DNA from: a virus
DNA: 64,000 bases
IMG/VR virus record: IMGVR_UViG_3300029911_000024
Span: 1-64,000 of that record
Direction: 5' to 3' (one strand)
The translations under genes and the position numbers were made by a program. The notes beneath the pieces are model-generated. The model was given only the letters and a program-made list of their open reading frames with translations, searched no databases and was not told the DNA's origin. Shown here one piece after another: positions 1 to 64,000 of the stretch (position 1 is the stretch's first letter; every line of letters starts with the position of its first letter).

Positions 1-142
1 CAAGATCAGGTCCGGCGTTATGGTTTCCATCAACGGCGGTTCCGATAAGGTCTATGACATGTGCGTGAATTGTGAGGCGCACCTGACCCGTCACGCCGAT
101 CCAAAATCATGGCCGCGTGTGGCCGAAACAGAATCTGCATAA
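1..142 (+). CDS. hypothetical protein, C-terminal fragment
   Basis: The reading frame is open from the left edge to a TAA at 140-142, giving the last 46 residues of a protein that starts outside the window. It contains a CVNC pair (around DMCVNCEAH) that could be half of a zinc site, and a short polar tail. The next plus-strand gene starts 11 bases later, so the two are probably co-transcribed. Function unknown. Confidence 0.6.
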   Translation, partial: KIRSGVMVSINGGSDKVYDMCVNCEAHLTRHADPKSWPRVAETESA

Positions 143-152
143 AGGGCCCAAA

Positions 153-395
153 ATGGCGCAAACCTTTGACGAGCGGATGGATTACATCGTTGCGCTGCTC
201 AAGCTGCGGGCAGACGACGCTGCGGCTATTGAGCAATTCGCCCAAACACTCTTGGACCGCCTGGGTAACGCGCGATATTCCAAATCGGAAATTGACGACC
301 TCATGAGACGCGCTGGCAAGGTTCGTCACTCCTGCGATTTCCTAGTGTCCGATCAGCTTCCGCGCCTAAAAGCCGATATTACCGAAACCGTGTAG
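153..395 (+). CDS. small hypothetical protein
   Basis: An 80-residue, largely helical, charged protein starting MAQTFDERMDYIV and ending in TAG. The ATG at 153 is chosen because the upstream GTG at 117 lies inside the previous gene and an AG-rich stretch (AAAGGGCC) precedes this ATG. No recognised domain. It ends 33 bases before the end of a convergent minus-strand gene. Confidence 0.55.
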   Translation: MAQTFDERMDYIVALLKLRADDAAAIEQFAQTLLDRLGNARYSKSEIDDLMRRAGKVRHSCDFLVSDQLPRLKADITETV

Positions 396-423
396 AAAGG
401 GCCGATCTGTCGCTCGGTGCTTT
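396..423. terminator. possible bidirectional terminator
   Basis: Between two convergent genes, AAAG..CCGA and TCGG..CTTT can pair as a stem with a two-base internal mismatch and an 8-nt loop. The A-run on one side and T-run on the other would serve both strands. The stem is weak. Confidence 0.3.
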
Positions 424-428
424 CTGCG

Positions 429-728
429 TCATTGCATGAAATCCGGCAGGGCGTTGCGCAAGACCTCGTGACCGCGATCCCATTCACCGGAATCGATAAG
501 GCGATTGGCGCGATCCATGGCGAACAGCAGCTTGAGCGCGGTGCGCGCGGTTCCCTTCGGCGTATCCTCGCCGGTTTTCCAGCGGCGCAGATGGCGCAAG
601 CTCGTGCTGTTGACGTCGTAGCCTATGGCTTCCAAAAGCTGCGCGTCGGACAGCTTCATGGCGTGCTGGATCGCAGTGATCTGCTCGGCACTGAGCGCCT
701 GCGCCTGGGCGACGAGATCGGTTTTCAT
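429..728 (-). CDS. small helix-turn-helix regulator
   Basis: A 99-residue protein. Residues about 25-70 (KLSDAQLLEAIGYD ... LRHLRRWKTGEDTPKG ... ARTALKLL) match the Xre-like pattern of small phage or antitoxin-type DNA-binding proteins, in which a WK-x-G-x-x-x-P turn is followed by a hydrophobic helix. It is the first minus-strand gene beyond a strong terminator, so it should be transcribed separately from the DUF932 gene. It is one of several candidates for the phage-wide operator-binding protein, but no operator was found directly upstream. Confidence 0.6.
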   Translation of the reverse strand: MKTDLVAQAQALSAEQITAIQHAMKLSDAQLLEAIGYDVNSTSLRHLRRWKTGEDTPKGTARTALKLLFAMDRANRLIDSGEWDRGHEVLRNALPDFMQ

Positions 729-742
729 GTCAATCCTTGTTG

Positions 743-792
743 CAAAAAAGCCCTGCGGTCTGGGGCTGGGGGGCTTGTTGGACCGCAGGGCT
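743..792 (-). terminator. rho-independent terminator
   Basis: A perfect 12-bp stem AGCCCTGCGGTC / GACCGCAGGGCT (749-760 and 781-792) with a 20-nt loop, followed on the minus strand by TTTTTTGC. It ends the transcript of the DUF932 gene at 844-1920. Confidence 0.85.
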
Positions 793-843
793 TCTCTTGA
801 AAACGACGGGGGTAATCAGCCCCCGCCGCCTAACCCCACGCTA

Positions 844-1920
844 TTACGCAGCGTGGGCGATCTGCTTCCAGTCGTTGGCGGGCAGCGCCAGGACCGCATG
901 ACCAGCGGCCTCCAGTTCTGTCGCCCGGTCGTAGCTGACCGCGTCCTGGGCCGTTCTGGTCACGGCATTGACCAGCCCATACCGGGACAGGTCGCCGCCT
1001 TCGATCAGGTGGGTCAGGATGCTGCCGCGCTCGACCTCGGTGAAGGTCAGATTGTTGCCCAGGATTTCGACGGCGTCGTTCACGCGACCCGCCTCGATCT
1101 GCTGCTGGGTGGCACCCTCAAGCTGCTGCACGAACTCGCCGAAGGCGGTCTCGTCCAGGGCTTGGGTCAGGGCGTCACGGATTCGCAGCAGGTCGAACTT
1201 GTCACCGGCCGCAATCGTGTCGTCCTTGAGGTAGCCAGTCTCGTCGCCGCCGATCCGCGCACCCACATGGGTGAACCGCTTGGCCTTGTTCACGACCATG
1301 CCGTTGGTGCAGACCAGAAAGTGAGCGAAGGGCTTGACCGAAACCGCACCCAGACCGACCTCACTGTTCGTCACGATGACGCCAGCCTCGACAAAGTCAC
1401 CGACGCGGCGGCTTTTGATCTCGCGCACCAGGGACGGCAGCGTGGCCTTGAGGTACAGGCGGCTCTCGGTGATTTCAGTCGAGACGATCTGGAGTTTCGT
1501 CTGGGCGAAGGCAGCGAGCGCAACCTGCGCCACGTCGACATTGTCGATGCGCTGATAGCGGTCGGACAGGAAGGCGCGAGCCTCACCGTCCAGCGTGCGG
1601 ATCAAGCGCCGCGATGACGTGGCATGCAGCAGGGTGTTGAAGTTTTCCGCCAGCAGCGCGGGCTGTTCGGCAGCCAGCTTGCGGACGTATTTCAGCGGGA
1701 TGTCGAGGTGGCCAGCAGCCTGATCGACCGCGAGGTCGCGCAGACGGAAGGTGCCAACCTGGGGATTGGTGATGGCGAACCCGCGCGGCGGCGCGTCCTC
1801 CAGCACGCCCTCGACCACTTCCACCGTCAGTTTGTCGGTGGGCGCGGTGAAGTCCTGCTTCCGGGTGGCTTGGCGCTCGATCTCGGTCGCCAATTCAATA
1901 AGGGATTTACCTGTTTTCAT
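844..1920 (-). CDS. DUF932 family protein
   Basis: A 358-residue protein with the layout of the DUF932 phage/plasmid family: an N-terminal substrate-like region, a central segment (RAFLSDRYQRIDN), then the SEVGLGAVSV...CTNGM motif near the middle. Members are common in phages and plasmids and their biochemistry is not settled. The start has a good ribosome site (GGAGAAAG). It has its own promoter at 1968-1996 with an embedded palindromic operator and its own terminator at 743-792, so it is a monocistronic regulated unit. Confidence 0.8.
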   Translation of the reverse strand: MKTGKSLIELATEIERQATRKQDFTAPTDKLTVEVVEGVLEDAPPRGFAITNPQVGTFRLRDLAVDQAAGHLDIPLKYVRKLAAEQPALLAENFNTLLHATSSRRLIRTLDGEARAFLSDRYQRIDNVDVAQVALAAFAQTKLQIVSTEITESRLYLKATLPSLVREIKSRRVGDFVEAGVIVTNSEVGLGAVSVKPFAHFLVCTNGMVVNKAKRFTHVGARIGGDETGYLKDDTIAAGDKFDLLRIRDALTQALDETAFGEFVQQLEGATQQQIEAGRVNDAVEILGNNLTFTEVERGSILTHLIEGGDLSRYGLVNAVTRTAQDAVSYDRATELEAAGHAVLALPANDWKQIAHAA

Positions 1921-1967
1921 TCGACTTTCTCCTTTTCAGGCGGGCCAGAATGGCACCGTCACCAAGA

Positions 1968-1996
1968 GATATAGGCCATTACGTCCTATGGTACAA
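1968..1996 (-). promoter_or_regulatory. promoter with palindromic operator in the spacer
   Basis: Read on the minus strand: TTGTAC, a 17-bp spacer, then TATATC. The spacer ends with GGAC-N5-GGCC (1974-1986), which abuts the -10 box. The same design recurs at 42793, 43924, 52267 and 54041. The outer ATAGGAC half-site also supplies the TAG stop of the upstream gene. It drives the DUF932 gene. Confidence 0.75.
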
Positions 1997-2651
1997 GGGC
2001 GGCATAATCCAAATCTGGAGCAACCGCATTAACCTGCCCGGAAAACCCTATTTCCCTAGCAGTTTCAGCCTCATGACGCAGTATTCCAGCGTATAGCGCC
2101 AGTGCAATATCGGCATTATCCTGCCTCATAACCCCAAGATTTCGCCCGTCTCGACCATAAAGCTCAAGACCGCCACGGATGCGCGCCGCCGTGCGTTCTG
2201 CGCTTGCCCGTCCCCGCACAAGGCGCTCGATCAGGCCCGTCTGCCCAGGGTTCGTGCCGCCCAGGATTTCGCATTTCAGAGCCCACGAGACGCCCTTCTG
2301 CGCCGCGTCACGCGCCTGATCGGTGTTGCGCACCCTCTCCCAGTTCTTCCAGGCATCGTTCTGCTTTTTGGCCTCTGATCCCGTCTTGGTCGTCCCAGCC
2401 ACCGACATGCGGTCGTTTTTGTTCTTGGCGGCAAACGACACGAAAACGCCCGGCACAGGCCACGCGCGGCCGCTGTGGGTGTCTCGCGCCCTTGCCCAGG
2501 CGTACCGGAGGTCGTCCACCGGGAAGCCTTCCAGCGCCTTTGCATACTCCAGCAGGCTGGCCTTTATCATCGGTTCGTCATACTGGCGCGGCGGCAGATA
2601 AATACTCTGCATAGGCCTGAGGATTTCATTCTCGACGTCTTGGATGCTCAT
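1986..2651 (-). CDS. putative replication accessory protein (helicase-loader-like)
   Basis: A 221-residue protein directly downstream of the replication initiator with an ATGA start/stop overlap at 2648-2651. The N-terminal 75 residues (YAKALEGFPVDDLRYAWARA followed by a WPVPGVFVSF segment) resemble alphaproteobacterial phage proteins found after replication initiators, which are usually assumed to load the host helicase. I see no Walker motif, so an AAA+ DnaC-type loader is unlikely. Position and size argue for a lambda P-like role; this is inference. Confidence 0.5.
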   Translation of the reverse strand: MSIQDVENEILRPMQSIYLPPRQYDEPMIKASLLEYAKALEGFPVDDLRYAWARARDTHSGRAWPVPGVFVSFAAKNKNDRMSVAGTTKTGSEAKKQNDAWKNWERVRNTDQARDAAQKGVSWALKCEILGGTNPGQTGLIERLVRGRASAERTAARIRGGLELYGRDGRNLGVMRQDNADIALALYAGILRHEAETAREIGFSGQVNAVAPDLDYAALVP

Positions 2652-3502
2652 GCCTGTTTTTCCTTTTGGTCATGATCTAGGCCGACATAGCCGCCACGCT
2701 TGAAATAATCGCTATTACTTCCAGTTCCGCTCGATACTTTGGCGGCCGCGTCAGACAGCAGGAGTTGACCTTGTGGAGGACTGGCAGGTTCCACACCCTT
2801 GAGAGCAAAAAAGGTGCGCCAGCCCTTGGCGATTGTCTGGTTTATGACGGCTGCCGGGTCATACCCAGCCGTGCGAAGCCGGTCGAGATCAAGAACGCAA
2901 AGGCGGCGAGCTTCATCGGTGAATGGAATTTTGTTTTTCTTCTGCATTTGCAGCCGCATTTCGACAAATGCTCCCCAAGGCCCTGCCGGAACCCATTCCG
3001 GGATCAAAACTACCACAACCTTGTCATGACATTTTTTCTTCACGGACACCCCGGCTTCCGAACGAAGTGAGGAATCTTTGTTTTCCTGTTTTCCTGTTTC
3101 TTCTTTGTCGCGGTCGTGTCTCGTCGTCGTCGCAGTTTGCGTCTCAACTGTGTCGCGCTTTGAAACGCCTACAACTTGGAAGTGATTGTAATTCTTTATT
3201 GAATATACCTGGGATGTGTCGCGGCTGGTGTCGCGGATCATGTCGCGGTTTTCGAGGCGCTTGATAAAGCGATGGGCTTTATCCTTTGACCAATGCCACC
3301 GCTCTGCGAGGAAACGAACCGAGAATGAAAACTCGCCGCGCTCCAGCAGGATGGGACCAGAATTTCCCCTTGTGCGCCCACTTTTCCAGGCGGCGGAACT
3401 GACCAGCCAAAGCCACGCCTCGCGCTCGGTAAAAGGCTCGTCGGAGAAATCCGCGTCGTCCCAGATGCCTCGATCAACAGCGAAAACGCTGCGCGCCGTC
3501 AT
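2648..3502 (-). CDS. phage replication initiator (O-like, winged helix)
   Basis: A 284-residue protein. An N-terminal domain (DRGIWDDADF, EREAWLWLVSSAAW) leads into a winged-helix segment near residues 60-90 (SVRFLAERWHWSKDKAHRFI), a low-complexity linker rich in RDT and acidic/basic residues, and a C-terminal helical domain (ARRLCVLDLDRLRTAGYD). This is the build of phage replisome organisers. The linker is encoded by iteron-like repeats with adjacent AT-rich DNA, as in lambda O where the origin lies inside the gene. It overlaps its neighbours on both sides by 4 bp. Confidence 0.7.
   Translation of the reverse strand: MTARSVFAVDRGIWDDADFSDEPFTEREAWLWLVSSAAWKSGRTRGNSGPILLERGEFSFSVRFLAERWHWSKDKAHRFIKRLENRDMIRDTSRDTSQVYSIKNYNHFQVVGVSKRDTVETQTATTTRHDRDKEETGKQENKDSSLRSEAGVSVKKKCHDKVVVVLIPEWVPAGPWGAFVEMRLQMQKKNKIPFTDEARRLCVLDLDRLRTAGYDPAAVINQTIAKGWRTFFALKGVEPASPPQGQLLLSDAAAKVSSGTGSNSDYFKRGGYVGLDHDQKEKQA
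3078..3248. other. putative replication origin (iterons and AT-rich tract)
   Basis: Exact TGTCGCGG copies start at 3106, 3217, 3229 and 3241. The last three are spaced exactly 12 bp apart. Variants lie at 3117 and 3151. Between the clusters is an unusually AT-rich stretch (about 3176-3210), and to the left a pyrimidine-rich tract with TTTTCCTG repeats (about 3080-3105). All of this lies inside the initiator gene. The layout matches lambdoid origins (initiator-binding iterons next to an easily melted tract); function is inferred. Confidence 0.6.
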
Positions 3503-4041
3503 TTGCCGCCCCTATGCGCCGCCATCGTCGCATAGGCCGATTCGATGATGCCATCTGCGACCGAGAAAGGGTCGCTCCATATTTCCGATCCTGTGAAACG
3601 GAAAATGTGCAGCCCTGCTGTTTGGAAGTGCCGATCTCGCGCTTTGTCACGCTGCGCCTGCTGGGTGGTTTTTTCATGAAAATCATGCCCGTCACACTCG
3701 ATAGCGAAATAGGCAGTCCCATGTTCTTCATGCCTAACAGCCAGCACAAAATCAGCAAAATATCGGCCAACGCGGACCTGATAAAGCAGTGAACACCCCA
3801 TCGGCAGTTTCTCGCTGGAAACGCGCTTAAGGGTCTCAAAAGGCAAGTTTTTATCGCTGATAAATGCGCCGTGCCGACCGAATACATTGGCCGCGAGCGC
3901 GCAACCAAGCGCAGTCTCTATCGGCGATGCCTCAAGCCCAGCAAAATTGAGTCTGGCGATCTTCTGGAAAAATCCATCTGCAATGCGCCGACCATATTCA
4001 TCAGCAGCAAATCGCATATACCGCGCACGGTCGAATGTCAT
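3499..4041 (-). CDS. Vsr/DUF559-like endonuclease-fold protein
   Basis: A 180-residue protein. The C-terminal half has FAIECDGHDFH, then a run of K/R/D residues (QRDKARDRHFQTAG), then IFRFTGSEIWSD. This is the pattern of the DUF559/very-short-patch-repair-like nucleases: a core strand with E-x-D, a basic helix, then a strand with hydrophobic-R-F/Y. The ATG at 4041 is preferred over upstream starts because a purine-rich site (GAAAGGG) precedes it. Likely a DNA nuclease acting in replication or recombination; target unknown. Confidence 0.6.
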   Translation of the reverse strand: MTFDRARYMRFAADEYGRRIADGFFQKIARLNFAGLEASPIETALGCALAANVFGRHGAFISDKNLPFETLKRVSSEKLPMGCSLLYQVRVGRYFADFVLAVRHEEHGTAYFAIECDGHDFHEKTTQQAQRDKARDRHFQTAGLHIFRFTGSEIWSDPFSVADGIIESAYATMAAHRGGK

Positions 4042-4060
4042 ATTTCCAGCCCTTTCAAGG

Positions 4061-4108
4061 AAAACCGGTCGGGCCGGGAGGGGCTTGGTGGCTGCCCGAT
4101 CCCGACCG
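4061..4108 (-). terminator. possible terminator
   Basis: CGGTCGGG (4066-4073) and CCCGACCG (4101-4108) pair over 8 bp around a 27-nt loop that can itself pair. On the minus strand the stem is followed by GGTTTT. It would end the transcript from 4245 upward. Confidence 0.4.
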
Positions 4109-4124
4109 TTTCCTACGCCGTGGG

Positions 4125-4140
4125 GCGACCGGCCGGTCGC
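4125..4140. repeat. perfect 16-bp palindrome
   Basis: GCGACCGGCCGGTCGC is a perfect dyad without spacer, in the gene-free 4042-4244 interval. A protein-binding site is possible. The interval otherwise shows only the terminator-like hairpin and no clear promoter. Confidence 0.5.
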
Positions 4141-4244
4141 TTGCCACGAGCGCATGACGACATGAGATAGCGACAATGGCCAGACGCTAGGGCTTGTGGC
4201 CTAGACCGCATACAAGACACTAGGAATCGCCCAACGTGCTGGAA

Positions 4245-4625
4245 TTACTTGCTGCGGTCGTGCGCGCGCCGCATGTGGCGACGGAAAATCCGCTGCGCGA
4301 CGGTGCCGATTTTCTTGACGAGCCTGTTGATCTTTCTGGAAGCACGCTGGCGCTTGGTAAGGGCGATGTTGCGCTGGCGCAGGCGACGCTCCAGGCGCAC
4401 CGGGCTATTGCCGTGATGCCAAGGCTTCGCAACCCGCATCAGGATGCGCCGATAGGGCTCGTGCGCCCATTCGTCGATGACGCATGGATGGACCTCTCTG
4501 CCGTCGGGATAGCGGTGGGCGGCCAGCGCAGCGCGCACAGCGGCATCGGTCTCGTTCGCCGACTTCACGCTGCCGTCAAATTTCCTGATGATCGGCCCTG
4601 CGATCTTCTGCGCTCGATTCGGCAT
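4245..4625 (-). CDS. basic hypothetical protein
   Basis: A 126-residue protein with a strongly basic C-terminal third (RLRQRNIALTKRQRASRK) suggesting nucleic-acid binding. It overlaps the upstream gene by about 50 bp in another frame. No domain recognised. Confidence 0.5.
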   Translation of the reverse strand: MPNRAQKIAGPIIRKFDGSVKSANETDAAVRAALAAHRYPDGREVHPCVIDEWAHEPYRRILMRVAKPWHHGNSPVRLERRLRQRNIALTKRQRASRKINRLVKKIGTVAQRIFRRHMRRAHDRSK

Positions 4626-4782
4626 ATTTCGTTCCTCGCTTTGCTTGTGGAAGGGTGATTCTCAGTTTGGCAGCGGCCTTGTAGACGAACCCGCGCCCGC
4701 AGCCGGTGACGGCCGCGATCTTCACGCCCGGCCAGTTCGGGTGGGCGCGGTGAACGGTGGCGATGTCCTGCACGGTAATCAT
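4576..4782 (-). CDS. small HTH protein
   Basis: A 68-residue protein whose start is coupled by an ATGA overlap to the methyltransferase gene. The segment IAAVTGCGRGFVYKAAAKL has the spacing of a helix-turn-helix (AAVTG turn, GFVYKAAA recognition helix). Its 3' end runs into the next gene, so the last residues may not be conserved. Confidence 0.5.
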   Translation of the reverse strand: MITVQDIATVHRAHPNWPGVKIAAVTGCGRGFVYKAAAKLRITLPQAKRGTKYAESSAEDRRADHQEI

Positions 4783-5396
4783 GCGGATTTGAACTTCCCG
4801 ACTTCGTTGCCGAGCACAGTCCAGCCGGGACGCTCGGTGCGCCCAAATAATTCCAGATACGGCCCGGCGACAAGTCGCTCGATGCGGCCATGCACACAGT
4901 CTGGCTTGCGGCTGTGCTGGCGGGCTGGCTCGATGATGCCCATGCGGACGTCAGCCTTGACGCGCCGGGGGCGGCCTCGTGTGGCCAGCAGGCAGACCTC
5001 GCTGTTGCTGCGGGTCCAGTAGCCCATCTTCATGTCGGCCGATTTCGGATCGGGAAATAGGTCGATGGTCGAGACGCTGGCTTTCATCCAGTCAAAACCA
5101 CAGGTCTTGTAGACGAACCCGTAGGCCTCGATCAGCGCCAGCGTGTTGAGCAGATGGGGCCATGTCGTCCAGATCAGCATGACGCAATCCGTCTTGGAGA
5201 CGCGGCTGATGTCTCCAGCCAGGGCGTGAAGCTGGGGCCATGTCATCGTCGGATAGTGGCGCTCGGCGCTGCGGCCCATGCCCTTTTTCGAGCGCACCAC
5301 GAATTTCGTCGGCGGGTCGAGGTACAGAACGCCATATGTGGCGCTCGGCTGGATTTCAAGCTGATGCGCGACGTCGGGACCGGGCGACAGGATCAT
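4779..5396 (-). CDS. MT-A70 family adenine methyltransferase
   Basis: A 205-residue protein. LYLDPPTKF (DPPT at residues 27-30) is the catalytic DPPW-type motif IV, and RSNSEVCLLATRG followed by a PDCVHGRIERL segment matches the C-terminal half of MT-A70 N6-adenine methyltransferases. The usual W of DPPW is replaced by T. It probably methylates phage DNA to evade host restriction or mark replication. ATGA overlaps couple it to the RuvC-like gene upstream and the HTH gene downstream. Confidence 0.8.
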   Translation of the reverse strand: MILSPGPDVAHQLEIQPSATYGVLYLDPPTKFVVRSKKGMGRSAERHYPTMTWPQLHALAGDISRVSKTDCVMLIWTTWPHLLNTLALIEAYGFVYKTCGFDWMKASVSTIDLFPDPKSADMKMGYWTRSNSEVCLLATRGRPRRVKADVRMGIIEPARQHSRKPDCVHGRIERLVAGPYLELFGRTERPGWTVLGNEVGKFKSA

Positions 5397-5986
5397 GCGG
5401 CTTTCTTCCTGCGCTGGATCGGCGGCGCGAATAACCCATGCTGCACCGCCCGCTCAATTGTCATTGTCCCAAGCCGATACGCACCGGCCAACATCGCATC
5501 TGCGGCATGGTCATCGCAGACAAGCCAGCGTCGCGACGTGCAGGCCAGAACAACCGCATCTTTCAAGGCTTTGCGGCGCTTTTCCTTGTCCTTGATCTTG
5601 CGGTCGACCTTCACGCCGAACTCGGCGCGCACCGTTGGCTCATAGACCTCATAGACCGGGATTTTCCCGCTGGCATAGGCGACGGCATGCGCGACCATGA
5701 ACAGGCCGAACAGCAGCTTGATCGGATTGATATTTGGCGTCATGCGATCCAGGCCGCTTTTGGTCTTGAAGGCAAATGCACCGACGAACGGCGTGCAGAG
5801 CACGACGCCGTCAGGCCGATGTTCCTCGATCAGCGCTTTGATGAAATGACCAGCAGCGTGGCCCAGTTCGCCAAGATCGGTGGCGTTTCCCGGCAGCATG
5901 GCCGAGCCGGTGATAGGAGGACTTCCGCCCCGAACCACCGCGTAACCCGTCGTCAGGCCGAGGTCCAGGGCGAGAAGTTTTGTCAT
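5393..5986 (-). CDS. RuvC-like Holliday junction resolvase
   Basis: A 197-residue protein with an RNase H fold signature: LLALDLGLTTGYAV at the N-terminus (first catalytic D at residue 8) and CDDHAADAML near residue 160, where the DHxxDA pattern supplies the last catalytic acids. It should resolve branched DNA before packaging. It belongs to the replication/recombination operon and overlaps the methyltransferase gene by 4 bp. Confidence 0.75.
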   Translation of the reverse strand: MTKLLALDLGLTTGYAVVRGGSPPITGSAMLPGNATDLGELGHAAGHFIKALIEEHRPDGVVLCTPFVGAFAFKTKSGLDRMTPNINPIKLLFGLFMVAHAVAYASGKIPVYEVYEPTVRAEFGVKVDRKIKDKEKRRKALKDAVVLACTSRRWLVCDDHAADAMLAGAYRLGTMTIERAVQHGLFAPPIQRRKKAA

Positions 5987-6570
5987 CAGTGAACGGGGGC
6001 TTTGTTTTCGTTTTCGATGGCCGCGAGTGCCGCTTCAGCAGCACTCTGCTTCGGCGCAGGCTGGACGATTTCAGCCTTGGGCGCGTCGTCGGGAATTTCT
6101 ATTTCGCCCTGGGCGAGACACCACGCGCCGAACGGGGTGTCCTTGCCGAAGGATTGACCGGCAGCGATCAGCCGGTCCATGTCCTCGCGCTCTTTGGCCT
6201 CAAACTCGGCGAACTCGTCGGCCAGTGATTCCTGCGACTTGGCGATGTTGTAGAACATGCGGGCGATCTTGCGCGATGTGCCGAACTTGCTGGCCATTTC
6301 GCCATAGACGCCCTTGATGTCGGACATGAATGTGGCGTTCTTTTCCGCCTTTTCCTCGAATAGCTTATCGAGGCGGCTTTTGAACCCTTCCAGTTCTTTT
6401 TTGGTCGGGATTTTGGTGTTGTGCCCGATGCCGACATTGTCGCCCGTGACGACGCCGCTCACGGCATCCTTTGCGCCTTTGGCCGCTGCGGCCTTTTTCT
6501 TCGCTGGCTTTTTTGCCTTGGATGCTTTCGGGGCAGATTCCGCAGCCGCCGCCTTTTTCTTCGCTGCCAT
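5986..6570 (-). CDS. GapR-like (DUF2312) DNA-binding protein with H1-like tail
   Basis: A 194-residue protein. Residues 1-33 are almost only A and K with P/S (AAKKKAAAA, KKPAKKKAAAA), like a histone H1 tail. A GIGHN motif sits at about 47-51. Residues about 60-145 (GFKSRLDKLFEEKAEKN, SDIKGVYGEMASKFG, KIARMF) follow the periodic pattern of GapR/DUF2312, the alphaproteobacterial protein that binds overtwisted DNA. The start at 6570 has GAGGATC eight bases upstream. It probably manages phage DNA topology during replication or transcription. Confidence 0.65.
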   Translation of the reverse strand: MAAKKKAAAAESAPKASKAKKPAKKKAAAAKGAKDAVSGVVTGDNVGIGHNTKIPTKKELEGFKSRLDKLFEEKAEKNATFMSDIKGVYGEMASKFGTSRKIARMFYNIAKSQESLADEFAEFEAKEREDMDRLIAAGQSFGKDTPFGAWCLAQGEIEIPDDAPKAEIVQPAPKQSAAEAALAAIENENKAPVH

Positions 6571-6581
6571 GTGATCCTCAG

Positions 6582-6617
6582 ATGTTGGGTTGCCCACGAG
6601 TCGGGGACAATTTGTCC
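6582..6617 (-). promoter_or_regulatory. operator GGACAATTTGTCC with possible promoter
   Basis: A perfect GGAC-N5-GTCC site at 6605-6617. On the minus strand its TTGTCC could be a -35 followed 17 bp later by CAACAT (weak -10), the layout also seen at 31743 and 54751. It lies between the divergent GapR-like and exonuclease operons. Confidence 0.55.
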
Positions 6618-6625
6618 ATAGCATC

Positions 6626-6686
6626 TTGCATGAGGTGCCGGAAGGCCCTTACATCGGGCTATGCACACCATGGGGACAAAATGGCC
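6626..6686 (+). promoter_or_regulatory. candidate promoter and operator over a start codon
   Basis: TTGCAT (6626-6631), 17 bp, then TTACAT (6649-6654) form a plausible plus-strand promoter. A second operator copy, GGACAAAATGGCC (6674-6686), covers the Shine-Dalgarno-like GGGGA and the ATG at 6681 of the exonuclease gene. Confidence 0.45.
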
Positions 6687-7988
6687 GAACACCTCCTGCT
6701 GATCGACGCCAGTGGCTTCGCGTACCGAGCCTATTTCGGCGGTATCAAGTTTCCGCGCTACCGTGCGGACGGCATGCCCACCGGCACCGTGATTGCCTTC
6801 CTCGAAATGATCCACAGGCTGGTGGGAGACGCGGCGAGAGACCCCGTCAGCCACATCGCGGCAGTTTTCGACAACCGGGAAGCGCCGACCTTTCGCCACA
6901 AGAAATTCCCAGCCTACAAGGGCAACCGGACCCAGCGGGAGCCCGAACTGTCGATCCAGCTACCGGTGATGCGGGACGCCGCGCGGGCCCTGGGCGTTAC
7001 CCCCGTCGAGGCTATCGGCTACGAGGCCGACGATGTCATGGCAACCCTGGCGCGATGGGGTGTCGATGCTGGGCTGCGGGTCACGATTGTCAGCAGCGAT
7101 AAGGATATGGGCCAGCTTGTTGAGGATGACCGGATCGAGATCGTGGACGACCGCAAGGGCATCCGGGTTCTGGCCAAGGACGTCGAGACCAAACTGGGCG
7201 TGCCGCCGCACCTCGTCGCCGACCTGCTGGCGCTGGCGGGCGACACCGCCGACAACATTCCGGGCGCTCCAGGGATCGGCGGCGGGATCGCGGCGAAGCT
7301 GCTGCGCAAACTGGGATCGCTCGATGCCATCCTGGCCGAGGCTGCCAAGAAAAGCGGCTACCGGATGACGGGAGCGGCGAAGCTGTCCATCAACGGGCAT
7401 CGAAAAGAGATCAAACTTTACAGGGAGTTGACAGGGCTCGTCGAAGATATTGACTTAAATGTCAACCTCGATGACCTCGTCGCGGTGCCCTATGTCCCCG
7501 CCCACCTCAAGGAATTGCTGCTGGCGCTGGAAGCCCCCGACGCGCTCCGGCGCATCATGGCGGGCGGCCGGATCGGCGGCACATACGAGGTGGTAGAAAA
7601 AATCGACACCGCCGATATTCTGGTATGGCACGCCAAAGCCCTGGCCGAATATCAGGCCAAGTTGGCCCGGCCGTCGCACAAGATCACTCTGCCCGCGCCG
7701 CCCGACCCGCAATGCGGCTGGTACAAGCGCAAGCTGGTGCAGGACGGTCCCTGGGTTCCGGCCCGCATCTGGCGGGAGCACGCGGGCGACAAGCACGCGC
7801 TGCTATGCACGGTCGGCGACAAGTCGCACAACCCGGCCGACCAATGGGGACGGCTGCTGTCATATCCGATCAGCGAGACGGACTATCAGGCGATGATGAC
7901 CCGGCGGTCCTGGGTCGCCCAGCACGCGCCGCTGGAGCCCGAGGCGAACGAGAACAAACCCGTGAATTATTTGACGCTGCCAGTTTAA
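6681..7988 (+). CDS. 5'-3' exonuclease (PolA N-domain/FEN-like)
   Basis: A 435-residue protein. Recognised motifs: LLLIDASGFAYRAYF (D9), a VFDNREAPTFRHKKF segment around residue 65, EADDVMATL, SSDKDMGQLV, and GDTADNIPGAPGIGG, the helix-hairpin-helix loop. These are the metal-binding and arch elements of FEN/PolA-type 5' nucleases. Only about the first 290 residues belong to the nuclease; the rest is an extra domain of unknown role. The ATG at 6681 is chosen because homology starts there. It probably processes flaps or, with RecT, resects ends for recombination. Confidence 0.85.
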   Translation: MAEHLLLIDASGFAYRAYFGGIKFPRYRADGMPTGTVIAFLEMIHRLVGDAARDPVSHIAAVFDNREAPTFRHKKFPAYKGNRTQREPELSIQLPVMRDAARALGVTPVEAIGYEADDVMATLARWGVDAGLRVTIVSSDKDMGQLVEDDRIEIVDDRKGIRVLAKDVETKLGVPPHLVADLLALAGDTADNIPGAPGIGGGIAAKLLRKLGSLDAILAEAAKKSGYRMTGAAKLSINGHRKEIKLYRELTGLVEDIDLNVNLDDLVAVPYVPAHLKELLLALEAPDALRRIMAGGRIGGTYEVVEKIDTADILVWHAKALAEYQAKLARPSHKITLPAPPDPQCGWYKRKLVQDGPWVPARIWREHAGDKHALLCTVGDKSHNPADQWGRLLSYPISETDYQAMMTRRSWVAQHAPLEPEANENKPVNYLTLPV

Positions 7989-8001
7989 TTTCGAGACCGT
8001 C

Positions 8002-8050
8002 TTGCATCCAGCGCATGAAAGTGCATCTATCCAAACAGGACATTTCGTCC
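8002..8050 (+). promoter_or_regulatory. promoter with downstream operator
   Basis: TTGCAT (8002-8007), a 17-bp spacer and ATCTAT (8025-8030), followed by GGACATTTCGTCC at 8038-8050, where the transcript should begin. It precedes the RecT operon. Confidence 0.6.
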
Positions 8051-8066
8051 GCGAGGATAGGACAGC

Positions 8067-8975
8067 ATGACCGAGACAGCGCCAATCGGCCACAATAGCG
8101 GCGAGCCTGACGCGCTCCCAATCCTGCGCCAAGCGCCTGATCTTGAGGCGCATTTGGCCGTCACTTACGCGCCGCTTCTGGCGCGCACCAAGGAATTGCT
8201 GGAGAAGGGCCCGGCCAAGGCCAAGGTCTATGACGACGAGGCTGACAGCGCCGCCACCGAGTTTCTAATGGCGATTCGTGGTGCGATGGAGGAGGCCAAA
8301 AAGAAAAAGGGCGAGGAGTTGGAGCCTTACGCCACGCTGGAAGAAATCATCAGCGCTTTTTTCACCACCAATGTCTGGGAGCCGCTGAAGGCGCTTGGCG
8401 CGAAGGTCAATGATGCCAGCGGCGACTACAAGATGGGCATGGTGCGCGCCGCCAGAATTACCAGCGATGCCGCCGCCGCTGCTGCCGCCGAGATCAAGCG
8501 CAAGGCTGACCAGAAGGTGCGCGATGATGCCGAGGCGGCCCGGCTGCTGGAGGAAAAGGCCAACAGGGCGCGCAAGCCGGAAAACATCGAAAAGCTGACC
8601 GCCGCTGCCGAGGAAGCGAAAAACACGGCCCAGGTCAGCGTGGCCGCCGCCGCCGCCGTGGCTGTCGATCATGCTGAGGCCGTCAGCGAGGCCGCTACAC
8701 CGGCCGCAGACCTGAGCCGGTCGCGCGGCAAGCGCGTCGGTGTCTCGTCCCTGCGCACCGCCGTGAAGCCGCTGGACCTGATCGACCGCAAGGCGCTGGC
8801 GACCAGCATCACATTGCTGGCCCCGTATTTCACCGATGCCTCAATCTTGGCGGCTGCCAGGGCTTATGAGAAGGCGAACAAGGCCACCGTTGGTGAACAC
8901 CTCGACAATGGCACCCAGCCCATCGCTGGCATCACCTTCGTCGAGGATTACAGCAACGTCGCCCGCAAAACTTAA
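8067..8975 (+). CDS. RecT-operon coiled-coil protein
   Basis: A 302-residue protein beginning with an APIGHNSG motif, then long alanine/lysine/glutamate-rich helices (about 55-210, coiled-coil-like), then a C-terminal domain (LDLIDRKALATSITLLAPYF). It lies 18 bases upstream of recT and is in the position where many phages carry the recombinase partner, but I do not see a known exonuclease motif. Function unknown; a structural or loading partner of RecT is possible. Confidence 0.6.
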   Translation: MTETAPIGHNSGEPDALPILRQAPDLEAHLAVTYAPLLARTKELLEKGPAKAKVYDDEADSAATEFLMAIRGAMEEAKKKKGEELEPYATLEEIISAFFTTNVWEPLKALGAKVNDASGDYKMGMVRAARITSDAAAAAAAEIKRKADQKVRDDAEAARLLEEKANRARKPENIEKLTAAAEEAKNTAQVSVAAAAAVAVDHAEAVSEAATPAADLSRSRGKRVGVSSLRTAVKPLDLIDRKALATSITLLAPYFTDASILAAARAYEKANKATVGEHLDNGTQPIAGITFVEDYSNVARKT

Positions 8976-8993
8976 TCCACAGGAGATTTTTCA

Positions 8994-10175
8994 ATGGCCG
9001 ATACGACCGTCGACGAACGCCCGCAGCCGCCGCTGGAAGGCGAGGTCGTCACCGAGACCCAGAAGCCCGGCACGGCCGAGCCGCTGGCCCAGGAAGCCCC
9101 GAGCATGAAGGGCAAAGGCTTGATCGCCTGGGAGACCTTCGAGACCGAAATGAACGCGCGGGCCGACCAGATCGCGTCCATGCTGCCGTCCAACGTCAGC
9201 CGCGACCGCTTCCTCAATTCCATCATCGCTGCGGTGAAACAGAACCCGGACCTTCTGTTTTGCGTGCCTCGTACGCTGTTCACCGCCATCGTCAAAAGCG
9301 CCCAGGACGGCCTGATTCCTGACGGCAGTGAAGGGGTGATCCTTCCCTACAACAACAACGTGGCGAAGCGCGGCGAGCCAGACCGCTGGGAACAGCATGC
9401 CCAGTGGAACCCGATGGTGAAGGGCATCCGCAAGCGGGCGCGTGAGATCGACGGCATCCTGATCGACGCCCAGGTCGTCCACATGCAGGATCATTTCCTT
9501 TGGGAGCAGGGCGACGAGCCCAGGATTGAGCACACCCCAGCCAAGCTGGGAACGCCGCGCGGCGTGATGATCGGTTCATATGCCATTTTCAAGCGCGAGG
9601 ACGGCACCATCCTGGCCCGCGAAGTGATGGATGCAGAGGCCGTCACCGCTACCAGCGAGCAGTCCAAAAACAAGAATGGCCTCATGTGGACGAAATTCGC
9701 CAGTGAGGGCTGGCGGAAGGCGGTGATCCGGCGCGGCTCCAAGTCGGTCCCGGCGGTCAGCCCGGCGCTGGCCCAGGTCATCAATCGGGATGACGAGAAT
9801 TTCGACTTCGGCGAGCCCGCCCGGTTCATCGAGCATGAGAACAAGGCAACCCCGGCAAAGGCCTCCCCCGGCGGGCACGGCAGCGCCTTCAACCGCAGGC
9901 CTGCGGCCCAGGCGGCCAAAACACGGCCCAGCGCCGCCCAGGACGTCCAGCAGGCCGATTCTGGTCAAGAGGCGCAGGATGCGGTCTTTGAGGACGAGAC
10001 GCCCATGGAGCGCGGCAAGCGGCTTCTGGCGCTGTGCCAGACCACGAACGATGTCGCCGATCTGCGGGCCAGCATCGCCGAGGAACTGGCCAAGGACGAG
10101 ATCATGCTGGCGGCCTGGAATGCCGCCTGTGACGGCCGGTCTCAGGCTATGACGGCCGTGGCGGTGCGGAAATGA
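8994..10175 (+). CDS. recT: RecT family single-strand annealing protein
   Basis: A 393-residue protein. The core about residues 45-270 carries RecT-family features: NPDLLFCVPRTLFTAI, AQDGLIPDG, a KGIRKRAREIDGI helix, and TKFASEGWRKAVIRRGSK. It anneals complementary single strands in phage recombination. The C-terminal 120 residues are low-complexity followed by a small helical tail. The operon order exonuclease - partner - RecT fits a Red-like system. A 4-bp ATGA overlap links it to the Xre gene. Confidence 0.9.
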   Translation: MADTTVDERPQPPLEGEVVTETQKPGTAEPLAQEAPSMKGKGLIAWETFETEMNARADQIASMLPSNVSRDRFLNSIIAAVKQNPDLLFCVPRTLFTAIVKSAQDGLIPDGSEGVILPYNNNVAKRGEPDRWEQHAQWNPMVKGIRKRAREIDGILIDAQVVHMQDHFLWEQGDEPRIEHTPAKLGTPRGVMIGSYAIFKREDGTILAREVMDAEAVTATSEQSKNKNGLMWTKFASEGWRKAVIRRGSKSVPAVSPALAQVINRDDENFDFGEPARFIEHENKATPAKASPGGHGSAFNRRPAAQAAKTRPSAAQDVQQADSGQEAQDAVFEDETPMERGKRLLALCQTTNDVADLRASIAEELAKDEIMLAAWNAACDGRSQAMTAVAVRK

Positions 10176-10429
10176 CCCTTCGCGTCGTCGGCGGGACGGA
10201 TACCGCCAAACAGACTGCGGCCGACAAGACCTTCAACGTCAAGGTGGGCCAGCGGCTCCAGACTGCCCGCATCCAGGCTGACCTATCGCAGGATCACGTC
10301 GGCGCGTTGCTCAACATCCACGGCACCACGGTGAAGCGCCACGAGGACGGAACAGTCCCGCTGACCTGCGTTCGCGCCAAGCGCTTTGCCGAGATCGTCG
10401 GGCTCACCATGGTGGACCTGTTCAAATGA
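10172..10429 (+). CDS. Xre family transcriptional regulator
   Basis: An 85-residue protein with a clean Xre helix-turn-helix: GQRLQTARIQADLSQDHV then ALLNIHGTTVKRHEDG, ending in VGLTMVDLFK. It is made from the recombination operon and translationally coupled to recT. It is a possible binder of the palindromic operators, though none lies immediately before it. Confidence 0.8.
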   Translation: MTLRVVGGTDTAKQTAADKTFNVKVGQRLQTARIQADLSQDHVGALLNIHGTTVKRHEDGTVPLTCVRAKRFAEIVGLTMVDLFK

Positions 10430-10656
10430 GCACCGAGATCACTATCAGCCGTCTCAAGTTGACGCTGCTGTGCGTGTGGTCATCAGATTGGACGCTGCAC
10501 AAGGCCAACGATCTTCTCGACGCCGACATCGCCGCCCATAATCACGGCTGGAACGCAGTCTGGGGCCTCAGTTGGGCTGGTATGTATAGCTTGATTGGAT
10601 TTTGGCTGGTGGGACGCGCCTTGATCGAGTTCGTGAAGTGGGTGCGCGCGGTATGA
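10426..10656 (+). CDS. small membrane protein
   Basis: A 76-residue protein with one predicted membrane helix near residues 50-70 (GMYSLIGFWLVGRALIEFV). Coupled by ATGA overlaps on both sides. Function unknown. Confidence 0.6.
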   Translation: MSTEITISRLKLTLLCVWSSDWTLHKANDLLDADIAAHNHGWNAVWGLSWAGMYSLIGFWLVGRALIEFVKWVRAV

Positions 10657-10997
10657 CAAAGCCCGTCACCCGCAAGATGGCCGTCGAGTGCCTGCTGCAC
10701 CGGTTAGCCACTGACGCCATCATCGGCAAAGGCGGCGAGATCATCCTTCCGTGCGGCATCTGCAAAGAGCCGCTTCTGCCGGGACAGGCAATCCAATTCG
10801 ACCACACCCACGCCGATACCCACGGCGGCGCGCACAAATACTGGAACCTGCGTCCGGTACATTACGACCCGTGCCATAAGAAAAAGACCAAGGCCGACGT
10901 CCAGGCCAAGGCCAAGGGTGATCGCATCGCTGGGGTCACAAAAACCAAACCGGCAGCAAAGATTCGCAGCCGCAACAATCTTAGGAGACGGCCATGA
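10653..10997 (+). CDS. HNH endonuclease-like protein
   Basis: A 114-residue protein with a compact HNH motif: C34-x2-C37, FDH around residue 50, HKYWNLRPVH (N65), and DPCHKKK. The extra cysteines suggest a structural zinc. The ATG at 10653 is picked for its ATGA overlap with the preceding gene. It could nick DNA in replication or packaging. Confidence 0.75.
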   Translation: MTKPVTRKMAVECLLHRLATDAIIGKGGEIILPCGICKEPLLPGQAIQFDHTHADTHGGAHKYWNLRPVHYDPCHKKKTKADVQAKAKGDRIAGVTKTKPAAKIRSRNNLRRRP

Positions 10998-11602
10998 CAG
11001 TCACCGAGGCAAACCGGTATCCGCTGACGTGGCCCGAGGGCTGGGCACGCACGCCGGATCACATGCGCAAGTCTAGGTCTCAATTCAAAACCACCTTCGA
11101 CAAGGCCCGCCGTGATCTCAACACAGAACTCGACCGCCTGGGCGCGAGCAATGTGGTGATCTCCTCCTGGCTGGCGGTGCGCAATGACGGCAATCCATAT
11201 TCCGATCAGGCCCGCCGCCGCATCCCCGATCCTGGCGTTGCCGTCTATTTCACCTATCGCGGCAAGCAGATGGTTATGGCGCGCGACGCCTACACCAGCG
11301 TGCATGACAACCTGCGCAGCGTCGGGCTGGCGATCCAGCATCTTCGCGGGCTCGACCGTCACGGCGGCGGCACGATGATGGAGCGGGCTTTCGAGGGCTT
11401 TGCCGCGCTGCCATCGCCCGACAGCTTCGATCCCTGGGCTGTTCTGGGTCTTAGGCCAGACGCGAGCAAGGATGCTGTCGATGCCCAGTTCCGTCATCTA
11501 TCGAAGAAACATCACCCAGATCACGGCGGAAAGTCAGAGGATTTCGACAAGCTGGTCAAGGGTCGCAACATGGCGATCAAGCAGATCGAGGCTCGACCGT
11601 GA
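10994..11602 (+). CDS. J-domain (DnaJ-like) protein
   Basis: A 202-residue protein with a C-terminal J domain: DPWAVLGLRPDASKDAVD, then LSKKHHPDHGGK with the HPD signature at residues 174-176. J domains stimulate host Hsp70 (DnaK). The N-terminal 140 residues are of unknown family and probably select the client. Lambda uses DnaJ/DnaK to disassemble its initiation complex, so a replication role is plausible. Confidence 0.8.
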   Translation: MTVTEANRYPLTWPEGWARTPDHMRKSRSQFKTTFDKARRDLNTELDRLGASNVVISSWLAVRNDGNPYSDQARRRIPDPGVAVYFTYRGKQMVMARDAYTSVHDNLRSVGLAIQHLRGLDRHGGGTMMERAFEGFAALPSPDSFDPWAVLGLRPDASKDAVDAQFRHLSKKHHPDHGGKSEDFDKLVKGRNMAIKQIEARP

Positions 11603-11769
11603 AGCTGGGCGATCTGCGCTTCGACACGCCCGACAATGCCTGCCTGTCTCTGCGCACGCTGGCGGAATGGGTCAGAACAGGCGAAATTCTGGTCGCCACC
11701 GCGTCCCATGTGGTGGCATCGCAATCGACACAGATCACCGTTTTTGAGCCCAAGGCAAAAAGGAAATAG
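11599..11769 (+). CDS. small hypothetical protein (GTG start)
   Basis: A 56-residue protein read from a GTG that overlaps the upstream stop (GTGA). It ends with a basic PKAKRK tail and TAG, five bases before the next ATG. It fills the only gap in a tightly packed operon. Function unknown. Confidence 0.55.
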   Translation: MKLGDLRFDTPDNACLSLRTLAEWVRTGEILVATASHVVASQSTQITVFEPKAKRK

Positions 11770-11773
11770 GACG

Positions 11774-12658
11774 ATGGCCGAGGAAAGCGCGATCACATGG
11801 ACCGACAGCACCTATAATCCGTGGATCGGATGCACAAAGGTCGGCCCTGGCTGCGACTTCTGCTATGCCGAGCGCGACAACGACCGCCGCAAATGGGTTG
11901 AAGCCTGGGGCGACGGCATCCCGCGCAAGCGCACAAAGACGTTTAAGGATGTGCGCCAGTGGGAAAGGAACCACGAGCACTTTTTCAATCTGCATCATCG
12001 CCGTCAGCGGGTGTTTTCGGCGTCACTGGCAGATATTTTCGACAACGAGGTCGACGAGACGTGGCGCGACGGCACCTATGATGATGGCAATGGCCATATC
12101 GCCTTCTGGCCACTGGTGAAAGAGACGCCGAACCTCGACTGGTACATCGTCACCAAGCGCATCAGCAATGTACCGAAGATGCTTCCGCCAGATTGGTGCC
12201 AGACAAATTATGGACACATCGTCCTTATCATCACAGTGGTCACACAGAACGAATGGCTACGCGACGGTCCCAGATTAAAAGCGATGAAGTTGCGATTCCC
12301 GTGGCTGCGCGTAGGCCTGTCGATAGAGCCGATGCTCGGGCGCATAGACCTGGGCGGCGACAGTATCCGCTGGCTTGACTGGGTGATCTGCGGAGGTGAA
12401 AGCGATGGCGGCACTGGAACGGCCAGACCTATGGCGACGCAATGGGTCCGGGCCCTTCGCGATCAGTGCGTCGCCTCTGGCGTCCCATTTCATTTCAAGC
12501 AGTGGGGCGAGTGGATACCGACAGATCAGGTTTCCATTTTTGAAACACCGCGCGAAAGCTTCACGGTTTTTCCAAATGGCATCCACGCCGAACGAGCCGA
12601 AAAGAAAGCTGCCGGGCGAAAGGTGGACGGCGTCGAGCACAATGGATTCCCAGCATGA
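11774..12658 (+). CDS. Gp37/Gp68-like (DUF5131) protein
   Basis: A 294-residue protein. TYNPWIGCTKVGPGCDFCY gives cysteines at 20, 27 and 30, the hallmark of the phage Gp37/Gp68 family (DUF5131). WVICGGESDGGTG and HFKQWGEW in the C-terminal half are also characteristic. The cysteine pattern resembles an iron-sulfur/radical-type site, but the reaction is not known to me. The start at 11774 has AGGAAATAGGA upstream. Confidence 0.8.
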   Translation: MAEESAITWTDSTYNPWIGCTKVGPGCDFCYAERDNDRRKWVEAWGDGIPRKRTKTFKDVRQWERNHEHFFNLHHRRQRVFSASLADIFDNEVDETWRDGTYDDGNGHIAFWPLVKETPNLDWYIVTKRISNVPKMLPPDWCQTNYGHIVLIITVVTQNEWLRDGPRLKAMKLRFPWLRVGLSIEPMLGRIDLGGDSIRWLDWVICGGESDGGTGTARPMATQWVRALRDQCVASGVPFHFKQWGEWIPTDQVSIFETPRESFTVFPNGIHAERAEKKAAGRKVDGVEHNGFPA

Positions 12659-12897
12659 CAAAGCAGCTTTACGACTTCGAGAACGCCGTCCTGAAAGAGA
12701 TCAACAGGCGGCCGCTCTCCATCCTCCATGTCGATCCCAATGTGATGGCTGCGCTTCTGGCCTGCGAGTTCGTCGTGAAGCGTCACATAGACGGCAGCCC
12801 GGCCGTCCACAGCACGCCAGCCAAAAAGGTCATGCTGCGGATCACCGATGCCGGAAAGGCGCATCTTGAGGCGCTGAAAAATGAAGCCCCGCGCTAA
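12655..12897 (+). CDS. small hypothetical protein
   Basis: An 80-residue protein coupled by ATGA to the DUF5131 gene. Alternating helices and a hairpin-like tail (KKVMLRITDAGKAHLEAL) are compatible with a winged-helix fold. Overlaps the next gene by 17 bp. Confidence 0.5.
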   Translation: MTKQLYDFENAVLKEINRRPLSILHVDPNVMAALLACEFVVKRHIDGSPAVHSTPAKKVMLRITDAGKAHLEALKNEAPR

Positions 12898-13099
12898 CTG
12901 GACAATCGGTGAAGGCGAGGCCAACGCGATCCGCAGCGATGGCGTGTTCGCAGGATTTTTGTTCCCAGAGCACCCGAAGCCATATGCCGTCCACCGCAAG
13001 GATGGAGGCTGGCTGCGGAAGTGGGCCGTCGATCAGCCCAGGCTCTACAAGACCCTGGAACTGGCGATGATCGCCGCTGATGAAAACTGGCCGCTGTAA
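12881..13099 (+). CDS. small hypothetical protein
   Basis: A 72-residue protein, last of the plus-strand operon, with a FPEHPKPYAVHRKDGGWLRK core. It ends 16 bases from a convergent minus gene; no clear terminator is visible between them. Confidence 0.5.
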   Translation: MKPRANWTIGEGEANAIRSDGVFAGFLFPEHPKPYAVHRKDGGWLRKWAVDQPRLYKTLELAMIAADENWPL

Positions 13100-13115
13100 A
13101 TTATTTTCAGGTTCT

Positions 13116-13547
13116 TTATGTCGGCGGCGAGATCAGCAATTCATCGCACGTCATTACGGCGGGCCATGAATGTGTCAGGCTGTAATAGGTGCCTTCATCC
13201 GCCGATAGCTGGCGCGACCACGAGTCGAGCGCGAGTTGGTTTTTCTGCTGCTGGGCGACGCAAACCTTTGTCTTGGCGTCGCGGACCTCGCGCATCACTT
13301 GGCTGACTTGGATTTGCGTGAGAGTGGCCTGCTGCTGGGACACGTCGGCCGCCATGGCAAATCCGCCAAGACCCATCCACGTCAGAAATCCACACGCTTG
13401 GGCTACATGCCACGTCATTACACAGCCCTCCACAACGACAGCGACAGCGATGGCGAGCGCCCAGCGTTCCCAGGCATTTTTGGGACGGAAGCTAGGCGGG
13501 ACAAGCTCTGACGCCGCATCACGAATAAACTCCGCATCGACCGCCAT
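13116..13547 (-). CDS. membrane protein of the lysis region
   Basis: A 143-residue protein with hydrophobic segments near residues 28-48 (WALAIAVAVVVEGCVMTW) and 55-70, followed by a coiled-coil-like QQQATLTQIQVSQVM stretch and a soluble tail. The ATG at 13547 is preferred to an upstream TTG. It is last in the minus operon that carries spanins, a small holin-like protein and the endolysin, so a lysis role is possible. Confidence 0.5.
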   Translation of the reverse strand: MAVDAEFIRDAASELVPPSFRPKNAWERWALAIAVAVVVEGCVMTWHVAQACGFLTWMGLGGFAMAADVSQQQATLTQIQVSQVMREVRDAKTKVCVAQQQKNQLALDSWSRQLSADEGTYYSLTHSWPAVMTCDELLISPPT

Positions 13548-13643
13548 GGTTTCCGCCCAGCCCGATTTAATCAACCCCGGCTAAATATCTGGCGGAAAAC
13601 TGCGCTGCACACAAGACCTTGTGTTGACCAGAATCGTACCGAA

Positions 13644-14201
13644 TTAGTGCGGCGTCGGCGCGGCCTGCTGCACGATGGCGGCGTTCGCCGTCACCGCACC
13701 GATCAAGTCGTTCAATTGCTGGGAGTTTTGACGGCCGGTTCCGTAGTCATCGGCGACGTCGGCTGCAAGCGAACGCCATGGAACGGGCGCGCAGGCGTCA
13801 TCAGATTGCCCGGCGGGAGCGGGTTGATTGGCGGTATCGGTGCCAAGGGCTGCGTCGTTGAGCACGCGCACAAGGCCATAAGGGACGCAAGCGCGAATAT
13901 CCGGTACATGGGTTTCGACCTCTCTCACAACGGTTTTGACCTGGGTGACGATCTGCTGTTGGGCGTTTGCCTCGGCCACGGCGCGCGCCTCATTTCCTGA
14001 TTCGATCTTCTGCTGCTGGACGAGCGCTGCGGCCGTTGCAACCTGGGCGGCGGTAGCGTCCTGCGCCTTCATCTGCTGGATCGTGGCTTCGTCCATGCGG
14101 TGGACGACGTAGCCGGTTCCTGTGCCAGCGGCCAGGGCGATCAGCAGGCCGCCGATCAGATAGCCCTGCCAGCCGCCAAGAAAGGAAAGGATGCTGCCCA
14201 T
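13644..14201 (-). CDS. i-spanin-like protein (Rz)
   Basis: A 185-residue protein with a membrane anchor at residues about 12-32 (YLIGGLLIALAAGTGTGYV), then a long coiled-coil region (MKAQDATAAQVATAAALVQQ) and a soluble C-terminus. This is the build of an inner-membrane spanin that spans the periplasm and helps fuse the membranes at lysis. An o-spanin frame lies wholly inside it. Confidence 0.75.
   Translation of the reverse strand: MGSILSFLGGWQGYLIGGLLIALAAGTGTGYVVHRMDEATIQQMKAQDATAAQVATAAALVQQQKIESGNEARAVAEANAQQQIVTQVKTVVREVETHVPDIRACVPYGLVRVLNDAALGTDTANQPAPAGQSDDACAPVPWRSLAADVADDYGTGRQNSQQLNDLIGAVTANAAIVQQAAPTPH
13712..13909 (-). CDS. o-spanin lipoprotein (Rz1) embedded in Rz
   Basis: A 65-residue protein in another frame of the Rz gene. 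It has a short signal peptide with lipobox (ASLMALCAC, LCAC with the lipidated C at residue 16) followed by a proline-rich stretch (PLAPIPPINPLPP). This is the classic Rz1 outer-membrane spanin, and full nesting inside Rz is a known arrangement. The ATG is at 13907-13909. Confidence 0.8.
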   Translation of the reverse strand: MYRIFALASLMALCACSTTQPLAPIPPINPLPPGNLMTPARPFHGVRLQPTSPMTTEPAVKTPSN

Positions 14202-14210
14202 GGTGATCTC

Positions 14211-14456
14211 CTATGCTGCGTCAGAGCCCAGCTTGGTTTTGATGCCGATGGCCGCGCCGGTCGATGCGATCAGGGCAGATGCGCCAGCGCCATAGCTAAT
14301 AGGATCGAAATTGCCGTGCTTGACTAGCTGGGTGATGACGGCGGAATGGAAAACAGTGACCATGCTGGCTGAGATAATTCTGACAGGACAGTAGACGGTG
14401 CCGGAAGAATTTTCCGTCATCACATCGCGCCAGAATTTTCCCAGCCCCGCCAGCAT
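14211..14456 (-). CDS. small membrane protein, possible holin
   Basis: An 81-residue protein with a central hydrophobic segment (ISASMVTVFHSAVITQLV) and a C-terminal glycine/alanine-rich segment (GAGASALIASTGAAIG). Size, two hydrophobic helices and position next to spanins and endolysin suggest a holin or holin-accessory protein. Confidence 0.5.
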   Translation of the reverse strand: MLAGLGKFWRDVMTENSSGTVYCPVRIISASMVTVFHSAVITQLVKHGNFDPISYGAGASALIASTGAAIGIKTKLGSDAA

Positions 14457-14459
14457 GAT

Positions 14460-14600
14460 TTAGAACGGGATGTGGAAGTGACCGGCGCACCACAGCAGGC
14501 CGCCGACGATGGTGAGGCTGATGGTCTGATGGGTGGCGACCCAGGCGCGCACTGCGTTCCAGTCGGCCTTGATCTTGTCCTCTGTGCTCTGAATCGACAT
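14460..14600 (-). CDS. small membrane protein, possible holin component
   Basis: A 46-residue protein starting MSIQSTEDKIKADW, with a C-terminal hydrophobic helix (TISLTIVGGLLWCAGHF). A strong ribosome site (GGAGATC) precedes the ATG. It lies between the endolysin and the other small membrane protein, so it may be a holin or antiholin. Confidence 0.55.
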   Translation of the reverse strand: MSIQSTEDKIKADWNAVRAWVATHQTISLTIVGGLLWCAGHFHIPF

Positions 14601-14609
14601 GGCGATCTC

Positions 14610-15239
14610 CTATGTGAAAATTGTCTTGGCGCGAGTGGTCAGGACTTTGCGGTCAGCAAGGCCGTTCTCGCCCCCGTTGATCTTGAGTGTGACCCCAGCC
14701 ACATCATCGCGATCTGCCGCCTCGTCGCAATCCCGCTCGGTCCAGAACGATATGGCGAGTCGTACCGCGTTGTCAGCCACGGCGGCAAGGTCCGGTGTGT
14801 TGAAAATGTCGATGCCGGTGCGTGTCGCAAAATGGCTGTAATTCCACCGGCCGGTGATCTGGATAAGACCGCGCCCACGATAGGCCCAGCCGTTTCCGTT
14901 GCCTTCCGCGCCGTTGCCCAGCGGATCGTGGGTCTCGCCCTTATCGTCGACATATGAGGCATAGGCGGCATTTGCCAGTGCCTCGGGATTGTGGGCCAAA
15001 GCATTGGCGCGCGGCGAGAGCCTGGGCCAGCGGTCGGCGATGATGTCCGGCCGGTAATTCAGGTTCTCGATGAACCTGCGATAAAACTCACTTTCAAAAC
15101 AGGTCTGGGCGAGGAAATGCCACGCCCGCAACGGTGTCCAGTCAGCAAGCTGGGCCTGCAATGGGCCAGCCAGAGCCGTCGTGGTGGTGCGGTCATCGGT
15201 CAGCGCCAGCGCATGCAGGCGGTCATAGGTGATTTCCAT
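14610..15239 (-). CDS. endolysin, GH19 chitinase-like
   Basis: A 209-residue protein. AQTCFESEFYRRF carries the catalytic glutamates, and WAYRGRGLIQITGRWNYSHF is the typical GH19 segment around the active site. Phage GH19 enzymes cut the glycan backbone of peptidoglycan. No signal peptide is seen, so it should need a holin. The ATG at 15239 is chosen because family homology begins near it. Confidence 0.85.
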   Translation of the reverse strand: MEITYDRLHALALTDDRTTTTALAGPLQAQLADWTPLRAWHFLAQTCFESEFYRRFIENLNYRPDIIADRWPRLSPRANALAHNPEALANAAYASYVDDKGETHDPLGNGAEGNGNGWAYRGRGLIQITGRWNYSHFATRTGIDIFNTPDLAAVADNAVRLAISFWTERDCDEAADRDDVAGVTLKINGGENGLADRKVLTTRAKTIFT

Positions 15240-15240
15240 T

Positions 15241-15654
15241 TTATCCCCAGCAGATTGCAGCGACCCCAGCCGCATCAGTGGCCGAGTCCACGGCCCCGCG
15301 CAAGTTTTCCAGCTTCGCCAGGGCGGCAGCACGGAAGGCGTGCCAGTCTGTGATTGCCGGGTCCATCAGCGAAGCATGGATGACGCCGCGACATTCCTGC
15401 TCCAACTCCAGCAGCTTACACGCCTTGCGCTCGGATATGTCCACCGGCCGCACCATCAGTCTTTTTGTGGCCGGGTGGATCGCATGCTTGTTCGGGTGCG
15501 GCGCGTGGTGTTGGCCCGTGATCTCGACCCAATCGTGCCCAGGAAATGCATTGTGCTGTTCGTGCATGTGCTGGCGCGCACAGCCGACGATCTGCTTGAT
15601 CTTGCCGGTTGCAGGATCGAAAACAGCGACTTGCACCATATCGTTGTCGTCCAT
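15241..15654 (-). CDS. hypothetical protein downstream of the tail tip
   Basis: A 137-residue protein. The N-terminus (VFDPATGKIKQIVGC) and conserved H/P-rich middle resemble small proteins encoded beside tail-tip or fibre genes, but I cannot assign a family. It ends one base before the endolysin start. Confidence 0.45.
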   Translation of the reverse strand: MDDNDMVQVAVFDPATGKIKQIVGCARQHMHEQHNAFPGHDWVEITGQHHAPHPNKHAIHPATKRLMVRPVDISERKACKLLELEQECRGVIHASLMDPAITDWHAFRAAALAKLENLRGAVDSATDAAGVAAICWG

Positions 15655-15657
15655 GGC

Positions 15658-18600
15658 CTATCTCTTGAGTTCGGTGGCGGTCAGAACCGATCCGTTGGAA
15701 TTGACGCTGGAGCCGGTGAGGAATTTCGCTTGCAAGGCATAGGTGTGAGACCCAGCGGATGCTCCGGTATCGAGGCTGCCGCCCGCCACGAGGATATTAT
15801 TCGGGCACGTTCCTCCTCCGGCTTGGATCGGAGCAATTGGCGTGCCGTCTCTCGTGATCTCGTAATAGACCGTCGGGCCAGAACTAGACCACGTCACATA
15901 GTCGCTCATCGCAAGCTGGACATTTCCGCCGCTTGTGGCGAACGTCACTGAGCACAGAACGGCGAAAGTACCGGTGAGACCGGTAGTGCCAGAGGTCGCG
16001 ACATTGGGCACCGTCACGCCATTGGCGACGATGTGGCCCGTCACGATGATGTTGTTGACGATAAGGTTTCCGGCATTGATCGCGCCGACGGCGATGGCAC
16101 CGGCGACGATGGCATTCGACGCGATGTTTGTGCTCGTCAGCGTCGAGGCGGCGATGTTGGTGCCGAGAATCGTGCCCGCCGCGATCAGCGTGCCGGTGAT
16201 AGTGGCGCTGGCGATGTTAGCCGCCACGATGGTGCCAGCCGCGATGCTCGCGGAGACCACCGCGCCGGATGAAATCAAAGGTGTCGTGATCGCGTTGTTG
16301 GTGATCTGGGTGGTGGTGATCTGCCCGGTAAGCTGGGCAGCGGTGATGCTGGCGATCTGGCTTGCTGTAAGCTGGCCGGTGATATTTACCGCCGGGACAG
16401 ACAAGTCCCATGCCGTTCCGTTCCAGCGGTACAGCACGCCGGTCGTGGTGAGCACCGCGATCTGGCCGATATAGAGGCCGGTGCCGGGCAGCGACGAGTA
16501 TTCATAGACGGGCGCGATCCCCGCCGCGAAGGCTCCGGCGTCCAGCGTGCCTGGGGCGATGTCGCCGCCGCTGATGTCGCCCGTGATCGTCGACTGGGTG
16601 AAAGCAGCCGTAGCGGAATAGACCCCGCTGCGGTTCACCGCTTTGGCACCAAACCACCACGTCCCAGCCGGGATTTGATTGGTCGTCAGCGTGCCAGAAA
16701 TTCCACCAGCACTGTTCGGTGTCGCCGCCGCCTGCCCGATGACCGTGACGCCAGATGTCCAGCTTTCGCTGGCGCTATAGCGATATTCAAAGACCGAGAC
16801 GTCGGTGTCGGTGATCGGCGATCCCTGGAGCGTGACAGTCAGGCCGTTTTCTGAGACAGCAAGCGATGCGATATTGCTGGGCGCGGCGGTCTTGCCCTGC
16901 ACCGTGTAACCGGTGATTTCGCACTGCCATGGATATGTCCCAGTGACGTCGCTGACGCCGCCGATAGCATTGCGAGAGCGGATCGCGATGTCATAGGAAG
17001 CGCCGATAGCCGCATTTTCGATATAGCCGAAGGTCTGATCGCCGGAGACAGTCGGCGCGTTCTGCCAGTTTCCAGAACCGCTGACCTGATAGGTGATGTC
17101 GATGAAGCCACCATCGAGGACAAACTGATCGACGGGTGGTGTCCACGACACCTCGATGCGGGACACCAGCGTGCCGTCCGCCTGCTGGACGATCAGCGTG
17201 CCGCCAGATTGGAGCGTCAGATTTGACGGCGGCCCCACCACGAACGGATTGGGAAACTGGGTGTTGTTCTGTCGCTTTGCCGCTGCCTCCTCGGCCGCCG
17301 TATAGGCATAGATCGCCGGATCGGTCTGGCGCGCGGTGATGTCGACATCGAGAGTCTGCTGCTGCGCCGTGGTGGCGATGCTGAATTGCCAGGACTGGAC
17401 CTCAAAGGTCTCGCCCACCCAGCCCCACATCGCATTGTTGACCAAGATGGTATCCGGCGAGCCGACCTGAAATGCGGTCAGCTTGAGCGCCATGGATACG
17501 GTGAGTTCGCGGCGGATGCGCTCAAGATTGATCTTGGCGAGGCGCTGCGCCATCGAGGACGAGATCGTGAATGGGAGCGCCAGATCGCGCCATACGACCT
17601 CGTTTTGATCTTGCTCGATGTATGTGAGGTTCTGAAGCTGCGGATAGTCGGTCGGCTGGCCACGGTTGAAGGGATCGACAAAGGTTCCCTTGACCGAGTT
17701 GAAAGAGGCGTCACCGCTTTGCAGCGCGATCACTTTGATCGGCCCGCGCAGATCGCCCTCGTCGAGCGTCACCGTCGGCGTGAGATATTGCGCAGGATAG
17801 ACATTCAGGAAGATACCGCTCGGGACAAGATAGCCCGCCATGGCGGTGAGCATCTTCTGGATGACGGACTGGCGCGCTTCCGAGGTGTCGACTATCCCGT
17901 TGATAGTGTAGCGCGTCTCTGCCGCGACCGCGACGTAACTGTTGCCGCTGCCATTATTGGAGAAGGCGACGGGGATATGAGCACGCGCATTTTCCAGCGA
18001 TGACGCGACCTGAATTACTGTGTCCGAAATAAAGATGGCGTAATAGGTGAAGCCAGCAGACAGGCCGGTTGGGAGCGCGCCGCCACTATTGGAAAGCGTC
18101 ACCTCGGTGCCGGTCGTGATGCGCAGCGCGTTGTTGTAGACGTTCAATTGGTTGGTGGTGTGGTCAGGCGTCAGCCCTTCCACAATCGTCATTGTTAGGA
18201 CGCCAGTTCCGGTGCTGGAGATCGTGATGCAGCGTGGCGGCTGGGCGGCAGCGTCAACCGATGACAGCGACAGGCCACCGGTTGGGCCGCCACCGATCTG
18301 CGCCCAGAAATACGGGAAGTTTGCTGTCATCCCGGCTGGCATCGTGCCGGTTGTCGTGAACATCAACTGGCAAAGATTGGGCACCGACCCAGCCGCCAGA
18401 TTTTCCACATAGGTGATCTGGCTGTCAGCCGGGTTCACCGTGCATGTGGTGCTTGGAATGACGCGCGGACAGATTTCGTCGCACAGGTTCGCGTTGGCGA
18501 TCAGAAGGCCAGTGTTGACCTCGGTGTCATAGACGACTCCCATGCCATGAACCGGCTCGACCAGATAATCATTGAGCAGCAGCGCGGCATTGTCTGACCA

Positions 18601-19530
18601 GATCATCTGGGTGACGGTGCCCCCGGAGCCGCCAGTAGCCAGCGTCAGAATGTTGTGGCCGATGTCGTAAAGCTGGAAGGTGTAGGCGTCGATGATATTG
18701 GCGACCTCATATTCCTGCGCGATTTTTTTCTGCTGCGCATTTGGCCAATAGGGCTGCGGATTGGCGGGCACCGCACCGGAATGGTTGCAGATGAACACCA
18801 TGTTTCCAGCGCCGAGCCCGTGCGGCGTCGCGGTGACGAAATAGCCGTTTGTCGCACTGCTGGTGATGTTGATCGCAGTATTGCGCGGGTCCAGAACCAT
18901 GCGGCCGCTGACGACGCAGGCGATATTCGGCACCCCAGTCGAGCCGAAAAGATTGTCGTTCCAGCCCAAGCGGACATAGATTTTGCCACGGCTGTACTGG
19001 AAGAAATTGTCTCCCCACTTTGGGCTCTGCGCCTGGAGGGCGGCGATCAGGCCAGCATCGCCTGCCACCGTACCGAGCCCCATATAGGCTTGCAGATAGT
19101 TGGTGTAATTGGTGGGCGCGGTGCCATCCGGCCAGTCGATTGGTTTTTCAGCCCAGCCCGCCGATGTCAGGGGAACATAGGTGTCATTGACGTATAGGGC
19201 GTCGATGGACTGGATAGGATGCCCAGCCAGCGTGATGACGAGAAAAAGGGACTTGTTGTCGCTCGTGGTGTCCACGAACGTCATCGCGCCGCCGGTCTTC
19301 ATCTGGCCATAGATCAACTTGTGCGGTGTGATCGGATCGCGCACCGTGAAGGTGCGTTTCTGGGCGGTGGCGAGCAGCCAGTTGCCCAGCGCCATGATAC
19401 CCGTGGCGGCCAAGCTGCCGACGGCGGCGGCGGCGGGCAAGCCGATGAATGGCGTCAGAACAGCGGTGACGACAACGTCAACAACGACCGCAGCAACGGT
19501 TACGGCAATTTGCTCTACCGCCCTGCTCAT
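15658..19530 (-). CDS. tail tip / host specificity protein (J-like)
   Basis: A 1290-residue protein. The N-terminus has hydrophobic helices (about 15-55) and a RTFTVRDPITPHKLIYG segment typical of phage tip proteins. About 770-970 shows fibronectin-III-like strands (PSNLTLQSGG...EVSWTPPVDQF). A C-terminal region has many short alanine/isoleucine repeats (ITAAQLTGQITTTQITNNAI) like the DUF1983 part of J proteins. It is the last large tail gene and likely contacts the receptor. Confidence 0.8.
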   Translation of the reverse strand: MSRAVEQIAVTVAAVVVDVVVTAVLTPFIGLPAAAAVGSLAATGIMALGNWLLATAQKRTFTVRDPITPHKLIYGQMKTGGAMTFVDTTSDNKSLFLVITLAGHPIQSIDALYVNDTYVPLTSAGWAEKPIDWPDGTAPTNYTNYLQAYMGLGTVAGDAGLIAALQAQSPKWGDNFFQYSRGKIYVRLGWNDNLFGSTGVPNIACVVSGRMVLDPRNTAINITSSATNGYFVTATPHGLGAGNMVFICNHSGAVPANPQPYWPNAQQKKIAQEYEVANIIDAYTFQLYDIGHNILTLATGGSGGTVTQMIWSDNAALLLNDYLVEPVHGMGVVYDTEVNTGLLIANANLCDEICPRVIPSTTCTVNPADSQITYVENLAAGSVPNLCQLMFTTTGTMPAGMTANFPYFWAQIGGGPTGGLSLSSVDAAAQPPRCITISSTGTGVLTMTIVEGLTPDHTTNQLNVYNNALRITTGTEVTLSNSGGALPTGLSAGFTYYAIFISDTVIQVASSLENARAHIPVAFSNNGSGNSYVAVAAETRYTINGIVDTSEARQSVIQKMLTAMAGYLVPSGIFLNVYPAQYLTPTVTLDEGDLRGPIKVIALQSGDASFNSVKGTFVDPFNRGQPTDYPQLQNLTYIEQDQNEVVWRDLALPFTISSSMAQRLAKINLERIRRELTVSMALKLTAFQVGSPDTILVNNAMWGWVGETFEVQSWQFSIATTAQQQTLDVDITARQTDPAIYAYTAAEEAAAKRQNNTQFPNPFVVGPPSNLTLQSGGTLIVQQADGTLVSRIEVSWTPPVDQFVLDGGFIDITYQVSGSGNWQNAPTVSGDQTFGYIENAAIGASYDIAIRSRNAIGGVSDVTGTYPWQCEITGYTVQGKTAAPSNIASLAVSENGLTVTLQGSPITDTDVSVFEYRYSASESWTSGVTVIGQAAATPNSAGGISGTLTTNQIPAGTWWFGAKAVNRSGVYSATAAFTQSTITGDISGGDIAPGTLDAGAFAAGIAPVYEYSSLPGTGLYIGQIAVLTTTGVLYRWNGTAWDLSVPAVNITGQLTASQIASITAAQLTGQITTTQITNNAITTPLISSGAVVSASIAAGTIVAANIASATITGTLIAAGTILGTNIAASTLTSTNIASNAIVAGAIAVGAINAGNLIVNNIIVTGHIVANGVTVPNVATSGTTGLTGTFAVLCSVTFATSGGNVQLAMSDYVTWSSSGPTVYYEITRDGTPIAPIQAGGGTCPNNILVAGGSLDTGASAGSHTYALQAKFLTGSSVNSNGSVLTATELKR

Positions 19531-19533
19531 AGC

Positions 19534-20019
19534 TTAATCCCGGCCATTCTTGATGCGCCAACCCATCAGGATGTTGGCGTCCGTCCCAGGCGTCTCGATG
19601 GTGCTGACGCCCAGAAGACCTTTCGCACCGACGAACAGCGAGATCGTTCCGGCGCAGATACCCAGGGTGCCATCAAGGCCGACATCGTTGGCCAGGGCCT
19701 CGACATCGGGGTTTCCGATCACCACGTCACCGCGCTGAAGGCGAAGCACTGTTTCGACTTTCTGCCAATCCTGATTTGCCGCGACCTTCTCCATGGTGGG
19801 GATCAAAAGGCCGCCTGCGTAAGCCCGGAGCGCCGTGATGGCAGTTGCCGCATCTGTGTATGCGTCTCGGAATGGCGCTGCCGGGTCCACACCGCTCATT
19901 GCTTTGATGCAGTCGGCTGCGAACATGCAGCAATCGAAGCTTCCCCAAGCGAACGGATTGTGCCGGACACTCTGGAGATATTCGGCCATCAGGATGTGCC
20001 AGTTTTCCTTTTTCTGCAT
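19534..20019 (-). CDS. DUF6950-like tail-tip associated protein
   Basis: A 161-residue protein with PFAWGSFDCCMFAADC near the N-terminus, the cysteine-centred motif of a family (DUF6950) found just before tip genes. The pattern recalls NlpC/P60 peptidases (catalytic C), but a clear H is harder to place. It may cut peptidoglycan during DNA entry. Confidence 0.6.
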   Translation of the reverse strand: MQKKENWHILMAEYLQSVRHNPFAWGSFDCCMFAADCIKAMSGVDPAAPFRDAYTDAATAITALRAYAGGLLIPTMEKVAANQDWQKVETVLRLQRGDVVIGNPDVEALANDVGLDGTLGICAGTISLFVGAKGLLGVSTIETPGTDANILMGWRIKNGRD

Positions 20020-20023
20020 GACC

Positions 20024-20581
20024 TCACCCGTGCCAGTTGATGGTGGCGTCTTGGATCGTGTCGACGAACGAAAAGCCGCCGTCGTTGGGATGCTCAAGGC
20101 GCTGGTCGAGATCGGTGTAGCGGCGCGAGCGCGGATAGCGCATGGCGACGAGGCGGCTTTCCACCGACACCGTAATGGTCGCGGTCTTGCCAGTCTGCTC
20201 GATGGTGGCAGTATCCACGCGGCCATTGAGAAACTGATACGGCGTGTTCACGAGGCTGAAAGTGTCGTCGATGGCACCGAGCCACAGCTTCGCTGGCAGA
20301 TAGCGTTGCAAATCTTCCAGGGCCACGGCAATCAGCGCGACGTCGATGCCTGACAGCTTGAGGGTACATCCCGTCGCAAGAACCTTGTTCTGCTCGGTGA
20401 CTGACCCGATGTCGACGAGGTTTCCACCGCCGATCCAGACTTGTCCGTTCCACGAGAAGTTGCCATAGCCGTTCCACATATAGACGTTCCCGCCTGCGGT
20501 ATCGACTTCGCAAAAGATGATCGGGCGGCACGACCCGGCCAAGGTCTGCGCGAGCATGCCGGATGTAAGGCTGTGCGCCAT
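20024..20581 (-). CDS. distal tail protein
   Basis: A 185-residue protein (CRPIIFCEVDTAGGNVYMWN near the start, VSVESRLVAMRYPRSRRYT near the end). The latter segment is seen in conserved phage proteins located between tape measure and tip. Probably part of the tail-tip hub. Confidence 0.55.
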   Translation of the reverse strand: MAHSLTSGMLAQTLAGSCRPIIFCEVDTAGGNVYMWNGYGNFSWNGQVWIGGGNLVDIGSVTEQNKVLATGCTLKLSGIDVALIAVALEDLQRYLPAKLWLGAIDDTFSLVNTPYQFLNGRVDTATIEQTGKTATITVSVESRLVAMRYPRSRRYTDLDQRLEHPNDGGFSFVDTIQDATINWHG

Positions 20582-21208
20582 TTAAAGCGCCTCGGTCACG
20601 CTGAATTGAACCGAATATGTGCTGACCTCGTTGGCATCCCAACCGAACGGCGCATCGAGGCGAAACTGAGTCATGGCGTTCTGGATGATGATCGCCTGTC
20701 CCGTCGATGGCGCATACCGCAAGTTCGGCCAGAAGGTCAGCGTTGCGTTACCGCTGCCGTCCGAATTGGTGTCGAAAAGCAGCTTATGCAACCGGGCATT
20801 TGTGCCGGTGCCGATCTGGAAATAATCGCCTGCCTTCAAAATGCCGGTGATACCAAGAAGCCAGCCGGTCGTCAGGAGCGTGTTGCCAGTCTGGTTTGCT
20901 CCGCTGACGATTGGGGTGCCTCGTCCATCACCGCGCGGCGTCGGCGCATCTGGATCGCCAAGCAGAAACGTGCCCTTGCGGCCGTTTAGCTGTGCCATGG
21001 CGGATAGCCACTGCTCGGCCTGGGCCCGCTTCATCATCGGTAACGTGACCATCGCTTTCCAGCGTTGGCCTTGGTGCTCGTAAGTTTGCTGCTCGAAAGT
21101 GAACGGCGACTCTGAGACCGCGACGGCATCATCCATCGTCCACTTGACGGTTTTGATGCCGGGCGATGTGGGCAGGGAGATCGGATAGTTGGGGATGAAA
21201 ACGCCCAT
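20582..21208 (-). CDS. distal tail protein
   Basis: A 208-residue protein immediately after the tape measure (TAA of the upstream gene touches its start). MKRAQAEQWLSAMAQLNGRK followed by a GTFLLGDPDAP segment is typical of the first distal tail protein after the tape measure in long-tailed phages. Confidence 0.6.
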   Translation of the reverse strand: MGVFIPNYPISLPTSPGIKTVKWTMDDAVAVSESPFTFEQQTYEHQGQRWKAMVTLPMMKRAQAEQWLSAMAQLNGRKGTFLLGDPDAPTPRGDGRGTPIVSGANQTGNTLLTTGWLLGITGILKAGDYFQIGTGTNARLHKLLFDTNSDGSGNATLTFWPNLRYAPSTGQAIIIQNAMTQFRLDAPFGWDANEVSTYSVQFSVTEAL

Positions 21209-23473
21209 TTAATTGTCCATCCCTCCAGGCGTGAACCCGCGCTTGATGCTCTGGTCGAGGGCCTGCACCGCGCTGGCCTGGATGTGCGGCATCGCTTTCA
21301 TAATTTCGCCTTTGGCGATGGCGCTGACGTCCGGGTGAACGCTGATCTGCTGGGTGATGTAATAGACATTCCCGCCACCGTTGCCGCCAGAGCCGCCCTT
21401 GCCACCTCCCGGCATCGAGCCGTGCGCCGCGTTGCCGCCAAACATATTGCCAAGGATGCCGCCGATGCGGCCGCCAACACTATTGGCCGCGTGCTGTCCG
21501 CCCAGCGTGTTGAAAAGGTTTCCCGCGCTTCCGAAGGTCGGCAGCTTGCCTTTTGTTCCTGTGACCTGACCCGTCATTGCGTTTTCAAGAGGATTGAGGA
21601 TCGCCAGCTTCTCGATCATTTTCAGCATGGACTGGGTCAGGTCCGGCAGCAGAGTTTTGAGTCCCTTCGCGCCCTGGTTGGCGTGATCGAAAATCGAGCC
21701 CAGCATGTCGGTGTATTCGCGGCCGACGCTCAACTCTCTCTGCTGCTCGTCGCCGATGTCACGCTTGTTCTTGGCTAGTTCGGCCGCCTGGGCGGCATTG
21801 GCCATGGCCTGCTGGTATTCACGGCTGCCAACCTTTATGCCCTTTTCTTTCAACTCCAGCTCCGCTCGCAGCAGGGCGACGCGCTTCTCCCTGATGCTTT
21901 CGTCAGTTTTCAGCAGGGAGACCTCCAGCGCCAGAACGGCATTGGAGTCGGATGCCTTCATGTTTTCTTTGATCTGCGCTTCGGTGCGCTCGGCATCGGC
22001 GGATTTCAGCAGCGCATCCCGATAGGCGTTCACATTGTTGATTGCGCCCTTGCGAGATTCAGCTTCAGCCTTGACCTGCGCCGTCATTTCCATACCCGCT
22101 TGCGTGCTGGTGCGGTAGGCGTTGGCGATGGCTTCCTGCCCGGCGGCCTCTTTCTGGACGTTGGTTAGCGCGTCGGAACGCTCTCGCCTCTCTTTGACCC
22201 ACTCATAATTGATGGTCGCATCGCGGATAGCCCCTGCGCGCGACGCCATGCCCGGCTCGGTGCTGTTGCTGTTGATGGTGTACTGGCGATTGGCTTCAAG
22301 TCGGACGCGCATCATTTCGCGGTCGCGCGGACCGGCACTGTTCACCCGCGCCTCGTCGCGCAGTTTTTGAAGCTCCATGGCGGCAGGCGAACGGGCATCG
22401 GCAGCATTGTCGTCATCTGTCTTTTTCTTTGCGGCAGCCTGCTCGCGCTTATTTGCGTCCATCATCTGCCAGTGCAGATCACCAGCACGATGCCATGCTG
22501 AATTTACATCGCCTTGCGAGACAGCCCATGCGCCACGATTATGCCGCTCCTGCAAGCTCTGGGCTTGCATACGGGCGTCAAGGTACTGTTGCGCTGGAGT
22601 CTTTGGCTTTCCGACAATCGCCGCGCTAGTGTTGAACCACATGCCAGACATGAAGGTGCTGAATTTGTCGAAAGCTTTTGACAGCGACCACATGCTGTCC
22701 TCTACCGTCTTTCCGCGATCAGCAATGGCCTTGAAAATTGCCATCTCCTGGGCAGCGCGGTCCTTCATGCCCTTGATGTCGTGAAGCTGGGCATCGGTCA
22801 GAAGGTTGAAATTGTCGTGCAAATCCTGCGCTGCCTTCGCAGGGTTTTTCATCATTCCCTCAAGGTCGGTCGCCGCTTTGTCGAGCGTGCCGCCCTGTAT
22901 TGACTGCATGCCATAAGCGGCTTGGGTAAAGCCTCCCATGTTCTTGCCAGGGATGCGGCCATGACCGAGGCCAATGGCTTCGACATCAAGCGCGCCGCGT
23001 TGGCTGATGTTTCCATTTGTCCGCGCAAGATCGGAGGCGAGATTGAACATCTGCCCCTTATTTACGCCAGCCGCGTTTCCGCTTGCCGCGATGGCGCGAC
23101 CGACCCGGTCGATGGCCATTTCAGCCTGATAGGCGCTCACGGCCATGGCGGCGAACGGGGCGACAATCGCTCCACCCATCAGGATGCCCTGGCTGGTCAG
23201 CCCGGACATATGGGTGCCGATCAGCAGCAGCGTGGACGGCAGCCGGGCGAGATCGCCGGTCATGGCTTCGCGGCCGAAATACAGCAGTTCGCGGCGGTTG
23301 ATCTCAATTCCTCGGTGCAGTTCTTCCGCGCCGGAGGCTGCTTTCTTGAAGTGGCCCGAGATATTTTCGCCAGCCGTCTTGGAGACGCCGTCGAGTTGCT
23401 TGGCCTTCTCCATCGCGGGGCCAAGGTCGTAATCGACGGTGTAGTACAGCCGGTCGAGTTCTGTGCCAGCCAT
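21209..23473 (-). CDS. tail tape measure protein
   Basis: A 754-residue, helix-rich protein. Hydrophobic segments lie near residues 75-110 (LLLIGTHMSGLTSQGILMGG), then long charged coiled coils, then a glycine-rich C-terminus (GGGKGGSGGNGGGN). It follows the G/GT chaperone pair, which is the standard position. Its length implies a tail of roughly 110 nm at the usual 0.15 nm per residue. Confidence 0.85.
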   Translation of the reverse strand: MAGTELDRLYYTVDYDLGPAMEKAKQLDGVSKTAGENISGHFKKAASGAEELHRGIEINRRELLYFGREAMTGDLARLPSTLLLIGTHMSGLTSQGILMGGAIVAPFAAMAVSAYQAEMAIDRVGRAIAASGNAAGVNKGQMFNLASDLARTNGNISQRGALDVEAIGLGHGRIPGKNMGGFTQAAYGMQSIQGGTLDKAATDLEGMMKNPAKAAQDLHDNFNLLTDAQLHDIKGMKDRAAQEMAIFKAIADRGKTVEDSMWSLSKAFDKFSTFMSGMWFNTSAAIVGKPKTPAQQYLDARMQAQSLQERHNRGAWAVSQGDVNSAWHRAGDLHWQMMDANKREQAAAKKKTDDDNAADARSPAAMELQKLRDEARVNSAGPRDREMMRVRLEANRQYTINSNSTEPGMASRAGAIRDATINYEWVKERRERSDALTNVQKEAAGQEAIANAYRTSTQAGMEMTAQVKAEAESRKGAINNVNAYRDALLKSADAERTEAQIKENMKASDSNAVLALEVSLLKTDESIREKRVALLRAELELKEKGIKVGSREYQQAMANAAQAAELAKNKRDIGDEQQRELSVGREYTDMLGSIFDHANQGAKGLKTLLPDLTQSMLKMIEKLAILNPLENAMTGQVTGTKGKLPTFGSAGNLFNTLGGQHAANSVGGRIGGILGNMFGGNAAHGSMPGGGKGGSGGNGGGNVYYITQQISVHPDVSAIAKGEIMKAMPHIQASAVQALDQSIKRGFTPGGMDN

Positions 23474-23730
23474 TATTTGTCACCCGGCTTTTTGTCGGGA
23501 AAGCGCTGCTTCATTCGCTCGATGTCGCGCACGTCATCCTCGGTCCATTGATAAACGTCGTCCAACGCGCCCTTTTCCCGCATGTGCCCGATGAAGGCAC
23601 ATGACACCTCGTAAAAGGTCGACTTCCAGAACACCTCCGGCGGCCAATGCAAAACACCGAGCGCGAAGGTGGCCCATTTTTCGACGTCTAATCCTGTTGG
23701 TTTTGCGTTTCCGCCAGAGGAGGGTTTTCG
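23473..23730 (-). CDS. tail assembly chaperone T extension (reached by -1 frameshift)
   Basis: A frame open from well upstream and ending with TAA that overlaps the tape-measure ATG. Its distinct part (NAKPTGLDVEKWATF, HWPPEVFWKST, EDDVRDIERMKQRF) has no sensible start of its own, and it lies in the -1 frame relative to the G gene. Like lambda G/GT, it is probably made as a fusion. Candidate slip sites where the frames overlap are CGAAAAC (23724-23730) and GCAAAAC (23700-23706). Confidence 0.65.
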   Translation of the reverse strand, partial: RKPSSGGNAKPTGLDVEKWATFALGVLHWPPEVFWKSTFYEVSCAFIGHMREKGALDDVYQWTEDDVRDIERMKQRFPDKKPGDK

Positions 23731-24113
23731 ACGCCGCGCTTGGCCGCCTCCGCATCTTCGATTTCTTTCATGGCCATGCGGACATGCTCGGCGTTGCCGC
23801 GCAGTGCGCGCGAGCACAGCATCCCGAGGGAATGCCAGAACGGCGTGCAGCCTTCCTCCATCAGCCGCTCGCCGACCAGTGCGGGCGTGATCTTGTCGCC
23901 CATCACAGGCCGCAACGCCTGATACAGAACGGTTCCGGTCTCGGTGAGGGATGCGTAGTTGGCTGGCTCGACGGCGAAGAATTTCCAGGCCAAGGCGCTG
24001 CATGCCTGCCCGGTCGCGCTTTCGATGGCCGACACGACCTCAAAGGTCGGTCGCACGGCATAGACTTTGCCGTCGAAGGTGATGTCGATTTCTTGGCGGG
24101 CCGCATTAGCCAT
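23688..24113 (-). CDS. tail assembly chaperone G-like
   Basis: A 141-residue protein (EIDITFDGKVYAVRPTFE at the start, MKEIEDAEAAKRG near the end), between the major tail protein and the tape measure. Small acidic/helical proteins here chaperone the tape measure during tail assembly. The reading frame continues in another frame as the T extension. Confidence 0.7.
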   Translation of the reverse strand: MANAARQEIDITFDGKVYAVRPTFEVVSAIESATGQACSALAWKFFAVEPANYASLTETGTVLYQALRPVMGDKITPALVGERLMEEGCTPFWHSLGMLCSRALRGNAEHVRMAMKEIEDAEAAKRGVENPPLAETQNQQD

Positions 24114-24144
24114 GCGTGGCCTCCTCTATGGTGGTGGGTTTGGT

Positions 24145-24567
24145 TTATCCCCCGGCGTTGAACACGATGGTGCCGGAGGAGGCGATGCTGAAATCATAGC
24201 TTTCAGCGCCGTCATAGTTGCCGGTGCGCTTCAGGGTGACGATCACCCAGTTGCCGGTATAGGTGTCACCGTTGTCGAAAATGATCTGGGCGTTGAACGC
24301 GCTCTGCGGCACATTTGACGCCAGGATAAGCTGGTTGAGGTTGGTGCTGTCATCGAAAAGACCCTGCGCCGTCACATCGTACTTGGTGACGCCCGCGCTC
24401 GGCAGCATGGTCTGGAAGCCGCCGCTATCCTTGTTGGTCACATCGACAGGGCCCGCGCTGACGCTGAGTTCGACATTCCGCAGGCCGCCGACGGTGGAAT
24501 AGGTCTCGGGGCTCGACTGGCTGCCATACTTGAGCAGGGCCGTGCGGCCTTTACGATATGTCGGCAT
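24145..24567 (-). CDS. major tail protein
   Basis: A 140-residue protein starting MPTYRKGRTALLKYGSQ. GGLRNVELSVSAGPVDVTN and a Gly/Asn-rich beta pattern match tail-tube proteins of the TP901-1/GTA type. Position before the chaperones supports this. Confidence 0.75.
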   Translation of the reverse strand: MPTYRKGRTALLKYGSQSSPETYSTVGGLRNVELSVSAGPVDVTNKDSGGFQTMLPSAGVTKYDVTAQGLFDDSTNLNQLILASNVPQSAFNAQIIFDNGDTYTGNWVIVTLKRTGNYDGAESYDFSIASSGTIVFNAGG

Positions 24568-24628
24568 GAAAACCCCCTTGGCCAAAGCCCCAGAAGGCAA
24601 AACTCTTGCCTGAGACAGGTCGCCGCGT

Positions 24629-25243
24629 CTAGGCGGACAAGGCGTCCGCTGGCGTGCAGCGCGGCCAAATTGTCAGGGCGCTGTTCGGCGAGCCATTGAT
24701 GACCTCGACATCTTTTGCCGCCAAGATAGGTGCGAGCGTGGAAAACGAGGCTTTCCAGCGTTCCATCGTCTCGGCTGGGATCGGCAACGTGTCATAGCCG
24801 CTGTGGAAGTTTCTGCCCGCCCGCGTGCCGTCATGGGTTAAATCCACCCCCAGCAGCACAATCTTTTTCGCCCCCAAATGCACGGCTAGGTGAGTCGCGG
24901 CATAGGCGCTATTCCAGCCGTGGCGCAAGTGTTCTGGATGCTCGTCGAAGCCGTCAGGGCCGGTGAATAGGTATTGCGTCACGCCCGGCGGAAGCTCATG
25001 CCGGTGGTATTCGATATTGCCGGTTGCCTTGTATGGCGCAGCGTGGGCTTGCAGCGTCATGTAGGCCCGCCGCCAGTAGCGCGCGTCCGTCCACCACAGC
25101 ACATCGGCATACGGCAGATATTCGTGGGCGCGGTTGATGGCGATGACGCGGCGGTCGCGCAGCAGGTCGAAATCGAAGCTCTTGAGGCTCGCTCCCCCCG
25201 CACAAATTATGGCCGTCTCGCCCTCGAAGATGCGCGGGATCAC
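24629..25243 (-). CDS. DUF115-like protein in the tail operon
   Basis: A 204-residue protein. AIICAGGASLKSFDF, RVIAINRAHEYLP, WWTDARYW, NSAYAATHLAVHLGAKKI and LLGVDLT match the DUF115 group (Rossmann-like, related to glycan or pterin enzymes). It is not a virion building block by sequence; it sits between tail terminator and tail tube and starts with a GTG overlapping the upstream stop. It may modify a surface glycan or a virion component. Confidence 0.65.
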   Translation of the reverse strand: MIPRIFEGETAIICAGGASLKSFDFDLLRDRRVIAINRAHEYLPYADVLWWTDARYWRRAYMTLQAHAAPYKATGNIEYHRHELPPGVTQYLFTGPDGFDEHPEHLRHGWNSAYAATHLAVHLGAKKIVLLGVDLTHDGTRAGRNFHSGYDTLPIPAETMERWKASFSTLAPILAAKDVEVINGSPNSALTIWPRCTPADALSA

Positions 25244-25644
25244 GCTGGGGACTTCATCAGCTTGTAATTGCGCGCCAAGGATGGACGCCGGTTCTCATCC
25301 TGGCCAAGCGGCATCGCGGCCGACTGCTGGGCATAGCAATAGACATAATCGGTGCCGAACTGGGACTGGGCGTTGCCAGCATGCAGGAAGGTAAAAATGG
25401 CCTGCTCTTTCTGCTGGACCACATTGAAATCGTTGGGTGCGCCGCGCACCCGCACCTGCACGCGCGGATAGCCGACCGGGATCGCAGTCTCTGGCGGCGG
25501 GCCGCCAGCAAAATAGACGCAGATCGACCTGTCTGGCGTTTCCTGCAAATAGCCGACGCGGACCATCCAGTCCTGGGTTTCGTCAGTGTCTTGGCCGAGA
25601 TCAGCCGTCACCAGCGCCGCCGCGATGTCGTCGAGCACGCTCAT
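25240..25644 (-). CDS. tail terminator-like protein
   Basis: A 134-residue protein (GYPRVQVRVRGAPNDFN, then QQKEQAIFTFLH). The pattern and place, after the HK97 gp10-like protein and before the tail tube, fit tail terminator/minor capsid proteins that cap the tail tube. Confidence 0.65.
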   Translation of the reverse strand: MSVLDDIAAALVTADLGQDTDETQDWMVRVGYLQETPDRSICVYFAGGPPPETAIPVGYPRVQVRVRGAPNDFNVVQQKEQAIFTFLHAGNAQSQFGTDYVYCYAQQSAAMPLGQDENRRPSLARNYKLMKSPA

Positions 25645-26093
25645 TCGACTTCTCCCGCGCCGCCGCTGTTGTCCTGCGTCGGTTCAACCGCCGGGGTTTT
25701 GACGCGCGCGGCGATCTTCGCCCCAAAGTTCTGGGTGTGCTCGTCGAAGGGCTGCTCAAGATATTTGGCTTGGCCGACCTTGTGATGCGCCTCCAAATTT
25801 TCATGGACCGCCAGCGCGTAGGCCGAGGTCGGCTCCAGCGTTTTGGGATTGATCTTGGTCGCCACGCCGCCATACCCGACCTCGTCGGTGATGTGACCGT
25901 CCTCGATCACCGGCTCGGCGACATAGCCCGAGCCGCGCAGCGCGCCGGTATCCACCGGCACCAGCGGCAGGCTATCCTTGAGCACGTCCTGCAATTCCTC
26001 ATAGGTGGCCTTGGCGATGGCGGGCGTGGCGACGCCCAGGATATAATCCGTCAAGGTCGCACTCATGGTCTTGCCACTGGCAGATCGCATCAT
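25641..26093 (-). CDS. HK97 gp10-like neck/tail completion protein
   Basis: A 150-residue protein. LPLVPVDTGALRGSGYV, VGYGGVATK and YALAVHENLEAHHKVGQAK are the conserved blocks of the HK97 gp10-like family. The ATG at 26093 is selected for its ATGA overlap with the upstream gene; 26066 is an alternative. Confidence 0.75.
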   Translation of the reverse strand: MMRSASGKTMSATLTDYILGVATPAIAKATYEELQDVLKDSLPLVPVDTGALRGSGYVAEPVIEDGHITDEVGYGGVATKINPKTLEPTSAYALAVHENLEAHHKVGQAKYLEQPFDEHTQNFGAKIAARVKTPAVEPTQDNSGGAGEVE

Positions 26094-26422
26094 CCGAAAT
26101 CGACCCTGGTAAACTGCTGTTCGCCGGTCTCGTCCTCGGCACCGTTGACGGCCAGGATCGGCGGGGTGGTGCCGTCTGGTAGCGTGACGCGAGAGGTGGG
26201 CGGGAACGGTGTCTGGCAATTCAGCCATATCCGCCCCTTGGTGGCGATCAACTCGCCTTGCGGCCCGCGAATGTACCCGGCCTTGTTTGAAACGTGCGCC
26301 TTATATGGCACGTCGGTGCCGTAGGTTGCGGCTCCGTATTGGTCACTGTTGAGGCGTGGCGCGACCTTCACGACGCTGGGCATCATGTCTGCAAAGTCAG
26401 CGATGAAGCTGTCGGCCGTCAC
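26090..26422 (-). CDS. head closure-like neck protein
   Basis: A 110-residue beta-rich protein (PSVVKVAPRLNSDQYG ... RIWLNCQTPFPPTSRVTL). The gene order adaptor - this - gp10-like - terminator points to the head-closure ring. GTG start overlapping the upstream stop. Confidence 0.6.
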   Translation of the reverse strand: MTADSFIADFADMMPSVVKVAPRLNSDQYGAATYGTDVPYKAHVSNKAGYIRGPQGELIATKGRIWLNCQTPFPPTSRVTLPDGTTPPILAVNGAEDETGEQQFTRVDFG

Positions 26423-27228
26423 GCGCTGTCCTCCGGCACATTATTGTTCTGGAAGCCGCCATAGCTGCCGCCGCGATTGTCGAATTTCTTGAGCGTGGTG
26501 AACGCGCCGATGGCGTCGCTGTTGAAGCGCGGAGAATAGGCGTTGCGGTCTGACTTGCTGATGCCAGCGGTATACATGCCGCCGCCGTGCATGTCGGCCT
26601 GGGCCTGATAGTCGTCGGCTGCGTTGAAGAAGTTCTTGGAAATCTCGCCGTAATTGATCGACAGATCGCCCAGGCGCTTGGTGGCCTTCCCTGCATATTT
26701 CTGGCCGAGCATCCGGCAGACCTGGGCGGCGACATAGAGCGGGCCGCCGAAAGTCGTGGCGAGACCGTTATAGACCTGATCGGAAAAATACGGGCTGTCG
26801 GTGTCTGTGTCGCCAACCAAGGCGCGGGCAAAGTCGCGCGCGGTGGTTGCTGGATCGCCCGTGCTGGTCGCCAACGGCTTTGGCGAAACCGTCATCTGGC
26901 CGGTGGCTACCGTCGAAACAGCGCCGGTCATGTCGGTGATCGAGAGTGTATAATAATACCCCTCGGACATACTGGCCGTGTCGGCGGCAACAAAGGTGCA
27001 TTGCATCTGGCCGGTCGAGCCGCTGCCGACAATCGAGAGACCGGTTGTCAGTGTCTTGGTCAGCGCAACAGGCGTGCCAGTGTCGAGATTCTGCTGCACC
27101 ACCAGCGAGGCAGCCGTGACATTGCCGCTGCCAATAGGAATCGGATTGTCGTTCCCATCGGTGATCGTCCACACGACGATTCCGGCGTTCCCCTGGACAA
27201 TCGAGAAATCCTGATTTGCGACGGTCAT
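26419..27228 (-). CDS. Ig-like domain fused to head-tail adaptor
   Basis: A 269-residue protein in two parts. Residues about 1-115 (QGNAGIVVWTITDGNDNP, TTGLSIVGSGSTGQMQC) look like a BppU_N/Ig-like beta domain. About 125-210 (ARDFARALVGDTDTDSPYF, KRLGDLSINYGEISK) match helical gp6-like adaptors that dock on the portal. The fusion would place a beta domain at the neck. Confidence 0.6.
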   Translation of the reverse strand: MTVANQDFSIVQGNAGIVVWTITDGNDNPIPIGSGNVTAASLVVQQNLDTGTPVALTKTLTTGLSIVGSGSTGQMQCTFVAADTASMSEGYYYTLSITDMTGAVSTVATGQMTVSPKPLATSTGDPATTARDFARALVGDTDTDSPYFSDQVYNGLATTFGGPLYVAAQVCRMLGQKYAGKATKRLGDLSINYGEISKNFFNAADDYQAQADMHGGGMYTAGISKSDRNAYSPRFNSDAIGAFTTLKKFDNRGGSYGGFQNNNVPEDSA

Positions 27229-28928
27229 GTTTTGACACTCCCCACCAGCAGCACCTCGACCTTAGACCCTTGAAGTTCGGTCGTCTGCTTGGTGCCCTCA
27301 AGCTGTACCGTGACTTTGCTTCCCTGCAAAGCCTGCTGTCCGATCAGCGCATAGCCGTAAAAGGCGATGGGGATGCCGCTGTCATCGTGGACCTGCATGG
27401 TGATCTCGATGCGCGCGGGCGCGTCGGTCAGGATGGTTCCGGTTCGGTCGATCCGGCTGGGCAGGTCGACCAGCAGCGCGCCGCGCCATTCCACCCGGTT
27501 TTTGGAATCGACGCGCACGGGCGTCAGCCGCTCCACCACGGCCGCCACCGCGCTGGCGATCCCAGACATCAGCGCCGCCGGGATCGGCGTGCTGGCCGCC
27601 AGCGTGCCGCTGTAGGCCGCCTTGGAAGGCGTCAGGCCGGTGACGGTCGCGGTGTGCTCCAGGCTGCCCGGCGCGTCCTGTCGAATGCGAGACAGTTCCT
27701 CGACCAACGCGGCAGTGTTGCTTTGAAGCCACGCCCGGAACTCCACCGCCTCGGCCCGGTCAACCCGGATAAGGCTGACGTGCTCGGTTGGTATTTTCAC
27801 CCCAGGCCCTCCAATGCCCAAGCCGCGCTCCAGCGGGGCCGCAGACAGCGCCAGTTCGGTGCCCAGGCGCTCGCCTACCTCCGGCGTGTCCCGGGCCATG
27901 GTGCCCTTCTGGTCGTCCCTGACTGGCGTGGCGGCGGCGATGCCACCCAGGTGCTCCAGCGGCGGGACAGCCGTGCTGCGCACGCCGAGCAGCGCCTCGA
28001 CTGCTTCCAGGGTGCTCACCACCATGGTGCCGCGAAACTCGATGGGGAATGTCGGTGTCGTGAACCGCAGGCTTCCGATGATCTGGATTGGAATCAGGGA
28101 CAACGGCTTCACATCGAAGGTCTTTTCCAGCGGCACCGTCACGATGGGCTTGACGTCTGTAGTGCGCTCAACCTGGGCCGGGGTTGAGACCGGCACGCCC
28201 ATGGTGTGCTCGGCGGGTTCCGGCGTGGTGCGCTGGAGCGTGCCAAGGCTCTCGATGCGGCCCGGTGTATCGGCGCGCGCGCTTCCGGCGACCTCGATCC
28301 GCGTCGCGGACAATGGCTTGACGTCGAAGGCGTGCTCGGGCGGGCTCGGCGCGTCGCGCAACTCGCTGGCCAGATGCTCGGCCGCCGATTGCTCGATCAG
28401 CGCCAAGGTAGCCGACCATTCCGTCGGAGCCCCGAACAGGTTGATGATCTGGATCGCGATGTCGAGCGGCGCAAAGCTGTCAGCATGAACCGCATTAACG
28501 ATTTCCGACCGGCTCGGCGTATCGGCCAGGAGTGGCGCAAAATCGTCGAAGTTGATCGCCCAATCGAAGAAAATATGACTGAACCACTCGGTCGGGACCG
28601 CGACAATTGGTTTGACGTCAAAGGTGTGCTCGGCAACGGTGGCGCTGAAAGACGAAACGCCATCCAAGATTTCGAGACAGGAAAATTCGAGGCGCAGACC
28701 TGCGGCCTGGGTGATCTCCATCGGCACGAACACTGGCGGCGAGACCATAAGCGTGATCTCGTCAGGCTGCTGAGTATTGGAGTTGTCGGGGATGATCCGG
28801 CCGCCCGTACTGTCGTTAATCAGAAAGCCGCCGAGGCCTTCCAGCCAGAAGCCGTTAGATCGCGACGTGGTGTGGGTGTAGAGCCCTTCCGCAACCGACG
28901 CGCTGTCTGCGAAAATGTTGGATGTCAT
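27225..28928 (-). CDS. virion protein built of ~14-residue degenerate repeats
   Basis: A 567-residue protein. After an N-terminal region (about 1-90), most of the chain repeats a unit near xxxTPxxIExxGTL; examples are ARADTPGRIESLGTL, VPVSTPAQVERTTDV, RFTTPTFPIEFRGTM and ARDTPEVGERLGT. The short strand-turn-strand period suggests a beta-solenoid or stacked fibre. It is coupled by ATGA to the adaptor gene. I know no named family for it. Confidence 0.6.
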   Translation of the reverse strand: MTSNIFADSASVAEGLYTHTTSRSNGFWLEGLGGFLINDSTGGRIIPDNSNTQQPDEITLMVSPPVFVPMEITQAAGLRLEFSCLEILDGVSSFSATVAEHTFDVKPIVAVPTEWFSHIFFDWAINFDDFAPLLADTPSRSEIVNAVHADSFAPLDIAIQIINLFGAPTEWSATLALIEQSAAEHLASELRDAPSPPEHAFDVKPLSATRIEVAGSARADTPGRIESLGTLQRTTPEPAEHTMGVPVSTPAQVERTTDVKPIVTVPLEKTFDVKPLSLIPIQIIGSLRFTTPTFPIEFRGTMVVSTLEAVEALLGVRSTAVPPLEHLGGIAAATPVRDDQKGTMARDTPEVGERLGTELALSAAPLERGLGIGGPGVKIPTEHVSLIRVDRAEAVEFRAWLQSNTAALVEELSRIRQDAPGSLEHTATVTGLTPSKAAYSGTLAASTPIPAALMSGIASAVAAVVERLTPVRVDSKNRVEWRGALLVDLPSRIDRTGTILTDAPARIEITMQVHDDSGIPIAFYGYALIGQQALQGSKVTVQLEGTKQTTELQGSKVEVLLVGSVKT

Positions 28929-28937
28929 GGCCCATCC

Positions 28938-29156
28938 TTATGGAGGCGTGAGACCAAGCGCCGTCACGGCGGCATCACTATAAGCGGCGGAAGAACTATC
29001 AGCATTGATGACCGTCGCGCCGCCATGCCAATCGAGCAAGAATTGCCGGCAGTCGGCATTGTCCATGCTCATCGGGATAAAGGCGTTATCAGAGCGCCGC
29101 ACCATGACGGCTCTTGAGATCGGGTCTGCTTGGCAGAACTGGTAGGACGCGGTCAC
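28938..29156 (-). CDS. small virion-region protein
   Basis: A 72-residue protein with GTG start (GGAG eight bases before) right after a fibre gene. FLLDWHGGATVINADS is the only distinctive stretch. Unknown. Confidence 0.5.
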   Translation of the reverse strand: MTASYQFCQADPISRAVMVRRSDNAFIPMSMDNADCRQFLLDWHGGATVINADSSSAAYSDAAVTALGLTPP

Positions 29157-29157
29157 A

Positions 29158-30390
29158 TCAAAGCTCCGCTGAAATGGTGATTGTCGCGTTGTTCAAATAG
29201 AAAATCGAACTTTGCCCAGCGGTCAGTCCGCTATAGCCCGAACCCGAAACGCGGAAAGTTGCCACAGATTCGTTGATGCCCGTATTGGTGCCAACCGTCC
29301 CGGGCACTGAAACAGTTCCGTCCAAAAAACACCCATCACCTACTGAACCGCCAGCGGGCGGCAGTGTGATGGTGGTAGCAGCCGTTCGCATTGATACGCG
29401 CAAAGGGAAATTGCAAATGGCCGCCGAGATGCCCGTCGCCTGCCCCTGACCGGCATACTCGCCGACATTGCCAATTCCGATAACCTGATAGTACCGCTGG
29501 CACCGTTGCATGGCGGTCGCAAAGTCATCAGGCACGAATGGCGTCGGAACCGATCCGCGCTCCAGCTTTACGCCACCGAGTGCCATAGTGGCACCGTTAG
29601 TGGCTACCAAATTAGTCTGGCTGGTAACGCCGAAGAAATTTCCGGACTGCCATGAACCTGCTGACGCAGCTTTCGAAGCGCCCGCACCAAAACTGATACG
29701 TAGTGTAAGTCCGGCATTTATCCCGGTATTGATTGCGTTCGATGTGTCGCCCGGGATTGTTACCGAGACAATCTTCGGCGTGTTGGCCGTCAAAGCAAAC
29801 GAGAAGGGATATGAGAAACCGGCGCTGTTGTTATAAAGCAGGCCACTATAAGTTCCGGTGACGCTGGCCTGAACAGCAAATGAAATAGTGACTGACTGCG
29901 CTGATGCGCGCCCAAAAACCAAATCTTGGAGATTGCCAGCCTCAATGGGCTGCTCCAGGGCGAAAAAGTCAGTCGATCCGACGGTTGTGGCTGCCAGCGA
30001 CGTGACGGTTATCCCGCCCGGCATTCCAAGGGCAGCGAATGTGTTATTCGCTGTCGTGTTGAATTGTTGGACTGAAAACTTTGAAGCCTGAGACATTCGC
30101 GCCGCCCAGCGGTCGACGGTATAGGTTCCGTCTGATGCTGGAGTTAGGCTCGCGCCAGCATTGCGCTGGTCAATCCGCATATCGCCGTTGATGATCTTGT
30201 TATTTTGCGAAAGCCCGAGCGACGCGAGAAAATCCCGAACGAACATATTCTCGGGCGCATAGGTGTTGTTGTTTGGGTTCGCGGCGTCTGTGCCAGACAC
30301 CAGCTTTGCCAGCAGCAGCAGGTCGAGCGCTCCCGGCGTCCCGGTGAGGGATGTGGTGTTGGTGAGCGCCTTGATGGTGCTGTCGGACAT
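29158..30390 (-). CDS. carbohydrate-binding fibre/appendage protein
   Basis: A 410-residue beta protein. NGDMRIDQRNAG followed by DGTYTVDRWAAR, and later GGVKLERGSVPTPFVP with ATAMQRCQRYYQV, are the hallmark of jelly-roll carbohydrate-binding modules in phage appendages. It likely binds a surface glycan. Confidence 0.7.
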   Translation of the reverse strand: MSDSTIKALTNTTSLTGTPGALDLLLLAKLVSGTDAANPNNNTYAPENMFVRDFLASLGLSQNNKIINGDMRIDQRNAGASLTPASDGTYTVDRWAARMSQASKFSVQQFNTTANNTFAALGMPGGITVTSLAATTVGSTDFFALEQPIEAGNLQDLVFGRASAQSVTISFAVQASVTGTYSGLLYNNSAGFSYPFSFALTANTPKIVSVTIPGDTSNAINTGINAGLTLRISFGAGASKAASAGSWQSGNFFGVTSQTNLVATNGATMALGGVKLERGSVPTPFVPDDFATAMQRCQRYYQVIGIGNVGEYAGQGQATGISAAICNFPLRVSMRTAATTITLPPAGGSVGDGCFLDGTVSVPGTVGTNTGINESVATFRVSGSGYSGLTAGQSSIFYLNNATITISAEL

Positions 30391-30418
30391 CAAATTCCCC
30401 TAGCCGGGGGCCCGGCCC

Positions 30419-31696
30419 TTAAACCGTGGTGCCGAACTCGCGCAGCGTGAAGCTGGTCTTAGCCGGGGCCAGACCGGGCGTCAGATGCAGATGCAGCCAG
30501 ACTGCCTGGGCACCAGCGGCGTTTGGAGCCGCGCCAGAAGGCAAATTCTGCGGCGACGGGACATTGATGGTCTGCGGAGCCGCCCCGTTGCTGATGTACT
30601 GGTTGACAGCCGCCCCGTTGGAATGGGTCGCGGCGGTCGAACCGCACTGACCACGTGCGACGGTCCACGAGTTGGTGCCCGCGCCAGCAGTGACAAACAG
30701 GATTTCGCTGTCGATCTGGATGAAAAAGCCGCCATTCACGATGGTCGACGGAAACTGGCTGTTGCCCGTCATCGTCAGGGTTGTCGCGGTCGTGGTGGTG
30801 ATCGCCGCGCCCAGCGTGTTCGCGCCCAGGCTTTGCAGTCCGCTCGTCGGGCCCGTCTGGCGGGCCGCCGTGGTGCCGGTGTCGTTGAGCGCCGATGTCA
30901 GTGCCAGATCGAGGATGCCGGACGCCGGATCAACCTGCTTGCTGATCTGCACAGCGGTCAGCGCGGTCGCGGTGTTGTTGTTGACCGCGAAAATCTTCTC
31001 GAAATAGTCCTTGTTCACGCCGCCAGCGATGTCGGCCGAGGCATTGTAGAACGGACGACGCACCTGGGTGACTTGGTTGGGCGCGAGATTGAACAGCATG
31101 CCCTCATAGATCGAATAGGTCGAAGCGGACGAGGGCACGGTGCCCCAGTCGGAATCCACCGCCACGACATCGGTGCCATAGCCGGAGACCGCGATGATCT
31201 CCTTAAGCTGAAACTGCACGCCAGACGGGAGATTGTTCTCGATGCGCACAATGTTGCCGATGTTGGCCGTCGCGCCATCGCCAGACTGCAAGGTGATCGT
31301 GGCCGGGGTGATGCCGGACGAGTTCGCTGCTGCCTGGGCAGTGTGACCGCTGATGACAGCGGTATGGCTGATCGAGGCGATGACGCCGACAGCAGTGGTG
31401 CCGCCAGCAACAGCCTTCAGCAGGCGCTCGAAAGACTGCGACCCGGCCACCTTGGTGGTGCCGTTGAGGGTCTTGGTCTCGGTCTGGATTGCGCCAGTGC
31501 CGTCGCGGCCGGTCTGGGCGATTGTGGTCGCCGTGTCGCTGGCGCTGGACGAGACGTAGTCCATCGTGCCGGTGGGCGAGACATCGGTGAAGGTGATCTT
31601 GTTGGAGAAGTTGACAGCGCCGCCTTGAGTCGTGCCGTCGGCATCGGACATATTTGCCGAACCGTAGAAGCGAATATCGCCGGGCTTAACGCTCAT
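30419..31696 (-). CDS. virion structural protein
   Basis: A 425-residue, Ser/Thr/Asn-rich beta protein starting MSVKPGDIRFYGSANMSD, with LPSGVQFQLKEIIAVSGYG in the middle. It has its own operator-bearing promoter 50-80 bases upstream. A decoration or fibre protein is most likely. Confidence 0.6.
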   Translation of the reverse strand: MSVKPGDIRFYGSANMSDADGTTQGGAVNFSNKITFTDVSPTGTMDYVSSSASDTATTIAQTGRDGTGAIQTETKTLNGTTKVAGSQSFERLLKAVAGGTTAVGVIASISHTAVISGHTAQAAANSSGITPATITLQSGDGATANIGNIVRIENNLPSGVQFQLKEIIAVSGYGTDVVAVDSDWGTVPSSASTYSIYEGMLFNLAPNQVTQVRRPFYNASADIAGGVNKDYFEKIFAVNNNTATALTAVQISKQVDPASGILDLALTSALNDTGTTAARQTGPTSGLQSLGANTLGAAITTTTATTLTMTGNSQFPSTIVNGGFFIQIDSEILFVTAGAGTNSWTVARGQCGSTAATHSNGAAVNQYISNGAAPQTINVPSPQNLPSGAAPNAAGAQAVWLHLHLTPGLAPAKTSFTLREFGTTV

Positions 31697-31742
31697 GTCT
31701 TTTGTCCCCTAGAATCGTGCCCGCAGAGAAGGCATGTAAGCA

Positions 31743-31778
31743 GAGATAGGCAACATCGTCACCGTGGACAGTATGTCC
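31743..31778 (-). promoter_or_regulatory. promoter with operator over the -35
   Basis: GGACAGTATGTCC at 31766-31778. On the minus strand its CTGTCC is followed after exactly 17 bp by TATCTC (31743-31748). It drives the structural gene at 30419-31696. Confidence 0.65.
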
Positions 31779-31796
31779 TAAATCGTCATGTAAGCC

Positions 31797-32159
31797 TCAA
31801 TAGATCAGCGGCCAAAACCCTGCCGAGGGGTGATCCCAAGGCCATGGGTTTGGCGGAAGATGGGAATCCTCGTGAATGATCTGGCAGCCTAACTCGCGGG
31901 GGTCGCCGTCATCGCTCAGAACATGATACCAGCCGAGCGCGTCGCGGCCCGTGCAGGAACCGATCGTTCCGCGCTCGTTCGTCCTGACGCCAAGCCCGCG
32001 ACAGTAGCCGTCGATAAACTGACTGTGCATCCAGACGGCGCGTGCGGCGACCTTGTGTCCCTGATATTGCGGCGGCGGCATCGTGATGGTTCCGCAGCCC
32101 TGATCCGCGACGCACCCACCGAGCGCCAACGCAGCAGCGAGGGCGAGAAAGCGGGTCAT
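31797..32159 (-). CDS. phage lipoprotein with HExxH-like motif
   Basis: A 120-residue protein with a signal peptide and lipobox (LAAALALGGC, LGGC). The mature part holds further cysteines and IIHEDSHLP, which reads H-E-x-x-H. A Cys-rich, membrane-anchored zinc protein in a virion cluster could be a superinfection-exclusion or entry factor; catalysis is unproven. ATGA overlap with the upstream fibre gene. Confidence 0.6.
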   Translation of the reverse strand: MTRFLALAAALALGGCVADQGCGTITMPPPQYQGHKVAARAVWMHSQFIDGYCRGLGVRTNERGTIGSCTGRDALGWYHVLSDDGDPRELGCQIIHEDSHLPPNPWPWDHPSAGFWPLIY

Positions 32160-33430
32160 GGATAGACAGCCGCTGAATTGAATTGTCCCTTAGTTGGGCC
32201 GAAAGCTACGCGCTGCATATAGCCGTTCAAAGCGCGATCCGCGGCAGCACGATTAGCAAGATAAATAGAACCAGACGGGGTCCCCCATGAAGTCGCGTCC
32301 GTAACAAGCGTGCCACCGTTGGCGACAACAGAGGTGCCACTACTGTCCATTCCGAATGCAGATTTCACCGAATTGATAGTGGATGTGCTATTACCTGCCG
32401 TCCCAATGGCGGTGTTCGTACTGCCATTGGGAGAGATACTCACATTGGTAGTTGAACTCGCCCCGTAGAAAATGATTTGGTTTCCATTAATGTCGATGAG
32501 GCGTCTGGTGGTGGCGCTCACGGCATTTCCAAAAGAGTTGGTCTGGAAATAAGCCGCCTTCGCAGCTAGCGTCGCCGAAGCTGCCGCCCCAACCAACGTC
32601 ACATTATCCGCATTCCGCGTCACAGCAACTGTCGTGGTGGGGATGGGAGAGGTGGGGAAGGCGAGGTTTTCAACTTGCGGTGCCCAAACAAGGACGCCGC
32701 TCACGTTGTCGCCTGTATAGCTCCCCCACGTTGAATTTATGGTCCCGGCAAGTTGAACACCATAATTCGCAGACGAGGCCGGAACAAACTGTGCAGTACA
32801 CCGATACCAGCCATTGCCAATAAGGGTCACAGTGCCATTTGTAAGCACGCTTGTTTGTGTGACAACGGCGTTTTGCAGATCAAAAACAATCTGACCTACC
32901 GTGTTCACAACTATAACGACATAGCGCTGTCCAGACTGTTTGAAATAAGCGCTAATCGTGTAGGTCTGGGAAGCAGTAAGTGGAATGCTTGTCGCATTCA
33001 CGGAGTGAAACGTGGTGGTGTTGTTCGCAACAACAGATGCGGCATCTGTTGTCAGGTCTGGGGAAACCGCCGCGTTTGGCGTGACTGTAGCGGCAGAGGC
33101 AGTCCATGCTGCATTTCCAAGCGCCGAACTTTGAATAATCAAATTCGTACTCGCCTGCTCTACGTCAACGCCAAGACCGGAGCCGAGGCGCAGCGTGTTC
33201 GCGCTGCACGGGACGAGGAGCCCACTGGCATTCTGGACGTAGCTGGGGACGGTCTGCGCGCGCGTGACGCTGTGGATCGAGTTTATGTTGACCGGCTGCA
33301 AATTGCCGCCCTGCGCGACTGCGGCGAGACCGAGCGTGTAGTCGATGTAGAGGGACGAGGTCCAGAATTGGCTCGGTATCCAAGACGGAGCACCGCTTAA
33401 AAGTGCTCGCCGCGCGCCATAAAGTGCCAT
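32156..33430 (-). CDS. fibre protein with LamG/carbohydrate-binding-like domain
   Basis: A 424-residue beta protein. GVDVEQASTNLIIQS and LTASQTYTISAYFKQSGQ are recurrent in phage appendage proteins that carry sugar-binding jelly rolls. Slightly lower GC than neighbours, consistent with exchange between phages. Confidence 0.65.
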   Translation of the reverse strand: MALYGARRALLSGAPSWIPSQFWTSSLYIDYTLGLAAVAQGGNLQPVNINSIHSVTRAQTVPSYVQNASGLLVPCSANTLRLGSGLGVDVEQASTNLIIQSSALGNAAWTASAATVTPNAAVSPDLTTDAASVVANNTTTFHSVNATSIPLTASQTYTISAYFKQSGQRYVVIVVNTVGQIVFDLQNAVVTQTSVLTNGTVTLIGNGWYRCTAQFVPASSANYGVQLAGTINSTWGSYTGDNVSGVLVWAPQVENLAFPTSPIPTTTVAVTRNADNVTLVGAAASATLAAKAAYFQTNSFGNAVSATTRRLIDINGNQIIFYGASSTTNVSISPNGSTNTAIGTAGNSTSTINSVKSAFGMDSSGTSVVANGGTLVTDATSWGTPSGSIYLANRAAADRALNGYMQRVAFGPTKGQFNSAAVYP

Positions 33431-33435
33431 GGCGG

Positions 33436-34041
33436 TTAATCCTGCAATGGGATCAGGTCAACGCCAAGGATGTCAGAAGTGGCGGTGAAAGTCGGCGTCC
33501 CGGTGGTCACGAGAATGCCATAGAGCGTCGTGTTGCCAGCGCCAAGGGCAATCGCTTTGCCCAATCCGTCGAGATTGTAAATGGTGTGAGTGCCAAGAGC
33601 GCTCACTGCTGATGTGAACGACAGCTTTCCGATCAATGCCGGGATGTCAGCAGAATTTATGGCTGGTGCGGTCTTGTCCGCAAATGACGAATGGCTCGGG
33701 TTGGCATTGAACAGATACAGATCAAATTCTGATGTCTGCACCGACTTCATGCGCAGCACAGCGCTTTGCACGATGCCAGACCCAAGCGAGCCAAAGATGT
33801 TGGAGAAAGTGAGAACCTGTCCCACTTCATTGCCAACGGTGTAGGCGGCGCTTGCTGTAACAACAGGAACAGCCGTCACTGTGACGGTGTTCCCGTTCGC
33901 GTTGCTACTGGTCGGTGACGTTTTCGGTATGATGGGACTGGCGGCCGTGCCATTCCCTGTCGATGCTAGGATGCGCGCGGCATCGCCGTCGCTGGTCTCA
34001 TAAACGCAGTCGCGGGAAAGGGCGGACGGGTTGTTGACCAC
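33436..34041 (-). CDS. virion structural protein
   Basis: A 201-residue beta-rich protein (AVLRMKSVQTSEFDLYLFN). GTG start. It belongs to the block of structural genes next to the capsid. Decoration or head-fibre protein by context. Confidence 0.5.
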   Translation of the reverse strand: MVNNPSALSRDCVYETSDGDAARILASTGNGTAASPIIPKTSPTSSNANGNTVTVTAVPVVTASAAYTVGNEVGQVLTFSNIFGSLGSGIVQSAVLRMKSVQTSEFDLYLFNANPSHSSFADKTAPAINSADIPALIGKLSFTSAVSALGTHTIYNLDGLGKAIALGAGNTTLYGILVTTGTPTFTATSDILGVDLIPLQD

Positions 34042-34052
34042 TTAAGCCCCTC

Positions 34053-35348
34053 TTACGAGAAGGTGATGCCGACCGAGGCGAGCACGATCCACTTGCCGTT
34101 GTAGGCCATCAGGGTGAGGCCCGCGCCAGCATTGGCCGCGAAGGTTGCCAAGTTGACGGCCGCAGTGCCGCACTGGAACAGGCCGGTCGCGGTGAGGGTG
34201 TGGGCAAACGCCGTGCTCGACGTCAACTCGATCTCGATTCCGTCGTCAGTGCCAGCCGTCGGGGCCGCCAGGGTCATAGCGGCGACGCCAGCCTTGGTGA
34301 TGACGTAAGTGTGGCCGACGTGCGGCGGAATCGCACCGCTGGCCGAAACCGCCTGCGGCGTTGTGCTCTGGAGCGAAGTAATCGGTACTTCCCAGTTGCC
34401 CGCGACATTGCAGACATAGACCGCAGTGGTGTTGATGCCCTGCGAAATTCCGGTCGCGGCGGTGATGCCGTTGATGGTGTCACCGGCGGCATTGTTGCCG
34501 AAAACCTGCATCGGGTTGGCACCGCGATTGAGCACCATGATGTTCATGCCCGGCTGTGCAGCAGGGAGCGCGACGCTGTCGCCCTGGGTAGCGACAGTAG
34601 AGACGCGGTTGATGAGGCTGGTGAGCGCCACCGCCGAGGCCTGACCGCCACCGGCATGCGCGGTGATGGTTGGCGTGAAGGAAAGAGTCTGGAGCGCGCC
34701 ATAGAAACCGGTCGCCAGACCCTCGCTGTACCACGCGCCCGCCGTGTAGCAGGTATAGAGCACCACCGAATTGACCATCTGGGACACGCCGGTTGCGGTG
34801 GCGACGTCGTCGATGGTGTCGGTGCCAGCGCCGAAAACCTGCATGGCGTTCGCGCCATGGTTCATCACAAGGATCGTAAGGCCGGGAGCCGAGGCGGGCA
34901 GTTTCACGCTATCGCCAGCGGTGGCGACAGTCGAAACGCGATTCAGTTCCTTGGTCAGGGCCAACGCCGAGGCCTGCCCACCGCCAGCATGCGCGGTCAG
35001 AGAGTCGAGATACGACTCATTGAGCAGCCCGGTGAGGGTGACATTGCCGAACGTGGGGTTCGTGCCAGCGGCTTCAAAGATAGTCCACACCACCGACGTC
35101 GTGGTGCCGGTCATGATGTAGAGATTGCTGTTGGTCGCGTCGATGTAGAGCGAGCCCGGCGTGATCCAGCCCGCGCCATCGCCGGTTCCAGCAACACCAT
35201 TGGTCGGAGCGCCAAGTCCGGTGGTGATCCACACATCGCCTTCGGTGCCTGCGCCGCCGCCAGGATTGAGCAGGAAGCAGCGACCGACCGCAGCAGAGGT
35301 CTGCGTCAGGACATTGGGCTGCGGCTGCTTGATCGGGAGAACGGTCAT
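34053..35348 (-). CDS. virion protein with internal duplication
   Basis: A 431-residue protein with two tandem copies of a domain of about 95 residues, each starting TAHAGGGQASA and continuing NRVSTVAT..GDSV.LPA and MQVFG.... The C-terminal part (LTATGLFQCGTAAVNLATF ...) resembles a third, diverged copy. Likely a decoration or head-fibre protein. Confidence 0.6.
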   Translation of the reverse strand: MTVLPIKQPQPNVLTQTSAAVGRCFLLNPGGGAGTEGDVWITTGLGAPTNGVAGTGDGAGWITPGSLYIDATNSNLYIMTGTTTSVVWTIFEAAGTNPTFGNVTLTGLLNESYLDSLTAHAGGGQASALALTKELNRVSTVATAGDSVKLPASAPGLTILVMNHGANAMQVFGAGTDTIDDVATATGVSQMVNSVVLYTCYTAGAWYSEGLATGFYGALQTLSFTPTITAHAGGGQASAVALTSLINRVSTVATQGDSVALPAAQPGMNIMVLNRGANPMQVFGNNAAGDTINGITAATGISQGINTTAVYVCNVAGNWEVPITSLQSTTPQAVSASGAIPPHVGHTYVITKAGVAAMTLAAPTAGTDDGIEIELTSSTAFAHTLTATGLFQCGTAAVNLATFAANAGAGLTLMAYNGKWIVLASVGITFS

Positions 35349-35360
35349 CGGCGGTGCCCC

Positions 35361-35669
35361 TTACTTCGAGCGCTTTGCGGTCTTGCCGCCCAGAGCGTCG
35401 ATCTTCTTGTGAAGCGAGGAGACCTCGGCGGTCATGGTCTCGCGGAAGCGGTCGAAACCGGCGAGCATTTGCCCGATCAGTTCCTTGGTGGCGGCGTCCA
35501 TGGTGGTGGCAGCACCGGAGGCAAAGCCCTCGATCTCCATGATGCCCTGCGAAACCAGGGCTTCCTTGGTCTGCTGCGTCACCAACGACAATTCTTCGTC
35601 GCTGATGATGTCGCCGGGCTTCCGGTCCTTGCCGAGAAACGGCCCCGCGATTTTCATCCTGCCAGCCAT
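35361..35669 (-). CDS. small helical structural-region protein
   Basis: A 102-residue protein with a C-terminal coiled coil (FRETMTAEVSSLHKKIDAL). Immediately downstream of the capsid gene. Unknown role. Confidence 0.5.
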   Translation of the reverse strand: MAGRMKIAGPFLGKDRKPGDIISDEELSLVTQQTKEALVSQGIMEIEGFASGAATTMDAATKELIGQMLAGFDRFRETMTAEVSSLHKKIDALGGKTAKRSK

Positions 35670-35720
35670 AAGTCACCTTCGCTGGAAACCTAGCCGGTCC
35701 CCGTTGGCGACACCGCCCAG

Positions 35721-36698
35721 TTAGTGGGTGGCGTCCTTGAACAGATAGCCGAGATCGGAGCCGGAGATCACCATGGCGAAGGCAAATTCGCCTCGGATCA
35801 CGTCCTGCTTTTTCTTCTCGTCGTAATACTGGTCGATGCGGACGCCCGCGTCGTTCATGCCGGTCAGCTTCGACCAGCAGAAGATCGTGGCGGCAGTCGG
35901 CGACATCAGCGTCGGCGCACCTTCCTTGTAGGTCAGCAGCGCGTTGCTCGGCACCGCAAAGTTCTGCGTCTTGGAGGCCGCACCTTCGTTGGTGGACGAA
36001 TAGGACGCCTTGGAGACGTGATATTCATCAAGCTCGAAGAACTTGGCGATGATCGCGGCGGTGATGGATTCCGCGGAAGTGTACTTGATGCGGTCCTTGA
36101 TGATCGGGTGGCGCTTGAGCGCCTGATGCACCGAATAGCCCACGGTGAACACGTTGCCCTCAAAGCCGGTGGTTTTCACCATCAGGTTCTTGGCGTCGTC
36201 CATGTTCTTTTCCGGGTCCGACGCATAGTCGTCCCAGGAGGTGAAGTCGGTGCCACCACCGGCGGTGCCATTCTTGGTAGTCGCCCAGCCTGAGGTCGAC
36301 AGCATGAAGTTGGTCGCGAACAGGCGCTCGCGGCGGATCATCATGCGCTGGGTGACAAGCTGCGCGGCGGCCTTGTCCAGCGGCAGGCCAGGATCGGTGT
36401 TGGCCTGGGTCATCTGCGACAGCGGCACGGCGGTCCACCAGGGGGTGGCGTTGTAGTTCTGCTTGGACAGCGTGAAACCGGACTGGGGGGCTTCCTCGTT
36501 TTCCGCGCGGACCTTCACCGCGTCGTCGCGCATCCAGTCGTCCTTGTTGAACACAAAGTAGAGATCGGACTTGTGCTCAACCGGGAAGGTCGGGATGGCG
36601 TTGCCGCCGATGAAGTTCTGGTTGTCCTGAATATAGGCCAACGAGAAATCGGTCAGCGCCGCATCGGCGTGGACGTCGGAACTGGTGGGCTGTGCCAT
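35721..36698 (-). CDS. major capsid protein
   Basis: A 325-residue protein (IGGNAIPTFPVEHKSDLYF, LVTQRMMIRRERLFATNF, FTVGYSVHQALKRHPIIKD, DAGVRIDQYYDEKKKQDV). Sequence pattern and order protease - scaffold - decoration - this gene identify it as the capsid shell protein of the HK97 fold. Confidence 0.85.
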   Translation of the reverse strand: MAQPTSSDVHADAALTDFSLAYIQDNQNFIGGNAIPTFPVEHKSDLYFVFNKDDWMRDDAVKVRAENEEAPQSGFTLSKQNYNATPWWTAVPLSQMTQANTDPGLPLDKAAAQLVTQRMMIRRERLFATNFMLSTSGWATTKNGTAGGGTDFTSWDDYASDPEKNMDDAKNLMVKTTGFEGNVFTVGYSVHQALKRHPIIKDRIKYTSAESITAAIIAKFFELDEYHVSKASYSSTNEGAASKTQNFAVPSNALLTYKEGAPTLMSPTAATIFCWSKLTGMNDAGVRIDQYYDEKKKQDVIRGEFAFAMVISGSDLGYLFKDATH

Positions 36699-36721
36699 GG
36701 CGTTACTTCCCTTTCACTTTC

Positions 36722-36741
36722 AAAAAGGGGCCCCCAGCCCC
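36722..36741 (-). terminator. short hairpin terminator
   Basis: GGGGC (36727-36731) and GCCCC (36737-36741) pair; on the minus strand a run of five T follows. It lies between the decoration gene and the capsid gene and may trim rather than stop the structural transcript. Confidence 0.5.
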
Positions 36742-36759
36742 GTAAACAGATCAGGCTGA

Positions 36760-37209
36760 TTAGGCCTGGAGATAGAACGGCGAGAACAGAAGCACGACGG
36801 TGACCTCGGTCACGCCAGCCGGAGCCTCGTCGATGATAACACCCGAGACCCAGTGCGTGGCGTCGCCGCCGCTGCTGGCCACGGCGCGCGCCACAGCGCG
36901 GGCATTGGCGTCAGGTCCGACGATGTTGCCGATGGACATCGAGCCAGACGCCATCACCTTGGAAACGCCAAGATGGCGCACTTCGACGCCGACGTTGGTG
37001 TAACCGGTGGCCCACTTCGGGTTGGTCTGGATGACGCCGATGGGAAAATCGGTCAGAGCCGCGCACGGCTCGATGGTCACGGCTCCGGTGAGCTTGGCGA
37101 ACAGGAACTGGCCCGTCGACTGGTAACCGTTGGTCGTGCCGGTCGTGCCCGACAGGTCGACATCGGTGGTCAGACCCGGAATGTCAAAAAGCTGCTTTTC
37201 CCATGCCAT
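36760..37209 (-). CDS. capsid decoration-like protein
   Basis: A 149-residue protein starting MAWEKQLFDIPGLTTDVD. VASSGGDATHWVSGVIIDEA and the small beta-fold pattern next to the capsid gene match DUF2190-like decoration proteins. Confidence 0.6.
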   Translation of the reverse strand: MAWEKQLFDIPGLTTDVDLSGTTGTTNGYQSTGQFLFAKLTGAVTIEPCAALTDFPIGVIQTNPKWATGYTNVGVEVRHLGVSKVMASGSMSIGNIVGPDANARAVARAVASSGGDATHWVSGVIIDEAPAGVTEVTVVLLFSPFYLQA

Positions 37210-37268
37210 GACGGCTACCCCCAAAATGACGCCGGTTTGATACCCGGCAGAAAATCCTCAACCGCTGA

Positions 37269-38762
37269 TTAGGCGGCCCTGCGAGCCTCGGCAGATTCAC
37301 GTTCTTCCTGCTTGGCCAGTTCCGGGTTCTGGGTGCGAGCCAGAGTGCGGGCCTTGGCGGCGGTCAGCTTCGGATCGGCCTTCATCAGCACATCGGCTGC
37401 GGCATTGATGCCGTCGATGGCCTTGGAGAAGCTGTAACCGCCACCATTGCCGCCCAGTTCCTTGGTGATGACGTCGGACTTGGCCATCAGCGCGTTGGCG
37501 CTGACCAGGACCTTCTCGATGGCATCGGCATCGGCCTTGGTCGACTTGCCCACGGCCACACGGTGCAGGATACCGGCGGTTTCTTCCGACTTGCCGATCA
37601 CGAACTTGAGCGGCGCAACGCGCTTCTCGATCACGCCGATTGCAGTGGCCGTCTCGGCCTTCTCGATGGCGGCCTGCTGGGACTTGATGACGGCGAAGGT
37701 CACGTCGCCGACAGCCTTGCGCAGCACCTTGGTCCCGTCGACCTTGATGCAGTTTTTCTGCGCGCCGTCGCTGTCGTCCTCATCTTCGTCCTCGTCATCC
37801 TCGGACTTCGCGGCCTTCTGGATGGGGTTCTTCTCCATGTGCTTGTCGCGCTCGTCGGCGGACATGTCCATGAAGCCTTCCTTGCCGCCTTCCGGCATCT
37901 TGGCCTTGTCGTTGTTCATGAACGCAGCATGCTTGCCGGACATTTTCAGAACGGCATCGGCGCGCTTCAACAGCACAGCCTGCGCATCCAGCGCCTTCTG
38001 GATTTCGGCCTCGGTGGCCGTCTCGGGCAGACCCAGCGACTTGGCGATGGCTTTCAGCATGATTTCGTCCCCTTGTTCCGCGCGTGGCGCGAGCCCTGCG
38101 ATGTGATCTTTGTACTCGGCGAAATTTTTCTGCAAGAGTGACGCCGCGTCCTCCCCGGACGCGCTGTCCAGCACTGCCCACGATGACGCCACAAGCGCAA
38201 CATTGGCGGTCGCCATTTTGGCCAGAGTGTCCTTGCGCAGTTTCGCGTCAGAAATCTTGGCAATGTCGTCGCCGATTTGCTCGGCTTTTACGACGTTATC
38301 CAGCAATTCCGGCAACGTGCGCGGCGCGACGCGGGCGATCTCCATGACGAGGTCGCCGCCGATGCTTTTTCCGGCCTTCCAGTCGGCTGGCAGCAGCGAG
38401 GAAGCATCAAGTGCGCGAGCCCGCGCGATGATGTGAGATTTGGCCTTTGCCGGGTCTTTTGCGCGACCGTGTGCGCGAATCGCGTTTTCCAGATCGTCGC
38501 GGTTCTTGATCGGAAAGCTGCCATCCGGCATCGCCGCGCCAGACTTTGCGTCGGCATCGCGCTGATCCTGGGTGAACTCGCGCTTGAGATAGGCTTCGAC
38601 GGCGGGCGGCAGATCGGCCGCGCCAGCAGCCTTGGCCAGATACAGGACCGGCGCATCAACGGCGCGCTTCATGATGACCGCCTTCGCGCCTTCCTGGCAC
38701 GGCCGGTCGACGGCCGCGATGGCTGAAAGGCTGAATTTGTCCATGATATTACGCTTCGCCAT
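37269..38762 (-). CDS. capsid scaffold-like protein
   Basis: A 497-residue helical protein. FPIKNRDDLENAIRAHGR is a segment seen in phage capsid-maturation proteins. A highly acidic stretch (EDDEDEDEDDSDG) sits near residue 330. It overlaps the protease gene by 14 bp. Together they likely build and mature the prohead. Confidence 0.65.
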   Translation of the reverse strand: MAKRNIMDKFSLSAIAAVDRPCQEGAKAVIMKRAVDAPVLYLAKAAGAADLPPAVEAYLKREFTQDQRDADAKSGAAMPDGSFPIKNRDDLENAIRAHGRAKDPAKAKSHIIARARALDASSLLPADWKAGKSIGGDLVMEIARVAPRTLPELLDNVVKAEQIGDDIAKISDAKLRKDTLAKMATANVALVASSWAVLDSASGEDAASLLQKNFAEYKDHIAGLAPRAEQGDEIMLKAIAKSLGLPETATEAEIQKALDAQAVLLKRADAVLKMSGKHAAFMNNDKAKMPEGGKEGFMDMSADERDKHMEKNPIQKAAKSEDDEDEDEDDSDGAQKNCIKVDGTKVLRKAVGDVTFAVIKSQQAAIEKAETATAIGVIEKRVAPLKFVIGKSEETAGILHRVAVGKSTKADADAIEKVLVSANALMAKSDVITKELGGNGGGYSFSKAIDGINAAADVLMKADPKLTAAKARTLARTQNPELAKQEERESAEARRAA

Positions 38763-39432
38763 CGTCAAACTCCTTGTCGATGATGCGCTCGCCTTCAATC
38801 GAGAAACCGGTGTATTCGCCAGAAGCGAACTTGGCCAGAACCTCCGGCGGCGGCTTATAGCCGACCAGCAGGCCGGTGTTCTTGGTGACGATGCCGAGCG
38901 CCTTGGCGATGTCGGTCGTCATCGGGAAAAGGAAAAGATACTGGCCGATCTCTGGCCCAGCGTGCATTTCGTTTCCTGGGCGCGCTGCCTTGGCGAAATC
39001 GCAGGCGGCGTCCAGCATCGAGTTTTCTGGGATATGGTCCGGCTTCGGCGCACCGGTCGCGGGGTCTCGGTTCAAATCGTAGTATTCGACCCCATCCTGC
39101 TTGCAGATGATGGCCCAGCCGAAAACAACGCCATGCTCGATCTTCTCGACCTTGGCAAAATGCCGATAGTCCTTTGTCACGACGTCACCCCCAACCTTGA
39201 CCTTGGTTTCCTGCTGCCCGTCAGGCGCACCGGCTTTGTCGCCCTCGCCATCCACGCCGCGCGTAGCATCGGCGACGATCCGGCTAAAATCCTGATGGGC
39301 CGTGGCGTCACCGCCGCCCGTGGTATGCTCGTCTGCTGCACCGAAATCGACCGCCAGCGTGTCGGCCGCAACCGCGTCAGCACCGGCCAGTCTGGCCTTG
39401 GCGGCGGCAATGGCGTCCGAATATGCGGTCAT
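38749..39432 (-). CDS. XkdF-like prohead protease
   Basis: A 227-residue protein. VFGWAIICKQDGVEYYD, HAGPEIGQYLFLFPMTTD, TGLLVGYKPPPEVLAKFASG and YTGFSIEGERI match the XkdF-like putative serine protease family (Peptidase_S78_2). Expected to cleave the scaffold. The C-terminus is encoded in the overlap with the scaffold gene. Confidence 0.75.
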   Translation of the reverse strand: MTAYSDAIAAAKARLAGADAVAADTLAVDFGAADEHTTGGGDATAHQDFSRIVADATRGVDGEGDKAGAPDGQQETKVKVGGDVVTKDYRHFAKVEKIEHGVVFGWAIICKQDGVEYYDLNRDPATGAPKPDHIPENSMLDAACDFAKAARPGNEMHAGPEIGQYLFLFPMTTDIAKALGIVTKNTGLLVGYKPPPEVLAKFASGEYTGFSIEGERIIDKEFDDGEA

Positions 39433-39487
39433 GCGCGACTCCCCAGCTTTTGCCCTTGTACGGCAAAGGCGGGTCGCGACTCAAGGA

Positions 39488-39910
39488 TCAGGCGTAGGAG
39501 AACTCGATCCGGGTGACGATGCTGTCTGGCGTGATGCCTTTGTGGCCACGGCAGAAAAACGCCACGAACTCGGCTGGAGTCATCAGCGGAAAACCCTCGC
39601 GGATCACTTCGGTGCGCCCATATTCCGGCTCGTCGATCATGCGGCGCAGCGGCTCGCGGCGCACGTCCAGCACGATGATGGTGCAGATTTTGACGATCTT
39701 GCCGCCCTTGCCGAGGCCCTGGCACTTCTCGCAGGCGGACAGTTTGTCGCCGACTTCCAGAAATTCCCAGCCATCGCGGCGAGTGACATCCTTTCTGAGG
39801 TATGCCGTTGGGACCGGAATGGCAGCAGGTCTCGACAATCGCCAATTCGTCACGCAAGCGAGCGACGCCCTGACCTGCTCCATCGTCATCATGAACGACA
39901 TATTCCGCAC
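39488..39910 (-). CDS. ASCH-like phage protein
   Basis: A 140-residue protein. VGDKLSACEKCQGLGKGGK, TIIVLDVRREPLRRM and MTPAEFVAFFCR form a pattern common in phages, with an ASCH/PUA-like beta core (RNA or modified-base binding). GTG start next to the upstream stop; ATG at 39901 is an alternative. Confidence 0.5.
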   Translation of the reverse strand: MRNMSFMMTMEQVRASLACVTNWRLSRPAAIPVPTAYLRKDVTRRDGWEFLEVGDKLSACEKCQGLGKGGKIVKICTIIVLDVRREPLRRMIDEPEYGRTEVIREGFPLMTPAEFVAFFCRGHKGITPDSIVTRIEFSYA

Positions 39911-39912
39911 GG

Positions 39913-40500
39913 TCAGTTCATTTCGCTCGGCAGCTTGGCGGGCGGGATGATGATGGTTTCGCCGTTACTGAGGTGCAAGCTGTCGCCTCGATCCCAGCCG
40001 GGCTTGAGCATGTGATCGCCGAACTCGGCTGCCCACCACCGGATGTAATCGGTATCTGGGTTGAGCCTGCCGTCAATGATCTTCTCGGCAGTTGTCCGCA
40101 TCCGGTCCAGCGCCATGCCGTCGGTTGAGGCGATGAACTGGCCGACAAAGTTGTGTGGTGACATGCTGGCTGGCAGTTCGTGCCCCTTGATCGCGGGCTC
40201 GCGCGGTTTGTTGGGGTCAAGCGCGAACAGCATGATCTCGTGCGTCGCTTCCTTGAGGCGGCCGATGTTGGGAGGACGAACGCCAGGGATCGTGCGCAGA
40301 TGAACGAGGGTCATGAAATAGCTGTGCCAGACCGGATGGGCATAGGGCGCTTCGATGATCCATGCGCCCAGCGTCGCCTCGTAATCCGGCTGCCAGTTTC
40401 CAGCAGCCTTGATGCGGCTGGTGATCTCCTGCTGGTCGATCTCCCAGAACCGGCCGTGCGGTCCCGTCATCGTCGGCGGAATTGTAACCCTGTCGATCAT
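39913..40500 (-). CDS. hypothetical phage protein
   Basis: A 195-residue protein, Trp- and Pro-rich, with AHPVWHSYFMTLVHLRTIPG and YIRWWAAEFGDHML. No family assigned. Coupled by ATGA overlap to the upstream gene. Confidence 0.5.
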   Translation of the reverse strand: MIDRVTIPPTMTGPHGRFWEIDQQEITSRIKAAGNWQPDYEATLGAWIIEAPYAHPVWHSYFMTLVHLRTIPGVRPPNIGRLKEATHEIMLFALDPNKPREPAIKGHELPASMSPHNFVGQFIASTDGMALDRMRTTAEKIIDGRLNPDTDYIRWWAAEFGDHMLKPGWDRGDSLHLSNGETIIIPPAKLPSEMN

Positions 40501-40697
40501 TCGATCATCCCATTGGCGCGTTGTTCTTCCGGCGTGCGATTGTCGTCCCGGGTTCCCATCCAGTATTTCACCACGAACGGGCTGTCGAAATAGTCGCGAG
40601 CGCCGCCGCCACTTTCGACCACAATAGCAGGCTTATAGATGCGCTCGCCGTTCGTGTGCAGATACCAATAGCCCATTGTCGGATCGCGGTGGCTCAT
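40497..40697 (-). CDS. small protein with YFDSPFV domain
   Basis: A 66-residue protein: MGYWYLHTNGERIYKP ... DYFDSPFVVKYWMGTRDD. The same pattern forms the N-terminus of the zinc protein at 62423-63115, so this is a small domain used twice by the phage. Start chosen for ATGA coupling. Confidence 0.6.
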   Translation of the reverse strand: MSHRDPTMGYWYLHTNGERIYKPAIVVESGGGARDYFDSPFVVKYWMGTRDDNRTPEEQRANGMIE

Positions 40698-42223
40698 AGC
40701 CGGTATTCCTTGTCGATGAAGCCCAGGTCTGGATCGCCGCGCAGATGCCATTTTATCCACGTCTTGCTGTTGGTGTAATGCCGCCAGTGGCCGCGAACCC
40801 AGTGCATGCGCTTGTGGTGGCGCTCCTCGTCGATGTCGCCCGGCTGCGGCGCACGCGGCGCGTACCGCTTGCGGGCGGTTAGATTGACGATGTGATAGTC
40901 GAAGATCGGGACACGACCCTTTTTCTCACGCTGACGGTTCAATTTGTGTGGCGCGCGCACCACCTCGGTCTCGGCGACATCCGCTTCCAGGGAGATTGAC
41001 ACAGCCCTGATCTGGGCGAGGCATAACCGCGCCAACGGCTCCATCGCACCAAAGAAAGCCCGGCTGATGACCTCGGCCGCCTTGGCCACAACAACCTTGG
41101 GATCACCATTCGGCATGATCTCGTAAACGCCTGACACTATCCAGCCGTAGCTGCTCTCGGTCAGCATATAGATCGACGAGAAGTGACCATTCTCGGACCC
41201 GCAAAGCACGATGGTGCGTTTGCCGGAAATCCGAAATTCAAAGGCCACGTCGTTATATGGCAGTTTCCACTCGCCGCCCTCGAAGTCCTGCGCGTGCTTG
41301 AAAGCTGCTGCCCAGTCATGCTGGACGACGAAAATATGCGGCGCACCTTCCGGCGACAGCATCGCGATTGCGTGCGGTATCTGGGACGCGCCAGGAGCCA
41401 GGATAGCGCCAGCAGCGTCGGCATCCATCATACCGTGGAATTTTGTTTCGGTAAGGCGTTGAAGGACAGGATGCTCGCCGACCGGCAGCAGTTCCTCCAT
41501 CGCCTTGTCATTTATCTCAGTGGCATTGAGCGCGATAATCTCGCAACGCAATTCGCGGCGCTCCCGCTCTATGCTTTCGATCTCGTTCAGGCGCTCTTGT
41601 GCCATGGCGACCATATTGTGAGGGAAATGGCCAGTTTTCTGGTAAGCATCAGCGAGACGGCGCTGCTGGTCTGGCCTCATGCCGCCAAGAACCTTCAAGC
41701 GGCTGTCAATGTCTTCCAGCTTTGCGAGGGCGGCATCAAATCCCTCGATATATCCTTTCGCGCTGGCCACGGTGAAAGCGCCATGCATCATTTCGTTGAC
41801 GATAGCGCGGCGATTTTCGTCTGGTATCGCCCCAAGAATCTGTTCCATGTTCTCGGCGGCGGCGCGCTCCAGGCCGGGCGGGAATGATTTTTTTGCACTC
41901 CCAACCCGCAGATGGATTTTCCCATCCTTGCCGCGCGGTATGTCTCCGACCTTCATGTCAGGATCGAGAGGCACGCCTGGGCCGAAAGCGCTATCTCCGG
42001 CAATCGAGGTGAGCACGCTGCTCGGCGACGGCATGGCGTGGATTTCGTGCGGACTGAGCGGCCGCAGACCTGATGCGCCCTCTGCGGTGCTGTGCGCCAT
42101 AGGCCATTCGCGTTCCTGGCGTTTGATGAACTCGGCGTCGGTCTCACCAAGGCGCTTTGCTCCAACCCCGGCGACATGCGCCGCAGTCGAGAACGGTGCG
42201 CCCTTGGTGGGATCGCCGACCAT
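40694..42223 (-). CDS. large conserved hypothetical phage protein
   Basis: A 509-residue protein. A helical N-terminal half with a coiled coil (ERLNEIESIERERRELRCE), a beta-rich middle (KRTIVLCGSENGHFSSIY), and a basic C-terminus (MHWVRGHWRHYTNSKTWIK, DPDLGFIDKEYRL). The C-terminal pattern is frequent in phages but has no known function to me. Confidence 0.55.
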   Translation of the reverse strand: MVGDPTKGAPFSTAAHVAGVGAKRLGETDAEFIKRQEREWPMAHSTAEGASGLRPLSPHEIHAMPSPSSVLTSIAGDSAFGPGVPLDPDMKVGDIPRGKDGKIHLRVGSAKKSFPPGLERAAAENMEQILGAIPDENRRAIVNEMMHGAFTVASAKGYIEGFDAALAKLEDIDSRLKVLGGMRPDQQRRLADAYQKTGHFPHNMVAMAQERLNEIESIERERRELRCEIIALNATEINDKAMEELLPVGEHPVLQRLTETKFHGMMDADAAGAILAPGASQIPHAIAMLSPEGAPHIFVVQHDWAAAFKHAQDFEGGEWKLPYNDVAFEFRISGKRTIVLCGSENGHFSSIYMLTESSYGWIVSGVYEIMPNGDPKVVVAKAAEVISRAFFGAMEPLARLCLAQIRAVSISLEADVAETEVVRAPHKLNRQREKKGRVPIFDYHIVNLTARKRYAPRAPQPGDIDEERHHKRMHWVRGHWRHYTNSKTWIKWHLRGDPDLGFIDKEYRL

Positions 42224-42765
42224 CAGTGCGCCAGTTCCAGCCCGATGCCGAACACAAAGCCACCGGAGGCGTGGTCAGCGAAATTCGTTGACCTGTAGCC
42301 GCCATGCGCGCGTATCGCCACGGCATGCCAGACCGGGATCGAGACGCCGCCGCCAGCACCCCAGTCGGTTTCAGAGCCATGGAACAGCAGGCTGGCGGGC
42401 TGGGGGAAGTTGTTGATGCCCACCGCGCTGTACGCCGACCGGCCGCCGTCGACCTGGGCATAGGTGTCCAGACCTTCGATCAGGTTGACGTGATAGGCGA
42501 GATCGACGCCGTAGCGCGTAGACGACAGGCTGCTGCCGCTCTTGTTGGCGCTGGCGCTGGAGTATTCGCCACCGAGCGAGACCGCGCCCAGACGATAGCC
42601 CGCGCTGACGCCAAGACCGGTGAGATCGTTCGGCACCCGCGCCAGCGTCGGCGCATCGAGATTGACGGACTGGAACACGCCGTCGACGCCCAGGTACGGG
42701 CCAGCGATGGCGGGCGCAGATGCGAGATGCACGACAGCGAGAGAGGCGATTGCAAGTTTCTTCAT
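42223..42765 (-). CDS. outer-membrane beta-barrel protein (moron)
   Basis: A 180-residue protein with a signal peptide (KKLAIASLAVVHLASAPAIAG) and alternating strands with aromatic girdles (VSAGYRLGAVSLGGEYSSA, GVDLAYHVN, GGGVSIPVW, IGLELAH), the build of an 8-strand OmpA/opacity barrel. Its promoter at 42793 carries the operator. A host-surface protein encoded by a phage suggests receptor blocking or lysogenic conversion. Confidence 0.7.
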   Translation of the reverse strand: MKKLAIASLAVVHLASAPAIAGPYLGVDGVFQSVNLDAPTLARVPNDLTGLGVSAGYRLGAVSLGGEYSSASANKSGSSLSSTRYGVDLAYHVNLIEGLDTYAQVDGGRSAYSAVGINNFPQPASLLFHGSETDWGAGGGVSIPVWHAVAIRAHGGYRSTNFADHASGGFVFGIGLELAH

Positions 42766-43199
42766 GGTCTCTTTCCTTGGTTGGTTGAACGAGATATAGG
42801 ACGCTTTGTCCGCTTTGTCACCGGGCGCGGCTTGGGACTTGCCGCAATGAAATCTTCCTCGCTCTCGAAATGCGGCGCGGTCCAGTCCATCTGCTTTTCC
42901 AGGCGCGTCGCCAGATCGTCATCGTTGCCGATGCCGGGCCAAGGATCACCGCCGCTGTCTTTGATGAACATCATCACCGCGCCAGCACAATGTTGGGTCT
43001 TGGGACCGAACACATAGCCGCCGCTTTCGCCGTTGTCGTCCTCGTCATTGGTGGCGGACAGGTGGCAGGGGAAGCCGTTGCGATAGGCCGACTTCGCGAT
43101 CTCCTCGGCGCGCTCTTTGCACGAGAAGGTGATCGCGTCCGGCGTTGGCTGGAACGGGCAGTTCTTGCAGGGCTTTCGCAGTTTGAACTGGTCGGTCAT
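42762..43199 (-). CDS. Cys-rich DUF6283-like protein
   Basis: A 145-residue protein. LRKPCKNCPFQPTPDAITF with later FPCHLSATND and TQHCAGAVMMF gives the spaced cysteines of DUF6283-like phage proteins. Probably metal-binding. The basic C-terminus lies over the barrel-gene promoter. Confidence 0.6.
   Translation of the reverse strand: MTDQFKLRKPCKNCPFQPTPDAITFSCKERAEEIAKSAYRNGFPCHLSATNDEDDNGESGGYVFGPKTQHCAGAVMMFIKDSGGDPWPGIGNDDDLATRLEKQMDWTAPHFESEEDFIAASPKPRPVTKRTKRPISRSTNQGKRP
42793..42821 (-). promoter_or_regulatory. promoter with operator in the spacer
   Basis: GTGACA, 17 bp, TATATC on the minus strand; GGAC-N5-GTCC (42799-42811) abuts the -10. It drives the outer-membrane protein gene starting 28 bases downstream and lies inside the 3' end of the preceding gene. 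Confidence 0.75.
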
Positions 43200-43372
43200 G
43201 GCGCGTTGACCTGGGCCCAGTGCGTCGCCGAGCGCGGGCCGGTGTCAGGCCTGTCGGTGACGCGCGCAGGCAGTGTGATCCGGCCGCTGTGAATCGCAGG
43301 CTGCCAGAAGATGAACATCAGGCCAGCGTGGCGTGACGGCGGCCATGTGGCGATGGGTTTCCAGTCGATCAT
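43196..43372 (-). CDS. DUF551-like small protein
   Basis: A 58-residue protein: MIDWKPIATWPPS at the start and ATHWAQVNAP at the end, the two conserved blocks of DUF551. ATGA overlap with the next gene. Function unknown. Confidence 0.65.
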   Translation of the reverse strand: MIDWKPIATWPPSRHAGLMFIFWQPAIHSGRITLPARVTDRPDTGPRSATHWAQVNAP

Positions 43373-43689
43373 GCTGCGATCCTTTCAGGTTCTGGCTTCT
43401 GTTTCAGGTGGCCAGCCTCATAGGCGGCGATGGCCCTGGCGCGTTCTGCCTCCCGCTGGCGGATGGCGGCGCGCACCTCTTGATCGGCATGCGCGGGCGA
43501 GCCGTCGGCGTAGCTGTAGACATATTCCACGTCTGTCAGCCCATCGCCTTGCCGGGCGTGGCGGCTAGGCTTCGCCATGATGTTATTGGTGCCGATCATG
43601 CGCTTGCCTTCCGGCGTGAGGGTTTTGAACCACGAGGCGACGCGGATCGGCACGCCTTGGCGCGTGATGGTGATCTGGTTAGTGGACAC
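43369..43689 (-). CDS. hypothetical protein
   Basis: A 106-residue protein read from a GTG (STNQITITRQGVPIRV); the C-terminus is a charged helix rich in E/R/A. It overlaps both neighbours. Unknown. Confidence 0.5.
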   Translation of the reverse strand: MSTNQITITRQGVPIRVASWFKTLTPEGKRMIGTNNIMAKPSRHARQGDGLTDVEYVYSYADGSPAHADQEVRAAIRQREAERARAIAAYEAGHLKQKPEPERIAA

Positions 43690-43879
43690 GGGCCACCTCC
43701 AGTCCATCGGCCGCGATACCAGCGACGATGTCGCCGATGTAGCGGTGTTCGACGGCGATGCTGTTGCCGAGGCCATGCGCGTCGTCAGGAATGTTCTCGG
43801 CGACCCAGGCCTTGGCGGCCTCGGTCTTGGGATGCAGCAGGTAAACCGTACCGCCGCCAGTGACATGGAAATCAAGCAT
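43679..43879 (-). CDS. hypothetical protein
   Basis: A 66-residue protein (MLDFHVTGGGTVYLLHPK). First gene after the operator promoter at 43924, which reads into it. Unknown. Confidence 0.5.
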   Translation of the reverse strand: MLDFHVTGGGTVYLLHPKTEAAKAWVAENIPDDAHGLGNSIAVEHRYIGDIVAGIAADGLEVARVH

Positions 43880-43923
43880 TTTGTTTCTCCTCAGTGGGCG
43901 GGCCAGATCGGGCCCTCGGGTTT

Positions 43924-43952
43924 GATATAGGACAGAACGTCCTATGCTTCAA
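43924..43952 (-). promoter_or_regulatory. promoter with operator in the spacer
   Basis: TTGAAG, 17 bp, TATATC on the minus strand, with GGACAGAACGTCC (43930-43942) against the -10. The TAGGAC half-site forms the TAG stop of the upstream gene. It drives the 43196-43879 group. Confidence 0.8.
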
Positions 43953-44208
43953 GTGCGGCGGTCAGCGCCCGCAGCAGCGACGTGAACGGGTCCAGCGCAG
44001 CAGCGTCCTTGGTCTCGGCCAGCTTGCGGCACTCGGACTCGGTGCGGGCGTAGCCGTCGGCATATGGCCTGCCGCAGTCTGGGCATTTGTGGGCGGCCTC
44101 GACGTCGGCCTCGGTTTTCAGCGTGCTGCCGTCGTGCGACCAGATATGCCAGCAGCCGGGACAAACGTGGTGGTGGAAGCCCGATGCGCGGGCGCGTGGT
44201 TCTGACAT
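43942..44208 (-). CDS. zinc-ribbon protein
   Basis: An 88-residue protein with CPGCWHIW and CPDCGRPYADG, two Cys pairs of a zinc ribbon, then a helical tail. It may bind nucleic acid. It ends inside the next promoter. Confidence 0.6.
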   Translation of the reverse strand: MSEPRARASGFHHHVCPGCWHIWSHDGSTLKTEADVEAAHKCPDCGRPYADGYARTESECRKLAETKDAAALDPFTSLLRALTAALEA

Positions 44209-44272
44209 GGTGCTCTCCAGAAAAGGGAGGGACCAATTCCCCGGTCCCGTGGGGTTTGGGTGACGAGCCCGA

Positions 44273-44500
44273 TCACAGCGCCGGGCCGGGCACCTCCGGG
44301 CCGAGCGGCGCGAGGCCGCCCTTTACGAACAGTTGGAAAGTGATGATCCCGATAAAGATGGTGCCGATCACAGCGGCGGCCAGCAGGGCGACCATGACGC
44401 TCTTGTCCAGCACCAGTGGGGCGACGCCCAGCCAGACGTTATGCGCCTCGTCCAGAACCTTGCAGGCGATCTTGTGAGCCCGGACGCTCAGGATGGCCAT
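44273..44500 (-). CDS. small membrane protein
   Basis: A 75-residue protein with one long membrane helix (SVMVALLAAAVIGTIFIG). ATG at 44500 chosen; the longer upstream frame is out of phase with real genes. Unknown. Confidence 0.55.
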   Translation of the reverse strand: MAILSVRAHKIACKVLDEAHNVWLGVAPLVLDKSVMVALLAAAVIGTIFIGIITFQLFVKGGLAPLGPEVPGPAL

Positions 44501-44501
44501 G

Positions 44502-44654
44502 TTACTGGCCCCCCGTGTAAGCGGCATGGGCGAAGTCGTCGGCCTGGGCATAATCTTCCCAGATCGCGTCCTCGACCTCATGCTCGGCCATCTGCTCGGC
44601 CTCAAACTCCATGTAGCTGTGCGGGGTGGAAATACGCGATGCGGCCTCGACCAT
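44502..44654 (-). CDS. small acidic protein
   Basis: A 50-residue acidic helical protein (MEFEAEQMAEHEVEDAIWED). It is the first gene after the promoter at 44734 and ends one base before the membrane-protein start. No good ribosome site is visible. Confidence 0.4.
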   Translation of the reverse strand: MVEAASRISTPHSYMEFEAEQMAEHEVEDAIWEDYAQADDFAHAAYTGGQ

Positions 44655-44733
44655 CGCGGCCGGGGCTTTTTCATACGGGGGTGGGCATTTGGTCTCTCCA
44701 TCTTTGGCGGGCCATGGGGCCCTCGACCCATCT

Positions 44734-44762
44734 GATATAGGGCGGCCATTTTGGCCTACAAG
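44734..44762 (-). promoter_or_regulatory. promoter with operator (leftward arm of the divergent region)
   Basis: CTTGTA, 17 bp, TATATC on the minus strand (or TTGTAG with 16). GGCC-N5-GGCC (44744-44756) lies four bases upstream of the -10 (44734-44739). It faces the rightward promoter at 44822, about 60 bases away. Confidence 0.65.
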
Positions 44763-44821
44763 GCCCGGCGTTCATTCTTTTTTAGGGAAAGATTTGGCGG
44801 AAACGCTGGGTTTTTATCCTC

Positions 44822-44849
44822 TTGTAACCCGGACAAGATGGCCTATATT
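44822..44849 (+). promoter_or_regulatory. promoter with operator (rightward arm)
   Basis: TTGTAA, 16 bp, TATATT; GGACAAGATGGCC (44831-44843) fills the spacer against the -10. It drives the operon from 44895. Confidence 0.75.
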
Positions 44850-44894
44850 TGAGTGGCAAAGGGCCTTCCTGGCCCGCCTATCGAGGAGATCGCA

Positions 44895-44999
44895 ATGTCC
44901 CTTTACCGCCAGATGCTCTCCAGCTTTGAAAGCTGGGCGCGCGCCTATGAGACCATCGAGGTCTGTGGCTCGCACGAACTGGACGAGGTGTCGCTGTGA
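44895..44999 (+). CDS. short leader-like protein
   Basis: A 34-residue protein (MSLYRQMLSSFESWARAYE) with a strong ribosome site (GAGGAG). Its TGA overlaps the GTG of the next gene. It may itself function or set up translation of the operon. Confidence 0.6.
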   Translation: MSLYRQMLSSFESWARAYETIEVCGSHELDEVSL

Positions 45000-45208
45000 G
45001 ACAGCCCAGCCAAAAGGCCATGGAGAAGCGCGTCGAGCGCGCCTATTACGCCGGATGCAGCGGCGTGCAGATCAACATCATGGACATCAGCAAGGTGTTC
45101 AAGGCGGGCGTCGCTGCTATCGTCGCCCAGCCTGAGATCAGCGATGCCGATTTGACCGTGAAGGTCCGCGCCATCGTCGACGCCATCAACCTGGGAGTCG
45201 CAGCATGA
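44996..45208 (+). CDS. small hypothetical protein
   Basis: A 70-residue helical prot­ein with GTG start overlapping the upstream stop and ATGA overlap downstream. IMDISKVFKAGVAAIVAQ is the core. Unknown. Confidence 0.55.
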   Translation: MRQPSQKAMEKRVERAYYAGCSGVQINIMDISKVFKAGVAAIVAQPEISDADLTVKVRAIVDAINLGVAA

Positions 45209-45471
45209 GCTATCCCAAGGTCAAGGCGATCAAGGTCTATGGCACCGCTGGCGGCCAAAGCCGCGTTGCCGACATCACCGCCCATATGGTCATTTACGGC
45301 ATGACCGAGGTGAAACAGGCAGAGGCGCTGTTGCTCAATTCAACCGATCTTCTCCACTTCGCCAAGTTCGTGAAGGAAGCGACAGAGCAGTCACTTCCAT
45401 CCGAGACGCTCTTGCAGCAACTTCGCGAGCGCGCCGTCGACGTTATCGGCAGAGCAGAAGGAACATCGTAA
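45205..45471 (+). CDS. small hypothetical protein
   Basis: An 88-residue protein with a short beta segment (VKAIKVYGTAGG) and a helical C-terminus. Coupled on both sides. Unknown. Confidence 0.55.
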   Translation: MSYPKVKAIKVYGTAGGQSRVADITAHMVIYGMTEVKQAEALLLNSTDLLHFAKFVKEATEQSLPSETLLQQLRERAVDVIGRAEGTS

Positions 45472-45827
45472 TGACCAAGATGGAATTGCGGCGGCCGCAG
45501 CAGGCCGCGCCGACCGAGCAGGGCTGGCACTATGCTCGATGGCCTAACATTGCGGCGATTGTTCCAGTATTTGTCGGCGTCGTCATGTACGGAAGTCCGC
45601 GTGGCGACACGCTGATGGTTATAGACGGCCGAATACATCGCCAGCTATCTGATTTCCAGTGGTTCGGCCCGGTGCCGACGTGCATCGAGGCGGCCGTCCC
45701 AACCGAAACCGCGCCAGAAGGCTGCCCCAAATGCGGCAGCAAGCTGTTCGGCGAGCCGGGCGCGCGCGGCACCTATTCCGAGGTCTGCACGAATCCGAAA
45801 TGCGATTACGAGGGATTTTCGACATGA
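45471..45827 (+). CDS. zinc-ribbon protein
   Basis: A 118-residue protein with a C-terminal zinc ribbon (EGCPKCGSKLF ... VCTNPKCDYEG). The N-terminal half is beta-rich. Coupled to neighbours by TAATG and ATGA. Confidence 0.6.
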   Translation: MTKMELRRPQQAAPTEQGWHYARWPNIAAIVPVFVGVVMYGSPRGDTLMVIDGRIHRQLSDFQWFGPVPTCIEAAVPTETAPEGCPKCGSKLFGEPGARGTYSEVCTNPKCDYEGFST

Positions 45828-46216
45828 AAACCCGCATGCTGATTATCCCGCCCCTGGGCCAGCCCACCATCACCGGGCTCGATCTGCCGCCGGAGCCGGA
45901 CTTCAAGGCCATCGTGCGGCTGGTGACGCCGATCCTTTTCGACAACCTCAACCCTAAGGCGATGGCGTTCGGTGTCAGCCTGGAGCGCGTGCGCGTGCTG
46001 GCCGACTTCGAGGGTGGCGTCAATTACCAGCCCACCGACATGATCGTGGACGAGGATTTCCGCGAGAAGCGCCTGCCCCGCAATGAATACGCCACCACGA
46101 TTTACCGGCGCGCGACGATGCTGGGCCGCACTCCGGTGCGCACGCCAAGCGATCCCGAAATGCTGCCAGACATCCTGGGAACGGCCGTTCTGTTTGATCG
46201 GAGGGTTTGGTTTTGA
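45824..46216 (+). CDS. hypothetical protein
   Basis: A 130-residue protein (MKTRMLIIPPLGQPTITG, VSLERVRVLADFEGGV). ATGA start overlap. Unknown. Confidence 0.55.
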   Translation: MKTRMLIIPPLGQPTITGLDLPPEPDFKAIVRLVTPILFDNLNPKAMAFGVSLERVRVLADFEGGVNYQPTDMIVDEDFREKRLPRNEYATTIYRRATMLGRTPVRTPSDPEMLPDILGTAVLFDRRVWF

Positions 46217-46554
46217 GCGGCGGGATCGCATGCCAGTGCCCGGAAAAGGACGAGCCGCTGCTGGATAACCCCGGGGCGAACAGACCGGCGCGCGCGTGGC
46301 GGATACGCCAGTACAGGCACAACAACAGCACCTTCCACGGCGGCTACCAGTCGAGCGAATATTCTGGGATCACATGCCTGCGATGCGGCGCGACGTGGCG
46401 CACCAAAGCAGCCTATGTCGACTTGCTGCAATACATCAGCCGGGACGAGGAATATTGGTATTCCGACCGGTCAAGTTACGAGGCGGTGATGAAGCGGCTT
46501 GGTAGGCCGCCGGATCACGGGAGGCCAGCATGTCCACCGGACCACAAGGCCTAG
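46213..46554 (+). CDS. zinc-binding small protein
   Basis: A 113-residue protein with CQCPEKD near the start and GITCLRCGATW in the middle, giving two cysteine pairs. A TTG start is inferred because GGAGGG lies eight bases before it and it overlaps the upstream stop. Its TAG lies between two operator copies. Confidence 0.55.
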   Translation: MSGGIACQCPEKDEPLLDNPGANRPARAWRIRQYRHNNSTFHGGYQSSEYSGITCLRCGATWRTKAAYVDLLQYISRDEEYWYSDRSSYEAVMKRLGRPPDHGRPACPPDHKA

Positions 46555-46568
46555 CGGCCAAAGCGTCC
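46539..46568 (+). promoter_or_regulatory. tandem operators before the HTH gene
   Basis: GGACCACAAGGCC (46539-46551) and GGCCAAAGCGTCC (46556-46568), centres 17 bp apart, followed by CTATATG and the HTH gene. A good -35 is not obvious. Layout suggests autoregulation. Confidence 0.6.
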
Positions 46569-46605
46569 CCTGTGCTATATGCGGCAATCCATTGGGAGTC
46601 GCAGC

Positions 46606-46884
46606 ATGGCATCGCGGAAAGAACGGGCGAAGTTTTACGTCGACGCGCTGGCGCGGCTGGGCCTGTCCCAGGCCAAGGCGTCGATCTTTTTCGGCTTCTC
46701 GACCCGAAAGTCACGCCGCATCGTCGGCTGCCACACCGATCTGCCCCAGGCCGAGGAAATGCTGCTCAAGGTGATGCTGCATACCGGGCTGACGGTCGAC
46801 GCCGTCAAGAAAATCTGCAACCCGGACGGCGAGCCCGCGCCCAAGAAAGCGCCGCGTCGCGCAGCCGCAGCGACCGCCACTTAA
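46606..46884 (+). CDS. small HTH protein, candidate phage repressor
   Basis: A 92-residue protein. LARLGLSQAKASIFFGFSTRK with RRIVGCHTDLP has helix-turn-helix spacing; the C-terminus is a basic APKKAPRRAAAATAT tail. GGGAG lies seven bases before the ATG. It is the only regulator-like gene placed directly behind two operator copies and is followed by another operator promoter, so it is the best candidate to control the regulon. Confidence 0.6.
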   Translation: MASRKERAKFYVDALARLGLSQAKASIFFGFSTRKSRRIVGCHTDLPQAEEMLLKVMLHTGLTVDAVKKICNPDGEPAPKKAPRRAAAATAT

Positions 46885-46908
46885 ACCCGGACATATCGTC
46901 CCCATATC
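46880..46908 (+). promoter_or_regulatory. promoter with operator
   Basis: CTTAAA, 17 bp, CATATC; GGACATATCGTCC (46889-46901) lies in the spacer, one base from the -10 box. It drives the gene at 46927. Confidence 0.6.
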
Positions 46909-46926
46909 AGTTTCGAGGAGGTCAGC

Positions 46927-47145
46927 ATGGCTGGCAAAATTAACTACGCCTATTTGGATGAAAGCCCGGTCGTTTTTGACAACGACAAGGCTTTCGAGTG
47001 GGTGCAGGGACAAACCACGGCAGGGCGCTGGGTGCCGCTGCACATGGCGGATGCGCGCTCCAAGGCGCGGCTGCTGACGGCGTCCGAGTTCAATGACTAC
47101 GCGGCGCGCTCCGGCGCGAGCGGGTGGACAACCCTTTTCCACTGA
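46927..47145 (+). CDS. small hypothetical protein
   Basis: A 72-residue protein with GAGGAGG ribosome site and its own operator promoter. Ends overlapping the convergent polyvalent gene by about 49 bp. Unknown. Confidence 0.55.
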   Translation: MAGKINYAYLDESPVVFDNDKAFEWVQGQTTAGRWVPLHMADARSKARLLTASEFNDYAARSGASGWTTLFH

Positions 47146-48896
47146 TCTGGCAGGCTGTCGCGCGCTGCGCCGTACAGCTTGATCTGCGCCTGGGCGAGCG
47201 CGTCCTTGCCAGGATCGCTATCCGGCAAAGACCGCCACTGCTTGTAAAGCGTATGGCCACCGCCGCCTGATTCACTCTTGGCGTTGATAAGCTCTGGCGG
47301 CGCGAGCAGCACTTCCCCGATCTGGCCATTCTTGAACTGGACGTTCACCGCCCGGTCAAAATACCCAACGTCCGTCGTCTTGTAGCCCTCGTCGGTGGCG
47401 GGGAAATGCTCGGCCAGCATCTTGGCGACCTTGTCGGCCTGCTCCGGGGTGTCGACCGCGAAGGTGCCGCGCACGATGTCGGTCACGCCAGCCGGTTCGC
47501 GCCCGGCCGCCATCTTGGCCAGGGCAGCGTGGAAATCCTTCTCCAGCACGCGCGGCAGCTTCTTGACGCCGGGGCTACGCCACTGCGCGCCCGTCGCGGC
47601 CGCGATTTTATCCCCAACATTGTCGAGCGTCGCCTTGTTGGCTTCCGCGCCAGCATAGACCTGCTCGATGGTTTTGAGCGGGCTGGCCTTGATCCAGCCA
47701 GCCTTGACATCCCGCGCATCGTGCGGGCCCACCGCCTTGGTGCCTGGGCTGTCACCACCGCTCCAGCGGCCGTCATCGTCGCGCGGCTGATCGGGATCGT
47801 ATTTCGCGAAGGCCTTGGCGATCATCTTGCGCAGGCCTTTTTCCTGGGCCCAGTTCTCGTTGATCCCGGCATGGACTTCCGGCCCGAACACCAGCGGGAA
47901 GCTTGGCGGCTCGATGGCGCGCACGTCCTTGCCCTGGGTGTCATAGGACAGGGTGATGTGGGTGAGATATTTGGGCCAGTCGTGCGTCGCGCCAGCCGCC
48001 ATTGCCTCGGCGTGCCGCGCCTGGAGCGCAGGGCTTTGGAAATGAAGCACCACGGCACCCTTGTCGCCAAGGGCTGACAGATGCCGGTGATCGCCCACCG
48101 CCATCACGGTGTCGCTGCGCGGCTCCAGATCGACCGGCTTGCGGCTGTAGACCTGGGTGACATGCATTTCGTGGGGAGGGACGAGGTTGGGGATGCCAGC
48201 CGCTTTCGCCCAGGCGTGCAGCCGGTCGGCGTTGGCCAGCGGCCGGTGGACGTACAGGCTGTCAGGTGCAGCCAGCTTGGTGATGGTTGAGGCGGCCCGC
48301 AACGCATCGCCGAACGAGATCGCCTTCCCAGCGGGCACGCCGCGCCCGACAATGACCTCGTGATATTTCCCGTTTTTGGTGACGTTGACAGCCACAACTT
48401 GGGAAACAGGAATATCCCGCTGCACTATGTTGTCGCCGAACTGGGCAGCGAACTCCCTGGTGGTCGCCCAGTTCTGGGTGGCCTTGGTGCGCTGCAACCC
48501 CACGGCGCGGAACAACGGAATCTTGTCGCCATACTGGGCGCGTAGCACGGTGCGGGTGGCCGCGAAATTGTCGTAAAACTGATTTGGTGTCACCAGCTTG
48601 CTCTTGCCATCCATGATGTCGTCGATGGCAGTGTTGCTGTTTTTGGCGGTGCCATAGGCCGCATCGCTGATCGCCATATAGATCGGCTTGGTGCGCAACA
48701 GATCGGTGTGCGCGGCGACGACAACGGCTGGTGACAGCGTGCTCATTGTTTCTGCGGCTGTGGCGATCTTTTCCGGTGTGGTCGGCTTTGAAAGATCGAA
48801 GCGCAGCGACCCAGCCTGCCGCACATGTTCCTGAAATGCTAAGGCATCTGCGCCAGTCAACGTCCCCTTTTGGCCCAGGGTACGAATGGCATCCAC
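47097..48896 (-). CDS. polyvalent protein: ART-like + Acb1-like + RelA/SpoT-like domains
   Basis: A 599-residue frame (GTG start) that is in phase with, and opens directly after, the amber stop of the gene upstream. Residues about 65-185 resemble an ADP-ribosyltransferase (LFRAVG, NWATTREF, HEVIVGRG). About 210-345 match Acb1, the anti-CBASS 2H phosphoesterase: EMHVTQVYSRKPVD (H245, T247) and YLTHITLSYD (H313, T315). A KYDPDQPRDDDGRWSGG linker follows at 365. About 440-590 resembles a RelA/SpoT-type nucleotidyltransferase (VTDIVRGTFAVDT, GGGHTLYKQWR). It likely counters host defence after entry. Confidence 0.6.
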   Translation of the reverse strand: MDAIRTLGQKGTLTGADALAFQEHVRQAGSLRFDLSKPTTPEKIATAAETMSTLSPAVVVAAHTDLLRTKPIYMAISDAAYGTAKNSNTAIDDIMDGKSKLVTPNQFYDNFAATRTVLRAQYGDKIPLFRAVGLQRTKATQNWATTREFAAQFGDNIVQRDIPVSQVVAVNVTKNGKYHEVIVGRGVPAGKAISFGDALRAASTITKLAAPDSLYVHRPLANADRLHAWAKAAGIPNLVPPHEMHVTQVYSRKPVDLEPRSDTVMAVGDHRHLSALGDKGAVVLHFQSPALQARHAEAMAAGATHDWPKYLTHITLSYDTQGKDVRAIEPPSFPLVFGPEVHAGINENWAQEKGLRKMIAKAFAKYDPDQPRDDDGRWSGGDSPGTKAVGPHDARDVKAGWIKASPLKTIEQVYAGAEANKATLDNVGDKIAAATGAQWRSPGVKKLPRVLEKDFHAALAKMAAGREPAGVTDIVRGTFAVDTPEQADKVAKMLAEHFPATDEGYKTTDVGYFDRAVNVQFKNGQIGEVLLAPPELINAKSESGGGGHTLYKQWRSLPDSDPGKDALAQAQIKLYGAARDSLPDQWKRVVHPLAPERAA

Positions 48897-49019
48897 CTCG
48901 GCCTTGAGGCGCTCTCGCTTCTCGTCACGCGATCCACCCTCGATGCTGGAAAAGCGGCCGAGATCGTCGTGGTTTTCGTTGTATTTTAGGAACCGCTTCT
49001 GCGCTTCAAGCCGGGAACC

Positions 49020-49793
49020 CTACCGATCCCGAATCCCCCGCCATAGGTCTCCGGCGCTGCTTCCCTGATACCGGGATGCGTCAGCGGCGATGACGCGCTC
49101 GTAGGCTTCCCGGCCGCGCTGGCGCTGCTCGGCGTCGCTGCCTGTGCCTTGGTCGTCTCCGATGAACTCGGCATGTCCGGCGGTCCTTGTGGCCACGGTG
49201 TTGTGGGCGACGGCGAAATCACCGACAGCGTGCCCGAGCGAGCCGTCAGTGTCCACCACCAGCACGCGGGTGCCGGTGGAGCTTGGAATCAAGGTGTGGA
49301 ACCCGATGCCAGCTTTCAAGAGGGCCGCGTGGGTATCGGCCGGGCCGCCCGGCACCGTCAGGTCATACATGGCCTGCGGGCCGTCCTGGGCCTTGGTAAA
49401 GACCAAGACCGCCTTCTGGGCGGCGAGGTGGCCTTTCATCACCGTGGCAAGCCGCATGGCCTCCGGCGTGGCGTTCTGGCTTTCGGTGACGGTCGAGTTT
49501 TCCGCGCCGTCCGACCATGCGCCGATCACGCCCGCGCTGCTGCCGGTGATCCCCAGGCGGCTGTCGATGTCCCGAGACATGGCCTCGAAAAGCTTCTGAC
49601 GCGGCCCAGCGAGGTCGTGGGCAGCGCCGCCGAAATCCTTGTCATGGATGCTGGGGCTGGCGAACGCCGCGCCGCCGCCGGTCCATTTGCCGTCCTGATC
49701 TCGGGCCTCGTCCGGGTCAAACTTGTGGATGGCAGCCGCAGCAGCCAAGGCTTGATCGAATGAAAGCGCGCCCACCGCTACCGTCTCCCCCAT
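49020..49793 (-). CDS. polyvalent protein, N-terminal module, ending in an in-frame amber
   Basis: A 257-residue frame. It has a KFDPDEARDQDGKWTGG linker at 24-40 and a domain of unknown family (VIGAWSDGAENSTVTE, IPSSTGTRVLVVDTDGSLG). It stops with TAG at 49020-49022, but the same frame continues with a conserved-looking GSRLEAQKRF...KYNENHDDLGRF linker. The intact gene was probably 49793 to 47097 (898 codons plus stop) with a sense codon, perhaps TGG, at the TAG. Confidence 0.6.
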   Translation of the reverse strand: MGETVAVGALSFDQALAAAAAIHKFDPDEARDQDGKWTGGGAAFASPSIHDKDFGGAAHDLAGPRQKLFEAMSRDIDSRLGITGSSAGVIGAWSDGAENSTVTESQNATPEAMRLATVMKGHLAAQKAVLVFTKAQDGPQAMYDLTVPGGPADTHAALLKAGIGFHTLIPSSTGTRVLVVDTDGSLGHAVGDFAVAHNTVATRTAGHAEFIGDDQGTGSDAEQRQRGREAYERVIAADASRYQGSSAGDLWRGIRDR

Positions 49794-50034
49794 GCCAGAC
49801 CGATTCCCAGTGGACGAGTTATCGCCCGAGGATCAGGCCTTCGTCCAGCTTATGGCTGGGGTGTATCGGATACTGACGACGATGCTGCTGGTTTTCCCGC
49901 CTGGACCTCGTCGGACTGCCCTTGAGGTTTTGCGGGAGAACCTGATAGCCACCGTCCGGTCAACGGTCGTGATGCCGGATCGCGCAAGTCATCCGGCTCG
50001 TCCGGGTGCCACTCCCAATGAACCCAGCCGATAG
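49792..50034 (+). CDS. possible antisense small gene
   Basis: An 80-residue frame (DELSPEDQAFVQLMAGVY, ALEVLRENLIATVRSTV) with a protein-like amphipathic pattern, starting within the same CATG as the divergent polyvalent gene and lying opposite the 3' end of the gene at 49850. No ribosome site. May be real or a shadow. Confidence 0.25.
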   Translation: MPDRFPVDELSPEDQAFVQLMAGVYRILTTMLLVFPPGPRRTALEVLRENLIATVRSTVVMPDRASHPARPGATPNEPSR

Positions 50035-50239
50035 TGGCTGTTTTCTCGACATAGCCGCCGGTCATGACATGGACGCGGTCTCCAACCTGGGCCCAGCGGA
50101 TGCGGCGCTCGACGAACGCCATCAGCACGACATGGTTGCCCTTCGCCACCGGCCAGATGATGTCACCGTCATAGCCGATGCTGGCCAGGAACCGGTCCAT
50201 GGCCTCGTCCATACGGCGCTTGATGTCGGCGTATTTCAC
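49850..50239 (-). CDS. hypothetical protein
   Basis: A 129-residue protein with GTG start overlapping the upstream stop. YADIKRRMDEAMDRFLAS and WAQVGDRVHVMTGGYVEKT form a compact N-terminal part; the last 40 residues are low-complexity. Unknown. Confidence 0.5.
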   Translation of the reverse strand: MKYADIKRRMDEAMDRFLASIGYDGDIIWPVAKGNHVVLMAFVERRIRWAQVGDRVHVMTGGYVEKTATIGWVHWEWHPDEPDDLRDPASRPLTGRWLSGSPAKPQGQSDEVQAGKPAASSSVSDTPQP

Positions 50240-50490
50240 AACCCGCCGCCGACGCGCATTACAGGCTTTTTTGTCTTGCGGGCAACGGCCTCCTGGGCAG
50301 CGACACGCCTGCCGCGCTCGGTCAGGGTAATCGTGACCTGCACAAGACCACGCCCGGCCAGGGCGCGCAGGTTTACGTTGGGCGATATGTGCTCGATGGT
50401 CGCGGCATTGCCTCTGACAGTGACGTCGCCGATCTTGTGAATGGCCGCGCGCTGGGTCTGGTTGAGATACGGGTCGCCGCTGTTGCTCAT
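50236..50490 (-). CDS. winged-helix-like small protein
   Basis: An 84-residue protein: AAIHKIGDVTVRGNAATIEH, NLRALAGRGLVQVTITLTE and RGRRVAAQE resemble a winged helix of the MarR/PadR type. Possible regulator. ATGA overlap upstream. Confidence 0.5.
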   Translation of the reverse strand: MSNSGDPYLNQTQRAAIHKIGDVTVRGNAATIEHISPNVNLRALAGRGLVQVTITLTERGRRVAAQEAVARKTKKPVMRVGGGL

Positions 50491-51167
50491 GTGCCGACCC
50501 GCTCGTCTTTGGTATCGGCCCAGACGAACTCGCCATGTTCACCGACCGGGAAGTGCGCGCCGCAGCCGCAGCAGAACGTGCCGCCGTAATAGTCAGGGCA
50601 TCTGGCATAAGTCTCAGCGATTGCCTGAGACATTTTCGTCAACTGGCCGCAGCCTTTACCTACGCGGTCGAGTTCTTCCTGGGTCCAAAACTTTCCGCAG
50701 ATCGTCGAGGCATCAGGGTATTTTTCATATTGGACATAACCGAATGGAATGTACTGGGCATTTTCCTCCGGCGTCAGCACCCGCAACGGATATTGGGGCG
50801 CTGGCTTGCCGACGTGGATGTAGCTGCGACGGACGGGCCGAACGAAACCCTTGGCGCGCTCCTCGGCCGACAGCACGACGTAATCCTGCTGCTGGCCGTT
50901 TGGTTTGCGCTCTTTGTGCGCGGGGTCATTGGGATCGCCGCCGCCGATCAGTTCCTTGGCGTTGCGGTCGACCGGGATATTTTCATTCTGCTTCAACATC
51001 CATGCGTCGATGGCCTGCTGCGCTTTCCTGACGCGATCAACGGCAGAGTCGTAAAGACCTTTCGCAAGCGTCAACTGGCGCGAGGCGGCGGCGACATTTT
51101 CCTGCGCGTCAGACCATTCGGTGTGAAGGTCGGTTTCTTCTTGGCTGACAGGTCTAGACTGTTCCAT
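50487..51167 (-). CDS. conserved phage protein with Cys-rich C-terminus
   Basis: A 226-residue protein: an N-terminal coiled coil (ENVAAASRQLTLAKGLYDS), then RPVRRSYIHVG, AETYARCPDYYGGTFCCGC and HFPVGEHGEFVW. These blocks are frequent in phages; the cysteines suggest zinc. The ATG at 51167 has GGAGAG just upstream. Function unknown. Confidence 0.6.
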   Translation of the reverse strand: MEQSRPVSQEETDLHTEWSDAQENVAAASRQLTLAKGLYDSAVDRVRKAQQAIDAWMLKQNENIPVDRNAKELIGGGDPNDPAHKERKPNGQQQDYVVLSAEERAKGFVRPVRRSYIHVGKPAPQYPLRVLTPEENAQYIPFGYVQYEKYPDASTICGKFWTQEELDRVGKGCGQLTKMSQAIAETYARCPDYYGGTFCCGCGAHFPVGEHGEFVWADTKDERVGT

Positions 51168-51396
51168 GGGCTCTCCGCTGCTTTGCGCGCCTGACATGCC
51201 GGGCCCAGCCGCGCGATGGCCGTTGGTATGTTGCCATCAAAACCTCGTTGGCCGGAATATCAATTCCGATGACGATGCAGACGTGCGAGGCAGGTGCGTG
51301 TGTCGGCCAACCCCGGACATGAACGGTTTGACCGACTTTCGCGCCGCGCCAGATCGGGCACATGCGGCTGGTGCTGATAGGGTTGTCGGTTCTCAC
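51154..51396 (-). CDS. small basic hypothetical protein
   Basis: An 80-residue protein with GTG start overlapping the upstream TGA. AKVGQTVHVRGWPTHAPASH and a basic C-terminus. Unknown. Confidence 0.45.
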   Translation of the reverse strand: MRTDNPISTSRMCPIWRGAKVGQTVHVRGWPTHAPASHVCIVIGIDIPANEVLMATYQRPSRGWARHVRRAKQRRAHGTV

Positions 51397-51563
51397 GCCT
51401 TGACCCTTTTCTTTTTCGTCCCGGCGCTGGCGGCCTTGGCCGTGATCTCGGTGATGTCGAGCGGACCTTTGCAGGTATGGCGAAATTCGCTCTTGCCGCA
51501 GGTCCGGCAGCGCGGCGCGGCGCACGCCTTGGTACGTTTCTCCTGGGGTTCTGGCTTGGCCAT
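51393..51563 (-). CDS. small Cys-containing basic protein
   Basis: A 56-residue protein: RCRTCGKSEFRHTC gives a short zinc-knuckle-like motif and the tail is KKKRVKA. Start and stop overlap both neighbours. Confidence 0.5.
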   Translation of the reverse strand: MAKPEPQEKRTKACAAPRCRTCGKSEFRHTCKGPLDITEITAKAASAGTKKKRVKA

Positions 51564-51892
51564 CAGGCCCTTCCCGCTTCCTGGGAGATATTGGCCGCCT
51601 TTTCCTCGGCCATTTCCTGCTCGTCATATGATGCTTTGGCGCGGGCCAAGATCGCCGGAAAGTCGCGCCGCAGGTCTGCGATAATGGTATCCAGCGCGTC
51701 GATTCTCCAGCCTTCCACTGTGGCCATCGTAGCGACAGCCGCCATCAGCAGCTTGTGAGCGACAACACGGCCGTCAGCCGGATTACCACCGGCCAACTCG
51801 ACATTGAGCCTTATGCCCATCTGCATCGCGGCCGCGATTGCTTCGTGCTCGTCGTTTGACAGCGCGGGTAGAAACTTCTCGTGCGCGCCCAT
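51563..51892 (-). CDS. hypothetical helical protein
   Basis: A 109-residue all-helical protein (LSNDEHEAIAAAMQMGIR). TAATG start overlap. Unknown. Confidence 0.5.
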   Translation of the reverse strand: MGAHEKFLPALSNDEHEAIAAAMQMGIRLNVELAGGNPADGRVVAHKLLMAAVATMATVEGWRIDALDTIIADLRRDFPAILARAKASYDEQEMAEEKAANISQEAGRA

Positions 51893-52236
51893 TAGGCTGT
51901 CGCCTTGGCTTCCAGTGGGTTCGCTGCCAGCGTGTCCAGCAGGTTCGCGAAGTCGGCAGTCTGGGCCTGGATCACTTCCTGGCCGACACGCTTCTCGAAA
52001 GCATAACCGGCGCGCTTGAGGCGCTGGATCACGAACGAGCCAAGGCTGGGCGCGACCAGCATTTCAGCCCAAATCGCGGGCGGCACATCGAGATAGGCAT
52101 AGACGGCTTCTGGCGAGCCCTTGAACACGACGCGCAGTTCTTTGGGTTCGGCCTTGTAGACCGCGCTGGCGATCTGGCTGCTGACCTCCGCGCGCTTGGC
52201 AAAGGACGGCAGCGGAGTCTTGGTTTCCTGTGACAT
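51892..52236 (-). CDS. KTSC-domain protein
   Basis: A 114-residue protein. YAYLDVPPAIWAEMLVAPS and GSFVIQRLKRAGYAFE match the KTSC domain (named for its occurrence at lysyl-tRNA synthetase C-termini). First gene of the leftward transcript from the shared promoter at 52263-52295. Confidence 0.6.
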   Translation of the reverse strand: MSQETKTPLPSFAKRAEVSSQIASAVYKAEPKELRVVFKGSPEAVYAYLDVPPAIWAEMLVAPSLGSFVIQRLKRAGYAFEKRVGQEVIQAQTADFANLLDTLAANPLEAKATA

Positions 52237-52262
52237 GGTAATCTCCTCGGGTGGATGGGTGA

Positions 52263-52295
52263 TTTGCATATAGGACAAATTGGCCTATATGGCAA
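52263..52295. promoter_or_regulatory. bidirectional promoter around one operator
   Basis: GGACAAATTGGCC (52273-52285) is flanked by -10 boxes on both sides. Minus: TTGCCA, 17 bp, TATATG. Plus: TTTGCA, 17 bp, TATATG. One bound protein could control the KTSC operon and the 52316 gene together. Confidence 0.75.
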
Positions 52296-52315
52296 TGCAG
52301 GCAGAGGAGGAAAAC

Positions 52316-52477
52316 ATGACAGACCTTGATCGCGTGCGAGACCGCCGGGCTGAGATTGATCGACAGGTCCAGGCCTTAAAAGCCGAGGATGCAGACCTCG
52401 CGACAGCCGAAACAGTGCTGGTCAGACTGCGGCCGACAGAAACGGCTAGGACGGTGCTGGCGGCCGTCAAGACCTGA
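52316..52477 (+). CDS. small coiled-coil protein
   Basis: A 53-residue, mostly helical protein (LDRVRDRRAEIDRQVQAL) with a strong ribosome site (GAGGAGG). Own promoter and strong terminator make it a single-gene unit. Unknown. Confidence 0.65.
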   Translation: MTDLDRVRDRRAEIDRQVQALKAEDADLATAETVLVRLRPTETARTVLAAVKT

Positions 52478-52542
52478 CGGAATCACTGTACGGTCTCGAC
52501 GCACCCAGTCCCCTGGCTGGCGTGCATCTTCCCAACGAACTG

Positions 52543-52568
52543 GGCCCGGAGCGATCCGGGCCTTTTTT
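52543..52568 (+). terminator. rho-independent terminator
   Basis: GGCCCGGA-GCGA-TCCGGGCC followed by six T: a perfect 8-bp stem with tetraloop. Confidence 0.9.
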
Positions 52569-52743
52569 ATGACAGGCGGCCGCTCAGTCGCACCATCAGA
52601 AAAACGAAAAAAGCGAACAGCGCAGTGCCAACGACAAAACCGATGATAGCGGCCGCGAGCAGGTCCATGCCGAGCCTACTCAAGGTGAAGGCAATCGCCA
52701 TCACCACCGCAGCCCAAAGGACGATGAATAGCGCCTCGATCAC
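52567..52743 (-). CDS. small two-helix membrane protein
   Basis: A 58-residue protein with two membrane helices (LFIVLWAAVVMAIAFTL and IIGFVVGTALFAFFVFL), GTG start overlapping the upstream TGA. Small bitopic proteins like this can be holins or exclusion factors. Unknown. Confidence 0.55.
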   Translation of the reverse strand: MIEALFIVLWAAVVMAIAFTLSRLGMDLLAAAIIGFVVGTALFAFFVFLMVRLSGRLS

Positions 52744-53135
52744 TGCTTCTGTTCCGGTTCGGCGGCCGCGACATAGCCGGGCCGCAGATGCGGCGGCAGG
52801 GCGGCGGTCTCGTCGGCAAGAAGCTGCGCATTGGCGACCAGCTTTTCCTTGTGTGTCTCCTGCGCGGCATAGCGCTCGTCGCGCTGGCGCTCGCACCATT
52901 CGCCCAGGCACTCGAAGTCGCAAAAGTGGTGTTGCATGATGACGTCGTGCGCGTCGTGGCGCGTGACGTCGATCTTTCCCAGCGTCGGATGATCCGTGTG
53001 GTCGATCACCTCGGTGCCCGGCCGGATCGGCACCCGCGTGCCCTGCACCATCAGATGAAAGCCGCGCCCGTCGCCCTGGCTGATGTCCTTGCCGCAGTCC
53101 GGCGCGTCGCATGTGATGACCTGATTCCGTGCCAT
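52740..53135 (-). CDS. zinc-binding protein
   Basis: A 131-residue protein: VITCDAPDCGKDISQ and HHFCDFECLGEWCERQ give Cys pairs of an FCS/zinc-finger type in single-stranded-DNA or ribosome-related small proteins. The middle is polar. The operator at 53277 lies about 140 bases upstream. Confidence 0.55.
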   Translation of the reverse strand: MARNQVITCDAPDCGKDISQGDGRGFHLMVQGTRVPIRPGTEVIDHTDHPTLGKIDVTRHDAHDVIMQHHFCDFECLGEWCERQRDERYAAQETHKEKLVANAQLLADETAALPPHLRPGYVAAAEPEQKQ

Positions 53136-53276
53136 TGGCTTTCCCTCGATGATGGGTGGCGGCGCTGGTGAACTTCCACCCAGCCAGCGCCGCATCAGCC
53201 GGTTCTCAGCAAAGCCTCACGACCGCTCCCCAGTTTTACAGCGCTCAACCGTCCAAAGTCATGCGCCGCCGACGCG

Positions 53277-53289
53277 GGACAATCTGTCC
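53277..53289 (-). promoter_or_regulatory. operator GGACAATCTGTCC with weak promoter
   Basis: A perfect GGAC-N5-GTCC site. On the minus strand TTGCTC, 17 bp, CAGATT overlaps it. The orientation is uncertain. It sits in the long non-protein interval 53136-54380, which otherwise holds the tmRNA, a possible structured RNA and one doubtful ORF. Confidence 0.55.
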
Positions 53290-53470
53290 TGATTTTGTTT
53301 CGGGAGCAAGTGGCGGCCGTGAGCCTACCGGCCATCATGTTCGTCAGCCAGCAGAGCCTTTGCGTAGGTCAGCGCTCCGCTTTCGCTTTCGATGACCCTC
53401 AGCACGCAACGCCTCCTGCTGCTCAGTCGCCTCTTGTCCTGATGGTCCAGCCAACGGCATGAAATTCAAC

Positions 53471-53574
53471 GAGAGGCGCACTAAGTGCCTACAGCTACCG
53501 GTTCCTTCTCAGCCGGGTCTTTCGCTGTCCCTAAAAGGTGCTGGCTGCCTCGCGAGCCTATCCAGACCCCTCTC
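53471..53574. ncRNA. possible structured RNA
   Basis: GAGAGG (53471-53476) and CCTCTC (53569-53574) can close a domain with three hairpins: GCAC-TAA-GTGC (53478-53488), ACAGC/GCTGT (53491-53528) with an inner CCGG/CCGG, and GGCT/AGCC (53543-53558). No convincing coding frame fills this stretch. GC-rich DNA forms hairpins easily, so this is tentative. Confidence 0.25.
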
Positions 53575-53685
53575 AAGTATTCTGCTCTTTTCGGACGTGG
53601 GTGCTCGACCATCTGCACCTCAACGGCTTGCGCCGCACCTGTTTCAGTTTCCTAGGGCCTGAGGTCTAAATCGGCGACACGTCAG

Positions 53686-53725
53686 AAAAAAACAGTGGCC
53701 GGTATTCTGTTGCCCGGAACCGGCC
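53686..53725 (-). terminator. tmRNA terminator
   Basis: GGCCGGT (53697-53703) and ACCGGCC (53719-53725) pair; on the minus strand ACTG and seven T follow. It ends the tmRNA transcript shortly after the tag stop codon. Confidence 0.85.
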
Positions 53726-54034
53726 GAACCGCGCCTTCCGCATTAAGCGGCGAGGCGGACTTCTTCGTTGTCGTTGACCTTTACGGTCCTGCTCACCTTG
53801 GCTTGCGCCGTTTCGATCCGGTTCACGCCGTCGATCCTGTTTCGCCCCCAGCAACAGCACACCGACCAGACCTTCAACCGTTGCCGCCCGGTGCCGACCC
53901 GAACCGCTTGGGGAATCGAACCCCGCCCTTTGTCTGTGCCCGGCCAACCGTGCCCGGGGGTGTGCTGGTGGTGGAGGCGGCGGGCACCGCCCCCGCGTCC
54001 GGTCAAGTCGTAATCGAAAACATCAGCTTGCAGT
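53726..54034 (-). ncRNA. ssrA: phage-borne, circularly permuted tmRNA
   Basis: Read on the minus strand, the CCA-bearing piece comes first. GGAC-GCGGG-7 nt-CCCGC is the T-arm position, followed by CGCCTCC-ACCA (53979-53969). After an intervening segment of about 119 nt comes GGGGGCG (53849-53843), which pairs with CGCCTCC over 7 bp, then AAACAGGATCGACGGCGTG, the conserved tmRNA 5' region. ATCGAAAC in this part can pair with GTTTTCGAT in the first piece as the long helix. The tag frame reads VNDNEEVRLAA-TAA (53778-53743), ending in the classic LAA degradation signal. A promoter with operator and a terminator frame it. Confidence 0.88.
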
Positions 54035-54040
54035 GATGGA

Positions 54041-54069
54041 GAGATAGGACGGAATGGCCGAATCGTCAA
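54041..54069 (-). promoter_or_regulatory. tmRNA promoter with operator
   Basis: TTGACG, 17 bp, TATCTC on the minus strand; GGAC-N5-GGCC (54047-54059) lies in the spacer against the -10. It places the tmRNA under the same control as the other operator promoters. Confidence 0.8.
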
Positions 54070-54371
54070 CTGGTGTTAATTTTCTCGCCCCTACTGGATG
54101 GTCGAAAATCCTATCATGTAACTTTTTTCGATCTCGTTCGTGGTGGATTGTCAAAGACTTGCGCAGACATGCACAAGTCGACATGCGAATTATGCCGGAA
54201 CTTATGCGTCTATCCGAGCGCCACCGGGTTGTGCCTGTATCCCGCTGCTGCCCGCCGATCATCGCCCCCCAGCCCCGCATCGACGAGGGAAAGCCAGCAG
54301 CGGGAGGTCTCACACCACCAAAGAAAAAGGCCCCGCCGGTTTCCCAGCGGAGCCTTTCGCCTGCCCGGTGA
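54054..54371 (+). CDS. doubtful small gene opposite the tmRNA promoter
   Basis: A 105-residue frame starting ATGGCCGAA inside the operator. The 3' half has coding-like GC at third positions, but the frame runs through a strong minus-strand terminator and has no plus promoter. Confidence 0.25.
   Translation: MAESSTGVNFLAPTGWSKILSCNFFRSRSWWIVKDLRRHAQVDMRIMPELMRLSERHRVVPVSRCCPPIIAPQPRIDEGKPAAGGLTPPKKKAPPVSQRSLSPAR
54321..54353 (-). terminator. rho-independent terminator
   Basis: On the minus strand GGCTCCGCTGG-GAAA-CCGGCGGGGCC-TTTTTCTTT: an 11-bp stem (two G-U pairs) with a GAAA tetraloop and T tail. It ends the gene at 54381-54683. Confidence 0.9.
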
Positions 54372-54380
54372 ACGGCGGAA

Positions 54381-54683
54381 TTATACGACGGTGATCGTGC
54401 CCTGGGTATCCTCGGGATCGACGATCTCGCCCTCGAAATCGACGGTGACGACGTCGCCATCGGCATATGTGGTCACAGCGGTCAGGGTGAACAGGCCGTC
54501 GGTCGTGCCAGCCACAAAGGTGGCCGACAGGCCGTCAGCGGCGGGCGTCAGCGCCACAGCGCCAGCAGGCGTCACGCTCCAGGCAGGCACAATGCCAGCG
54601 GGCAGCGGGCGCGCGACGCCATTGGCATCGGTGAGGGCCAGGGTCGCCGTGTGGCTGGAGCCCTGGATAAAGTTCTGAGTCAT
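54381..54683 (-). CDS. Ig-like decoration protein
   Basis: A 100-residue beta protein (MTQNFIQGSSHTATLALTD, GLSATFVAGTTDGLFTLTA, VTVDFEGEIVD). The bacterial-Ig/BIG-like pattern is common in capsid or tail decorations. It has its own operator promoter and terminator. AAGGAAAGA precedes the ATG. Confidence 0.6.
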   Translation of the reverse strand: MTQNFIQGSSHTATLALTDANGVARPLPAGIVPAWSVTPAGAVALTPAADGLSATFVAGTTDGLFTLTAVTTYADGDVVTVDFEGEIVDPEDTQGTITVV

Positions 54684-54750
54684 GGCGATCTTTCCTTGCC
54701 CGTCGAAAATGAAAATGAACCCGATGCGGCGCGGGGGCGAACACCGACAC

Positions 54751-54786
54751 AGGTATCTGAGGATTTTGCAGATGGACAACATGGCC
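54751..54786 (-). promoter_or_regulatory. promoter with operator over the -35
   Basis: GGACAACATGGCC (54774-54786). On the minus strand TTGTCC is followed after 17 bp by ATACCT (54751-54756). It drives the Ig-like gene. Confidence 0.6.
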
Positions 54787-54822
54787 GGTTGTTTTACGCC
54801 GATCTCGAAAAGCCGCAAGCCC

Positions 54823-55062
54823 TCATTCGCCGCTTTCGTTGCCATAATCTTTGCAGCACGGGCCCAGCCAGACACCGCCATGGATGCGACGCCAACCTTC
54901 CGCTGCCGCCAGCCTGCGCATGATGATGTAATCCTCGCCAACGGTGTGAAACCCGCCAGGGAACAGCGCACCGGATTTGGCGCAGCCGTCGCAGTCCAGC
55001 GTCATCGACAGCAGCATCAGCGGGCCGTCAGGATTCGGGATGCTGGTGAGGCGCTGGACCAT
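54823..55062 (-). CDS. small Cys-rich protein
   Basis: A 79-residue protein (LDCDGCAKSGALFPGG, VWLGPCCKDYG). Start overlaps the HNH gene stop (TGATG). The cysteines suggest a metal site. Unknown. Confidence 0.5.
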   Translation of the reverse strand: MVQRLTSIPNPDGPLMLLSMTLDCDGCAKSGALFPGGFHTVGEDYIIMRRLAAAEGWRRIHGGVWLGPCCKDYGNESGE

Positions 55063-55619
55063 CAATAGTCGATCACGGGCTGGCGGTGCGCTTTGCCATA
55101 CTGCTGGTCGAGGCGCAGTGCTGCGGCGCGGTGCTGCTCGCGCCCCCATTGATGCGCCATCCAGCGGCCGAACTTCTGGACATAGGCGAAATACCGATAG
55201 GCGTTCATCGCCCCTCTGCCCTGGTTGCATAGATGACAGGCGATAATCTGGTTAGACCAGAAACAGCGGCCGCCAGCAGCGCGCGGCACCACCTCGTCTA
55301 TGGTCGCCCGATTGTGCGCCCCATCTTTGATGTGATCGAACACACGCTGGCCGCAATAACCGCATCGGTGGTTCTGGGCCTCCAGCAGCGCCGAACGCTT
55401 GTCATAGTCGCGCGCCTCGGTGGATTTCAGCGGGAAATCATCCTGGCCGTGATGCCGAAACGCTTTTCGGCGCGGCTGCTGGTAAAGCCAGTCGGCCTCG
55501 TCGAACTTGCTGACGAACTGCTGGTGGATCGGGACGCGGGGACGCGGATCGACACCAAATTCAGCCGACAGCTTTGCCGCCGCCTCGTCTGACAACAGCT
55601 TTGCATATCGCACGCCCAT
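55062..55619 (-). CDS. HNH endonuclease
   Basis: A 185-residue protein with a full HNH motif: NHRCGYCGQRVF (86-90), ATIDEVVPRAAGG, N123, and ACHLCNQGRGAMN. HNH proteins near terminase and portal often assist packaging or act as homing nucleases. The start at 55619 overlaps the upstream stop by one base. Confidence 0.8.
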   Translation of the reverse strand: MGVRYAKLLSDEAAAKLSAEFGVDPRPRVPIHQQFVSKFDEADWLYQQPRRKAFRHHGQDDFPLKSTEARDYDKRSALLEAQNHRCGYCGQRVFDHIKDGAHNRATIDEVVPRAAGGRCFWSNQIIACHLCNQGRGAMNAYRYFAYVQKFGRWMAHQWGREQHRAAALRLDQQYGKAHRQPVIDY

Positions 55620-55810
55620 CAGCACCGCCCGCGATAGATCGGGCCATGGTGCTCGCGCGCCAGCTTTTGGGAATGGGCGCGCATCGCCTGGGCGTCGGCG
55701 ATCATCTGCTGCTGCGCAGCTTGGTTGCCGCCATGGCGCGCGCCGCGCATCAGGTCGTGGGCTTGGTCGAGAAGCTGGAGCGCGAAGGCCAGTTTCGGTG
55801 GATGCTGCAT
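55619..55810 (-). CDS. small hypothetical protein
   Basis: A 63-residue helical protein (MQHPPKLAFALQLLDQAHD). TGATG overlaps at both ends. Unknown. Confidence 0.55.
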   Translation of the reverse strand: MQHPPKLAFALQLLDQAHDLMRGARHGGNQAAQQQMIADAQAMRAHSQKLAREHHGPIYRGRC

Positions 55811-55995
55811 CACATTTCCCCCAAATCGCGCCGCTCGGTATGAACTTGGCCGATGATGATAAAATGCTGCATGATGTCGTCGGAAGCCGTTGTCGCATTG
55901 GCTTGCGTGAGGGTGGCTTCCCAAAGCTGCGGTTCATGGATGTGCGGCAGCAACAGTGCCGGAGCCGCACTCGCCATCAAATCCCGCTTCGACAT
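55810..55995 (-). CDS. small hypothetical protein
   Basis: A 61-residue protein with a short hydrophobic N-terminus (LMASAAPALLLPHIH) that could be a weak signal peptide. Starts nine bases after the MuF gene. Unknown. Confidence 0.5.
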   Translation of the reverse strand: MSKRDLMASAAPALLLPHIHEPQLWEATLTQANATTASDDIMQHFIIIGQVHTERRDLGEM

Positions 55996-56003
55996 GCACC
56001 GGC

Positions 56004-57065
56004 CTATCCGTCCGCGTCCCCAGTGTCGATATAGGTGATGCAACGGCACAGCGGATGCAAGGGGCCATACATGGCTGGGCCGTATGGGGTGTCGAAATAT
56101 CCGTCCAGCGGCACGCCGTCCTCGTTCATGTCGGGGACTTGTTCACAGTATTCGCACAGCCGGTCATTCGGCGTCACCAGCCAGAACCGGCGCAGCGCGG
56201 TGCGGTTGAGCAAGCCCTGGTCGGCCGCCTGACCCCAGGCCATGTTCTGGGCGGCGTTGGAGGCGCGCATGGTCTCGGTGCGCGCGATCATCTGGGCCCG
56301 GTTGAGAATCGCCCGGTTGCGATACCGGTTGACCATCGTGGCGATCTGCTCGTCAGACAGCGTCCGGTCAGCGCCAGCGCCCAGCGCGCGCTCCAGCGTC
56401 GGATCGTGGCGGCGGTCCCGCATCGCCCTGGTCAGCGCTGCCCGGTCCTTGGTGCGCAGCAGGTTCTCGAAATTGGTCACGGCCTGGGCTTGGTCGTCGG
56501 TCAGACCGATGCTTTCGCGAATCTGCCGGGCCTGCTCATAGGGATGGCCGCCCATGGCAAAGGCGTTCTGGATGACCGTGCGGATGCCGTCGCGTGTTTG
56601 CTGGCTGATGTCGCGGATCAAGCCGAAATCGTAATTCCGCAGGAACGTCGCGGTGTTGGGGTTGGTCAGGTTAAACGACATGCCGACATGCACGCCCATC
56701 GTCTTGGCTGGGGTCGCCCGGCCCGCCGCGATGAAGGCATCCTCCAGCGGCTTGGTCAGGCCCGGCTTGAGGCTTTCGGACAATCCCTCCTCAACGCCGA
56801 GCGCCCGCATGGCGGCGTTGACGTCGCCCCGGGCGATGGCGTCCCGCAGTTCGGCCTCTTTGGCGGCATTGCGCACCCGGCGCAGCGCTTCAAGGAACGC
56901 GGCCTTGGTCGCTGGAGCGGCATTGTCGGCGATCTCCAGCAGCCATTCGTGGTCTGGGGTGTCAGGGCTGTCCGCCTTGGCCAGCCCGCCGCGTGCCCAT
57001 GTCTGGCGGCGTGGACGGCTTCCCAGCGTCCTGGCGTGCTTCCGGCAGGCGTGGGGCAGGATCAC
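56004..57065 (-). CDS. MuF/SPP1 gp7-like head protein
   Basis: A 353-residue protein with GTG start overlapping the portal stop. The C-terminal core (LNRAQMIARTETMRASNAA, LVTPNDRLCEYCEQVPDM, PLHPLCRCITYI) is the MuF domain. It joins the portal in the prohead and is needed for correct assembly or DNA ejection. Confidence 0.85.
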   Translation of the reverse strand: MILPHACRKHARTLGSRPRRQTWARGGLAKADSPDTPDHEWLLEIADNAAPATKAAFLEALRRVRNAAKEAELRDAIARGDVNAAMRALGVEEGLSESLKPGLTKPLEDAFIAAGRATPAKTMGVHVGMSFNLTNPNTATFLRNYDFGLIRDISQQTRDGIRTVIQNAFAMGGHPYEQARQIRESIGLTDDQAQAVTNFENLLRTKDRAALTRAMRDRRHDPTLERALGAGADRTLSDEQIATMVNRYRNRAILNRAQMIARTETMRASNAAQNMAWGQAADQGLLNRTALRRFWLVTPNDRLCEYCEQVPDMNEDGVPLDGYFDTPYGPAMYGPLHPLCRCITYIDTGDADG

Positions 57066-58525
57066 AGGCCCTTGCGCCTCCGCTTGCCCAACGTGCCGCC
57101 AGCGGGCTGGCCTGCGGCTCCAGCCGCAGGTTTGGCACCGGGCGTCTTGCCGGGTGGCGGCTGGGTCTTGGCCTTAATCTGATCTTCCGCGTTTTGCTGC
57201 TCCAGTTCGGCCGCGTCGCTGACAGCCGTTGGATTGTCGGCGGTGGGCAGACCAGCCTCCTCGCGCAGATGGGCCTCCAGGGTGTCGTCGGGCACCAGCG
57301 CGCCAGCGGCCGCAATGTCCTGAATGTACTGGCCGAGTTGCAGCAGGTCGGACTTGGCGATGTCGCCGTGGGTGACGTTGACGTTGCCCTTCATGCTGTT
57401 GAGCAGCAACAGGTCGTTGGCAGCTTTCTGGACCTCGGACGCGATGATGTCGAGGAAGTCGATCACCGCGTTGTTGAAGTTCTCGGATTTGCTCTGCGAC
57501 TGGGTGCCGTGGCCGCCCATCCCGCCCTTGCTGGACTGCTGGCCCAGGGTGATGAAATCCGCCAGCATCGAGGCCGCCATGCCGTGGTCATAGCGGTTGA
57601 TGATCTCGGTGGTGTGGAACTGGCGCGAGCCGCCGGTCGACAGAAGGTCGACGCTGAAGATCAGGTTCTTGTTGGCGTCATAGATCGCAGGGATGACGAG
57701 ACCGGCCTGCTCGTTCTGGTTGATGAGGTTGACCATGTCCTTGGCCGCCTGGAGCGCGGTTTTGTCGTCGTCGCTGGCGTCCGACTTGAACCACGCTGGC
57801 GGGCACGAAACCACAGGCAGGCCAGCCAGATCGCGCGACACGCCGATGGCCTCGATCTGCTGCACCCGCTTCTTGAGGAAATAATAATTATACATCGACC
57901 GCATGATGCTGCGGCCTTCCGGGTTTTGCTTGTAGGGCGTGGTGCGGAAATGCAGGCACTTGGACAGCGGCACGTTGAGCAGGGGGCCGCCGGTCGGCAA
58001 TAGCTGCACCATCGACAGCGCGTTGCCCTGCGGATCGAAAACCCAGTGCAGCAGCGTTTCCTGGGCACGCCCGGCGAACTTGCGCCAGCCGATCAGGCCA
58101 TCGGTGTACTGGCTGCGCTGCGACGGGTCAGGATTGGTCGGACCGCGCCGGTATTTGTAGACCTTCTCGTAAACACCAAAGCCGTATTGCAGGAACGACA
58201 GCGCGTCGGCCATGAAGTCCGCCCAACTGTGATCCATGTCGGAAAAGCATGACTGGACAAAATCGGCTGCGTTGGCGTCGTCGGTGTTCTTTTCGTCCTG
58301 GGGCTCGACGCGAAACGGCACCGGGCGCAGCAGCATTTCGGTATTGGTGAAGATGGCGGCGATGATGGGGTCGTTGTCGCGCATTTCGCGCAACGTCAGC
58401 ATGCCACGGCGGCCTATCAGGTCGCGCAGCCACTCCTCGCGCACATAGCCCGAGAACTGGCGCAAGCCAGACGCGCCAGATTCCTGCGTAATCAGATAGC
58501 CGCCCTCTGTTTTCGTCCGCGCCAT
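57062..58525 (-). CDS. portal protein (DUF935/Mu gp29-like)
   Basis: A 487-residue protein. GYVREEWLRDLIGRRGMLT, DNDPIIAAIFTNTEMLLRP, LSFLQYGFGVYEKVYKYR, LLHWVFDPQGNAL, YKQNPEGRSIMRSMYNYY match DUF935-type portals. The C-terminal tail is Pro/Gly/Lys rich. It forms the DNA channel. Confidence 0.85.
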   Translation of the reverse strand: MARTKTEGGYLITQESGASGLRQFSGYVREEWLRDLIGRRGMLTLREMRDNDPIIAAIFTNTEMLLRPVPFRVEPQDEKNTDDANAADFVQSCFSDMDHSWADFMADALSFLQYGFGVYEKVYKYRRGPTNPDPSQRSQYTDGLIGWRKFAGRAQETLLHWVFDPQGNALSMVQLLPTGGPLLNVPLSKCLHFRTTPYKQNPEGRSIMRSMYNYYFLKKRVQQIEAIGVSRDLAGLPVVSCPPAWFKSDASDDDKTALQAAKDMVNLINQNEQAGLVIPAIYDANKNLIFSVDLLSTGGSRQFHTTEIINRYDHGMAASMLADFITLGQQSSKGGMGGHGTQSQSKSENFNNAVIDFLDIIASEVQKAANDLLLLNSMKGNVNVTHGDIAKSDLLQLGQYIQDIAAAGALVPDDTLEAHLREEAGLPTADNPTAVSDAAELEQQNAEDQIKAKTQPPPGKTPGAKPAAGAAGQPAGGTLGKRRRKGL

Positions 58526-58561
58526 CAGAACCCCCGATTCCCTATGACCTGCACCCTACCG

Positions 58562-60295
58562 TCAGCGGGCCGTGACGACAAACGGGTTCTCCTGCTGAAA
58601 TTCCTTGTTGATGCCCAGGTTGAGCCCGGTGCCAGGATCGACCTGGGGCTCCAGATGGGACAGCACATAGCCGTCGGCGTCGTCCGGGCTGGGCACGCGG
58701 CGCGCAGCAAGCTGCTGCTTGGTCTCGATCACGATCTTGCCGGTGTTGTTGCGGAACCACTTTGGCGTCGAAAGCTGCATCATCAGCGTGCCGTCGTCCG
58801 GCAGCAGCGCGCACTCCTCCAGCTTTTGCTCGATCCCGCCTTCCTGCTTGGTCAGCCACAGGTAATGCAGATGGCTGCGCTGGATCGCGGCGCGCGCCAG
58901 CCACCAGATTTCCGCCTTGAGATTGCCGAACTTCTCGACGCTGGTGGTCCCGTCGGGCCATACGCGGTTGCTGGGCGGCACGCCAGTGTTGATCGGATAG
59001 ACGGCCTTGATCTTGGGATACTGGGTGCGGTCGACCTTGGTGAGGGTGGACAGCACGCCAGCGCCGACGCCGGGCACGTCGAAATTGAGGAATTGCGTCC
59101 CCGCTTCCTTCATGCAGTCCAGCATCCAATAGGCCGTGTCGGTGGTGTCGGCTTCCTGGCGGCGCTGGATCGGCAAACAGATCGGGCCGAACCGGTGGAC
59201 GCAGACCGATTTCGCCTTGCCCGCGCCCACGTCGCCCCCGGTTATGCCGACCTTGCTGGGTGTGAACATGACGCCGAACTGCTTCATCAGGTCGACAGCG
59301 GACTGCACCCATTTGCCTGGGATCGCCATGCCCTCGGTCGCGGCGGTGTAGCTGATCTCGTATTCCGCGTCCCAGGTGGACGGGTCCGACATGCTGGCTT
59401 TTTTCTTGGCCGCCCATTCCGGTGTCTTGCGCGGATCGGCCGAGTAATGCAGCCGGAAGATCGAGCCGATGATATTGGCCAGCGCAGCGCGCTTGCGAGC
59501 AAAGAAATTTGCCAGCCCGCCGCTCTCCGGATTGGGCGTCGAGACCCAGCCGATGCAATCGGTATTGCCGCTGATCGCCGCCTCGACCTTCTGGGGATGC
59601 GCCAGGAACGCGGCCTCGTCGACCACATACATGGTCGAGCGGCCACCGCGCCCAGGGTTTTCGCCGGTCTCGCCCGTCACCACCGCGCCAGTGACCGGGT
59701 TGGTAAACTGCATGATGTTGTCGTGTTTTCGCTCGTTGAAGCCGTCCGGCAGCATCCACGGCGGCAGGCGGCGATAGATCACCCGCAGTTTCTCGAAAAT
59801 GCTGTCCGGATTGCCCTTGCTGTCGACGTTCAATTCGTCGCGCGAGCAGAATGTGGCCTTGAATCCCGGGGTGAACAGCCAGCGCCACGTCACATAGGCG
59901 CAGATCAGGTACGTCGCGCCCTGGTCGCGGGACTTCTCCAGCAGCCACGGCTCGCCCTTGCTGACCTTGTCGTGCAACCAAAGAATGAATTTGCGCTGTT
60001 CCGGCCACAGCTTGAACCGGATGTATGGCGTCTTGTTTTCGGCGATCAGGCGCGGGTCGAATGTCCAGGCCCAGTTATCAAACCAATATAGGACGTCCTT
60101 GGCGCACTTGGCCTTTTCCTCGGCATAGGACTTAGCGCGGTTTCCGACCCTGGCCTTAAACTCGCGCTCTGTGACCTTGCGCTGCGCTTCGGCTTCGATC
60201 CGGTCGATATGAGTTTGCAGCAGGCGGTCGAGATAGTCGGCAGCCTTACGAGAATTGACCACTCGCGATAGCAGCTTTGGCAAGTCGGAGGGCAT
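58562..60295 (-). CDS. terL: terminase large subunit
   Basis: A 577-residue protein. FKLWPEQRKFILWLHD (Q-motif-like), WLLEKSRDQGATYLI (variant Walker A), RSTMYVVDEAAFL (Walker B, D226-E227) and VGITGGDVGAGKAKS (start of the nuclease domain). It powers packaging and cuts DNA. ATG 60295 is chosen over an upstream extension that overlaps the small subunit fully. The 3' end is close to the portal start. Confidence 0.85.
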   Translation of the reverse strand: MPSDLPKLLSRVVNSRKAADYLDRLLQTHIDRIEAEAQRKVTEREFKARVGNRAKSYAEEKAKCAKDVLYWFDNWAWTFDPRLIAENKTPYIRFKLWPEQRKFILWLHDKVSKGEPWLLEKSRDQGATYLICAYVTWRWLFTPGFKATFCSRDELNVDSKGNPDSIFEKLRVIYRRLPPWMLPDGFNERKHDNIMQFTNPVTGAVVTGETGENPGRGGRSTMYVVDEAAFLAHPQKVEAAISGNTDCIGWVSTPNPESGGLANFFARKRAALANIIGSIFRLHYSADPRKTPEWAAKKKASMSDPSTWDAEYEISYTAATEGMAIPGKWVQSAVDLMKQFGVMFTPSKVGITGGDVGAGKAKSVCVHRFGPICLPIQRRQEADTTDTAYWMLDCMKEAGTQFLNFDVPGVGAGVLSTLTKVDRTQYPKIKAVYPINTGVPPSNRVWPDGTTSVEKFGNLKAEIWWLARAAIQRSHLHYLWLTKQEGGIEQKLEECALLPDDGTLMMQLSTPKWFRNNTGKIVIETKQQLAARRVPSPDDADGYVLSHLEPQVDPGTGLNLGINKEFQQENPFVVTAR

Positions 60296-60647
60296 CGACA
60301 CCGCCCTTGGCAAGGGCCTCGGCGAGGCCTTCGAGCGCCGCCGTGTCGAGGCCGATTTCAACACGAGGCCCATAGCCTTCATCCCTCATTTTTCTGTCGG
60401 CATACCAGCGCACGGTCGCCATGTCTTTCGCCGCGAGGGCATCTGCGATGGCGCTCCGAGCGTTCGCCTTCATGTCCTCACCGATGCTGACCAGCACGGC
60501 CTGGAGTTCCGGGCTGCGGTCGACTCGCTGCTGGACCGCCTGCCGGGACGTCTTGAGTTCATCGGCCGCGCGCGGGATCAGGCCGTGATGCTTGCGCAGC
60601 GCGGCCTCAATCATCGCGTTCGTGAACCGAGTGCCCCCCTTGGCCAT
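60246..60647 (-). CDS. terminase small subunit-like protein
   Basis: A 133-residue protein with an N-terminal HTH (LIPRAADELKTSRQAVQQRV) and a helical C-terminus, immediately upstream of terL and overlapping it by about 50 bp. It should recognise the packaging site. ATG at 60647 preferred to a TTG at 60662. Confidence 0.75.
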   Translation of the reverse strand: MAKGGTRFTNAMIEAALRKHHGLIPRAADELKTSRQAVQQRVDRSPELQAVLVSIGEDMKANARSAIADALAAKDMATVRWYADRKMRDEGYGPRVEIGLDTAALEGLAEALAKGGVDALRLAKAAIASGQFS

Positions 60648-60686
60648 GACAATATCCAGCAATAAGACAGGGTTGAACCTATGGCG

Positions 60687-60721
60687 GGACGATATGTCCG
60701 CGCAATGGTGCCATTACGTCC
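60687..60721 (-). promoter_or_regulatory. two operator copies upstream of the terminase genes
   Basis: GGACGATATGTCC (60687-60699) and TGCCATTACGTCC (60709-60721), centres 22 bp apart. GCCATTACGTCCTAT (15 bp) is identical to the DUF932 promoter region. A candidate promoter on the minus strand is TTGCGC, 17 bp, ATAGGT. The TAGGAC half-site forms the stop of the upstream gene. Confidence 0.6.
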
Positions 60722-60930
60722 TATCTCTGTATGAGGCGCACCAGCTTACCGCGCTTCAAGGCGGCGACAGAGACGGCGTTGCCGATCTGCTTCTCGGTCA
60801 TGCGGCATTTACATTTTGGTTCGCCATCCCTTGGGCCAAGGCAGGCACACGGCCCCCATGCCCAGGCCGCCAGCAGTTCTGCGGGATCGCCGCGCTCGAT
60901 CATGGCCGCGACGCGCTCTTGCCGGGTCAT
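60721..60930 (-). CDS. small Cys-rich protein
   Basis: A 69-residue protein with GPCACLGPRDGEPKCKC, closely spaced cysteines likely binding metal. ATGA-linked to the gene upstream. Its stop is part of an operator. Confidence 0.55.
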   Translation of the reverse strand: MTRQERVAAMIERGDPAELLAAWAWGPCACLGPRDGEPKCKCRMTEKQIGNAVSVAALKRGKLVRLIQR

Positions 60931-61178
60931 CTATTTTGGCTGCCAGAAATGAACACGGCGGGCATGGAGAACTGGGCATACAGATTTGCCATGTTGTCGA
61001 GACATTCTGTGTGCAGGTGGTCTATGTGCCGGAGACTTTCCGGTGACGCACCGTCGCTGGCAGCGGTCTGGCGCATTTCCCATAAATGGCTAGCGGTGAT
61101 CTCGTAATTGGCAAAGAGCCGGGCTGCGGTGTCGTTTGTCCAGTGTCCGACGATGATCGGGTTTACTTGGTCAGCCAT
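60927..61178 (-). CDS. small hypothetical protein
   Basis: An 83-residue helical protein (MADQVNPIIVGHWTNDTA). Coupled to both neighbours. Unknown. Confidence 0.55.
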   Translation of the reverse strand: MADQVNPIIVGHWTNDTAARLFANYEITASHLWEMRQTAASDGASPESLRHIDHLHTECLDNMANLYAQFSMPAVFISGSQNR

Positions 61179-61371
61179 CGCTCTCCTCCTCGTCGTCGAT
61201 CTTGCCGCGCTCGGCCGGGCGGACGGAATAGTGGGTGCGGCCGACGTTGTGGATGATGCGGTCGATCTCGCCGGTAAAACTGGCACCGGGCCCGATTGAA
61301 AGCGGAAGCATTTCGCCCACCAGAAAGACCTCCAGGCGGTCGCGGCCGAAATTGGTGACGATGTGCTTCAT
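61171..61371 (-). CDS. small hypothetical protein
   Basis: A 66-residue beta-rich protein (MKHIVTNFGRDRLEVFLVG) with an acidic tail. Unknown. Confidence 0.5.
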   Translation of the reverse strand: MKHIVTNFGRDRLEVFLVGEMLPLSIGPGASFTGEIDRIIHNVGRTHYSVRPAERGKIDDEEESDG

Positions 61372-61559
61372 GGGCCCCCGCTCCAGCGATAGCCGCAGGT
61401 CATGCATTTCGACCCACGATAGGCGTATTGGTCACGGCCGTGCATGTCCTTGCCAACATAGGCCGTCACGATCTCAAGACGTGCGACGTCACGCTCGCCG
61501 CAGGACGGGCATCCACAACCCTCCGGGCACAGCATCACAGTGGCTTTCTCCAGCGTCAT
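61368..61559 (-). CDS. zinc-ribbon protein
   Basis: A 63-residue protein with CPSCGERD and KCMTCGYRWSG, a four-cysteine ribbon. ATGA overlaps both sides. Confidence 0.6.
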   Translation of the reverse strand: MTLEKATVMLCPEGCGCPSCGERDVARLEIVTAYVGKDMHGRDQYAYRGSKCMTCGYRWSGGP

Positions 61560-61720
61560 AGCGGTGCCTGCTGGGCACGACGGCGATCACGCGCGGCGGC
61601 GCGCTGGGCCTTGCGGTCGCTGTCGATCTTGGCGGATGCGCACGGCAGGCACCGCTTGCCCTTGGTGATCTGGGCCGGGCAGTCCTGGCAGGCGTAATAG
61701 ATTCGCTTGTGAGCGGTCAT
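61556..61720 (-). CDS. mini zinc protein (paralogue A)
   Basis: A 54-residue protein: YACQDCPAQITKGKRCLPC then a basic helix. It is a paralogue of the next gene upstream. Confidence 0.6.
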   Translation of the reverse strand: MTAHKRIYYACQDCPAQITKGKRCLPCASAKIDSDRKAQRAAARDRRRAQQAPL

Positions 61721-61920
61721 CAGCCTTTGCGTCCTTTGCTGCGGTTCTCGATGTGCGCCCCCCGGCAAGGCTGGCAGCGATCACCGCGCCCGCGCGGCTT
61801 GAACTGGGCGGGGCAATCGACGCACTGCCGCAGGTTCGTTGGCTTCGGTTTGTCGCCCCAGATCACAGCGGCGCGCGCCTCTTGCTCCGGCGTCGGTTTG
61901 CCCATGGTGTGACGCGGCAT
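61720..61920 (-). CDS. mini zinc protein (paralogue B)
   Basis: A 66-residue protein: QCVDCPAQFKPRGRGDRC and QPCRGAHIENR, the same CxxC...CxxC core as paralogue A. TGATG overlaps at both ends suggest tandem duplication. Confidence 0.6.
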   Translation of the reverse strand: MPRHTMGKPTPEQEARAAVIWGDKPKPTNLRQCVDCPAQFKPRGRGDRCQPCRGAHIENRSKGRKG

Positions 61921-62426
61921 CAGGTGATCTCCGCGCGCATTTTCCATCCGATCCATGCAGATCGCGTTGATTTGTAATGATAATTTCCGTTTTCGTCACG
62001 CTTGAGAGCATCGGACAGCGCCGGATCATCAGCGCATTCTTTCGCGACGGCGATCTCGAAGATGCGGCGCTCGACATCCTCGTCGATTGCCCGCGATGCA
62101 GCCCCAGAAAAACCGGGACCACCCAGGTCCGCAGCCATATGCTCGGCGCGCTTTTCAGACAGTTCGGCTGGCGGCTCAACCTCGACGATCTCGATGGTGT
62201 GGCGGCCGGGCATCGCGCCGATGCCGCAAACACCAGACATCCGCAAGATCAGAGCGCGCTCCGCGCTTTCGACGGCAAATTCACGGTTCGACATCCATTC
62301 CCACAAAAACGACGAGCCCTCGTGCGGAACGCTACCGCCGAGATAAACCCTGGTCCCAGCAGGCAGCTTCCGGCGTTCATCAAACTGAGCAATGGTGCCT
62401 TGCGCTATGTACTTGGTTTCACTCAT
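61920..62426 (-). CDS. hypothetical protein
   Basis: A 168-residue protein. The first half is beta-rich (KYIAQGTIAQFDERRKL, GVCGIGAMPGRHTIEIVEV), the second helical. Coupled by ATGA. Unknown. Confidence 0.55.
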   Translation of the reverse strand: MSETKYIAQGTIAQFDERRKLPAGTRVYLGGSVPHEGSSFLWEWMSNREFAVESAERALILRMSGVCGIGAMPGRHTIEIVEVEPPAELSEKRAEHMAADLGGPGFSGAASRAIDEDVERRIFEIAVAKECADDPALSDALKRDENGNYHYKSTRSAWIGWKMRAEIT

Positions 62427-63115
62427 GTCGTTTCCTTTTTCGGTGATGTTTCGTCGATTTCTGGGGCCAGCCGATCCTTGGCGTCCTTGTGCCACTTCCG
62501 GATCGTCGAATAGTCGCCAGCCTCGGTCAGGATCGTCCAGGCCTGCCGACATTGCTCCAGCGAACATTCCCCGCTGTGAAACTGGCTCAAGCCCATCTTG
62601 TGAGCGAGGTAGGCATAGACGCGACGTCGCGCGACCTGCTGGATGGCCTTGCGGGCGGCATCGTCGAGCGGCCGGTCCTTGTAGGCCTCCAGGCGGTCGG
62701 CGGTCTGCCAGAGAGGGTCCAGGCGCTTGTGGTGCAAATCCATGCGGGCGGCTCGCAGCGCCTTACCGGCGGGCGTGCCAAGCGGCTTGGTGCCACCCGG
62801 GTGGCAGCCAACATAGGCCCCGCAAGGGTCGCAAACCCAGATCGGCTTGTCGTGCAGGTCTTGCCGGTGGGAATAGACCTCCCTGCCGTCGGTCAGGCGC
62901 GCGGCGTTGTGGCACTGCGGGCATACCGGCGCGTCCGGGTTGACGTCCTGGGGACGGCGGCAATCGTCGCGATGGCCGAACCACCAGCTTTTGACGAATG
63001 GGCTGTCGAAATAAGATGCCGGGCCGACGAAATTGACAACCGCCCAGCGCTTGAAGATCAGCGAACCGTTGCTGTGCTCATACCAATAGCCGGATTCGTG
63101 CGGATAAGCGGTCAT
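62423..63115 (-). CDS. zinc-finger protein (DUF3268-like) with YFDSPFV domain
   Basis: A 230-residue protein. The N-terminus (SGYWYEHSNGSLIFKRW, SYFDSPFVKSWWFGHRDD) repeats the small protein at 40497. Then VCPQCHNAARLTDGREVY, WVCDPCGAYVGCHPGG and LRAARMDLHHKRLDPLW match the zinc-finger-containing DUF3268-like domain. Likely binds nucleic acid. Confidence 0.65.
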   Translation of the reverse strand: MTAYPHESGYWYEHSNGSLIFKRWAVVNFVGPASYFDSPFVKSWWFGHRDDCRRPQDVNPDAPVCPQCHNAARLTDGREVYSHRQDLHDKPIWVCDPCGAYVGCHPGGTKPLGTPAGKALRAARMDLHHKRLDPLWQTADRLEAYKDRPLDDAARKAIQQVARRRVYAYLAHKMGLSQFHSGECSLEQCRQAWTILTEAGDYSTIRKWHKDAKDRLAPEIDETSPKKETT

Positions 63116-63450
63116 GGAACTTTTTGTTTCACAGCGAAAAATCTGCGCCAACCATTTGGCCGCGCTTTGTTTTCTGCTGCATGGAATTTCTGCGTCGCCA
63201 TCGCCAGGATGGTGCGGTGCTGATCTTCGGAGAGAGCCATCGCGGTCTCAAGAACGCTGGCCAGCTTCTCGATGGTAGCGGCATTGTTGCGAAGCTGGTT
63301 AGCGATGTCCCAGACTTCGGTTGTGGTGAAAGAGATCGTCGCCCTGGACTTGAGCGCATCGTGCAGTGCGACGCGCGACCCAAGGATTGAAGCAGCCACG
63401 CGCAGGCTTCTGGCGACCTTGGCTGCGTCCCTGGCGGTGTCCCTGGTCAT
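63112..63450 (-). CDS. hypothetical helical protein
   Basis: A 112-residue helical protein (AAKVARSLRVAASILGSR, EVWDIANQLRNNAATI). ATGA overlaps on both sides. Unknown. Confidence 0.55.
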   Translation of the reverse strand: MTRDTARDAAKVARSLRVAASILGSRVALHDALKSRATISFTTTEVWDIANQLRNNAATIEKLASVLETAMALSEDQHRTILAMATQKFHAAENKARPNGWRRFFAVKQKVP

Positions 63451-63848
63451 GCCTGCCGGGCCTTTCGGTTCGCCTTCTGGCCGTTGAGATAGTCCGGCTC
63501 GGTGTGCGAGACGCGGCCGATCACGGCCTTGGCGAAATTCGGGATCGAGCCCCGCTGCCGGAATATGGCGGCGAACTGCTCGCGCACCGGGGCGTTGCCT
63601 TCGCCTTCCAGAAACTCTGCTGCTTTGAGCAGAAAAAAGTGCCTGTCGCAGAACGTCACCGTCATCAGAGACGAGACATCGTCGATCTGCTCGATGGCCA
63701 GCTTTGAACACGGGACATAGACGCGCGGCATGCACGTCGCGGGCTGGCCACAACGGGTGCAGAAAGCGGGCTCCGGCTTCTCAGGCGGTGGCGCGCGGTC
63801 GCGGACATAGTGGATTCCGGCGGCATCTTCCCAGGCGCGATCAACCAT
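63447..63848 (-). CDS. zinc-containing hypothetical protein
   Basis: A 133-residue protein with AFCTRCGQPATCMPRVYVPC and TFCDRHFF, a Cys/His cluster. Start overlaps the upstream stop (TGATG). Confidence 0.55.
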   Translation of the reverse strand: MVDRAWEDAAGIHYVRDRAPPPEKPEPAFCTRCGQPATCMPRVYVPCSKLAIEQIDDVSSLMTVTFCDRHFFLLKAAEFLEGEGNAPVREQFAAIFRQRGSIPNFAKAVIGRVSHTEPDYLNGQKANRKARQA

Positions 63849-64000
63849 CAGGGTTTTCTTTCTGCCGTCACAGGTGATTCTGGAACAGTGATGGATGGCC
63901 GCAATTTTAGGCCGCAATCACCGGTATCTTGAAGCTCGCTATCCCAGTTCCACATGGCGCAGCCTGGGCCCAGACAGGCGCACTCTGCCGGAACGATAAG
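63848..64000 (-). CDS. hypothetical protein, C-terminal fragment
   Basis: The frame is open from the right edge to a TGA at 63848-63850, giving 50 residues with ECACLGPGCAMWNWD. The Cys cluster recalls the protein at 60721 (CACLGP). The N-terminus lies outside the window. Confidence 0.55.
   Translation of the reverse strand, partial: LIVPAECACLGPGCAMWNWDSELQDTGDCGLKLRPSITVPESPVTAERKP

What the first reader, a model, noticed from the sequence alone, without database searches (positions are those of the whole stretch)
53726..54034. A phage genome carries a permuted, two-piece tmRNA (ssrA)
Acceptor strands GGGGGCG and CGCCTCC pair over 7 bp, GGATCGACGG matches the tmRNA D-arm region, the encoded tag ends NDNEEVRLAA-stop, and the CCA-bearing piece lies upstream of the GGGGGCG piece, as in alphaproteobacterial split tmRNA. 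Phage genes lie on both sides and the promoter carries the phage operator, so it is not a host attachment site. Phage tmRNAs are known in a few mycobacteriophages; a permuted one in a phage is, to my knowledge, unusual.
Basis: partly seen in the sequence, partly recalled or inferred. Interest (0 to 1): 0.95.

Follow-up and report, generated by a model that had tools for sequence, protein, structure and literature searches.

The report
Permuted tmRNA gene in a phage
A virus of bacteria carries its own copy of the split RNA that frees stuck ribosomes, under what looks like the virus's own on/off switch; such copies are already known from other phages, so this is a well-supported new example with some unusual details.

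Summary
On the minus strand, 54073-53694 matches Rfam alpha_tmRNA (85.3 bits, E 1.2e-21) and tmRNA_permuted (72.6 bits); ARAGORN misses it. The CCA piece (ends 53969) precedes the GGGGGCG piece (starts 53849), with a 119-nt intervening segment. The acceptor stem pairs over 7 bp including G3-U70. The tag is VNDNEEVRLAA-stop and a terminator follows. The record is a 66.8-kb tailed-phage contig. A related phage (L090/G003, terminase 70% identical) carries the same gene between the same neighbours, with both mature pieces 93-95% identical and the intervening segment about 30%, so the RNA is under selection. No integrase was found. Unusual here: a Val (GUC) resume codon, a tag found in no sampled host, phage-operator control, and a lineage-specific T-arm-like hairpin in the intervening segment. 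Processing and function are inferred. New member of a known kind.

The parts
54064..54069 (-). -35 element TTGACG of the tmRNA promoter
   Evidence: sequence; 17-bp spacer to TATCTC; TTGACG-17-TATATC in the relative G003
54044..54062 (.). phage operator (ATAGGAC-N5-GTCCTAT type; here ATAGGACGGAATGGCCGAA on the + strand, 11 of 14 positions) overlapping the spacer and -10
   Evidence: recurs in promoter register at 1971, 42796, 43927 and 52270; 6 sites of at least 11/14 against 0.9 expected; relative's tmRNA promoter has a 13/14 site
54041..54046 (-). -10 element TATCTC
53969..54033 (-). acceptor (CCA) piece of the tmRNA: half of the helix joining the pieces, T-arm GCGGG-GGCGGUG-CCCGC (53996-53980), acceptor 3' strand CGCCUCC + ACCA (53979-53969); mature 5' end not known
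   Evidence: RF01849/RF04321 alignment; about 95% identical to the relative L090
53850..53968 (-). intervening segment of 119 nt, predicted to be removed; closed by a 9-bp helix CAGCACACC (53967-53959) / GGUGUGCUG (53863-53855) next to the acceptor stem
   Evidence: fold; such helices exceed swapped-partner controls across 53 phage-type segments
53910..53924 (-). T-arm-like hairpin GGGG-UUCGAUU-CCCC inside the intervening segment
   Evidence: also in the relative with a different stem (AUAGG-UUCGAUG-CCUAU); in none of 50 other phage segments
53743..53849 (-). mRNA-like piece: acceptor 5' strand GGGGGCG (53849-53843), D-region, helix strand GAUCGAAAC (53818-53810), pre-resume region, tag
   Evidence: RF01849/RF04321; 93% identical to L090
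53743..53778 (-). tag reading frame GUC AAC GAC AAC GAA GAA GUC CGC CUC GCC GCU UAA = VNDNEEVRLAA*
   Evidence: sequence; L090 has VNDNEEVRIAA
53697..53725 (-). 3' hairpin GGCCGGU...ACCGGCC with the conserved loop sequence GGCAACAGAA
   Evidence: RF01849 alignment; motif positions
53686..53692 (-). run of seven U: intrinsic terminator with the preceding hairpin
   Evidence: sequence; inferred, not listed by the simple terminator scan, whose loop limit is 8
54381..54971 (-). upstream phage gene; the longest ORF is 196 aa, no family match
   Evidence: homologous DNA in L090
52567..53112 (-). downstream ORF of 181 aa, no family match; homologous DNA in L090

Best explanation
This is a phage-borne, circularly permuted tmRNA (ssrA) gene of alphaproteobacterial type. 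Host RNA polymerase transcribes it from a phage promoter controlled by the phage's own operator (sequence evidence). The precursor of about 350 nt folds so that the intervening segment is a hairpin stacked on the acceptor stem (folding and comparative evidence). The segment is then cut out, by RNase P at the 5' end of GGGGGCG and by 3' trimming to CCA, leaving two pieces held by the acceptor stem and the second helix (inferred from bacterial two-piece tmRNAs). Host alanyl-tRNA synthetase charges it through G3-U70, host SmpB delivers it to stalled ribosomes, and the nascent chain receives A-VNDNEEVRLAA for proteolysis (inferred). Its likely benefit is extra rescue capacity and recycling of ribosomes and amino acids during infection, switched on with a set of phage transcripts.
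For: Two Rfam models match. Every functional element is intact: CCA, 7-bp acceptor with G3-U70, tag ending in LAA, stop, terminator. The tmRNA is syntenic in a related 67-kb phage (portal, head-morphogenesis and HNH side), its mature pieces are 93-95% identical, the intervening segment about 30% and the upstream DNA 35-50%. Unconstrained folding of the whole transcript recovers the acceptor stem and the inter-piece helix. The operator-promoter match is shared with other phage promoters in both genomes. Phage context: terminase, portal, head, tape measure and tail genes; no tyrosine integrase or large serine recombinase. Precedent: two-piece tmRNAs in phages (PMC9004378).
Against: No RNA data. 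The Rfam score is low beside host genes (75-85 bits against mostly 185-262 in Sphingomonadales). ARAGORN misses it. The region before the resume codon is shorter than in hosts (71 nt against 84-87). No phage SmpB, so it depends on the host's. Processing, charging and tagging are untested. Only one clearly distinct relative is available.
Confidence: 0.85

Rival explanations
1. A decoy or modulator: the phage RNA competes for host SmpB, alanyl-tRNA synthetase or ribosomes and dampens or redirects host trans-translation, rather than adding rescue capacity.
For: Low similarity to host tmRNA outside the tRNA-like core and a shortened region before the resume codon. A tRNA-like-domain-only tmRNA of mycobacteriophage DS6A type has been shown to inhibit tmRNA (PMC4131195; PMC11915505).
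Against: The tag frame, stop codon and LAA/IAA ending are kept in both relatives; a pure decoy would not need them.
Confidence: 0.1
2. A non-functional passenger: an ssrA gene picked up from a host by imprecise excision or transduction and decaying.
For: Low covariance-model score; phages do pick up ssrA fragments (discussed in PMC9004378).
Against: Selective conservation of the mature parts against the intervening segment in a relative whose terminase has diverged to 70% identity; integration into the phage operator-promoter set; intact acceptor, tag and terminator.
Confidence: 0.04
3. An attachment site or a prophage edge: the gene is the host's ssrA beside an integrated element.
For: ssrA is a favoured integration site (PMC11915505, PMC4131195).
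Against: Phage genes on both sides, whole gene rather than a 3' fragment, same position in a second phage, no tyrosine integrase or large serine recombinase, sequence unlike that of any sampled host.
Confidence: 0.01

Closest known systems
Alphaproteobacterial two-piece tmRNA (Rfam RF01849; Caulobacter type)
   Same: gene order (CCA piece first), 7-bp acceptor with G3-U70, T-loop of the GGCGGU type, D-region GGATCGACG, NDN tag ending in AA, GGCAACAGAA near the 3' end
   Different: Val (GUC) resume codon instead of GCN in every host whose tag could be read, shorter pre-resume region (71 against 84-87 nt), 119-nt intervening segment against 5-50 nt in the sampled Sphingomonadales; phage operator in the promoter
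Two-piece tmRNA of methylophage Melnitz and pelagimyophage Mosig (PMC9004378)
   Same: phage-borne permuted ssrA of alphaproteobacterial type; in Melnitz at an early promoter
   Different: myophages of streamlined marine bacteria, with a glutamine riboswitch; here a siphovirus-like phage with a palindromic operator
Unannotated permuted tmRNA of Mesorhizobium phage Cp1R7A-A1 (MT188704.1)
   Same: 37-nt core around the T-arm and CCA 97% identical; RF01849 112 bits, intervening segment with closing helix, terminator
   Different: tag VAANDNHFEARALAA as read by ARAGORN, unrelated flanking genes, 131-kb phage
tmRNA of mycobacteriophages Bxz1, Wildcat, DS6A and others (PMC4131195)
   Same: tmRNA carried by a phage
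   Different: phages of a different bacterial lineage (DS6A has the tRNA-like domain only); actinobacterial tmRNAs are of the one-piece form (own knowledge)

Membership tests
permuted (two-piece) tmRNA, alphaproteobacterial type (RF01849/RF04321) | covariance-model match over the gathering score | tested here: met
   85.3 bits (cut-off 50) and 72.6 bits (cut-off 47)
permuted (two-piece) tmRNA, alphaproteobacterial type (RF01849/RF04321) | CCA-bearing piece upstream of the tag-bearing piece with an intervening segment between | tested here: met
   CCA ends at 53969, GGGGGCG starts at 53849, minus strand; 119 nt between
permuted (two-piece) tmRNA, alphaproteobacterial type (RF01849/RF04321) | alanine identity: G3-U70 in a 7-bp acceptor stem, discriminator A | tested here: met
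   GGGGGCG/CGCCUCC-ACCA
permuted (two-piece) tmRNA, alphaproteobacterial type (RF01849/RF04321) | short tag frame ending in a hydrophobic AA tail and a stop | tested here: met
   VNDNEEVRLAA*; relative VNDNEEVRIAA
permuted (two-piece) tmRNA, alphaproteobacterial type (RF01849/RF04321) | inter-piece helix and pseudoknots | tested here: inconclusive
   the inter-piece helix is recovered by folding; pseudoknots not modelled
permuted (two-piece) tmRNA, alphaproteobacterial type (RF01849/RF04321) | processing to two stable RNAs | not testable with these tools
   needs RNA from infected cells
phage-encoded tmRNA | located in a phage genome, not a host ssrA or an attachment-site fragment | tested here: met
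   virus record, structural genes around, syntenic in a second phage, no integrase, tag region not in 151 sampled Sphingomonadales genomes
phage-encoded tmRNA | acts in trans-translation | not testable with these tools
   no SmpB in the phage; would depend on host SmpB

The most novel reading that the evidence does not exclude
This phage lineage has made tmRNA part of its own regulon: operator-controlled transcription, a tag of its own starting with Val from a GUC resume codon, and an intervening segment with a tRNA-like T-arm (in the relative perhaps a whole cloverleaf) that takes part in maturation or acts as a second RNA product. This would give phage-specific tagging or regulation of ribosome rescue rather than a simple copy of the host function.
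Probability: 0.15. Interest if true: 0.6.

Novelty: new member of a known kind. Interest (0 to 1): 0.36.

Why it matters
It adds a well-supported, selectively conserved case to phage-borne two-piece tmRNAs, in a siphovirus-like phage of probably alphaproteobacterial (perhaps Sphingomonadales) hosts. It also shows that the gene is wired into a phage operator-promoter set, which argues for use during infection. The distinct tag makes the question of what phage tmRNAs do testable: peptides ending in VNDNEEVRLAA can be told from host tags by mass spectrometry. It also shows that ARAGORN alone undercounts phage tmRNAs.

Tried and rejected
ARAGORN as a test of the gene: negative here and in several viral loci that plainly hold the gene, so its silence is not evidence of absence. 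A near-palindrome ACTTGYGCA-N4-TGCRCAAGT at 54157-54178 was first taken for the 'phage operator': it has no second copy in the window and is only partly kept in L090; the real recurring operator overlaps the -10. Attachment-site reading: rejected. A whole tRNA in the intervening segment of the window: not found. In L090 the segment gives only a sub-threshold tRNA-Sec match, 17.1 bits, E 0.22, so it is left as a lead. Closer relatives: patterns from the tag region and the CCA piece found only the two contigs already known. No plasmid match and only one phage-record match by DNA.

Full report
What was checked. The finding names a permuted two-piece tmRNA at 53726-54034 in a phage. cmscan of the whole window gives exactly two matches over gathering score, both at this place on the minus strand: alpha_tmRNA RF01849 (54073-53694, 85.3 bits, E 1.2e-21, whole model) and tmRNA_permuted RF04321 (54022-53743, 72.6 bits). 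ARAGORN finds nothing. The window is part of a 66,819-base virus record.

Anatomy, 5' to 3' on the minus strand. The promoter is TTGACG (54069-54064), 17 bases, TATCTC (54046-54041). The acceptor piece ends in CGCCUCC-ACCA (53979-53969). A 119-nt intervening segment follows. The mRNA-like piece starts with GGGGGCG (53849-53843), then AAACAGGAUCGACGG. The tag GUC AAC GAC AAC GAA GAA GUC CGC CUC GCC GCU UAA (53778-53743) reads VNDNEEVRLAA. A hairpin GGCCGGU...ACCGGCC carries the conserved GGCAACAGAA, and seven U follow. The acceptor stem has seven pairs with G-U at the third position, the alanine identity element (established knowledge of tRNA-Ala and tmRNA). Folding the whole transcript without constraint recovers the acceptor stem and the helix joining the two pieces.

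Phage context. PHROGs gives terminase, portal, head morphogenesis, HNH endonuclease, major head protein, tape measure, central tail fibre, RecT and exonuclease. The tmRNA and head genes lie on the same strand. No tyrosine integrase or large serine recombinase is present in this record or its relative; a small resolvase-type gene lies in the last 2.8 kb of the record.

Comparative evidence. IMG/VR holds one near-identical contig (L072/L089) and one clear relative, IMGVR_UViG_3300038465_000068 (67,052 bases; L045/L090/G003), whose terminase is 70% identical. The relative has the tmRNA at the same place, tag VNDNEEVRIAA. Between the two, the acceptor piece is 95% identical, the mRNA-like piece through the stop 93%, the promoter 79%, but the intervening segment only 30% and the DNA upstream of the promoter 35-50%. 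This is the pattern expected if the mature RNA is under selection. Patterns from the tag region and the acceptor piece find no further viral contigs, and the tag region with up to 3 mismatches is in none of 151 sampled Sphingomonadales genomes. All 81 sampled Sphingomonadales genomes have their own ssrA, nearly all with much higher scores, 185-262 bits. Where the tag could be read, all of those used a GCN resume codon and tags such as ANDNEAFAVAA. A Sphingomonadales host is suggested only weakly, by one binned contig with a terminase relative.

The operator. A 19-bp palindrome ATAGGAC-N5-GTCCTAT occurs in the record at 6 sites with at least 11 of 14 matches, against 0.9 in shuffles, and 4 sites with at least 12 against 0.1. 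Five of the six lie on the minus strand exactly between a -35 (TTGTAC, GTGACA, TTGAAG, TTGCCA, TTGACG) and a -10 (TATATC/TATATG/TATCTC) with 17-base spacing; the last of these is the tmRNA promoter at 54044. In the relative the same motif has 17 sites of at least 11, among them the tmRNA promoter with 13 of 14 and TTGACG-17-TATATC. The scoring motif was taken from the data, so the shuffle numbers are a guide, but the second genome and the promoter register are independent support. The tmRNA is therefore probably controlled with other phage transcripts. The regulator was not identified.

The intervening segment. In 53 distinct segments of at least 50 nt, nearly all from viral contigs and phage Cp1R7A-A1, the two ends pair over a mean of 10.3 bp against 6.7 when partners are swapped (highest mean of 200 swaps 7.2). 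The closing helix is thus a general feature of these genes and argues for one folded precursor. Only this record and its relative also have a hairpin with a UUCGAUN loop, like a tRNA T-arm, with different stems (GGGG/CCCC and AUAGG/CCUAU). None of the 50 others does, and shuffled sequences give 0.3 per 52. In the relative the whole segment can be drawn as a cloverleaf, but Rfam gives it only 17.1 bits, E 0.22, and in the window only the hairpin is left. I leave this as an unexplained lead.

What is known. PMC9004378 (2022) describes a two-piece permuted tmRNA in methylophage Melnitz and counts 53 two-piece tmRNAs in 18,146 phage genomes, 50 of them from marine or aquatic samples. PMC11915505 (2025) lists 79 bacteriophage tmRNA sequences of all forms. 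PMC12656738 reports tmRNAs in virulent Bradyrhizobium phages. Here 86 IMG/VR stretches carry the core GGGGCGAAAYAGGATCGACG, and a tag frame can be read in 80 of the 86; some may be host fragments or duplicates. Mesorhizobium phage Cp1R7A-A1 has an unannotated one (RF01849 112 bits).

Verdict. It is a real phage-borne permuted tmRNA gene, very probably functional, and a new member of a known kind. The Val resume codon, phage-operator control and T-arm-like hairpin are the parts worth a specialist's attention. Shown: sequence, model match, synteny, selective conservation, operator recurrence. Inferred: transcription, processing, charging by alanyl-tRNA synthetase, SmpB dependence, tagging and benefit to the phage.

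Noticed in passing
window 1971, 42796, 43927, 52270, 54044 (minus-strand promoters); G003 3586, 47630, 47950, 48536, 58603, 60165: A phage-wide promoter-operator set: TTGNNN-17-TATATC with ATAGGAC-N5-GTCCTAT in the spacer. The regulator is unknown.
   Followed up: partly
window 53910-53924 (-); L090 about 7016-7032: T-arm-like hairpin with a UUCGAUN loop inside the tmRNA intervening segment, kept with a different stem in the only relative; in the relative the whole segment resembles a tRNA cloverleaf (tRNA-Sec model 17.1 bits, E 0.22).
   Followed up: partly
window 47097-48896 (-): 599-aa protein with an Acb1 (anti-CBASS) domain by Pfam (E 1.4e-37), called RNA ligase by PHROGs: a likely counter-defence protein.
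   Followed up: no
L002 2917-3302 (MT188704.1 about 58677-59062): Mesorhizobium phage Cp1R7A-A1 has an unannotated permuted tmRNA; the record also carries a gene annotated as tRNA splicing ligase about 1.3 kb away.
   Followed up: partly
window 54157-54178: Single near-perfect palindrome ACTTGCGCAGACATGCACAAGT upstream of the tmRNA promoter, in a block partly kept in L090; no second copy in the window.
   Followed up: partly
L045 6185-6253: ARAGORN calls a tRNA-Asp with the odd anticodon atc about 0.3 kb beyond the tmRNA in the related phage.
   Followed up: no
L007, L016, L019, L027, L034, L049 and other IMG/VR loci: In many viral contigs the permuted tmRNA is followed directly by tRNA-Arg(tct) and often tRNA-Ile(tat), and ARAGORN draws tmRNA and tRNA-Arg as overlapping; a recurrent phage tmRNA-tRNA cassette.
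   Followed up: no
window 10994-11602 and 11636-12658 (+): DnaJ-domain protein next to a DUF5131 protein.
   Followed up: no
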